Source of the DNA: Candidatus Stoquefichus sp.
GTDB taxonomy: Bacteria > Bacillota_I > Bacilli_A > Erysipelotrichales > Coprobacillaceae
Assembly: GCA_021768625.1 (NCBI GenBank)
Contig: JAETUM010000026.1
Location: 1-34,551 of the forward strand
DNA length: 34,551 bases
Reading direction: 5' to 3'
The translations under genes were made by a program, and so were the position numbers. How positions within the stretch are numbered: the stretch's first letter is position 1; each line of letters opens with the position of its first letter. Below the pieces are notes generated by a model that did no database searches, was not told the origin of the DNA, and saw only the letters and a program-made list of their open reading frames with translations. This document shows, in pieces, positions 1 through 34,551 of the stretch.

Positions 1-61
1 AACACTAAAAAATATTATAAATTTAAATACAAAAATTTATTCATAAAAAAACTCTAGAAAA

Positions 62-110
62 TGAACTGAACCCCAAAAGTTGAACTAACAACAGGAGGGG
101 TTTGTCAACA
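62..110. mobile_element. possible IS3-family (IS150-like) terminal remnant
   Basis: The segment begins TGAACTGAACCCCAAAAGTT, which resembles the terminal inverted repeat of IS150-group IS3 elements (TG, then an ACCCC-AAAAGTT core). It ends in CAACA. The two ends form an imperfect inverted repeat (62-74 against 97-110), with an inner GTTG/CAAC pair. No transposase follows: a terminator and rsmE come directly after. At most this is a solo end or decayed remnant. The resemblance is from memory, not from a search. Confidence 0.35.
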
Positions 111-115
111 TTCTG

Positions 116-144
116 AGATACTCTCATAAAGAGTATCTTTTTTT
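116..144 (+). terminator. intrinsic terminator of the upstream unit
   Basis: A 9-bp perfect stem (116-124 with 130-138), a 5-nt loop and a run of T up to 144. It insulates rsmE from whatever lies left of the window. Confidence 0.8.
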
Positions 145-214
145 AAAATATTTTATAAGACTCTTCTTTTTATATTCATATAAATGTGATAGAATAGCGA
201 AAGGAGGGATGGAG

Positions 215-946
215 ATGCAAAGATATTTTATTGAAGAAAGTTGTATTCAAGGATTAGATATCTATATTGATATGTATAATCATAAACATATGAAAAAAGT
301 GATGCGTTACCACAATGGTGATCAAGTTGTTTGTATCCTTCCTAATCATCATACATATGTTTATCAAATTGTTGACATTGATAAAGGTCTTTTACGTCAA
401 GAACAAGAAATCATTGAAAATCATGAATTAGATGTTGATATAACATTAATTTATGGGTTACCTAAAAATGATAAATTTGAATTTGTTTTACAAAAAGCAA
501 CTGAATTAGGAGTTAAAAGAATTGTTCCATTCTTATCAAAGAGAAGTATTATTAAAACAGATCAAAAAACTTTTCAAAAAAAGCAAGAAAGATACTTACG
601 TATATTAAAAGAAGCAAGTGAACAGTCTTATCGTCAAATGATTCCAGAATTAACACCATTAATGAAAATTCAAGATATTAAAAATTATTTATCTGATATT
701 AATTTAGTTGCTTATGAAGAAATGAGTAAACAAGGAGAACATACTGCTTTGTATCAAGCTATTCATCAGGATTATCAAACAATCACAATTATTGTTGGAC
801 CAGAAGGTGGTTTTGAACAAAGTGAAATTGATATTATGAAGAGTATGGGGATTCAAGAGTGTTCTTTAGGAAAAAGAATTTTAAGGAGTGAAACAGCTCC
901 ACTTTATATGTTAAGTGTTATTGGTTATAGTAGGGAGTTGATGTAG
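215..946 (+). CDS. rsmE: 16S rRNA (uracil-1498-N3)-methyltransferase RsmE
   Basis: RsmE is a SPOUT-fold enzyme that methylates U1498 of 16S rRNA in the assembled 30S subunit, using S-adenosylmethionine. The 243-aa protein starts MQRYFI, the usual family start. It carries the knot signature GPEGGF at residues 195-200 and the C-terminal LGKRILRSETA motif of the cofactor pocket. An ATG six bases upstream (209) touches the AAGGAGGG ribosome-binding site, so the ATG at 215, about 7 nt from it, is preferred. A weak -10 (TAGAAT, 190-195) lies upstream. In Bacillus rsmE sits between prmA and mtaB; here prmA is not visible and an unknown gene separates rsmE from mtaB. Identification is secure. Confidence 0.95.
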   Translation: MQRYFIEESCIQGLDIYIDMYNHKHMKKVMRYHNGDQVVCILPNHHTYVYQIVDIDKGLLRQEQEIIENHELDVDITLIYGLPKNDKFEFVLQKATELGVKRIVPFLSKRSIIKTDQKTFQKKQERYLRILKEASEQSYRQMIPELTPLMKIQDIKNYLSDINLVAYEEMSKQGEHTALYQAIHQDYQTITIIVGPEGGFEQSEIDIMKSMGIQECSLGKRILRSETAPLYMLSVIGYSRELM

Positions 947-947
947 A

Positions 948-1718
948 ATGGGATTTATTGAAACATTGAATAAATTTGGAGATAAAATATCTATTCAAAA
1001 AACAGACTTATATAAGCATATAGAAAATGTGAAATCATCTATAGAAGCAAAAGGTTTGAAAGTAAAAATAAAGAATGAATTTGAACTTTTTCAATATGAA
1101 ATTATCTATAATGGCTTATTAGCACAAAATCGTATTGAAAATACATATGAAATGTTTTTAGCACAGCATTATGATTTATTAGATTATTTAAATTATGATG
1201 AAAAAAGGAAAATGTTTAACAATGATATTCAACCAATATTAAAAGAATTTCCACATTTTTATGATTCAAAAAGTGAAACAGAAATTTATATTCCTTATTT
1301 AGAACCCTTTGTAAATAAAAGATATACAAATGACTATCAATTATTAATGTTAAAACAACATAAAGATTATGTAAAAAACTATAAAATACAAATAGATACA
1401 CCTATTCAATTGTATGGTGCTGATATTTATCGTACAGATTTTTCTTCATTACAGAATGTCTATGAAGATGAAAGACATTTGTGTTTTTATTTTCATCCAT
1501 TAAGAGTCATTTATATCTATAAAAAAGATGATGGGAAATTATTAAATTCTGTTATTATTAAAGATAAAAGTAGTCAAGGTAATGTAAGTATAGAAGATGT
1601 TCAAAAGATTGCTTATTATATAGAAACATATTTATATCAAGAATGTTTAGAATTTATGAAAGAAAAAAACTTAATTTGTGAAAAAACTTATAAAAAAGTT
1701 TTGAAAAAGTATAAATAG
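948..1718 (+). CDS. uncharacterised 256-aa protein between rsmE and mtaB
   Basis: I do not recognise this protein. It starts one base after the rsmE stop and ends 11 bases before mtaB. GGGAG at 933-937, inside the rsmE 3' end, serves as ribosome-binding site, so it is co-transcribed and probably translationally coupled. The sequence is soluble, rich in Lys, Tyr, Ile and Glu, with only two cysteines. I see no signal peptide, transmembrane segment or nucleotide-binding motif. The C-terminal part (about residues 215-256) is predicted helical and ends in a strongly basic tail. Composition and codon use match the neighbours, so a recent transfer is not suggested. The position would fit a role linked to RNA modification, but that is only guilt by association. 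Confidence 0.8.
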   Translation: MGFIETLNKFGDKISIQKTDLYKHIENVKSSIEAKGLKVKIKNEFELFQYEIIYNGLLAQNRIENTYEMFLAQHYDLLDYLNYDEKRKMFNNDIQPILKEFPHFYDSKSETEIYIPYLEPFVNKRYTNDYQLLMLKQHKDYVKNYKIQIDTPIQLYGADIYRTDFSSLQNVYEDERHLCFYFHPLRVIYIYKKDDGKLLNSVIIKDKSSQGNVSIEDVQKIAYYIETYLYQECLEFMKEKNLICEKTYKKVLKKYK

Positions 1719-1729
1719 AAAGGATAATT

Positions 1730-3037
1730 ATGAAAACTGTTGCGTTTTTGACTTTAGGTTGTAAAGTAAATACTTATGAATCTGAAGCTATGTTAAAATT
1801 ATTTAATCAAGCATCTTATCAAGAAGTTCCCTTTAAAGATAAAGCAGATGTTTATGTTATTAATACATGTACAGTCACAAATACAGGAGATTCTAAATCT
1901 CGTCAAATGATACGTAAAGCAATACGTCGTAATCCTCAAGCGACTATTTGTGTTGTTGGGTGCTATAGTCAAGTGGCAAGTGATGAGGTAAAGGAAATTG
2001 AAGGAGTAAGTATTGTTTTAGGAACACAGTTTCGTCAACAGATTGTTGAACTTGTGGAAGAATATCAACGAACACACCAACAAATTGTTAAAGTTGCTGA
2101 TGTGATGAATTTGAGTCATTTTGAAGATTTGGATATAGATACTTTTACTAAAAATACCAGAGCATTTTTAAAGATTCAAGATGGATGTAATAACTTTTGT
2201 ACATATTGTATCATTCCTTATGCAAGAGGAAGAGTGCGTTCAAGAGATCCACAAAGTGTTTTGAAACAAGCACAATCATTGGTTGATCATGGTTTTGTAG
2301 AAATAGTGTTGACAGGTATTCATACTGCTGGATATGGTCAAGATTTTGAAAATTATTCTTTTTATGATCTTCTTGTTGATTTAACAACAAAAGTGAAAGG
2401 TTTGAAAAGATTACGCATATCATCAATAGAAATGAGTCAAGTGACTCATGAAATTATAGATTTAATTGCAACGTCACCTATTATTGTTGATCATTTACAT
2501 ATTCCTATTCAAGCTGGGTGTGATGCAACATTAAAAAGAATGAACAGACATTATACAACTTCAGAATTTGCTGATAAATTAAAAGAATTAAAAGAAAAAT
2601 TACCAACACTTTCTATAACAACAGATGTATTAACTGGATTTCCAGGTGAAACTGAAGAAGAATTTCAACAAACATATCACTGGATAGAAGAAATGCATTT
2701 TAATCAGTTACATGTTTTTCCTTATTCTAAAAGAAAAGGAACACCAGCTGCTAAAATGGAGCATCAAATAGATGGTAATATAAAAAAAGAGAGAGTTAAA
2801 CAATTGATTGAATTATCTACAAGACTTCAAAGTGAATTTGCTTCGTGGCAAGTTGGAAAGACTTTAGAGGTATTGATAGAAGAAAGACAAGGGAAGTATA
2901 TGGTAGGACATGCTTCAAACTATTTGAAAGTTCATGTTGATTTGCCTGATACAGCCGTAGGAAAGATTTATTGTGTGAAAATTATATCTCAAGATGGTGT
3001 AGAACTGATAGGATGTGTAGAGCATGAAAAGAATTAA
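1730..3037 (+). CDS. mtaB: tRNA (t6A37) methylthiotransferase MtaB
   Basis: MtaB converts N6-threonylcarbamoyladenosine at position 37 of tRNAs reading ANN codons to its 2-methylthio form. It is a radical-SAM enzyme with two [4Fe-4S] clusters. The 435-aa protein shows the three N-terminal auxiliary-cluster cysteines (C11 in LGCKVN, C47 in NTCTVT, C78 in VGCYS). The radical-SAM CxxxCxxC is at C153, C157 and C160. A C-terminal TRAM-type RNA-binding domain spans about residues 370-435. The LGCKVN start separates it from MiaB and RimO. GAAAGG just upstream is the ribosome-binding site. The 3' end overlaps the murE-like gene by 14 nt, implying coupled translation. Confidence 0.95.
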   Translation: MKTVAFLTLGCKVNTYESEAMLKLFNQASYQEVPFKDKADVYVINTCTVTNTGDSKSRQMIRKAIRRNPQATICVVGCYSQVASDEVKEIEGVSIVLGTQFRQQIVELVEEYQRTHQQIVKVADVMNLSHFEDLDIDTFTKNTRAFLKIQDGCNNFCTYCIIPYARGRVRSRDPQSVLKQAQSLVDHGFVEIVLTGIHTAGYGQDFENYSFYDLLVDLTTKVKGLKRLRISSIEMSQVTHEIIDLIATSPIIVDHLHIPIQAGCDATLKRMNRHYTTSEFADKLKELKEKLPTLSITTDVLTGFPGETEEEFQQTYHWIEEMHFNQLHVFPYSKRKGTPAAKMEHQIDGNIKKERVKQLIELSTRLQSEFASWQVGKTLEVLIEERQGKYMVGHASNYLKVHVDLPDTAVGKIYCVKIISQDGVELIGCVEHEKN

Positions 3038-4487
3038 TGAATTATTTGATGTAGAAGAAGATTTTAAAGTTGTTTCTATACATAGTGATTCTCGTTATGT
3101 TGGAAAAGATTCGATTTTCTTTTGTGTTGATGGGTTGAGTGTTGATGGTCACAAATATATTGAGGATGCAGTTTTTCAAGGTGCTAAGTGTATTGTTTAC
3201 TCTAAACCTTTAACTTATAAACATAATAAAATTTTATATATTAAAGTTGACAATGTTTTAGATGAGTTGAATCGTGTTGCGGATATTTTTTATGATCACC
3301 CTAGTTATAAAATGACTATGATGGGAGTCACTGGTTCAAGTGGTAAAACTGTTGTTGCTTTAATGATTAAAGAAGTTCTATCTCATTATTTGAAAATGGG
3401 ATATATTGGAACGAATAGTATCGAGTATGCTGGTATTGTAGAACAAAGTCCATATACAACTCCTGAAACAATTTTTTTACAAAGACATTTGAATGAAATG
3501 GTTAAAAGACAAGTCAAGGGTGTAGCGTTAGAAGTTTCTAGTCATGGTTTGGCTTTAAAACGTGTTGATGGGTTACACTTTGATATTGCTATTTTTACTA
3601 ATGTTTATGGAGAACACTTAGATTTTCATGGAACTATGGAACATTTAATGGCATCTAAGGCAAAGCTTTTTTCTTTAGTAGATGAAAAAGGGTATGCTAT
3701 TTTAAATAGTGATGAAGTGAAATTCTGTCATTTTATAAAAGATTCTATTCGTTGTCATGTTTTGACTTATGGAATTGAACATCAAGCTCATATTATGGCT
3801 AAGAATATTCAACTATTTATTGATCATAGTGAGTTTGATTTACAAATGAATAATGAATTAAGGCATATGAGTGTACCAATCTTAGGACGTTTTAATATAT
3901 CTAATATTCTTGCTGTTATTGCTTCATTAGTTGCATTAGAGATGCCTATAGATCAAGTATTAGATTCTATAAGCTATATACAAGGTGTTGATGGTAGAAT
4001 GGAGCTTTTAGAACATCCTTATCCATTCCATGTCATTGTTGATTATTGTCAACATGCAAATAGTTTTCAAAAAGTTTTTGAATTTGCAAAAAGTGTACAA
4101 AAGAAAGGTCATATTATTGCTGTTTTTGGTGCACCTGGAAAGAAAAATTATAATAAGCGTGAGAAGATTGGAAAATTAGCTAATGAATATTGTGACCAAG
4201 TTATACTCACTGCTGAAGACAATAGAGATGAAGATATTTATGATATTTGTTTAGATATTCAAGAATATATTGATAAGCCAATTAGTGTTATTATTGAAGA
4301 TCGTTATATCGCTATTGAGCAAGCTATAGAAATTGCACAACCTGATGATATCATTTTGATTTTAGGAAAGGGACATGAACAATATATGGCATCTGCAATA
4401 GGAAATCAACCTTATCCTGGAGATAAATATATTGCATTAAAAGCTATTAAAGAAATTTTTGGAAAGAAGGAAGACAATGAAATATAA
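3024..4487 (+). CDS. divergent MurE-type Mur ligase
   Basis: MurE adds the third residue to UDP-MurNAc-L-Ala-D-Glu, with ATP, in the cytoplasm. This 487-aa protein has full MurE layout: N-terminal UDP-binding domain (about 1-95), P-loop [10 protein letters not shown] (101-110), a SKAKLF segment with the probable carbamylated lysine (K212), GRFNISN (288-294) and GKGHE (448-452). Several signature motifs are altered: GTNGKTT reads GSSGKTV, the RDHLDYHGT region reads GEHLDFHGT (196-204), VDYAHTPD reads VDYCQHAN (339-346), and the substrate-determining DNPR region reads EDNRDED (398-404). It may be the main MurE of an organism with unusual peptidoglycan, or a paralogue with another acceptor. It overlaps mtaB (14 nt) and deoC (11 nt). 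Confidence 0.8.
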
Positions 4488-5127
4488 TCAATTGATTGAT
4501 CATACATTACTTAAACCAGATGCAACTTTACCAATGATTACAAAACTTTGCGATGAAGCAAAGCAATACCATTTTGCTTCTGTTTGTGTTCAACCCTGCT
4601 GGGTTCAATATTGTGCAGATTATTTAAAAGAAACTGATGTGAAAATATGTACTGTTATTGGCTTTCCACTTGGAGCAACAACAACTGCGGTTAAAGTTTT
4701 TGAAACAAAAAATGCTATTGAAAATGGTGCTGATGAAATTGATATGGTTATAAATATTGGTGCTTTAAAAGCAGGAAATGAAGAACTTGTTTATAAAGAG
4801 ATAAAAGATGTTGTTGAAGCTTCACAAAATCATTGTGTAAAGGTTATTATTGAAACATGTTTATTAACCGATGAGGAAAAAAGAAAAGTATGTGAGTTAG
4901 CTGTGAAAGCAAAAGCTACATTTGTAAAAACATCAACAGGATTTAGTACAGGTGGGGCAACTGTTGAAGATGTTAGACTAATGAAAGAAACTGTTGGTGA
5001 TTATTGTCAGGTGAAAGCAAGTGGTGGAGTGCGATGCTTTTCAGATCTAGAAGCTATGATTAATGCAGGAGCAAGTCGAATTGGAACATCTGCTGGAGTT
5101 AGAATTGTTAAAGAAATAAAACAGTGA
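4477..5127 (+). CDS. deoC: deoxyribose-phosphate aldolase DeoC
   Basis: DeoC cleaves 2-deoxyribose-5-phosphate to glyceraldehyde-3-phosphate and acetaldehyde, feeding deoxynucleoside carbon into glycolysis. It is a class I (Schiff-base) aldolase. The 216-aa protein has the expected length. The Schiff-base lysine is K151 in [13 protein letters not shown], with the proton-relay lysine K180 (VKASGGVR) and aspartate D89 (EIDMVINIG). The ATG at 4477 is chosen because AGAAGGAAG sits just upstream; a TTG at 4459 in the same frame lacks such spacing. The start lies inside the murE-like gene (11-nt overlap). No other deoxynucleoside-catabolism gene is nearby. Confidence 0.95.
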
Positions 5128-5248
5128 TATAAAAAATATTTTGAAATGAAAAGTTATTAATGTTGCAGAAATATGTCAAAAGAGAACAATTATAGGGAAA
5201 AAATAATAAAAGAATTAAAAAACTGATAAAGTTTATTTATAAAAACTA

Positions 5249-5277
5249 TTGATTTTCTTTTGGTATCAAGGTATAAT
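5249..5277 (+). promoter_or_regulatory. sigma-A-type promoter of rpsU
   Basis: TTGATT (5249-5254), a 17-bp spacer and TATAAT (5272-5277) form a near-consensus housekeeping promoter about 40 bases before the rpsU start. The 120 bases between deoC and this promoter are AT-rich, and I see nothing else in them. Confidence 0.85.
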
Positions 5278-5315
5278 TGCACATGTACTTGATAAGTAAA
5301 GGGGGGAAGTTCAAA

Positions 5316-5498
5316 ATGGCAAAAACTGTAGTAAGAGAAAATGAATCATTAGATGATGCTTTACGTCGTTTTAAGAGACAAGTTTCTAGAACAGGTACCC
5401 TTGCTGAAGCACGTAAAAGAGAATTCTATGTAAAGCCTGGTTTAAAACGTAAAATGAAATCAGAAGCTGCTAGAAAAAATAAAGGTAAACAAAGATAA
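5316..5498 (+). CDS. rpsU: 30S ribosomal protein S21 (bS21)
   Basis: bS21 is a small basic protein of the 30S platform near the 3' end of 16S rRNA. The 60-aa product begins [10 protein letters not shown], continues with the family motif [19 protein letters not shown], and ends in a Lys/Arg-rich tail. The ATG at 5316 follows AAAGGGGGGAAG. A 13-codon in-frame extension to an earlier ATG (5277) overlaps the -10 box and would put the ribosome-binding site inside the gene, so it is rejected. It is monocistronic, with its own promoter and terminator, and sits just before yqfC as in related Firmicutes. Confidence 0.96.
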
Positions 5499-5525
5499 GA
5501 AGACATTGTTCTTCTTTTTTTTATT
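5497..5525 (+). terminator. rpsU terminator
   Basis: AAGAAGA (5497-5503) pairs with TCTTCTT (5510-5516) around a 6-nt loop, followed by a T-rich run. It begins in the rpsU stop codon. The hairpin starts only 56 bases before the yqfC start, so yqfC needs read-through or a short promoter; CATATATTA (5529-5537) resembles a sigma-E -10 box, without a convincing -35. Confidence 0.75.
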
Positions 5526-5552
5526 TTTCATATATTATCATGAGGTGATTTT

Positions 5553-5756
5553 ATGCTTCTGATTGATAAAGGTAAGATATATGTTAAAGGATATCAAGAA
5601 GTTTTATTAATGAATCAAAGTTGTTTTCGTATACGTATGGATCAATATACTCTTGTAATTAAAGGTAAAGATATAGAAATATATTATTATGATTATCAAG
5701 AAATAAGATTAAATGGACATGTGAAAGTGATTGAATATGATGAAAATAGGATATGA
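5553..5756 (+). CDS. yqfC: YqfC/YabP-family sporulation protein
   Basis: YqfC belongs to a small family of mother-cell sporulation proteins of unknown biochemical role. The 67-aa product is short compared with the roughly 90 residues usual in Bacillus. It has the family's beta-rich pattern of alternating hydrophobic residues (VLLMNQSCFRI, YTLVIKGKDIEI). Assignment depends strongly on position, directly before yqfD and phoH after rpsU, as in Bacillus and Clostridium. GAGGTGAT ends four bases before the ATG. The 3' end overlaps the yqfD start by about 20 nt. Confidence 0.75.
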   Translation: MLLIDKGKIYVKGYQEVLLMNQSCFRIRMDQYTLVIKGKDIEIYYYDYQEIRLNGHVKVIEYDENRI

Positions 5757-6678
5757 TTTATATAGTATAGAAAAAGAGTATTGCTTTGATTTATTGAAAT
5801 TTGTAAAAGTAAAAAAGATTAAATTGCTTCATTTAAGGTATCAAGATGATATGTGTTATTTTTATATACCTACATATCAAAGATTTCTTATCCAATCATT
5901 TGAATATACTTTGTATTACCAAAAAACTATAGGTTTGATGAAATATGTATTATTTTTATCTCGACAATATTTGAATGTTTTAGGTGTTTTTTGTTTTATT
6001 GTTTCTGTTGTTATAAGTTCATACTTTATTTTTGATATACAAATTATTGGAACACTTCCAAAAGTGAATCAAAGAATGATAACTGATTTACAAAAAGAAA
6101 AGATACAAGTTTTTTCTCCTCTTAAAAGTTACGAAAGATTAAATGAAATTTTATCTTATTTAAAAACAGTATATAAAAATGATGTAGAATATATTAATGT
6201 TTATCAACAAGGAAGTGTTTTTCATGTAGAATATACAAGAAGAAAACAAGATCAATTAGAAAAAGAAGAATATCAGAATTTATATGCAAAAAAAGATGGA
6301 TTAATTACATTATTTGATGTTGATAGTGGATTGATTAAAGTGAAACGTAATGATTATGTCAAAAAGGGTGATTTACTTGTAGAAAACACAATTGTATCAA
6401 CGCAAAATGAAACTCAAATTATTCCTGTGAAAGGACATGTTTATGCCTATACTTTTAATCAATATCAAGCAACTATTGCTAATCATGGACAAGATCAAGG
6501 GGAAGCTTTTTATCATCTTTTATTGATGATAAGAAGTCGGTTACCTGTACAAGCAAAAATTGATACAGAAAAAGTTTTGCAAATACGTAAGACTCATAGT
6601 AAAATAATATTAAAAATGCACTATACTTTAATAGAAGACATAGCAATTAAAGGAGAAGTCAATGAAGGAAATCGTTAA
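5737..6678 (+). CDS. yqfD: sporulation protein YqfD
   Basis: YqfD is a membrane-anchored sporulation protein made in the mother cell; its mechanism is unknown. The product of about 313 aa has a cytoplasmic N-terminal region, one strong membrane segment at roughly residues 80-100 (VLGVFCFIVSVVISSYFIF) and a large C-terminal domain. That domain includes the YqfD-typical stretch VDSGLIKVKRNDYVKKGDLL and a following PVKGHVYA segment. It is shorter than the roughly 400-aa Bacillus protein, mainly because the N-terminal part is compact. Tandem ATGs at 5737 and 5740 lie inside yqfC; no good ribosome-binding site is seen, so coupling to yqfC is likely. It overlaps phoH by 17 nt. Confidence 0.85.
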   Translation: MMKIGYDLYSIEKEYCFDLLKFVKVKKIKLLHLRYQDDMCYFYIPTYQRFLIQSFEYTLYYQKTIGLMKYVLFLSRQYLNVLGVFCFIVSVVISSYFIFDIQIIGTLPKVNQRMITDLQKEKIQVFSPLKSYERLNEILSYLKTVYKNDVEYINVYQQGSVFHVEYTRRKQDQLEKEEYQNLYAKKDGLITLFDVDSGLIKVKRNDYVKKGDLLVENTIVSTQNETQIIPVKGHVYAYTFNQYQATIANHGQDQGEAFYHLLLMIRSRLPVQAKIDTEKVLQIRKTHSKIILKMHYTLIEDIAIKGEVNEGNR

Positions 6679-7639
6679 ATTAGATACTTACACAATAGAT
6701 GAAGTCAAAAGATTTATAGGAAACAGGGAAGAAAATATTCGTATCTTAGAGGATGCTTTTGAAACAGAAATCATTATGCGTGGTGATGAGATTGTTTTCA
6801 ATGATACAGAGAAAAAGATAAAAGTGATGAAGGATGTTATATCAGCTTTATTAAACTTGATAAAACAAGGGAAATCAATAAGTAAAAGAGATGTTATGTA
6901 TACTTTAAAACTTTCTCAAACAAATGATTTAAAAGTTATAGATGAACTTTATCAAATAAAGATTGCCCGTACTATGAGTGGTAAGTTAATTTATCCAAAA
7001 ACATTAGGACAAAAAGAATATTATCAAGCATTGAAGCATAATGATGTTGTTTTTGCGATAGGTCCTGCAGGAACTGGAAAAACATATCTTGCTGTTGTTT
7101 TTGCTGTACAAGCATTAAAAAATAATGAGGTTCAAAGAATTGTTTTAACAAGACCAGCCGTTGAAGCAGGTGAAAGTTTAGGCTTTTTACCTGGCGATTT
7201 AAAAGAAAAAGTTGATCCATATCTTAGACCATTGTATGATGCATTATATGATATGTTGGGAGCAGAACAAACTGAGAGATATATCGAGAAGGGAATTATA
7301 GAAATAGCACCATTAGCCTATATGCGAGGAAGAACATTGGAAGATGCATATGTCATTTTAGATGAAGCACAAAATACAACGGATGCACAAATGAAGATGT
7401 TTTTAACAAGACTTGGTTTTAATTCTAAAATGATTATTACAGGAGATATTACACAAATAGATTTACCTAAAGGAGTTATGAGTGGATTAAAACGAGCTTT
7501 GCATATTTTAAAAAATGTGTCAGGTATACGTTTTGTTTATTTAAGAGCACTAGACGTTGTAAGACATCCTGTTGTCCAAAGAATTATTGAACGTTATGAA
7601 GAAAATGATGAAACGAAAGAAACGAGCCTTAATGATTAA
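6662..7639 (+). CDS. phoH: PhoH-family ATPase
   Basis: PhoH is a cytoplasmic P-loop ATPase related to the superfamily 1 helicase core, thought to act in RNA metabolism. The 325-aa protein has an N-terminal KH-like/PhoH N-domain (about 1-110), Walker A GPAGTGKT (134-141) and a Walker B VILDEAQN motif in the second half. TGDITQIDLP follows, as in the family. AAAGGAGAAGTCA precedes the ATG inside the end of yqfD. In Bacillus phoH is followed by ybeY, dgkA and era; here the operon stops and mutY converges from the other strand. Confidence 0.95.
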   Translation: MKEIVKLDTYTIDEVKRFIGNREENIRILEDAFETEIIMRGDEIVFNDTEKKIKVMKDVISALLNLIKQGKSISKRDVMYTLKLSQTNDLKVIDELYQIKIARTMSGKLIYPKTLGQKEYYQALKHNDVVFAIGPAGTGKTYLAVVFAVQALKNNEVQRIVLTRPAVEAGESLGFLPGDLKEKVDPYLRPLYDALYDMLGAEQTERYIEKGIIEIAPLAYMRGRTLEDAYVILDEAQNTTDAQMKMFLTRLGFNSKMIITGDITQIDLPKGVMSGLKRALHILKNVSGIRFVYLRALDVVRHPVVQRIIERYEENDETKETSLND

Positions 7640-7654
7640 GGTTCGTTTCTTTTA
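7616..7654. terminator. bidirectional terminator inside the phoH/mutY stop overlap
   Basis: A long interrupted stem: AAAGAAACG pairs with CGTTTCTTT, and CCTTAAT with ATTAAGG. It ends in T on the plus strand and has an A-rich flank for the minus strand. Both stop codons (phoH 7637-7639, mutY 7629-7631) lie inside the hairpin, so the two genes overlap by 11 nt and share one terminator. Confidence 0.85.
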
Positions 7655-8653
7655 AGTAAGCTTTTAAAACTTTAAGGTGAGCAGTAGATAAAGGTAATTG
7701 CTCAATATCATGAAGAGTATACATGTTTTCTAATGGCTTATTAATTGTAAAATGATAAACATGCATATGCCAAGTTCTATGCGTAAAAACATGTTTAATA
7801 TCTTGAATATAAGATATAATAGACAGAGAATGATGATATTCATTCATAAATTCTTCTATAAAACTGTAGGGACTTTCTAATTCATATTGAATGAAACCAT
7901 AAAGATTTTCTAAAAGTCCTTGATTATTTTTGATAAGTAGAAATTGATCTTGATAGGTAATAATACCTGTTATATAGTTTAATTCTTTATGTTTTATATT
8001 TTTGATATTGATAGGTAATACTTGTTCTTGATGATTTATATAAGCTTGACAACTTTCATGAATAGGACATTTCTCACATTGGGGATGAAGAGGACGACAT
8101 ATTGTTGCACCTAAATCCATAAGCCCTTGATTAAAAGAAGAGGCATCATAGCCAATTAATAAATCTTGAACAATTTCTGTCACTTTCTTTTGTGTTTTAG
8201 AAAGAGCAATATTATCTTTAATAAGATATTGTCTTGCTATAATTCTTAAAACATTTCCATCAATAGCTGGAGTTTCTTGATGAAAAGCAATAGAACTGAT
8301 AGCTCCAGCAGTATAAGGACCAATTCCTTTTAAAGATAGAATGTCTTGATAATCACTAGGGAATATGCCTTGATATTTATCCATAATGATCTGAGCAGTT
8401 TCATGAATATGCTTTGCTCTACGATAATATCCTAAACCTTCCCACATTTTATAAACATCTTCTAAATTAGCGTTAGCTAGTTTTTGAATAGTTGGAAACT
8501 TTTCAATAAAGCGTTTATAATATGGAATAACAGCTTCAGTTGTTGTTTGTTGAAGCATGATTTCACTTATCCATATTTTATAAGGATCATTGGTTTCTCG
8601 CCAAGGAAAGTGTCTATGAGTTTCCTGGTACCAATCAATTAATTTTTTTGCAT
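7629..8653 (-). CDS. mutY: A/G-specific adenine glycosylase MutY, 5' end out of frame
   Basis: MutY removes adenine mispaired with 8-oxoguanine. The continuous frame encodes the HhH (LKGIGPYTAGAI), catalytic-pocket AIDGNV, the [4Fe-4S] C-x6-C-x2-C-x5-C motif and a NUDIX-like C-terminal domain. Its first ATG (8558) begins at MLQQTTTE, which lacks the first helix and the catalytic glutamate just before it (SE-IMLQQ, equivalent to E. coli E37). The missing 31 residues (LIDWYQE ... HFPWRE ... YKIWISEI) are encoded directly upstream in the same frame but without a start codon. An ATG at 8653 with GGTGAT four bases before it reads M-Q-K-N-stop. One extra A in the A7 run, or a -1 slip, joins the two into a normal 341-aa MutY. 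Listed from 8653 on that basis. Pseudogene or assembly error are alternatives. Confidence 0.8.
8589..8648 (-). promoter_or_regulatory. candidate -1 frameshift signal in mutY
   Basis: On the minus strand A_AAA_AAT (8648-8642) is read in the frame of the 8653 ATG and is followed at once by a TAA stop. After a 6-nt spacer comes a nested stem: ATTGGT (8635-8630) with ACCAAT (8594-8589), and inside it CCAGGAAA with TTTCCTTGG (one bulge) around an 11-nt loop. A -1 slip gives M-Q-K-N-L-I-D-W-Y, the expected MutY N-terminus. Structure was folded by eye. Confidence 0.4.
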
Positions 8654-8676
8654 AATATCACCAAGAGCATTATACT
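8648..8676 (+). promoter_or_regulatory. sigma-A-type promoter of dgt
   Basis: TTGCAT (8648-8653), a 17-bp spacer and TATACT (8671-8676), with dgt starting 33 bases later. The -35 box overlaps the minus-strand mutY start codon. A minus-strand TATAAT (8674-8669) occupies the same site, so the two divergent genes may share or compete for polymerase. Confidence 0.7.
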
Positions 8677-8709
8677 ATAAATAGAGAATATTTTAAAGGA
8701 AGTGATTTT

Positions 8710-9888
8710 TTGAAAAAAGAAGAAAAAATTATACACTCAACATTATTAGAAACGAAGCTTGCTGATGAAAGGTTATCAATTTATGCAACAAAAAATAGTG
8801 AGTGTATTAAAGTGAAGAAAACAATAAAACCTTCTATGGACTTTGATATAAGATGGCCATTTGAAGAAGATATAGATAGAGTCCTGTATTCTAAAAGTTA
8901 TTCTAGATATGTAGATAAAACACAAGCGTTATCTTTTTTTAGTAATGTTCATATTACCAAGAGATCTCTTCATGTTCAATGGGTTTCACGTATTGCAAGA
9001 CAGATAGGAAGAGGATTAAATTTAAATCTTGATCTTATAGAAGCTATTGCATTAGGGCACGATTTAGGGCATGCACCATATGGACATGTTGGAGAAAAGG
9101 CTATTAATGATTGCTTAGAAGAGAGAAACTTTGGATACTTTTCACATAATGCAAATAGTGTAAGACACTTATTATTTATTGAAAGATATGGAATTGGCTA
9201 TAATGTTTCTTTACAAGTTTTAGATGGTATTTTGTGTCATAATGGCGAAATTTTATCAAAAATATATAAACCCCAAAAAGATAAAACTGTTGAACAGTTT
9301 TGGGAAGAATATGAGAAATGTTGGCATATCAAAGATTATTCAAAAAAAATTGTTCCCATGACATTAGAAGGATGTGTAGTGAGAATATCTGATGTTATTT
9401 CTTATGTTGGTAAAGATATTGAGGATGCTATAAAAGTAGGTATTATTCAAGAAAGTGATTTGCCTGAGGAAGTTGTTTCTGTGCTAGGAAAAGATAATAA
9501 GGCAATGATTAATCGTTTAATAGCTGATCTTGTTATTCATAGTTATCAAAAGCCTTACTTATCATTTTCAAATGAAGTATTCCATGCTTTAACAATCCTT
9601 TTTGAATTTTTATCTACACATATTCATCAACACCCAACATTAGTGAAAGAAAATGAAAAACTAACACGTATGGTTAAAGAGTTGTATGATGCTTTTTATA
9701 GTGATCTTATTGATGATATAGATGAAAATCATGGTATAGATTTGTATGTAAGTAAAATGATAGATTCTTATCAAGCAACACCTAATGAATTGATTGTTAG
9801 TGATTATTTATCTGGTATGACTGACAGTTATGTTTTAAAGATTTATCAAGAACGTTTTTTACCTAAACAGCATGGGGATATGATATAA
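8710..9888 (+). CDS. dgt: dGTPase-like HD-domain deoxynucleoside triphosphohydrolase
   Basis: Dgt-type enzymes hydrolyse dNTPs to deoxynucleosides and triphosphate, tuning dNTP pools. The 392-aa protein has an N-terminal segment typical of the family (FEEDIDRVLYSKSYSRYVDKTQ, which precedes the active site). The HD metal site is formed by H88 (SLHVQ) and the pair H117-D118 in LGHDLGHAPYGHVGE. A later aspartate sits in RISDVISYVGKDIED. The start is TTG, supported by AAGGAAGTGAT three bases upstream; no better ATG is available. Substrate preference cannot be read from sequence, so it may act on other dNTPs. It is divergent from mutY, which also serves mutation avoidance. Confidence 0.88.
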   Translation: MKKEEKIIHSTLLETKLADERLSIYATKNSECIKVKKTIKPSMDFDIRWPFEEDIDRVLYSKSYSRYVDKTQALSFFSNVHITKRSLHVQWVSRIARQIGRGLNLNLDLIEAIALGHDLGHAPYGHVGEKAINDCLEERNFGYFSHNANSVRHLLFIERYGIGYNVSLQVLDGILCHNGEILSKIYKPQKDKTVEQFWEEYEKCWHIKDYSKKIVPMTLEGCVVRISDVISYVGKDIEDAIKVGIIQESDLPEEVVSVLGKDNKAMINRLIADLVIHSYQKPYLSFSNEVFHALTILFEFLSTHIHQHPTLVKENEKLTRMVKELYDAFYSDLIDDIDENHGIDLYVSKMIDSYQATPNELIVSDYLSGMTDSYVLKIYQERFLPKQHGDMI

Positions 9889-9947
9889 AAAAAGCGTGTA
9901 ATTATTTATGAAAAGTGTTAATATATATCTATAAGGGGGTATTTTTT

Positions 9948-10274
9948 ATGAAACTTATAATAGCGATTGTAAATAATGATGATAGCAGTGATGTTCAAAC
10001 AGCTTTAACAGAAGGTGGCTTTTTTGTAACAAAATTAGCAACATCTGGTGGTTTCCTAAAAAAAGGAAATACAACTTTCTTCATTGGAACAAATGATGAT
10101 AAAGTTGATCCAGCTTTAGAAATTATTAAAACACATGCAAAGAAGCGTGTTGAAAAAGAACCAACTGTACCTCCAACAGAAATGGGAGAATTTTTTACTC
10201 CAATTATGGTAGATGTTTTAGTTGGTGGAGCAACAGTTTTTGTTGTTGATGTAGATCGATTTGAAAAGATTTAA
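9948..10274 (+). CDS. darA: cyclic-di-AMP receptor DarA (PstA/YaaQ)
   Basis: DarA/PstA is a PII-like trimeric protein that binds cyclic-di-AMP; its downstream target is unknown. The 108-aa product matches the family length (109 in B. subtilis). It keeps the ligand-contact positions T28, G35-F36-L37, N41 and G47 in VTKLATSGGFLKKGNTTFFIG-like order, and the C-terminal GGATVFV segment. The ATG at 9948 follows AAGGGGGT with 7-nt spacing; an in-frame extension upstream lacks a ribosome-binding site. In Bacillus darA lies near tmk and holB; here it sits between dgt and the GNAT-FolC fusion. Confidence 0.95.
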   Translation: MKLIIAIVNNDDSSDVQTALTEGGFFVTKLATSGGFLKKGNTTFFIGTNDDKVDPALEIIKTHAKKRVEKEPTVPPTEMGEFFTPIMVDVLVGGATVFVVDVDRFEKI

Positions 10275-10293
10275 ACAGCATATGCTGTTTTTT
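10273..10293 (+). terminator. short terminator after darA
   Basis: AAACAGC, a 4-nt ATAT loop and GCTGTTT, then T run. It begins at the darA stop. Only 16 bases separate it from the next start and no promoter fits there, so it is probably a partial terminator with read-through into the fusion gene. Confidence 0.7.
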
Positions 10294-10309
10294 CTTTAAG
10301 GAGAATGTT

Positions 10310-11998
10310 ATGGAAATAAGAATATTAAGAGGGCATGAAATTTCGATTGCTAATCAATTGATTCATCAAGTTTTTATGGAGAGTATTGCTTCTACATTTT
10401 CTAAAGAGGGTGTTAAGGAATTTTTATCTTGCTTTCAAGATGAAGCTATTTTAGAGTTGATGAAAGAAAAAAGATTGATGATGATAGGAGCCTTTGATGA
10501 TGATTTAATAGGTGTTATAGGTATTAGAGATTTATCTCATATTCAAAGTTTATTTGTTGATAGTCACTATCAAAGACAATATATTGGGACACAATTACTT
10601 AATAAAGCTAAAGACTTGATGTATGGTGAAATAAGTGTTCATGCTACATTACAAGCTATAGATTTTTATCAAAAGAATGGTTTTATACCAACAAAGACTA
10701 AACAAATTGTTAATGGTATAGAATTTGTACCAATGGTTTATCATAGTGTCAATGAACAACGTTTTACAACATATGACCAAGTTCATGAATTTATAGCAAG
10801 TCAGAAAGATCGTGTTTATGCTTTAGATAATTTTAAAAGATTTATGAATGATTTATGTGACCCTCAAAAGTTGTTAAAGACAATTCATATCGGGGGAACA
10901 AATGGTAAAGGATCAACAACAAATTATATTCGTTCTGTTCTTCAAAAGGAAGAATATAAAGTGGCGACTTTTACATCACCTGTCTTAGTAACAAGGTTAG
11001 AAATTATGCGTATTAATAATCAACATATTCAAGAAGATGAAATTATTCAATATGCTAATCGTTATATGTCTTTATGGTTAGAATACGAACTATCAATGTT
11101 TGAAATAGAAGTTTTTATTGCAATTATGTTTTTTATTAAGCATCGTGTAGATTTTGCTATATTTGAGGTTGGTTTAGGTGGCGAATTGGATGCAACCAAT
11201 ATTGTTTCACCCATTGTTGCTGTTAATACAAACATAGGATTAGATCATACTGAATATTTAGGAAATACATATGAAGAAATTGCTCAAACAAAAGGTGGTA
11301 TTATTAAAGATTACATTCCTTTTATAAGTGGAGAAAAGAAGCAGTCTTGTATAGAAGTTTTTCAAAATATTTGTCAACAGCATCATAGTCCTTTTATACA
11401 AGTTCAATCTATTGAGAATGTACAAGATACTAATAAACAAGTTACATTTGACTATAGAGGATATCATGTGATTTTAAATACTTCAGCAAAATATCAAAGC
11501 GAGAATAGTGCTTTGGCTATAGAAGTATTGCTTTATTTAAAAGAAAATGGTTATATTCAATTCAATCATCAAACATTAGTTGAAGGTTTAAAAGAAGCTA
11601 TTTGGGAAGGACGTTTCGAAATAGTAGGAGAGAATCCTTTGATGATTATAGATGGTGCACATAATAAAGAAGGAATGGAAGCATTTTATCAGTCTGCAAA
11701 GAAATATCAAAAAATTAAAATTATTTTTAGTGCATTAAGAGATAAAGATACACATTCTATGTTAGAATTATTGTTAAAGTTAACAGATGACGTGACTGTT
11801 TGTGAATTTGATTTTTATAGAGCAAAAAGTGCTGTTCATCTAGCAGAATCATTTCCAGTAAAGATTGAAAAAGATTGGAAGAAAGCAATTGATGAATCTT
11901 TCTCTCATGAGGGAGTTGTTTTTATCACTGGTTCATTGTATTTTATTTCACAAGTACGACCTTATATTTTAGAAAAAACAAGAAGAAGTGAAGAATAG
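10310..11998 (+). CDS. folC: GNAT acetyltransferase-folylpolyglutamate synthase fusion
   Basis: FolC adds glutamates to folates, and in many bacteria also makes dihydrofolate from dihydropteroate. This 562-aa protein carries an N-terminal GNAT acetyltransferase domain (about 1-147) with the acetyl-CoA loop RQYIGTQLL (89-97) and the typical ATLQAIDFYQKNGFIP end. The FolC domain follows (about 150-562) with P-loop GGTNGKGST (195-203), the TSPVLV loop, EVGLGGELDATNIV and the IIDGAHN motif. FolC alone is about 410-430 aa, so the extra domain explains the length. The frame is continuous with no internal ribosome-binding site at the junction, so it reads as a true fusion. AAGGAG precedes the ATG. 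The GNAT substrate is unknown. Confidence 0.9.
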   Translation: MEIRILRGHEISIANQLIHQVFMESIASTFSKEGVKEFLSCFQDEAILELMKEKRLMMIGAFDDDLIGVIGIRDLSHIQSLFVDSHYQRQYIGTQLLNKAKDLMYGEISVHATLQAIDFYQKNGFIPTKTKQIVNGIEFVPMVYHSVNEQRFTTYDQVHEFIASQKDRVYALDNFKRFMNDLCDPQKLLKTIHIGGTNGKGSTTNYIRSVLQKEEYKVATFTSPVLVTRLEIMRINNQHIQEDEIIQYANRYMSLWLEYELSMFEIEVFIAIMFFIKHRVDFAIFEVGLGGELDATNIVSPIVAVNTNIGLDHTEYLGNTYEEIAQTKGGIIKDYIPFISGEKKQSCIEVFQNICQQHHSPFIQVQSIENVQDTNKQVTFDYRGYHVILNTSAKYQSENSALAIEVLLYLKENGYIQFNHQTLVEGLKEAIWEGRFEIVGENPLMIIDGAHNKEGMEAFYQSAKKYQKIKIIFSALRDKDTHSMLELLLKLTDDVTVCEFDFYRAKSAVHLAESFPVKIEKDWKKAIDESFSHEGVVFITGSLYFISQVRPYILEKTRRSEE

Positions 11999-12019
11999 TT
12001 GTTCTTCACTTTTCTTTTG
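11986..12019 (+). terminator. folC fusion terminator
   Basis: AAGTGAAGAA (11986-11995) pairs perfectly with TTCTTCACTT (12002-12011) around a 6-nt loop, followed by a T-rich tail. The stem starts inside the last codons. Confidence 0.85.
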
Positions 12020-12033
12020 CAATATGTTATACT
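12005..12033 (+). promoter_or_regulatory. promoter of the DEAD-box helicase gene
   Basis: TTCACT (12005-12010), 17-bp spacer, TATACT (12028-12033). The -35 box is part of the 3' arm of the preceding terminator. Confidence 0.6.
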
Positions 12034-12057
12034 CACATAACTAGAAAGAGGAAAAAT

Positions 12058-13617
12058 ATGAAAAAAATAAAATTTAACGAATTAGAATTATCAAAAGATG
12101 TTTTAAAAGGAATTGAAAAAATGGGATATGTGAGTCCATCTCCAATACAAGAAAAAACAATTCCCTTATTATTAGAAGGAAAAGATATTATTGGTCAAGC
12201 TCAAACAGGAACAGGAAAAACGTTAGCATTTGGAAGTGTTCTTTTATCAAAAATAAAGAAAAGAAATAAACAAGTTCAAGGATTGATTTTATCACCTACA
12301 AGAGAATTAGCTTTGCAAATTCATGAAGAATTAAAACGCATTGGTTCTTTTACAGATTTATCTATTGTTAGTGTTTATGGTGGAAGCGAAATAGAAAAGC
12401 AAATCAAACAAATCAAAAAAGGTGCAGATATTGTTGTAGGGACACCTGGACGAATACAAGATTTAATGCGTAGAAAAGTTTTAAAATTAGAAAATATTCA
12501 GTATCTTGTTTTAGATGAAGCAGATGAAATGCTTAATATGGGATTTATAGAAGATATTGAAAATATATTAGAAGCAACACCAGAAACAAAGCAAACACTT
12601 TTATTTTCAGCAACTATGCCATCTGATATAAAGAAGATAGCAAGTTTTTATATGCAAGAAGATTATCAGCATGTTCAAGTGAAAGCCAAGAGCATGACAG
12701 CCTCAACAGTATCACAATATTATTTTGAAACATCCTCACAAAATAAATTTGAGGTTTTATGTCGTATCCTAGATTCTAGACAGATGCAAAATACAATTAT
12801 ATTTTGTCGAACAAAACGTAGCGTTGATGATATTGTAGCACTTATGCAACAGCGACATTATAATGTTGAAGCTATGCATGGAGATTTATCACAAAATCAA
12901 AGGCTACAAACTTTAAATAGATTTAAACGTGGACAAATTCAATATTTGGTTGCAACAGATGTGGCAGCAAGAGGAATTGATGTGGAGAATATTTCTCATG
13001 TTATCAACTACGAATTACCACATGAAGATGAATTATATGTTCATCGTATTGGAAGAACAGGGCGTGCTAATAAAAAAGGGATTGCTTATTCTATTGTTAC
13101 ACAACGTGAAAAGGCTATATTAATGTCTATTGTTAAAAAGACAAAGAGTCATATTGAACAATTAGATATTCCTAAAAATGAAGATATTTTTGAAGAAAAA
13201 ATGAGAGAATTATTGTTTGATGTACAAGAAGAAATGTTAAAAGGTCATCATGATATGTTTTTAGATGTTGTGAAAGACATACCCAATCATATGAAAAATA
13301 ATGTTATGGCAACATTATTGTCTATGTGTTATCAACAAAGAATAGGATTTGATTATAAAGATGATTTAAAAATTAATCAATATGATTGTATTTTTATGAA
13401 TTGTGGAACAATGGATAAAATTAATAAAAGTGATATTATTGATTTTCTTGTACGTTATGCCAAAATAAAAAAGAGTGATATTGGTGAAATTGATATGAAG
13501 AGAAAATTTTCTTTTGTTGATGTGAAAAACCATGTTAGTCAACAAGTTATTAAGAAATGTCATAGACAAAAATTGAAACAAAGACGTATTCAATTAGAGT
13601 TTTCTGATAAAAAATAG
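12058..13617 (+). CDS. DEAD-box RNA helicase with DbpA-type RNA-binding tail
   Basis: An ATP-dependent RNA helicase, likely acting in ribosome assembly or RNA turnover. The 519-aa protein begins with the F..L..S Q-motif region (SPSPIQEKTIP). It has P-loop AQTGTGKT (48-55), PTRELA, GTPGR, DEAD at 153-156 and SAT at 184-186. The C-terminal RecA domain holds ARGID and HRIGRTGR. The last 75 residues (DKINKSDIIDFLVRYAKIKK onward) look like the DbpA/YxiN RNA-binding domain, which in Bacillus recognises 23S rRNA hairpin 92. CshA/DeaD is the alternative name; I leave the symbol open because core and tail point to different subgroups. It is a single-gene unit with promoter and terminator. Confidence 0.9.
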   Translation: MKKIKFNELELSKDVLKGIEKMGYVSPSPIQEKTIPLLLEGKDIIGQAQTGTGKTLAFGSVLLSKIKKRNKQVQGLILSPTRELALQIHEELKRIGSFTDLSIVSVYGGSEIEKQIKQIKKGADIVVGTPGRIQDLMRRKVLKLENIQYLVLDEADEMLNMGFIEDIENILEATPETKQTLLFSATMPSDIKKIASFYMQEDYQHVQVKAKSMTASTVSQYYFETSSQNKFEVLCRILDSRQMQNTIIFCRTKRSVDDIVALMQQRHYNVEAMHGDLSQNQRLQTLNRFKRGQIQYLVATDVAARGIDVENISHVINYELPHEDELYVHRIGRTGRANKKGIAYSIVTQREKAILMSIVKKTKSHIEQLDIPKNEDIFEEKMRELLFDVQEEMLKGHHDMFLDVVKDIPNHMKNNVMATLLSMCYQQRIGFDYKDDLKINQYDCIFMNCGTMDKINKSDIIDFLVRYAKIKKSDIGEIDMKRKFSFVDVKNHVSQQVIKKCHRQKLKQRRIQLEFSDKK

Positions 13618-13627
13618 TATTCTTAAG

Positions 13628-13667
13628 AAGAAACAGACAAAGAATTATTTGTTTTGTTTCTTTTTTT
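13628..13667 (+). terminator. helicase gene terminator
   Basis: AAGAAACA with inner ACAAA pairs with TTTGT and TGTTTCTT across 13628-13661, followed by seven T. Confidence 0.8.
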
Positions 13668-13689
13668 GAAAAATAATGATAATTTTATG

Positions 13690-13719
13690 TTGAATGTAAG
13701 AGTATTCATAGTGTATAAT
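13690..13719 (+). promoter_or_regulatory. sigma-A-type promoter of ppdK
   Basis: TTGAAT (13690-13695), 18-bp spacer and TATAAT (13714-13719), then AAAAAAGGAGG directly before the start. Strong elements agree with expected high expression. Confidence 0.8.
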
Positions 13720-13750
13720 GTTAAAAGTAGAAAAAAGGAGGAAACGTTAA

Positions 13751-16387
13751 ATGGAAAAATATGTCTATCTATTTAGTGAAGGAAATAAAGACATGCGTAA
13801 CTTACTTGGTGGTAAGGGTGCTAACTTAGCTGAAATGACTAATATTGGTTTACCTGTACCTCAAGGATTTACTGTGACTACAGAAGCTTGTACTAAATAT
13901 TATGAAGACGGAAAAGTAATTTCTAAAGAAATTGAAGATCAAGTCTATGAAAAACTTGCTGAACTTGAAAAAATTACAGGTAAGAAGATGGGAGATGCTC
14001 ATAATCCACTACTTGTTTCAGTTAGATCTGGAGCTAGAGCATCTATGCCTGGTATGATGGATACAGTTTTAAACTTAGGTATGAACGATGATGTTGCTAA
14101 GGGATTTACTGATGTTACTCAAAACCCTCGTTTTGTATATGACAGTTATCGTCGTTTTATTCAAATGTTTGCTGATGTTGTTATGGGATTCCCAAAAAGC
14201 TCATTTGAAAGAATGTTTGATAAAGTTAAAGAAGAAAAAGGTGTTGAATTTGACACTGAATTAACTGCTGAAGATTTAATGGAAGTTGTAGAAATCTACA
14301 AAGGTGAATATAGAAAACACGCTGGTGAAGATTTCCCTCAAGATCCTAAAGTACAAATGATGGAAGCTATTAAAGCTGTATTTAGATCTTGGAACAATGA
14401 CCGTGCTATCACTTATAGACGTTTAAATGATATCCCTGGAAGCTGGGGAACAGCTGTAAACGTTCAAGAAATGGTTTATGGTAACCGTGGCGAAACTTCT
14501 GGTACAGGTGTTGCTTTCACAAGAAACCCTGCTACTGGTGAAAAGAAATTATATGGTGAATACTTAATGAATGCACAAGGTGAAGATGTTGTTGCTGGTA
14601 TTCGTACACCTCAACCAATTGATACTTTAAAAGAAGTTATGCCTGAATGTTATAATCAATTTGTAGAAATCAATAAAATTCTTGAAGATCATTATAAAGA
14701 TATGCAAGATATGGAATTTACTATTGAAGATGGTAAATTATTCATGCTTCAAACTCGTAATGGTAAAAGAACAGCTCCTGCTGCTTTAAAGATTGCTGTT
14801 GATTTAGTAAATGAAGGTATGATTACTAAGGAAGAAGCTTTATTAAAAGTTGAACCAAAACAATTAGATCAATTATTACATCCAAACTTTGATGCTGATA
14901 GTTTAAAGAATGCAAAAGTTGTTGCTACAGGATTAGCTGCATCTCCAGGTGCTGCTACTGGTAGAATTTACTTTACAGCTGAAGATGTAATGGCTGCTAA
15001 AGAAAATGGAGTACAAGATATTTTATTAGTACGTCTTGAAACATCTCCAGAAGATATCGAAGGTATGAATATTGCTCATGGTATCTTAACTATTCGTGGT
15101 GGTATGACTTCACATGCTGCAGTTGTTGCTCGTGGTATGGGTACTTGCTGTGTATCTGGATGTGGAGTATTAAAAATTGATGAAGAAGCTAAAGTATTAA
15201 CTTTACCTGATGGTAGAGAATTACATGAAGGTGACTATATGTCATTAGATGGAAGTACAGGTAATGTTTATGCTGAAGAAGTTAAAACTGTTGAACCAGT
15301 TATCGAAGGTGACTTTGATACATTCATGGGATGGGCAGATGAAGCTAGAAAATTAAAAGTAAGAACAAATGCTGATACTCCAAGAGATGCTAAACAAGCT
15401 CGTACATTTGGAGCAGAAGGTATTGGATTATGTAGAACTGAACATATGTTCTTTGAAGAAGAAAGAATTTTCAACTTCAGACGTATGATTACTGCTGAAA
15501 CTTTAGAAGCTAGAGAAGAAGCATTAGAAAAAATCTTACCATATCAAAGAGATGACTTTGAACAATTATTTAAAGCTATGGAAGGTTATGGAGTTAATAT
15601 TCGTTTCTTAGATCCACCTTTACATGAATTCTTACCACATACTGATGAAGAAATCAAACCATTAGCTGAAAGCTTAGGAATGACTTTCGAAGCTTTAAAA
15701 GCTCGTGTTGAATCATTAAAAGAATTCAACCCTATGATGGGACACAGAGGTTGCCGTTTAGCTGTAACATATCCTGAAATTGCTGCAATGCAAACAAGAG
15801 CTGTTATTGAAGCTGCAATCAATGTTAATAAAGAAGGATTATCTGTTGAACCAGAAATCATGATTCCATTAGTTGGAGATATTAAAGAATTAAAGTATGT
15901 TAAAAATGTAGTTGTTGAAACTGCTGATAAGATCATTGCTGAAGCAGGAGTTGAATTAAATTATAAAGTTGGTACTATGATTGAAATTCCTAGAGCTGCT
16001 TTAACTGCTGACAAGATTGCAGAAGAAGCTGAGTTCTTCAGTTTTGGAACTAACGATTTAACTCAAATGACTTATGGATTCAGCCGTGATGATGCTGCTA
16101 AATTCTTAAGTGATTACTATAGTAAACAAATCTTTGAATCAGATCCATTTGCTAAAGTTGACCAAGAAGGTGTTGGACAATTAATGCAAATTGCTGCTGA
16201 AAAAGGTCGTAAAACTCGTCCAGATATCAAGTTAGGTATCTGTGGTGAACATGGTGGAGAAGCAAGCTCAGTTGAATTCTGTCATAGATTAGGATTAACT
16301 TATGTTTCATGTTCTCCATTCCGTGTACCATTAGCTCGTTTAGCTGCTGCTCAAGCTGCTGTTAAAGAAAAAATGGGTATTGAATAA
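13751..16387 (+). CDS. ppdK: pyruvate, phosphate dikinase
   Basis: PPDK interconverts pyruvate + ATP + Pi with phosphoenolpyruvate + AMP + PPi. In fermenters it often works as a PPi-linked glycolytic step. The 878-aa protein has the N-terminal ATP-grasp region (GGKGANLAEM, SVRSGARASMPGMMDT), the swivelling phosphohistidine domain with H455 in GGMTSHAAVVARGMG, and the TIM barrel with C831 in GICGEHGGE. H455 and C831 match the numbering of the well-studied Clostridium symbiosum enzyme exactly. Codons ending in C (TTC, AAC) are more frequent than in neighbouring genes, consistent with high expression. No PPDK regulatory kinase/phosphatase gene is adjacent. Own promoter and terminator. Confidence 0.97.
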   Translation: MEKYVYLFSEGNKDMRNLLGGKGANLAEMTNIGLPVPQGFTVTTEACTKYYEDGKVISKEIEDQVYEKLAELEKITGKKMGDAHNPLLVSVRSGARASMPGMMDTVLNLGMNDDVAKGFTDVTQNPRFVYDSYRRFIQMFADVVMGFPKSSFERMFDKVKEEKGVEFDTELTAEDLMEVVEIYKGEYRKHAGEDFPQDPKVQMMEAIKAVFRSWNNDRAITYRRLNDIPGSWGTAVNVQEMVYGNRGETSGTGVAFTRNPATGEKKLYGEYLMNAQGEDVVAGIRTPQPIDTLKEVMPECYNQFVEINKILEDHYKDMQDMEFTIEDGKLFMLQTRNGKRTAPAALKIAVDLVNEGMITKEEALLKVEPKQLDQLLHPNFDADSLKNAKVVATGLAASPGAATGRIYFTAEDVMAAKENGVQDILLVRLETSPEDIEGMNIAHGILTIRGGMTSHAAVVARGMGTCCVSGCGVLKIDEEAKVLTLPDGRELHEGDYMSLDGSTGNVYAEEVKTVEPVIEGDFDTFMGWADEARKLKVRTNADTPRDAKQARTFGAEGIGLCRTEHMFFEEERIFNFRRMITAETLEAREEALEKILPYQRDDFEQLFKAMEGYGVNIRFLDPPLHEFLPHTDEEIKPLAESLGMTFEALKARVESLKEFNPMMGHRGCRLAVTYPEIAAMQTRAVIEAAINVNKEGLSVEPEIMIPLVGDIKELKYVKNVVVETADKIIAEAGVELNYKVGTMIEIPRAALTADKIAEEAEFFSFGTNDLTQMTYGFSRDDAAKFLSDYYSKQIFESDPFAKVDQEGVGQLMQIAAEKGRKTRPDIKLGICGEHGGEASSVEFCHRLGLTYVSCSPFRVPLARLAAAQAAVKEKMGIE

Positions 16388-16396
16388 AATGAAACA

Positions 16397-16424
16397 AAAA
16401 GAGATATGTTCGCATATCTCTTTT
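16397..16424 (+). terminator. ppdK terminator
   Basis: A perfect 12-bp stem (16397-16408 with 16413-16424) around a TTCG tetraloop. AT ends of the stem give the T tract. Confidence 0.9.
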
Positions 16425-16544
16425 ACTTTGCATATACTTTGTAAAAATGATTGGTTTATACATTAATGGTATATAAATCTTATAGTATAATCATTGAAAG
16501 GTATGAAATTAATTCAAGCTTTTCTTTTTTGTTATTGTTATATA

Positions 16545-16553
16545 TGCTATAAT
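16545..16553 (+). promoter_or_regulatory. extended -10 promoter of the dprA-like operon
   Basis: TGCTATAAT (TG at 16545-16546, TATAAT at 16548-16553), 24 bases before the start. No good -35 is seen. The rest of the 190-base gap after ppdK is AT-rich without other recognisable structure. Confidence 0.55.
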
Positions 16554-16576
16554 AAGTGATAAAGTAGGTGAATGAA

Positions 16577-17569
16577 ATGAGAATCCAATTAAATTTAGAT
16601 AGTTTGGCTGTTCTTTTATTTTGTGGAGATTTAATTGTAGATAATACAGCTCCACTTACTCAAGATGAATGGTTCGATGTTGAAAAGAAATTAAAAAGTT
16701 CTGCGAAAAAATCACCATCAAAATTATTTGGAATGAATAAAGATACTTTAATACAAATTTTAGGTATTGATGAATATATTGTGTATAAAATGATTGCAAG
16801 ATTATCAACACTCAATGATTTACTATTTGCTTTAGCAAATCTTGAAAATGAGGGTATTTGCATAACAACAAAGTATGAAGATAATTATCCTCAGGAGTTA
16901 TTAACATCTTTAAAAAAAAGAGCACCTTTGTTTTTATATTATGTAGGTGATTTAGCATTGATGAATAATATGGTTTCTATTGTTGGACCACAAACAATGG
17001 AAAAGAGGCTTCATTCTTTTACAAAAAATTTAGTGACAAAGATATATGATGAAGATCGTACTCTCGTTTCTAGTGGTTTAAAGGGAATAGATGCTTTTGC
17101 TTTAAAGTACCATTTACAATTAGGTGGGAAGGCTGTTTGTTTTGTAAGTGATCATTTATTTGATAAGAAAAAGACATATTCTAAATATATAAAGGATCAT
17201 AAAATGGTATTAGTCAGTGCTGTTGATCCATTTGCTTATTTTAATGTTACAAATTCTTTAGATAGAAATATTTATGTGTGTGGACTGAGTCAATTACAAT
17301 TTATTACAGCAACACATATTAATAGTGGTGGTGTTTGGTTTACAACAATTCAGAATCTTCATTATCATTGGACAAAACAGTTGGTATTAGATGATAATCG
17401 TTATAATGGAAATATTCGATTATTAGAAATGGGTGCTATAAAGGTTACATATGAAGATATCTTATCTTTATTGACTTTAGATCAAATTGTTGAAAAGAAT
17501 GAGATTGTGGAGGAGGAAGAAGAAATTATTATAGATCAAATGTCTATTTATGAATTTCTAGATGAATAA
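16577..17569 (+). CDS. divergent DprA/Smf-like protein
   Basis: DprA loads RecA on incoming single-stranded DNA in transformation. This 330-aa protein aligns by eye with DprA: YPQELL (104-109), APLFLYYVGD (116-125), the Rossmann start VSIVGP (133-138), VSSGLKGIDAFAL (164-176) and DRNIYVCGLS (229-238) in place of RNRIIAGLS. Key positions differ from canonical DprA: the GSR motif reads GPQ, the histidine of GID..AH is absent, and the SE(Y)PPG segment is missing. The C-terminal end is acidic (EEEEEII). The ATG at 16577 is preferred over GTG at 16568, which lies within the AGGTG site. It begins an operon with a rhomboid protease rather than the usual topA/xer neighbours. A ligand-binding role is as possible as DNA binding. 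Confidence 0.7.
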   Translation: MRIQLNLDSLAVLLFCGDLIVDNTAPLTQDEWFDVEKKLKSSAKKSPSKLFGMNKDTLIQILGIDEYIVYKMIARLSTLNDLLFALANLENEGICITTKYEDNYPQELLTSLKKRAPLFLYYVGDLALMNNMVSIVGPQTMEKRLHSFTKNLVTKIYDEDRTLVSSGLKGIDAFALKYHLQLGGKAVCFVSDHLFDKKKTYSKYIKDHKMVLVSAVDPFAYFNVTNSLDRNIYVCGLSQLQFITATHINSGGVWFTTIQNLHYHWTKQLVLDDNRYNGNIRLLEMGAIKVTYEDILSLLTLDQIVEKNEIVEEEEEIIIDQMSIYEFLDE

Positions 17570-18206
17570 AATGGAAGAGATTTTAGAGAAATATAAAAAG
17601 TGTCCTATTACAATAGGACTTATATTCATATGTATTGTTGTATATATTCTTTCTGTTTTTGTATATGGTCCTACAATGGATGCACAACAAGGACTTCGTT
17701 TTGGTGCATATAATCCATTATTTGTTTCTTGGTATCATGATTACTATCGATTATTAACTGCAAATTTTGTTCACTTTGGTTTATTACATATTGTTGTGAA
17801 TTGTTATTCTTTATATGGTTTAGGTATGTTTGTAGAATCTGTTTTAAAAACAAAAAAATATTTGATAGTTATTATTGTTTCAGCATTGACTACTTCTGGA
17901 TTACCATATTTATTATATTTGATAAATGGGTTTGAGGTTGATGTTGTGAGTGGGGGAATTAGTGGTGTTATTTTTGGTGTTATTGGTTCATTAGGAGCTC
18001 TAGCAATGGTTTATAAAGATGTGTTTTTATCTATCTTTAAACAGTTGACACCTAATTTGATTGCTATGTTGTTTATTTCATTTTTGGTTCCATCTATTTC
18101 TTTGTCTGGACATGTTTCTGGATTGATTGGTGGATTTGTTTCAACATATATTTTATTAAATAAAAAGTCTAAAAATAAAAGTCGATACAATGATTTATTA
18201 AATTAA
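17562..18206 (+). CDS. rhomboid-family intramembrane serine protease
   Basis: Rhomboids cleave transmembrane substrates inside the membrane. The 214-aa protein has six predicted helices starting at about residue 16. The HFGLLHIVVN segment carries H71, H76 and N80. The nucleophile is S134 in GGISGVIFG and the base H184 in SGHVSG. It is close to the minimal bacterial rhomboid core, without an extra soluble domain. The ATG at 17562 overlaps the dprA-like stop by 8 nt; a second in-frame ATG is at 17571. Neither has a good ribosome-binding site, so translation is probably coupled. Substrate unknown. Confidence 0.9.
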   Translation: MNKMEEILEKYKKCPITIGLIFICIVVYILSVFVYGPTMDAQQGLRFGAYNPLFVSWYHDYYRLLTANFVHFGLLHIVVNCYSLYGLGMFVESVLKTKKYLIVIIVSALTTSGLPYLLYLINGFEVDVVSGGISGVIFGVIGSLGALAMVYKDVFLSIFKQLTPNLIAMLFISFLVPSISLSGHVSGLIGGFVSTYILLNKKSKNKSRYNDLLN

Positions 18207-18222
18207 AGAAAGTGGTGGTATT

Positions 18223-18687
18223 ATGAAGGATAGTTGGAAAGAGTATAAAGAAAAAAGGGAAGCTAAAAATTATTTTAGACAAAATAATGATCAGTTTTTA
18301 TCTTCTGAACAATGGATAAAAACAATTCTTGCTTGTTTAGTGGGAGCATTACTTTTAGGAATAGTTCATGGGGCAGTGACAATGGGAATTGGAATTGATT
18401 TTTCAATTCTTTATATAGTTATAGGTTATGCTATTGCGAATATTGCAACATCTGTTTCTGGTGTATCATCACCTCAAGTAGCTATTGTCAGTGCAATAAT
18501 GACTTTTTTAACATTTTTGATTTCTAGATTAACAATAAGTGTGTATATTTATTCTGCTTTAGGTTTTTCATTGAAAATTATTATACAGCTTATTCCTATG
18601 GCTTTGACATCTATGTTTCAAAGTGGAATTTTAGATTTGATCTTTATTGTTGTAGGTGTTTTCGTAGCATATCAACAAGCACAATAA
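18223..18687 (+). CDS. uncharacterised four-helix membrane protein
   Basis: I do not recognise this 154-aa protein. It has a basic cytoplasmic N-terminus (about residues 1-30, rich in Lys and Glu) and four strongly hydrophobic segments at about 33-52, 60-80, 85-108 and 125-152. It has no visible catalytic motif or cysteine pair. AAAGTGGTGG precedes the ATG and it lies 16 bases after the rhomboid gene, so it is the third gene of that operon. It could be a partner or substrate of the rhomboid; this rests on position only. Confidence 0.75.
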   Translation: MKDSWKEYKEKREAKNYFRQNNDQFLSSEQWIKTILACLVGALLLGIVHGAVTMGIGIDFSILYIVIGYAIANIATSVSGVSSPQVAIVSAIMTFLTFLISRLTISVYIYSALGFSLKIIIQLIPMALTSMFQSGILDLIFIVVGVFVAYQQAQ

Positions 18688-18709
18688 AAAAACCCAATTG
18701 GGTTTTTTT
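18686..18709. terminator. bidirectional terminator, palindromic
   Basis: AAAAAAACCCAA followed by its exact complement TTGGGTTTTTTT. It serves the plus-strand membrane-protein gene and the minus-strand cotJC, whose stop codon touches it. Confidence 0.85.
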
Positions 18710-19289
18710 AACAATTTTGATTAAAATCTGGTTGGTAATATTTCTTGACATATTCTTCATACAACTCTTTAAATCTTTCATAATGAATAATTTCTCTTTG
18801 TCGTAAAAATGATAATGGACCTAATAAATCAGGATCATTAGTTAAATTCATGAGATGTTCATAAGTTGCTCGAGCTTTTTGTTCTGCAGCCATATCTTCG
18901 GCTATATCTGCAACTGGATCACCAGTCACAGCAAAGTATTGAACTGTAAAAGGAACACCATTAGAATCTACAGGATATAGTGACATTCCATGTTCAGTGT
19001 AATTTCCTTCTAGTCCAGCTTGTTTGATTTCATCTAAACTTGCACCCTTCGTAAGTTGGTATACCATAGTAGAAATCATCTCCATATGAGCAAGTTCTTC
19101 AGTTCCGATATCACTTAATAATGCTTTACCTTTATCATCTGGCATTGTATATCTTTGTGTTAAATATCGAAGAGAAGCACCTAATTCTCCATTTGCACCA
19201 CCAAACTGAGTAATAATAAATTTAGCCATTCTTAAATCTTTGTTTTTGATATGAATGGGATATTGCAATTTTTTGCTATATAACCACAT
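18708..19289 (-). CDS. cotJC: CotJC, manganese-catalase-like spore coat protein
   Basis: CotJC is a ferritin-like dimetal protein of the inner spore coat, related to manganese catalases. The 193-aa product has the expected length. It carries the dimetal ligand pattern: E35 (GELGASLRYL), E65 and H68 (TEELAHMEM), E136 (MAAEQKAR) and E166/H169 (REIIHYERF). E35 is at the same number as in the Lactobacillus enzyme. AAGGAGG lies 10 bases before the ATG. It is the downstream gene of a two-gene operon with the CotJA-CotJB fusion and is therefore expected to be made in the mother cell late in sporulation; no clear sigma-E or sigma-K promoter could be read. Confidence 0.95.
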   Translation of the reverse strand: MWLYSKKLQYPIHIKNKDLRMAKFIITQFGGANGELGASLRYLTQRYTMPDDKGKALLSDIGTEELAHMEMISTMVYQLTKGASLDEIKQAGLEGNYTEHGMSLYPVDSNGVPFTVQYFAVTGDPVADIAEDMAAEQKARATYEHLMNLTNDPDLLGPLSFLRQREIIHYERFKELYEEYVKKYYQPDFNQNC

Positions 19290-19304
19290 GTTTTACATTC
19301 CTCC

Positions 19305-19727
19305 TTATATTTGATATTCCCAAGGCCAAGGACCTTGAACCCATTCAAATGGGATTTGTGTTGAGCTATTTTGTACTGTTAACGGACCAAATTGTTTTTC
19401 GTAGACTTCAGTGGCTTCCTTGGCTTTAGAAGCATATTGTTGATAGAGTTCAATCATTTTTTTATTATCTGGATATATATCTAAATAAAGATTGATTTCA
19501 TGAGCTACAAAACTATAAATTTGAACCGCTAGTAAAGATTTTTCCCTTTGGCTCATTGATTGAATACAATAATTTGAAAATCCTTTATAAGTCATATATA
19601 AATCTTTAAAAAGATTTCCTAACATAAAAGCTTCATCTGGTTCAAATAACTTTGGATTTGTAGATTGATTTCTTTGAGATGTTAAGAAAGGATGAAAATA
19701 ATTTTGATTGTCTTGAAAAATATTCAT
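19305..19727 (-). CDS. cotJB: CotJA-CotJB fusion spore coat protein
   Basis: In Bacillus cotJA, cotJB and cotJC form an operon of coat proteins. This 140-aa product combines two of them. Residues about 26-50 (LFEPDEAFMLGNLFKDLY) resemble the CotJA core with its EA..GTL(W/F)..LY pattern. Residues about 60-140 match CotJB, with the helical EINLYLDIYPDN segment, YEKQFGPL and the signature end GPWPWEY. CotJB alone is about 85-90 aa. A strong AAGGAGG site lies 7 bases before the ATG. No separate cotJA exists nearby, which supports fusion. The CotJA part is short and its assignment is less sure than CotJB. Confidence 0.8.
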   Translation of the reverse strand: MNIFQDNQNYFHPFLTSQRNQSTNPKLFEPDEAFMLGNLFKDLYMTYKGFSNYCIQSMSQREKSLLAVQIYSFVAHEINLYLDIYPDNKKMIELYQQYASKAKEATEVYEKQFGPLTVQNSSTQIPFEWVQGPWPWEYQI

Positions 19728-19843
19728 AATTTAACCTCCTTCATCTTTATTTTATTCATTGATAGGAAATTGGTGTATATATCTGTTTATTTTCAGTTCA
19801 TATTTAGATATTATAATTAATGAATGTAAAGGAGAGGTGAGTT

Positions 19844-20269
19844 ATGAAAGTTATTGTTGTATATACAAGTCGTTGCAAGGAAACAAAGCTTCTTGCAGAA
19901 GATATGGCAAGATATGCAAGAACAAGTGCGAGACCTCTTAGTGATTTTGATTTTAATGAAAATATAGATTTATTAGTTATTGGTTTTGAAGAAGATATTT
20001 GTAGAAAAAGTAAAGAACTTGAAGATTTTATTCATCAATTATCTAGAGCACACATTAAGAATTTAGCTCTATTTAATATGTTTTGTTTTAGCAATAAAAA
20101 AATGGAAAAAGTTATTGATTTGTGTCAAAAACAAGATTTACCTTTAATGAGAGAAACGTATTCATGTAAAAAAGGAATAAGATCTAAGCCATGTTTAAAT
20201 GATGATATTATATCTGGTGGTAGGGTTTATATAGAAGATATGGTTAATATTTGTAGACATTATTATTAG
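19844..20269 (+). CDS. flavodoxin-like protein
   Basis: The 141-aa protein begins with a beta strand and a phosphate-loop-like segment (VIVVYTSRCKETKLLAEDMA, residues 3-22) typical of the flavodoxin fold, followed by LLVIGFEED. The loop has C11 and lacks the usual TGNT spacing, so FMN binding is not certain. Seven cysteines, including one in the loop, suggest redox or metal sensitivity. AAAGGAGAGGTGA precedes the ATG, and a TATAAT (19812-19817) without a good -35 lies upstream. It is divergent from the cotJ operon and has its own terminator. Alternatives are a flavodoxin relative without cofactor. Confidence 0.65.
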   Translation: MKVIVVYTSRCKETKLLAEDMARYARTSARPLSDFDFNENIDLLVIGFEEDICRKSKELEDFIHQLSRAHIKNLALFNMFCFSNKKMEKVIDLCQKQDLPLMRETYSCKKGIRSKPCLNDDIISGGRVYIEDMVNICRHYY

Positions 20270-20287
20270 TTTTATAGATTGCAAGTT

Positions 20288-20313
20288 AAAAGAAACTTTG
20301 GGTTTCTTTTTTT
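20288..20313 (+). terminator. terminator of the flavodoxin-like gene
   Basis: AAAAGAAAC (20288-20296), a 5-nt loop and GTTTCTTTT (20302-20310), continuing into T. Confidence 0.8.
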
Positions 20314-20342
20314 GATTTTAAAGATAAAATCATAGATTTTTC

Positions 20343-20370
20343 TTTTCAAATAATAAGATAATGTTATAAT
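20343..20370 (+). promoter_or_regulatory. promoter of metY
   Basis: TTTTCA (20343-20348), 16-bp spacer and TATAAT (20365-20370). The transcript leader is only about 20 nt, so no SAM or T-box riboswitch can be present. Confidence 0.6.
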
Positions 20371-20394
20371 ATATAGCAAAAGGGGGAAATCGTT

Positions 20395-21669
20395 ATGTCA
20401 AAAATAGATACAATGGCTATTCATGAAGGATGGAAGCCAAAAAAGGGTGAACCAAGAGAGGTCCCTATTTATCAAAGCACAACTTTTAAATATGATACAA
20501 GTGAAGAAATGGGAAGGCTTTTTGATTTAGAAGATTCTGGATATTTCTATACACGTTTACAAAATCCAACAAATGATGCTGTTGCTGCAAAAATTGCTGC
20601 AATGGAAGGTGGAGTTGCAGGAATGTTGACTTCTTCAGGTCAAGCTGCTAATTTTTTTGCGGTTTTTAATATTTGTGAAGCAGGAGATCATTTTATTGCT
20701 TCTTCAGCCATTTATGGTGGAACATACAATTTATTTGGTGTTACAATGAAGAAAATGGGTATTGAATGTACTTTTGTTGATCCTAATATTAGTGAAGAAG
20801 ATTTACAAAAAGAATTTAAACCAAATACTAAATGTATCTTTGGAGAAACAATAACAAATCCAACAGTTACAATATTTGATATTGAAAAATTTGCTAAAGT
20901 TGCTCATGCAAATGGTGTGCCACTTATTATTGATAATACATTTGCGACACCAGTTAATTGTCAACCAATCAAATGGGGATGTGATATTGTCACACATTCA
21001 ACAACAAAATATATGGATGGACATGGAGTTGCTGTTGGTGGAGCTATTGTTGATAGTGGAAACTTTGACTGGCTTGCTCACAAAGAAAAATTTCCAGGTT
21101 TAACAACTCCTGATGATTCATATCATGGTATTACTTATGCTGAAAAATTTGGTAAATTGGCTTATATTACAAAAGCAACTGCACAACTTATGAGAGATTT
21201 AGGTTCAATTCAAGCACCTCAAAATGCTTTCTATTTAAGTTTAGGTTTAGAATCACTTGCTGTAAGAATGAAAAAACATTGTGAGAATGCTTTGGCTGTT
21301 GCTAAATATTTGGAATCAAATGATAAAGTTGCGTGGGTAAGATATGCAGATTTAGAAAATGATGCTTATTATGATTTAGCTAAGAAATATTGTCCAAATG
21401 GAACATGTGGTGTTTTAGCGTTTGGATTAAAGGGTGATAGAGAAACAGCAGAGACTTTTATGGATAGTTTAAAATTAGCTTCTATTGTAACTCATGTTGC
21501 AGATGCTAAAACATGCTTATTACATCCAGCTAGTCATACGCATAGACAATTATCTGACGAACAATTAAAAGAAGCAGGTATAGATGGTGATTTAATTCGT
21601 TTTTCAGTAGGTATTGAAGATGCAGATGATATTATTGATGATTTAAAACAAGCATTTGCTCAAATATAA
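20395..21669 (+). CDS. metY: O-acetylhomoserine sulfhydrylase MetY
   Basis: MetY condenses O-acetylhomoserine with sulfide to homocysteine (or with methanethiol to methionine), using pyridoxal phosphate. The 424-aa length and the start (MAIHEGWKPKKGEPREVPIY) fit the MetY branch of the Cys/Met-metabolism enzyme family rather than MetB. The PLP lysine is K205 in HSTTKYMDGHG. Other family motifs include YFYTRLQNPT, the SSGQAA cofactor loop, and the C-terminal HPASHTHRQLSDEQLKEAGI. AGGGGGAAA precedes the ATG. It is monocistronic; metA or transporter genes are not adjacent. Confidence 0.95.
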   Translation: MSKIDTMAIHEGWKPKKGEPREVPIYQSTTFKYDTSEEMGRLFDLEDSGYFYTRLQNPTNDAVAAKIAAMEGGVAGMLTSSGQAANFFAVFNICEAGDHFIASSAIYGGTYNLFGVTMKKMGIECTFVDPNISEEDLQKEFKPNTKCIFGETITNPTVTIFDIEKFAKVAHANGVPLIIDNTFATPVNCQPIKWGCDIVTHSTTKYMDGHGVAVGGAIVDSGNFDWLAHKEKFPGLTTPDDSYHGITYAEKFGKLAYITKATAQLMRDLGSIQAPQNAFYLSLGLESLAVRMKKHCENALAVAKYLESNDKVAWVRYADLENDAYYDLAKKYCPNGTCGVLAFGLKGDRETAETFMDSLKLASIVTHVADAKTCLLHPASHTHRQLSDEQLKEAGIDGDLIRFSVGIEDADDIIDDLKQAFAQI

Positions 21670-21694
21670 AACCAGACATTTGTCTGGTTTTTTT
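21669..21694. terminator. terminator between metY and def
   Basis: AAACCAGAC, ATTT loop, GTCTGGTTT and a T tract on the plus strand; weaker T tract on the minus strand. It lies between convergent metY and def. Confidence 0.85.
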
Positions 21695-21701
21695 ATGTAT
21701 T

Positions 21702-22271
21702 TTATTCAATAACCATTGCATTTGGAATAGGAGCTTTTGGGAATTCTTTGTTAATATGATCATAAAAAAGAATACCATCAAAGTGATCTAATTCATGTTG
21801 TAAGCACATAGATAGAAACCCTCTTGCCACAATTGTTACATCAGAATGTGTCAAAACGTCATAGCCTTTAACAGTTACTTTAGCGTGTCTAGGGACTATT
21901 CCTTCTTTTTCTTCATTAACACTTAAGCATCCTTCACCATCTTTGAGATATGCTTTCTTTTCTGTATAAGAAATAATTTTTGGATTAACCAAAGCATAAT
22001 CATCAGCTTTTTTTATATTTCCTTCATCATCAAAATCTAAGACATGAATAGCACACATTCTTTTTAAAACACCAAGTTGAACAGCTGCTATACCAACAGC
22101 AGGTCTTAAATCATACTTCTTTGAAATTTCTTCGTCTTGAGAATTGACTAAAAATTCATGCATATCTAATAATAATTGTTCATCTTCTTTAGATAGAGGC
22201 ATATCAACAGGTTGAGAAATCTCTCTTATTCTTTGATCGTGATCATCTATAATATCTTTCATTAATAACAT
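21702..22271 (-). CDS. def: peptide deformylase
   Basis: Peptide deformylase removes the formyl group from nascent proteins; it is a metal (usually iron) hydrolase. The 189-aa protein is of the Gram-positive type 2 class, with the long insertion after GIAAVQLGV (60-68). The three family motifs are present: GIAAVQLG, EGCLSV with metal ligand C115, and QHELDH with ligands H159 and H163 and catalytic E160. GAGGTG lies 7 bases before the ATG. The gene stands alone rather than with fmt. A second paralogue may exist elsewhere. Confidence 0.95.
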   Translation of the reverse strand: MLLMKDIIDDHDQRIREISQPVDMPLSKEDEQLLLDMHEFLVNSQDEEISKKYDLRPAVGIAAVQLGVLKRMCAIHVLDFDDEGNIKKADDYALVNPKIISYTEKKAYLKDGEGCLSVNEEKEGIVPRHAKVTVKGYDVLTHSDVTIVARGFLSMCLQHELDHFDGILFYDHINKEFPKAPIPNAMVIE

Positions 22272-22306
22272 CAGTTTTCACCTCGCCCAATATTATATCA
22301 TAAAAT

Positions 22307-22338
22307 AAAAAATATGCTAGATTTCTAGCATATTTTTT
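22307..22338 (-). terminator. terminator of the Cys-rich protein gene
   Basis: A 14-bp stem (22307-22320 with 22325-22338) around a 4-nt loop, giving a T tract on the minus strand. It separates the tiny protein gene from def, so def needs its own promoter in the 40 bases that follow. Confidence 0.85.
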
Positions 22339-22343
22339 AGGCA

Positions 22344-22568
22344 TTAGCAAATTTTAGTGCACCCACAGATGATGAGTAATAAGAAGACAACTAAGACAAT
22401 AGCAAACCAAGTGCATCCATTACCCATTCCAAAGTTTCCACCACATCCGCTTGTTAATTGGAATGATTGACATCCACAACCACATCCACCACATCCAAAT
22501 GGATTAAATCCAAATGTAGGCATGTAGTTATTGCATCCACATCCACCATAATTGTAGCAAGAGTTCAT
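22344..22568 (-). CDS. Cys/Gly-rich tiny membrane protein, YjcZ-like
   Basis: The 74-aa product has 12 cysteines and many glycines in residues 1-52, often as GCG or CGC, followed by one hydrophobic helix (about 54-69, WFAIVLVVFLLLIICG) and a short TKIC end. The helix resembles the tiny Bacillus YjcZ-type sporulation/membrane peptides (FALIVVLFILLIIV pattern). The cysteine-rich N-terminus is not typical of that family and could be cross-linked in the spore coat or bind metal. AAAGGAGGG lies 6 bases before the ATG. Strong signals and its own terminator indicate a real gene. Function unknown. Confidence 0.75.
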   Translation of the reverse strand: MNSCYNYGGCGCNNYMPTFGFNPFGCGGCGCGCQSFQLTSGCGGNFGMGNGCTWFAIVLVVFLLLIICGCTKIC

Positions 22569-22690
22569 TGTTTTTCCCTCCTTTCACTTTAATCTATTCT
22601 CGTTTTACAAAAATGCTAGTGTTTCTACCTAGTTCGTATTTCATTTTTTACTTATTTCATGTATAATGTATAAGATAAGGAGTGATAAGA

Positions 22691-22951
22691 ATGTATGATT
22701 ATCCATTAGACTTTGATTGGACGACAGATGAAATTATTGATGTTATGTCTTTATATAATGCAGTTGAACAAGCATATGAAGGTGGGATTTCAAAAGAAGA
22801 ATTTATGAAATCTTATTATCGTTTTATAGAAATTGTTGATTCTAAAAGTGAACAAAAGAAATTAGATCAAGCTTTTGAAAAAGTTTCACATTATTCTATT
22901 TATAAAGTTTTTCAGAAAGCCCAAGATCATGATTGGATTGAAATGAAATGA
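22691..22951 (+). CDS. UPF0223 family protein (YktA-like)
   Basis: The 86-aa protein matches the UPF0223 family: YPLDFDWTTDEI start, VEQAYEGGISKEEF in the middle, and SYYRFIEIVDSKSEQKKLDQAFEK toward the C-terminus. Its function is unknown; it is small, soluble and helical. The ATG at 22691 is chosen because AAGGAG (22677-22682) is 8 bases upstream; a GTG at 22682 lies in that site. A TATAAT at 22662-22667 may be the -10 box of the operon. The stop overlaps the ftsW start by 4 nt. Confidence 0.9.
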   Translation: MYDYPLDFDWTTDEIIDVMSLYNAVEQAYEGGISKEEFMKSYYRFIEIVDSKSEQKKLDQAFEKVSHYSIYKVFQKAQDHDWIEMK

Positions 22952-24162
22952 TTAATCTATTAAAAAGAATATTTAGAAGAAAAGGCGTTGACAAAACAAT
23001 TTATGCTTGTGTTGTTATTTTGACGATATATGGAATTGTTATGATAGGAAGTGCTTCTGTTGGGCAAACAGCAACTGAAGGTGCTGCATATGCAACTATT
23101 AATATGATTAAGCAAGCAGTATATGTTTTAACTGGTTTTGGATTTATGATTTTTTTAACACGTTGTTTTAAAAAGGGATGGATTCATGGGACATCAACAT
23201 GGATTATATATGGTATAGGTTTAGCTTTCATGATATTATGTTTAGCATTTAAGGATGTCAAAGGATCACATGCATGGATTAGATTTGGAAGTTTGTTTAC
23301 TTTACAACCTGCTGAATTTATGAAAATTATTATGATTTTATTTTTGTCATATCATTTTGGAGAGTTAGAAGAATTATGTGAGATACCTAAAAACTTATCA
23401 AGTAAATATAAAGAAAAGCTCCAAAAAAAGAAATTTATTTATTGTATTGTGAGACCTATATTAGCTATTATTTGTGTCTTTCTTGTTGGTGGATTTATTC
23501 AAAAAGATTTAGGGAGTGCATTAATTTTAGCTTTCTTGTGTATGATGATGTTTTTTATTACTCCACGTCCTTATTATAAAAAATTTAAAAAATTGGCTTT
23601 AATAATATTGGTTATAGGTGCTGTTGTTGTGATATTTAGTGCTACAGTTATTTTAAAGCCACATCAATTAGGTAGAATATACACATGGTTAAATCCTCTT
23701 AATGATCCAATTAATAGTGGATGGCAATTAGTTAATGCTTTAATTGCATTTAGTTCTGGAGGATTGTTAGGAAGAGGATTTGGAGCATCTCGTCAGAAAT
23801 ATGGATATATTCCTGAATCTCACAATGACTTTATTGTTGCTATTATATATGAAGAATTAGGTATGGTAGGTTTTTTAGTATTTTTAATTCCTTATTGTAT
23901 TATCATTTATAAAATGTTTTATTATGCATTAAGAATTAAAGATACAAAAAGTAAACTTATTTTATACGGTGTAGGAATATATTTCTTTACACATTTAATT
24001 ATTAATGTTGGCGGAGTGTCTGGTTTGATTCCAATGACTGGTGTTCCTTTGTTGTTGATTTCTTCTGGTGGGTCATCAACTTGGGCTGCAATGATTGCGA
24101 TTGGGATTGCACAGTCTATTATTTCAAGATATAATCGTGATAGTTTAAAAGAACAAATTTAA
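22948..24162 (+). CDS. ftsW: FtsW/RodA/SpoVE-family peptidoglycan polymerase
   Basis: SEDS proteins polymerise glycan strands from lipid II with a partner class B PBP. The 404-aa protein has about ten membrane helices. The large loop motif ESHNDFIVAIIYEE contains the catalytic aspartate region, and NVGGVSGLIPMTGVPLLLIS with SSGGSS (about 352-377) is the family signature. FtsW (division) is favoured over RodA or SpoVE because, as in Bacillus, it is followed by ylbD-ylbE-ylbF-rsmD-coaD. ATG overlaps the UPF0223 stop (ATGA), implying coupling. Confidence 0.9.
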   Translation: MINLLKRIFRRKGVDKTIYACVVILTIYGIVMIGSASVGQTATEGAAYATINMIKQAVYVLTGFGFMIFLTRCFKKGWIHGTSTWIIYGIGLAFMILCLAFKDVKGSHAWIRFGSLFTLQPAEFMKIIMILFLSYHFGELEELCEIPKNLSSKYKEKLQKKKFIYCIVRPILAIICVFLVGGFIQKDLGSALILAFLCMMMFFITPRPYYKKFKKLALIILVIGAVVVIFSATVILKPHQLGRIYTWLNPLNDPINSGWQLVNALIAFSSGGLLGRGFGASRQKYGYIPESHNDFIVAIIYEELGMVGFLVFLIPYCIIIYKMFYYALRIKDTKSKLILYGVGIYFFTHLIINVGGVSGLIPMTGVPLLLISSGGSSTWAAMIAIGIAQSIISRYNRDSLKEQI

Positions 24163-24193
24163 AATTTGGGCATATTCTAATATGGGTGAGAAT

Positions 24194-24505
24194 ATGGAAA
24201 TTGAGAATTTTAAAGCGTTTGTAAGAACAATACCGTCTATAAAAGAAGAAGTTGTTAAAGGACGTTATACATGGCAACAACTTTATGAATTTTATGTTTT
24301 ATATGGTGAAGATGACAAGATGTGGGAACCATATAGAAAGAACACAGTTGACTTAAGTGGTATATTGGATATTGTTAAAAATGTTGATTTAGATGCATTG
24401 TCGAGAAGTTTTGAAGGAATACAAAAAATTCTTGATTTAATGAGTGGTTTTGTTGGAAAGGAACAATCTTCACAACAACAACAAAAACAGTGGTATGATG
24501 ATTGA
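24194..24505 (+). CDS. ylbD: YlbD-like spore coat protein
   Basis: YlbD is a putative spore coat protein of unknown mechanism. The 103-aa product has the family's start (FKAFVRTIPSIKEEVVKGRYTWQQLYE) and GEDDKMWEPY segment. It ends in a glutamine-rich, low-complexity tail (SSQQQQKQWYDD) that overlaps the start of ylbE. The ATG at 24194, with GGGTGAG just upstream, is preferred over the ATG at 24182, which has no ribosome-binding site. Its place after ftsW and before ylbE matches Bacillus order. Confidence 0.85.
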   Translation: MEIENFKAFVRTIPSIKEEVVKGRYTWQQLYEFYVLYGEDDKMWEPYRKNTVDLSGILDIVKNVDLDALSRSFEGIQKILDLMSGFVGKEQSSQQQQKQWYDD

Positions 24506-24680
24506 TCAAGAAGTGATGATGTACATGCGTTTACATCCTAAATGGTATCTTATTTTATCGAGATATCCTCAAGAATATCCAACATTATTACAACAATATA
24601 AGTTAGAAAATAAGTTGACTTTTGCTGATCGAATAGAACGAGTAGGTACATTATTACAAATGTTAGAAATGCTATTATAG
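24495..24680 (+). CDS. ylbE: YlbE-like protein
   Basis: The 61-aa product fits the YlbE family by its MRLHPKWYLILSRYPQEY segment (family pattern: P-x-W-Y-R-x-L-S-R-x-P) and the end QMLEMLL. Function unknown. Tandem ATGs at 24495 and 24498 overlap the ylbD 3' end by 11 nt, with no ribosome-binding site of their own, so translation depends on coupling. A longer in-frame reading to 24444 is only the glutamine-rich tail of ylbD in another frame. Confidence 0.8.
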   Translation: MMIDQEVMMYMRLHPKWYLILSRYPQEYPTLLQQYKLENKLTFADRIERVGTLLQMLEMLL

Positions 24681-24688
24681 GAGAAATT

Positions 24689-25039
24689 ATGTATAAAGAA
24701 ATAGATGAACTGATTGAAGCTATCGTTAATGATGAAATATTTAAGCAATATCAAATAAATGAAAAATTACTACAAAGTGATCAAATAATACCTTTATTAA
24801 GAAAACATCAAATGATTCAAGATGATTATATGAAAATGAAAGCGTATGAAACTTATGTTTGTATTGATGAAACAAAACAACAATTAAAGGATGTAAAGGA
24901 TGAAATATCACATAATCCTCACATACAAGCATATTATAAGAGTTATTATCAATTAAATGAATTATTAGAAAAAATTACACATATTGTTTTTGATGGTATA
25001 AATGAAGATATTTATACTAATCAATGGAAATGGGGATAG
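24689..25039 (+). CDS. ylbF: YlbF family regulator (RicF-like)
   Basis: YlbF/RicF works with YmcA (RicA) and YaaT (RicT) as a complex that stimulates RNase Y-dependent RNA processing and affects sporulation and competence in Bacillus. The 116-aa product is helical with the family pattern (Asp/Glu-rich start, ILxSDE-like LLQSDQIIPLLRKHQ, and the NELLEKITHIVF end). It has a single cysteine, so it lacks the C-terminal cysteines of the longer Bacillus protein. TAGGAGAAATT precedes the ATG. The rsmD start follows one base after its stop. Confidence 0.85.
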   Translation: MYKEIDELIEAIVNDEIFKQYQINEKLLQSDQIIPLLRKHQMIQDDYMKMKAYETYVCIDETKQQLKDVKDEISHNPHIQAYYKSYYQLNELLEKITHIVFDGINEDIYTNQWKWG

Positions 25040-25040
25040 T

Positions 25041-25592
25041 ATGAGAGTTATTGCTGGAAAATTGAGGAGTAGACAACTCAAATCTGTTGATTCAAAACTA
25101 ACAAGACCAACGACTGATAAAAATAAAGAAAATTTATTTAATATGATAGGACCTTATTTTGATGGTGGGGTTTGTTTGGATTTATTTGGTGGTAGTGGTG
25201 GTTTAGGAATTGAAGCTATAAGTAGAGGAATGGAAAAATTATATACTGTAGATAAGCAATATAAAGCTTTTCAAGTCATTAAAGAAAACTTCCGTTTATT
25301 AAATATTGAAAATCAAGCATGTGCATATAAGATGGATTATCAAAAAGCATTACAGAAATTTAATGATGATAATCTTTCATTTGACTTGGTTTTACTTGAT
25401 CCTCCTTATGGATTAAAGATTACTCAAAAGATAATTGAATTTTTGTTGGAAAATCAAATGCTTAATCATGGATGTTTAATTGTTGTTGAAGATTTGAATG
25501 AAGAAGTATTTGATATTCCAAAGTCACTTATTTTGAAGAAAAAACAAAGTTATGGTATAACAACATTACAAATATTAAAATATGAGGAGTAA
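25041..25592 (+). CDS. rsmD: 16S rRNA (guanine-966-N2)-methyltransferase RsmD
   Basis: RsmD methylates G966 of 16S rRNA. The 183-aa protein starts MRVIAGKLRSRQL, the family start, followed by the LTRPTTDKNKENLFN substrate segment, the SAM loop LDLFGGSGGLGIEA (46-59) and the catalytic DPPYG (120-124). The ATG at 25041 is two bases after the ylbF stop, with GGGGAT upstream; a 13-codon extension inside ylbF is unlikely. The adjacent coaD is the usual partner in Firmicutes. Confidence 0.95.
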   Translation: MRVIAGKLRSRQLKSVDSKLTRPTTDKNKENLFNMIGPYFDGGVCLDLFGGSGGLGIEAISRGMEKLYTVDKQYKAFQVIKENFRLLNIENQACAYKMDYQKALQKFNDDNLSFDLVLLDPPYGLKITQKIIEFLLENQMLNHGCLIVVEDLNEEVFDIPKSLILKKKQSYGITTLQILKYEE

Positions 25593-25595
25593 TTT

Positions 25596-26084
25596 ATGAA
25601 AAAAAATATTGCAGTTTATGCAGGAACATTTGATCCAGTAACTTGTGGACATATAGATATTATAGAAAGAGCAAGTCGTTTATATGATCATTTATATGTA
25701 ACTATTTTTACAAATCCTAATAAACAAACAATGTTTACATTAGATGAAAGGATAGAACTTTTAAAAGAAGTGACAAGTCAATTTGATAATGTTACTATAG
25801 ATTCAAGTGAGGATTTAGCAGTTGAATATGCTTCAAAAGTTGGAGCAAGTGTTTTGGTAAGAGGACTTCGTGCAACAATGGATTTTGAGTATGAATTACA
25901 ACTTGCATCATCTAATCAATATTTAGATGATAGTATTGATATGGTGTTTTTAATGACAAGACCTAGTCATTCTTTTATTTCTTCATCAACAGTGAAGGAG
26001 ATTGTATCACATCATCATAGTGTTGCTGGTTTGGTACCCGAAGTTGTAGAAGAGGCTTTAAAGAAGAAAATAAATCAGCTTTAA
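25596..26084 (+). CDS. coaD: phosphopantetheine adenylyltransferase CoaD
   Basis: CoaD transfers AMP from ATP to 4'-phosphopantetheine, the fourth step of CoA synthesis. The 162-aa length is standard. Motifs: AVYAGTFDPVTCGHIDII with the T-x-G-H nucleotidyltransferase signature at 16-19, LVRGLRATMDFEYELQ, and HSFISSSTVKEI near the end. TATGAGGAGTAATT, which contains the rsmD stop, is the ribosome-binding site; the genes are three bases apart. It ends the ftsW-coaD transcription unit. Confidence 0.97.
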   Translation: MKKNIAVYAGTFDPVTCGHIDIIERASRLYDHLYVTIFTNPNKQTMFTLDERIELLKEVTSQFDNVTIDSSEDLAVEYASKVGASVLVRGLRATMDFEYELQLASSNQYLDDSIDMVFLMTRPSHSFISSSTVKEIVSHHHSVAGLVPEVVEEALKKKINQL

Positions 26085-26085
26085 T

Positions 26086-26126
26086 AAAAAAAGATAGCAA
26101 GATTATGTAATGCTGCTATCTTTTTT
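26086..26126 (+). terminator. coaD terminator
   Basis: AAAAAAGATAGC pairs with GCTATCTTTTTT (12 bp), loop about 16 nt, T tract to 26126. Confidence 0.85.
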
Positions 26127-26161
26127 ATGTTTTAGACATTGTTTAAAAGTTTATAAATAAA

Positions 26162-26190
26162 TTGTCAAAGTATTGCAGTAATGATATGAT
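26162..26190 (+). promoter_or_regulatory. sigma-A-type promoter of pyrCKD
   Basis: TTGTCA (26162-26167), 17-bp spacer and TATGAT (26185-26190). The predicted leader is about 30 nt, too short for a PyrR-type attenuator. Confidence 0.8.
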
Positions 26191-26227
26191 ATGAACTGTA
26201 GAGATATATTGAGTAGGGAGGAAAAGA

Positions 26228-27499
26228 ATGGATAGTTATTTATTGAAAAATGCAAGATTATATAGAAATCATTGTTTTGAAGAAACTGATATTTTAGTGG
26301 AAAATGGATATATCAAAAAAATTCAAAATAATTTAGAAAGTTCATATCCAACTATAGAATTAAATGGTATGCTTGTTTCACATAATTTTATTGATATACA
26401 TACACATTTAAGAGAACCTGGGTATGAATATAAAGAGACAATTGAAACAGGAAGTCTAGCTGCTTTATATGGAGGATATGGGACAATCGTAGCAATGGCT
26501 AATACAAATCCATGTATGGATAATCAAGAAACAATTGATGATTTTACAAAAAGGGTTCAAAAGGATGGACATGTTAATGTTTATACTTATAGTGCTATTA
26601 CAAAAGGATTAAAAGGACAGGAACTTGTTGATATGAAGCAACTCGTTCAAAATGATATTGTTTTAGGATTCTCTGATGATGGAAAAGGGGTTCAAAGCCA
26701 GAATATGATGGAAGATGCTATGAAGTTAGCTAAACAAGTTCATTCAATTATTGTTGCCCATTGTGAGGATGAAAGTGAACTTCATGGTGGGTGTGTACAT
26801 GATGGAAAATATGCGAAAGAGCATCATTTACCAGGTATTAACAGTGCATCTGAATATAAACAAGTTGCAAGAGATTTGGATATTGTAAGACAATATAAAA
26901 ATAGATATCATGTTTGTCATATTTCAACAAAAGAAACTGTTCAATTATTAAAAAAAGCAAGGGAAGAAGGATTATCTGTTTCAGGAGAAGTTGCTCCTCA
27001 TCATCTTATTTTAACAGAAGAAAATATTAAAGATTGTCATCCAGATTATAAGATGAATCCGCCATTACGTTCAAAAGAAGATCATCAGGCATTGCTTCAA
27101 GGGCTTAATGATAGAGTTATGACTGTTATTGCAACGGATCATGCTCCACATTCAAGGGAGGAAAAAGCAAAATCTATTCAAGAAGCTCCATTTGGAATTA
27201 TTGGTATTCAGTATGCTTTTCCTTTGTTATATACATATTTAGTTAAGAATGGTTTGGTTTCATTAGATGTTATATTGGATGCTCTTACAATAGGGCCAGC
27301 AGAAGTCTTACATTTGGATGCTTCTATTGAGGAAGGAAAACTTGCCAATCTTTGTGTTTTTGATTTGAATGATACATTTGAAATTAATGAAGAAATAAAT
27401 CGTTCGAAATCTATTAATACGCCTTTTTTGAATGTTAAATGTTACGGGAAAATAAAGGCAAATATTTTGAATGGAAAATATATAGAAATGGAGGAATAA
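26228..27499 (+). CDS. pyrC: dihydroorotase
   Basis: PyrC closes carbamoyl-aspartate to dihydroorotate in pyrimidine synthesis. It is a zinc amidohydrolase. The 423-aa protein is of the bacterial class I type. FIDIHTHLREPG holds H58 and H60 with the substrate arginine R62. Further ligands come from VAHCEDE, YHVCHIS and ATDHAPHS (catalytic Asp). AGGGAGGAAAAGA precedes the ATG. The downstream pyrK starts five bases after its stop. The three pyr genes here give carbamoyl-aspartate to orotate; carAB, pyrB, pyrE and pyrF lie elsewhere. Confidence 0.96.
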   Translation: MDSYLLKNARLYRNHCFEETDILVENGYIKKIQNNLESSYPTIELNGMLVSHNFIDIHTHLREPGYEYKETIETGSLAALYGGYGTIVAMANTNPCMDNQETIDDFTKRVQKDGHVNVYTYSAITKGLKGQELVDMKQLVQNDIVLGFSDDGKGVQSQNMMEDAMKLAKQVHSIIVAHCEDESELHGGCVHDGKYAKEHHLPGINSASEYKQVARDLDIVRQYKNRYHVCHISTKETVQLLKKAREEGLSVSGEVAPHHLILTEENIKDCHPDYKMNPPLRSKEDHQALLQGLNDRVMTVIATDHAPHSREEKAKSIQEAPFGIIGIQYAFPLLYTYLVKNGLVSLDVILDALTIGPAEVLHLDASIEEGKLANLCVFDLNDTFEINEEINRSKSINTPFLNVKCYGKIKANILNGKYIEMEE

Positions 27500-27504
27500 A
27501 ATAA

Positions 27505-29171
<1,667 letters not shown>

Positions 29172-29173
<2 letters not shown>

Positions 29174-29198
29174 GATGCAAAAAATTGCATCTTTTTTT
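29172..29198 (+). terminator. pyrD terminator
   Basis: AAGATGCAA (29172-29180), AAAA loop, TTGCATCTT (29185-29193) and T run. It begins in the pyrD stop. Confidence 0.85.
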
Positions 29199-29207
29199 AA
29201 AAAAATC

Positions 29208-29238
29208 TTGACCTTCCATCTAGGGGAAGGTGTAAAAG
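29208..29238 (+). promoter_or_regulatory. MerR-type promoter and operator
   Basis: TTGACC (29208-29213), a 19-bp spacer and TAAAAG (29233-29238). Between them lies the dyad ACCTTCC (29211-29217) / GGAAGGT (29225-29231), 7-bp arms with a 7-bp centre. An overlong spacer holding a dyad is the hallmark of promoters that MerR-family proteins activate by DNA distortion. It drives the adjacent merR-like gene, so autoregulation is inferred. Confidence 0.75.
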
Positions 29239-29255
29239 AAAGGTGAGGTGGTTAT

Positions 29256-30542
29256 ATGAAAATCAAGGAAGTGGAAACAAAAACACATCTTTCTAGCAAG
29301 ACAATACGTTTTTATGAAGATAAAGGTCTTATTACAATTCAAAGGGATCAATCTGGTTATAGACATTATACTGATGAAAATGTGAAAGAGTTATTGACAA
29401 TAAAAGTATATCGTCAATGTGGGTTATCTTTACAAGAAATTAAAGATGTTCAAAAAGGCAAGATTATGCTTGATGATCTTTTATATCAAAAAATATCTGA
29501 ATACGATAAAAAAGATTTTGAATTATCAGAACAAAAGGATTTTTGTTTAAATGTTATTCGTGCTCAAGGTGAGTATGAAGAACTTTATGAAGAAATAGAA
29601 ATCAAAGAATCAGATGATTATAATGAACTTGTTGATTTGGTTGTAGGAGCACATCAAAAATCATTATCTATTCAAATTTTACAAACCTTTGTTTTCTTAG
29701 GACCAATACTTAGTTTCTTCTTTTATTATCATGAAAATCAAGTAAAGAGATTAATGTGGTGTTTTGTAATTTCGTTATTTTCTGTTATGTTTATGACATT
29801 AAGCTGGAAAAATTTTTTAAATCATTATAAATTTCATAAAGAAACTATTTTACAAGGTTTAAAACATACATTATCAATTTTATTGATTTTGATATTTGTT
29901 TTGGCATCAACTTTGGGAATATTTATCTTATTAACAACGATTCAACAAAAGATTTATCTTCAGGGAACAGTTTATCTTTTTACACAATCTGGTTGGATAA
30001 CTGGAATAACAATAGTGATTGTTGTTTCAATTATTGCGATTTTATGTCTTTCACAATATGCTATACATTTTGATTTTCATGATTATGATGATTATATTGT
30101 TATAGCAAATTGGATAAGAAAACATATTTATCTTTGGATGTGTATGATTATCATTGTTTTTTATGCATTTATTACAAATACTTCAACAGTATCTGAAAGT
30201 CAAATAACATATTATTCATTTTTTCATCCACAGGGATATTCATATGATTATAATCAAATTGATAAGGTAGAATGTGGATTTTATGGCAAAAGTTCTTTTT
30301 TTGGACACGATAAAGGCGATTTTTATTATCATGTTACATTAAAAGATGGAAGAGTAATAGCTTTAGATGATAATCAAACGCTACCACAATATGAAGATGA
30401 AACGTATAGTGAGTTAGTTGTTTTTGACAATCAAGTGATGAAAAATCATGTCAAAAAAATATCTAGTCTAGATAATCAAGAATACGCTTTATATGACCAA
30501 GAATATATTGATCGCTTTCTATCTATTATTGAAAATAAATAA
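29256..30542 (+). CDS. membrane-anchored MerR-family regulator with C-terminal extracytoplasmic domain
   Basis: Residues 1-70 are a MerR winged-helix domain (KEVETKTHLSSKTIRFYEDKGL, GYRHYT, LLTIKVYRQCGLSLQEIKDV), followed by a helical linker to about 115, probably the dimer coiled coil. The remaining two thirds are unusual: five hydrophobic segments at about 140-158, 165-184, 205-227, 247-267 and 290-308, then a 120-residue soluble domain (309-428) rich in Tyr, Asp and His. With the HTH in the cytoplasm, five crossings place that domain outside. It could sense an envelope or extracellular signal. GAGGTGG lies 5 bases before the ATG. No transporter or efflux target gene is next to it. The C-terminal domain is not one I recognise. 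Confidence 0.85.
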   Translation: MKIKEVETKTHLSSKTIRFYEDKGLITIQRDQSGYRHYTDENVKELLTIKVYRQCGLSLQEIKDVQKGKIMLDDLLYQKISEYDKKDFELSEQKDFCLNVIRAQGEYEELYEEIEIKESDDYNELVDLVVGAHQKSLSIQILQTFVFLGPILSFFFYYHENQVKRLMWCFVISLFSVMFMTLSWKNFLNHYKFHKETILQGLKHTLSILLILIFVLASTLGIFILLTTIQQKIYLQGTVYLFTQSGWITGITIVIVVSIIAILCLSQYAIHFDFHDYDDYIVIANWIRKHIYLWMCMIIIVFYAFITNTSTVSESQITYYSFFHPQGYSYDYNQIDKVECGFYGKSSFFGHDKGDFYYHVTLKDGRVIALDDNQTLPQYEDETYSELVVFDNQVMKNHVKKISSLDNQEYALYDQEYIDRFLSIIENK

Positions 30543-30563
30543 AAACGATCATTTGATCGTTTG
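30541..30563 (-). terminator. terminator of the ROK kinase gene
   Basis: AAACGATC, ATTT, GATCGTTT; on the minus strand it ends in GTTTTTATTT. It contains the ROK stop codon and may also slow transcription from the MerR-like gene. Confidence 0.75.
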
Positions 30564-31415
30564 TATATGATGATATAATGCTCCTAGAAGATTTGCTTCG
30601 TTATGATGTTGGCATACTGTGATAATAGGTTCATGAGAATCTTCTTTATATTTGCTTCTTAATAGGGAAAATTCTTTTTGAATAGTTTTGATGAGTACAT
30701 TTTGTTCACTTATTCCACCACCTATACAGACAACATCTAAATCAAGAATATAATCCAAATTATAAATCATAAAGGCAATTTGACGACAATAAGTGTGAAA
30801 GATTTCTTTTGCTTTATTGTCTTTTTTTATAGTTTCAAAAACAGTATATCCATCTTCTAAGCAATGTGTTTGTTGAGATATTTGATGAATAAGTTGATTA
30901 GCATTATTGTTAGCTCCAAAGTTTGTCATATGCTCATAGTTGAAGTCTAAAGGCATAAGAATACTTCCGATTTCACCTGCTTTATAACGAGAACTTGTTA
31001 AAATTTTTCCATTTATAATAATCGTTCCACCAATTCCACTTCCTAAAACAATGAATAATCCATTTTGAATATTTTTTAAACTACCTTTCCACATTTCACC
31101 TAAAGTTGCACATTTTGCATCATTTTCAATAGAAACAGGTAAATTGGTTTTTTCTTCTAGTTCTTCTTTGATATGATGACCTTTTAAAAAAGGAAGTAAC
31201 GTAATAGCATGAATAATGCCTTTCTGACTATCAATTAATCCAGGCATACTTAAAGCAATTGCATCAACATTTTGTGCTAATTCAATAATTTTGTGATAGA
31301 AATCATGAATGTTTGTTGTTATTGTTTTATATTTATCCTGCTTTATACATTCTCCATTTTGATGATAATATCCATATTTTGTATAAGTTCCACCTACATC
31401 TATAACTAAATACAT
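30549..31415 (-). CDS. ROK-family sugar kinase
   Basis: ROK kinases phosphorylate glucose-like sugars or amino sugars with ATP. The 288-aa protein has DVGGT (6-10) for phosphate binding, ENDA (97-100) with catalytic D99, GSGIGG (125-130) and IGGGIS near the end. The CxCGxxGCxE zinc site of glucokinase/NagC-type ROK proteins is absent, and there is no N-terminal HTH, so it is a kinase of the zinc-less Firmicute type (beta-glucoside kinase-like or ManNAc/other sugar kinase). Substrate cannot be fixed. GAGGTGAAACAAA precedes the ATG. A terminator-like hairpin lies in its leader. Confidence 0.9.
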   Translation of the reverse strand: MYLVIDVGGTYTKYGYYHQNGECIKQDKYKTITTNIHDFYHKIIELAQNVDAIALSMPGLIDSQKGIIHAITLLPFLKGHHIKEELEEKTNLPVSIENDAKCATLGEMWKGSLKNIQNGLFIVLGSGIGGTIIINGKILTSSRYKAGEIGSILMPLDFNYEHMTNFGANNNANQLIHQISQQTHCLEDGYTVFETIKKDNKAKEIFHTYCRQIAFMIYNLDYILDLDVVCIGGGISEQNVLIKTIQKEFSLLRSKYKEDSHEPIITVCQHHNEANLLGALYHHIQTIK

Positions 31416-31444
31416 TTTGTTTCACCTCTTGTATTTATTATTTC

Positions 31445-31482
31445 AAAAAAATATCTTTGAAACAATAGAAAAGATATTTTTT
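31445..31482 (-). promoter_or_regulatory. terminator-like hairpin in the ROK kinase leader
   Basis: On the minus strand AAAAAATATCTTT pairs with AAAGATATTTTTT, followed by T, about 30 bases before the ROK start. An extended -10 (TGCTATAAT, minus, 31535-31527) lies upstream of it, giving a leader of about 95-100 nt. It could be an attenuator; being palindromic, it could also be an operator. Confidence 0.4.
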
Positions 31483-31493
31483 AAAAAAAGAGA

Positions 31494-31522
31494 TTGACTG
31501 AGTCTGATATTTTAGGCATATT
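31494..31522 (+). promoter_or_regulatory. candidate promoter of the histidine phosphatase gene
   Basis: TTGACT (31494-31499), 17-bp spacer and CATATT (31517-31522), 33 bases before the start. A TATTAT two bases further gives a 19-bp spacer. It overlaps the divergent ROK promoter region. Confidence 0.5.
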
Positions 31523-31554
31523 ATATATTATAGCAAATCAAGGAGATATGAAAG

Positions 31555-32145
31555 ATGATTAAGACTTTATATTTAATGAGACATGGACAAACTTTATTTA
31601 ATGTAAGAAGAAAAATTCAAGGATGGTGTGATGCACCTTTGACTGAATTGGGAGAAAAACAAGCACGTATTGCTGGACAATATTTTAAAAAGAATGAAAT
31701 TATTTTTGATCATGCCTATAGTTCTACTTCTGAACGAGCATGTGATACTTTAGAGCTAGCGACTGATGGGAAAGCCCCATATGTAAGATTAAAAGGATTA
31801 AAAGAGTGGAATTTTGGTATTATAGAAGGTGAAAGCGAAGACTTAAATCCGCCATTACCTTATGGTGATTTCTTTAAAGATTATTATGGTGGGGAGGGAG
31901 AAATGCAAGTGCAACAACGTATGATTAAGACTTTAGAAGATATTATGTCTAAAGATGATCATCAAGTTGTTTTAGCTGTTTCTCATGGTGGATCATGTCG
32001 TGCGTTTATGAGATATTGGTCTAAAAATCAAAAGATAATTCTTAAGGAAAAGATAGGCAATTGTTGTATTATGAAATTTGAATATGAAAATGGAGAATTT
32101 AGTTTAGTTGATGCTATCAACCATGATTTTAGTTCTCTTATGTAA
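31555..32145 (+). CDS. histidine phosphatase (phosphoglycerate mutase-like) family protein
   Basis: The branch-2 histidine phosphatases remove phosphate from varied small molecules. The 196-aa protein has RHGQT with R9 and nucleophile H10, R61 in SERACDT, E91 in IIEGES and H144 in VSHGG, the complete active site. It is shorter than cofactor-dependent phosphoglycerate mutase (about 230-250 aa), so a phosphatase (broad or sugar-phosphate) is more likely than a glycolytic mutase. CAAGGAGATATGAAAG precedes the ATG. It is divergent from the ROK kinase, which may point to a shared sugar pathway. Confidence 0.9.
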   Translation: MIKTLYLMRHGQTLFNVRRKIQGWCDAPLTELGEKQARIAGQYFKKNEIIFDHAYSSTSERACDTLELATDGKAPYVRLKGLKEWNFGIIEGESEDLNPPLPYGDFFKDYYGGEGEMQVQQRMIKTLEDIMSKDDHQVVLAVSHGGSCRAFMRYWSKNQKIILKEKIGNCCIMKFEYENGEFSLVDAINHDFSSLM

Positions 32146-32168
32146 GGGATGTTAAATTCATCCTTTTC
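32144..32168 (+). terminator. terminator of the histidine phosphatase gene
   Basis: AAGGGATG pairs with CATCCTT (one G-T pair) around a 7-nt loop, followed by TTCTTTATTTT. Weaker than the others. Confidence 0.6.
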
Positions 32169-32192
32169 TTTATTTTAACATGAATAAGACTA

Positions 32193-32201
32193 TGTTATAA
32201 T
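32193..32201 (+). promoter_or_regulatory. extended -10 promoter of pcrA
   Basis: TGTTATAAT (TG at 32193-32194, TATAAT at 32196-32201), 19 bases before the start. TTTTAA (32173-32178) is a weak -35 with 17-bp spacing. Confidence 0.6.
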
Positions 32202-32220
32202 AAAAAAACAGAGGTGAAAT

Positions 32221-34371
32221 ATGATGAATTTAGATGAATTATTGAATTCAAAACAAAAAGAGGCAGCAATGTACTTAGATTCACATTTACGTATTATTGC
32301 TGGAGCTGGAAGTGGGAAAACAAGAGTTTTAACATATCGTATTGCATATTTAATTGAAGAAATTGGCATTGAACCACGACATATTCTTGCTATAACTTTT
32401 ACAAATAAAGCAGCTAATGAAATGAAAGAAAGAGTTGTTGATTTATTAGGAGAATATGCTTCTGGGGTACTTTTATGTACAATTCATTCATTGTGTGTAC
32501 GTATTTTAAGACAAAATATTCGTGTATTAAATTATCCAAATAATTTTGTTATCATGGATGAAGAAGATCAAAAGTCTTTATTGAAAAAGATTTTTAAAGA
32601 AAAGCAAATTGATCCAAAAACAATAAGTATAAAAAGTTGCATTCATTTTATTTCATCTTGTAAAATGGCTCGTGTTGATCCTCAAAGAGCAATGGCAATG
32701 GCTGATGATTTTATTGGGGAACAAAAAAAAGCAGCTACATATGAAGCGTATGAAATATATAAGCAAGAACACTTTATGTTAGATTTTGATGATCTTTTAT
32801 TAAAAACTTTAGAAATTTTTGAAAATTATCCAGAAATATTGGATAGATGGCAAAAGCAGTTTCAATTTATTCATGTAGATGAATTTCAAGATGTAGGAGA
32901 AATTGATTATCAATTAATTAAATATTTATCTGGTCAATCTCTTTTATGTGTAGTTGGAGATCCTGATCAAACAATATATTCATTTAGGGGCTCTGATATT
33001 AATTATATTATGAATTTTGATAAAGATTTTTCTGATGTGAAAACAGTGATTTTAGATCAAAATTATCGTTCTACGAAAACTATTTTAGATATATCGAATA
33101 ATTTGATTAGGAAAAATAAAAATAGATTAGAAAAAGATCTTTTCACAGAGTTGGAAGAAGGAACCAAGGTGACACATTATTCTGGTCTTGATGAAGAATC
33201 AGAAGCTAATTTTGTCTGTGATACAATAGAAGATATTATTCATAAAGTTGATGGTGTTAATTATCATGATTTTGCAATCTTATATCGTGCAAACTATCTT
33301 TCACGTCCTTTTGAACAAAAACTGATTCAAAGACAAATAGATTATAAAATATTTGGTGGTTTAAAGTTTTTTAATCGTAAAGAAGTTAAAGATGCTTTAA
33401 GTTATATACGTTTAATGGTTAATCAAGATGATTTATCCTTTGAAAGAATTATTAATGTTCCTGCAAGGGGAGTTGGAGCAAAGACTTTACAAAAAATACA
33501 AAATAAAGCTATAGAATATGGCATTTCTGATTATGAAGCTTTATCACTTTACGCTGATGAGATAGGATTATCTAGTCGTGTCAAAAAACAATTAAGTGAA
33601 TTTATTCATTGTATAGAGAATGCTAAAAGTTCATCTTTACCATTACCTGATGTTTTTGAAAAACTATTAGTAGATATTGGTTATTTTAAAATGTTAAGAG
33701 ATGATCAGGATGATAATCGTATACAAAACTTAATGGAACTTAAAAATTCAATCGTTAATTATATGAAAACACATCCTGAAACTGCAAATTTTGAAAGTTA
33801 TTTACAAGATATAGCATTATATACAAGTCAAGATGATGTGTTTAATGATGAATATGTTTCTTTAATGAGTATTCATATGGCTAAGGGATTAGAGTTTAAT
33901 TATGTGTTTGTTGTTGGATTATCTGAAGACGTTTTCCCAAGTTTTAGAAGTTTATCTGAAGCAGGGGATGATGGATTAGAGGAAGAAAGAAGATTAGCAT
34001 ATGTTGCTTTTACGCGCGCAAAGAAAGCTTTGTTTTTGACGGATAGCCAAGGGTTTAATTTTATGACAAATTTACCTAAAATGGCATCGCGATTTATTGA
34101 TGAAATTGGTAAAGATCATGTAGAACATAAAGGAAATCCATCACGATTTAAAACAAATGAATATGTTCAGATGAGTCCATCAATGGAAGAATTAATAGGT
34201 AATAATGAAATCGATGATTGGAAACAAGGTGACTTTGTAGAACATGATGTCTTTGGAAAAGGTGTTATTATTAAAGTGAATCATGATACATTAGATATAG
34301 CTTTTTCATTACCTCATGGTGTGAAAACATTAATGGCACATCATAAGGCTTTAAAGAGATTATCAAATTAA
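32221..34371 (+). CDS. pcrA: ATP-dependent DNA helicase PcrA (UvrD/Rep family)
   Basis: PcrA is the essential 3'-5' superfamily 1A helicase of Firmicutes, used in repair, plasmid rolling-circle replication and displacing RecA or stalled polymerase. The 716-aa protein carries Walker A AGAGSGKT (27-34), TFTNKAANEM, VDEFQDV (motif II), GDPDQTIYSFRG (motif III), QNYRST, MSIHMAKGLEF (motif V) and EERRLAYVAFTRAK (motif VI). The C-terminal segment WKQGDFVEHDVFGKGVI is the PcrA Tudor-like domain that contacts RNA polymerase. AGAGGTGAAAT lies before the ATG. It is slightly shorter than the Bacillus protein because of a shorter linker before the C-terminal domain. Confidence 0.96.
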   Translation: MMNLDELLNSKQKEAAMYLDSHLRIIAGAGSGKTRVLTYRIAYLIEEIGIEPRHILAITFTNKAANEMKERVVDLLGEYASGVLLCTIHSLCVRILRQNIRVLNYPNNFVIMDEEDQKSLLKKIFKEKQIDPKTISIKSCIHFISSCKMARVDPQRAMAMADDFIGEQKKAATYEAYEIYKQEHFMLDFDDLLLKTLEIFENYPEILDRWQKQFQFIHVDEFQDVGEIDYQLIKYLSGQSLLCVVGDPDQTIYSFRGSDINYIMNFDKDFSDVKTVILDQNYRSTKTILDISNNLIRKNKNRLEKDLFTELEEGTKVTHYSGLDEESEANFVCDTIEDIIHKVDGVNYHDFAILYRANYLSRPFEQKLIQRQIDYKIFGGLKFFNRKEVKDALSYIRLMVNQDDLSFERIINVPARGVGAKTLQKIQNKAIEYGISDYEALSLYADEIGLSSRVKKQLSEFIHCIENAKSSSLPLPDVFEKLLVDIGYFKMLRDDQDDNRIQNLMELKNSIVNYMKTHPETANFESYLQDIALYTSQDDVFNDEYVSLMSIHMAKGLEFNYVFVVGLSEDVFPSFRSLSEAGDDGLEEERRLAYVAFTRAKKALFLTDSQGFNFMTNLPKMASRFIDEIGKDHVEHKGNPSRFKTNEYVQMSPSMEELIGNNEIDDWKQGDFVEHDVFGKGVIIKVNHDTLDIAFSLPHGVKTLMAHHKALKRLSN

Positions 34372-34377
34372 CAAAAT

Positions 34378-34409
34378 AAATAACAATCAATATAAGATTG
34401 TTATTTTTT
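34378..34409 (+). terminator. pcrA terminator
   Basis: AATAACAATC pairs with GATTGTTATT around a 7-nt loop, then T run to 34409. Confidence 0.85.
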
Positions 34410-34430
34410 GTGTAGAAATTGCTAAAAGCA

Positions 34431-34459
34431 TTGTATAAATATTTGCTTTGTGCTATAAT
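34431..34459 (+). promoter_or_regulatory. strong promoter of the last gene
   Basis: TTGTAT (34431-34436), 17-bp spacer ending TGC, and TATAAT (34454-34459), combining -35, extended -10 and -10 elements. Start of transcription is expected near 34466. Confidence 0.85.
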
Positions 34460-34469
34460 ATAGAAAAGG

Positions 34470-34528
34470 TTTCATCACCATATATCAACTATAAAACTAT
34501 CTAAAATATATATAATGGGGTGATGAAA
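34470..34528 (+). promoter_or_regulatory. candidate RBS-sequestering leader hairpin
   Basis: TTTCATCACC (34470-34479), close to the predicted 5' end, is the exact complement of GGTGATGAAA (34519-34528). The second arm contains the ribosome-binding site and the first base of the start codon. The loop is 39 nt and AT-rich. Confidence 0.5.
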
Positions 34529-34551
34529 TGAATAATGTATTAGATAGAAAT
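34528..34551 (+). CDS. start of an unidentified gene, cut by the window edge
   Basis: Only eight codons (MNNVLDRN) are present, beginning at an ATG preceded by GGGGTGATGAA. In many Firmicutes ligA follows pcrA, but eight residues do not allow a call, and the separate promoter and terminator argue against a pcrA operon. Its own strong promoter and leader hairpin mark it as independently regulated. Confidence 0.6.

Follow-up and report, generated by a model that had tools for sequence, protein, structure and literature searches.

A MerR-type protein with five predicted membrane helices and an operator dyad in the promoter of its own gene

Introduction

Activation of transcription by MerR proteins involves a precise untwisting of promoter DNA by a soluble dimer. 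One-component regulators located in the membrane are widespread, and over a hundred types of DNA-binding domain are represented among them (PMC10269533). The window, the 34,551-nucleotide stretch of Candidatus Stoquefichus sp. DNA that was analysed, contains a gene in which a MerR-type helix-turn-helix (HTH) is joined to five predicted membrane helices, and this raises the question of whether its product is a sensor at the membrane that governs other genes or a membrane protein that governs its own supply.

The MerR gene and its promoter

The coding sequence (29256..30542, + strand) specifies a protein of 428 aa with an ATG start and was delimited by an open reading frame call and by comparison with full-length relatives. 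It is preceded by the -35 element TTGACC (29208..29213, + strand) and, after a 19-bp spacer, by the -10 element TAAAAG (29233..29238, + strand), both recognised from the sequence. Mostly within this spacer is a MerR-type operator dyad, ACCTTCC-ATCTAGG-GGAAGGT (29211..29231, no strand assigned), of 21 bp and of the form ACCTTCC-N7-GGAAGGT with perfect symmetry, and an operator dyad placed in a promoter spacer of 19-20 bp is a feature of the MerR family. In shuffled sequences, even when two mismatches were allowed, the dyad was matched 0.02 times per window, and in a whole-genome pattern scan no other site in the 2.92 Mb matched it with fewer than two mismatches. The upstream pyr operon ends in a hairpin that resembles a terminator (29172..29193, + strand), with a 9-bp stem and then a T-run, which parts it from the MerR gene; the gene downstream, which by inspection encodes a ROK-type kinase, is convergent, so that the MerR gene is monocistronic as far as can be judged from the sequence.

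Full-length relatives and their surroundings

Seven further full-length relatives were found. Genome searches yielded those of G013 and G052, with 41% and 33% identity to the window protein respectively, and relatives with 28% identity were present in the Lachnospiraceae isolate SIG293 (genome G630) and in G120; the remaining three, in G818, G761 and G670, came from a profile search of the family to which G630 belongs. Together with the window gene they make up eight HTH-bearing genes, which come from the order of the window and from a family of Lachnospiraceae type, some of the genomes being metagenome assemblies. In all eight the HTH, the helical region that follows it, the five helices and the C-terminal domain run end to end, and this architecture is kept across two distant groups at 28-41% identity for those compared, which answers the point raised by the initial annotation of whether homologues share the same layout. 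The gene is rare, with an intact copy in 4 of 294 genomes of the window's order and 4 of 348 of G630's family, and no relative was found in a single scan of viral contigs.

Each of the eight genes is preceded by TTGAC[CT]TT[CT] and, across a spacer of 19 bp, by a -10 box of the T[AT] type; the distance from the first base of the -35 box to the start codon is 46-152 bp. The hexamer is TTGACC in seven of the eight members and TTGACT in the other. The symmetry of the dyad, perfect in the window, can still be recognised in G013, G052, G120 and G818 and is weak in G630, G761 and G670, the weak end of the range including locus L039; all eight promoters have in common the left half-site and the length of the spacer. 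The initial annotation had described a 19-bp-spacer promoter with a clear dyad and had seen no efflux or target gene beside it. The promoter is present as described and its spacing recurs in all eight genes, and no efflux gene adjoins the MerR gene in the window genome.

No conserved neighbour or operon partner was apparent in the neighbourhoods inspected. The G013 gene follows pyrD, as does the window gene, and in G021 the corresponding position behind pyrD is taken by a broken copy with several stops (L071 4900-5880; also L012 and L051). By inspection a tRNA-like sequence lies upstream of the G052 gene, and in the Lachnospiraceae-type genomes unrelated genes stand beside the MerR gene. In G120 (L068 5211-9504) an ABC ATPase and a permease of 755 residues precede the MerR gene on the same strand, and the MerR gene has retained its own operator.

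Search for other targets

Regulon searches were made with fixed patterns and not with a weighted profile, so that diverged or non-dyadic target sites would be missed. In the window genome other matches at two mismatches were fewer than in the reversed control, and no second near-perfect ACCTTCC-N7-GGAAGGT site was found, the initial annotation having suggested that such sites elsewhere in the genome might reveal targets. When TTGACCTTC-type promoters were sought in six genomes the gene's own promoter was the sole clearly dyadic, correctly spaced match in each, and a looser pattern applied to eight genomes added sites only in about the numbers that the reversed control gave. It is thus very probable, from these scans, that the MerR gene switches only its own promoter.

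The two nearest of the extra sites were considered as targets and rejected: one in G761 had no convincing gene behind it, and one in G000:C26 was not dyadic and lay inside a 349-aa open reading frame. Only one further site was visibly dyadic, a promoter with a 19-bp spacer and different wording (TTGACTTTTACCTTGGTAACGGTGATA) at G052:C5:21034-21060; its palindrome is a different one, probably read by another protein, possibly another MerR protein.

The scans bear directly on the view that the protein is a membrane one-component sensor, in which the outside domain would detect a signal at the envelope, with the MerR part then activating its own gene and a few unlinked promoters, as BcrR does bcrAB. 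The architecture fits the class of transmembrane regulators (PMC10269533; BcrR, PMC3968067) and the location of the G120 gene, immediately after an ABC ATPase and a large permease of the same strand, is in keeping with it, but the pattern scans of eight genomes gave no second promoter that resembles the operator, there is no conserved neighbour in the neighbourhoods inspected, and the membrane part survives repeatedly without the HTH (see below), which is unexpected for a pure sensor. A sensor of this kind is the main rival to the reading favoured below and is considered less likely.

Protein architecture and topology

The N-terminal winged HTH (residues 1-67; 29256..29456, + strand) is a MerR_1 domain (PF13411), with a score of 67.3 bits against a cut-off of 21.6 and an E value of 1.3e-18; it is modelled with a pLDDT of about 90 and has CueR as its nearest solved relative. 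A copper-type metal regulator of the CueR kind, with a membrane domain added, would account for CueR being the top match of the HTH and for the agreement of the operator with the CueR signal, which is ACCTTCCC-(5)-TGGAAGGT within a 19-bp spacer (PMC1526738). However, the match to CueR is limited to residues 1-65 and at 58 bits falls far below the CueR cut-off of 147.4, placing the protein outside that group, the C-terminal metal-binding part of CueR is unmatched, and no copper gene adjoins, all of which makes a copper regulator highly improbable.

A long helix in the model (residues 72-111; 29469..29588, + strand) follows the HTH at the position typical of the family and is the predicted dimerisation helix. 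Hydropathy averaged over 14 relatives showed exactly five peaks, of which two, TM1 (138-156) and TM2 (165-183), span 29667..29804 (+ strand), are also evident in the alignment and are absent from relatives without the HTH except L080, and three, TM3 (208-226), TM4 (247-265) and TM5 (294-312), span 29877..30191 (+ strand) and form the core that those relatives retain. The count of five is a prediction, and TM2 is weak in some members. A DNA-binding domain and membrane helices are thus found within one chain, as in transmembrane one-component regulators.

The full-length AlphaFold model, with a mean pLDDT of 58.7, was too poor for topology. The Lys/Arg-rich loop between TM2 and TM3 (residues 184-207; 29805..29876, + strand) has 0.29 K+R per residue over the 14 relatives and the loop between helices 4 and 5 has 0.24, and both are predicted to lie inside in the cytoplasm; the density is 0.14 in loop 1-2, 0.09 in loop 3-4 and 0.08 where the C-terminal domain begins, and these stretches are predicted to lie outside. 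The flank preceding TM1 is not positively charged (K+R 0.095). Because a charge-rich loop comes directly before helix 5, the C-terminal domain is predicted to be outside the membrane however well helices 1-2 are predicted, and in the three-helix relatives as well.

The C-terminal domain itself (residues 313-428; 30192..30539, + strand) had been put on the far side of the membrane and called an unrecognised domain of about 120 residues by the initial annotation; the charge bias of the loops predicts the same location, and its ~115 residues were without a match in Pfam or NCBIfam. For the membrane module, too, Pfam, NCBIfam and PADLOC gave no matching family, and a sequence search of the PDB with the membrane part gave chance matches only. 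Weak Pfam matches to DUF6057, DUF1129 and the like were below cut-off and resembled membrane composition, and the PADLOC match 'mad1' was confined to the HTH; neither was accepted. A two-sequence AlphaFold run gave a model of the C-terminal domain with a mean pLDDT of 61 and a pTM of 0.54. With this low-confidence model Foldseek found nothing significant, the best match being to a FACT-containing complex at an E value of 0.05, and in a structural comparison the PH domains of FACT, Rtt106, TFIIH p62 and MTMR6 ranked first. The best of the PH-domain matches was weak (Z 6.3, a value graded as middling in the notes of the tool; 2.8 A over 74 residues) and the fold is tentatively regarded as PH-like.

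Relatives without the HTH

Seven relatives were found that have no HTH, in G774, G687, G936, G729, G1327 and G895 and as the second gene of G630. These proteins are about 234-264 residues in length and consist of helices 3-5 and the C-terminal domain, that of G895 being longer with a different N-terminus, and in six genomes such frames, of 234-264 aa, are uninterrupted. The operator is absent upstream of all seven; the G936 gene has an ordinary TTGACA-17 bp-TATAAT promoter and the G687 gene directly abuts its upstream neighbour. The co-occurrence of HTH and operator and their joint absence in the HTH-less forms are, like the architecture and the operator themselves, read directly from the sequences. 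The initial annotation had also considered that the membrane part might belong to a well-known separate family: separate proteins without the HTH do exist, but as a family they are undescribed.

In a tree of the shared region the HTH label changes four times, and its starred branches force at least three changes, but the tree has 14 rows and several long branches and shuffled labels score about equally, so that this is to be taken as scatter and not as a dated history. Repeated loss of the HTH would be the simpler direction, compared with gain, since the homology among the eight bearers takes in the HTH, the helix following it and helices 1-2.

Two loci show what appear to be products of deletion. 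The first residues of the G774 protein (L076 1501-2250), MQLKEVEK, resemble the start of a MerR protein, and the sequence after them already belongs to the loop that precedes helix 3, as though the HTH and helices 1-2 had been removed by an in-frame deletion. A ninth, decayed locus that still has an operator occurs in G954 (L081 1443-1818). The dyadic operator there is intact, and behind it MTIKDVEK runs in frame into the final ~97 residues of the C-terminal domain; the locus looks like a remnant without the HTH and all of the helices, the product of an in-frame deletion, perhaps at a short repeat.

With the G954 remnant and the broken G021 copy as examples, the forms without the HTH may be relics in decay and not working proteins. 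This would suit the view that the protein follows the ordinary logic of a soluble MerR regulator and has merely acquired a membrane tether by accident, the HTH-less forms being non-functional debris, and the abundance in relatives of membrane MerR proteins of another type, as well as the decayed copies in G954 and G021, speaks in its favour. Against an accidental tether stand the alignment of the shared region, in which the positions that are invariant or nearly so start at the end of the last helix, with very few of them outside the C-terminal domain (P131 and D197 invariant, six further positions at >=90%), and the frames that are intact in six genomes, and it is judged improbable.

Proposed mode of action

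Since the gene is very probably self-controlling and relatives keep the module of helices 3-5 and the C-terminal domain after loss of the HTH, the useful activity would reside in that module, and the protein is on balance taken to be an integral membrane protein with a built-in MerR-type autoregulator. An effector with its own autoregulator is favoured over a sensor of a regulon by the existence of HTH-less forms and by the lack of other operators. Of the membrane one-component sensor proposed in the initial annotation the membrane MerR architecture is upheld, whereas the role of regulon sensor is not the favoured one. The membrane part probably does the actual job, for which an envelope-protective, a transport-accessory and a ligand-binding activity are candidates. 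A more tentative generalisation is of a family of membrane effectors in which the MerR domain and a single operator are carried or lost together, giving one-gene, one-target control.

The mode of action that we infer combines direct autoregulation, the predicted topology and an effector role. A dimer of the cytoplasmic N-terminal HTH would occupy the dyad within its own promoter, whose 19-bp spacer is overlong, and would either keep that promoter weak or untwist it for activation, as CueR, MerR and BmrR do. The five helices would put the C-terminal domain outside the membrane, and the state of the attached membrane part or of the outside domain would decide the activity of the HTH. The output of the switch would be more of the same membrane protein, so that one product would be signal receiver, regulator and output at once.

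Comparison with known systems

If a five-helix membrane protein does untwist its own promoter, this extends the ways in which membrane regulators are seen to reach DNA, and the natural set of HTH-bearing and HTH-less forms allows one to ask which is selected, the regulator or the membrane part. In the literature no described membrane MerR family was found, and MerR-type transmembrane transcription regulators may be counted in the survey of that class.

The soluble regulators CueR and HmrR resemble the window protein in HTH sequence, in the operator ACCTTCC-N7-GGAAGGT and in the 19-bp spacer, and presumably in activation by DNA twisting. The window protein differs from them in being, as predicted, membrane-embedded with an outside domain, in leaving the metal-binding part of CueR unmatched and in having its own gene, and not an efflux gene, as its only recognisable target. 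The DNA-binding domain of BcrR of Enterococcus faecalis is not of the MerR type. BcrR is a one-component transmembrane regulator that acts from the membrane (PMC3968067), as the window protein is predicted to do. It drives a separate ABC-transporter operon, whereas the only recognisable target of the window protein is its own gene. ToxR-like proteins have one membrane helix. They and other transmembrane transcription regulators have a cytoplasmic DNA-binding domain, a membrane part and an outside C-terminal domain (PMC10269533; PMC5936718), the layout that is also predicted for the window protein, which is set apart from them by its five predicted helices, its MerR HTH and its close relatives without a DNA-binding domain.

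The initial annotation started from the premise that MerR proteins are normally soluble, which is weakened by the finding that MerR proteins with two membrane helices are common in the relatives, often as tandem paralogues. Tandem pairs were observed at L011 376-2595, L013 421-2595, L016 3-1755 and L017 419-2523 (coding strand), and the adjacency of near-copies suggests an expansion of paralogues or the formation of heterodimers. These proteins have in common with the window protein a MerR HTH, membrane helices and a C-terminal domain with a motif of the type Y-x-[YW]-x-[DE]-[IL]-x-x-V; homology of the two C-terminal domains was rejected, as profile comparison was not significant (probability <6%). 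Their two helices would leave the C-terminal domain in the cytoplasm, in contrast to that of the window protein. Attachment of a MerR protein to the membrane is thus not in itself unprecedented, and the distinctive points here are a module of five helices, a single target that is the gene itself, and the fact that several relatives lack both HTH and operator.
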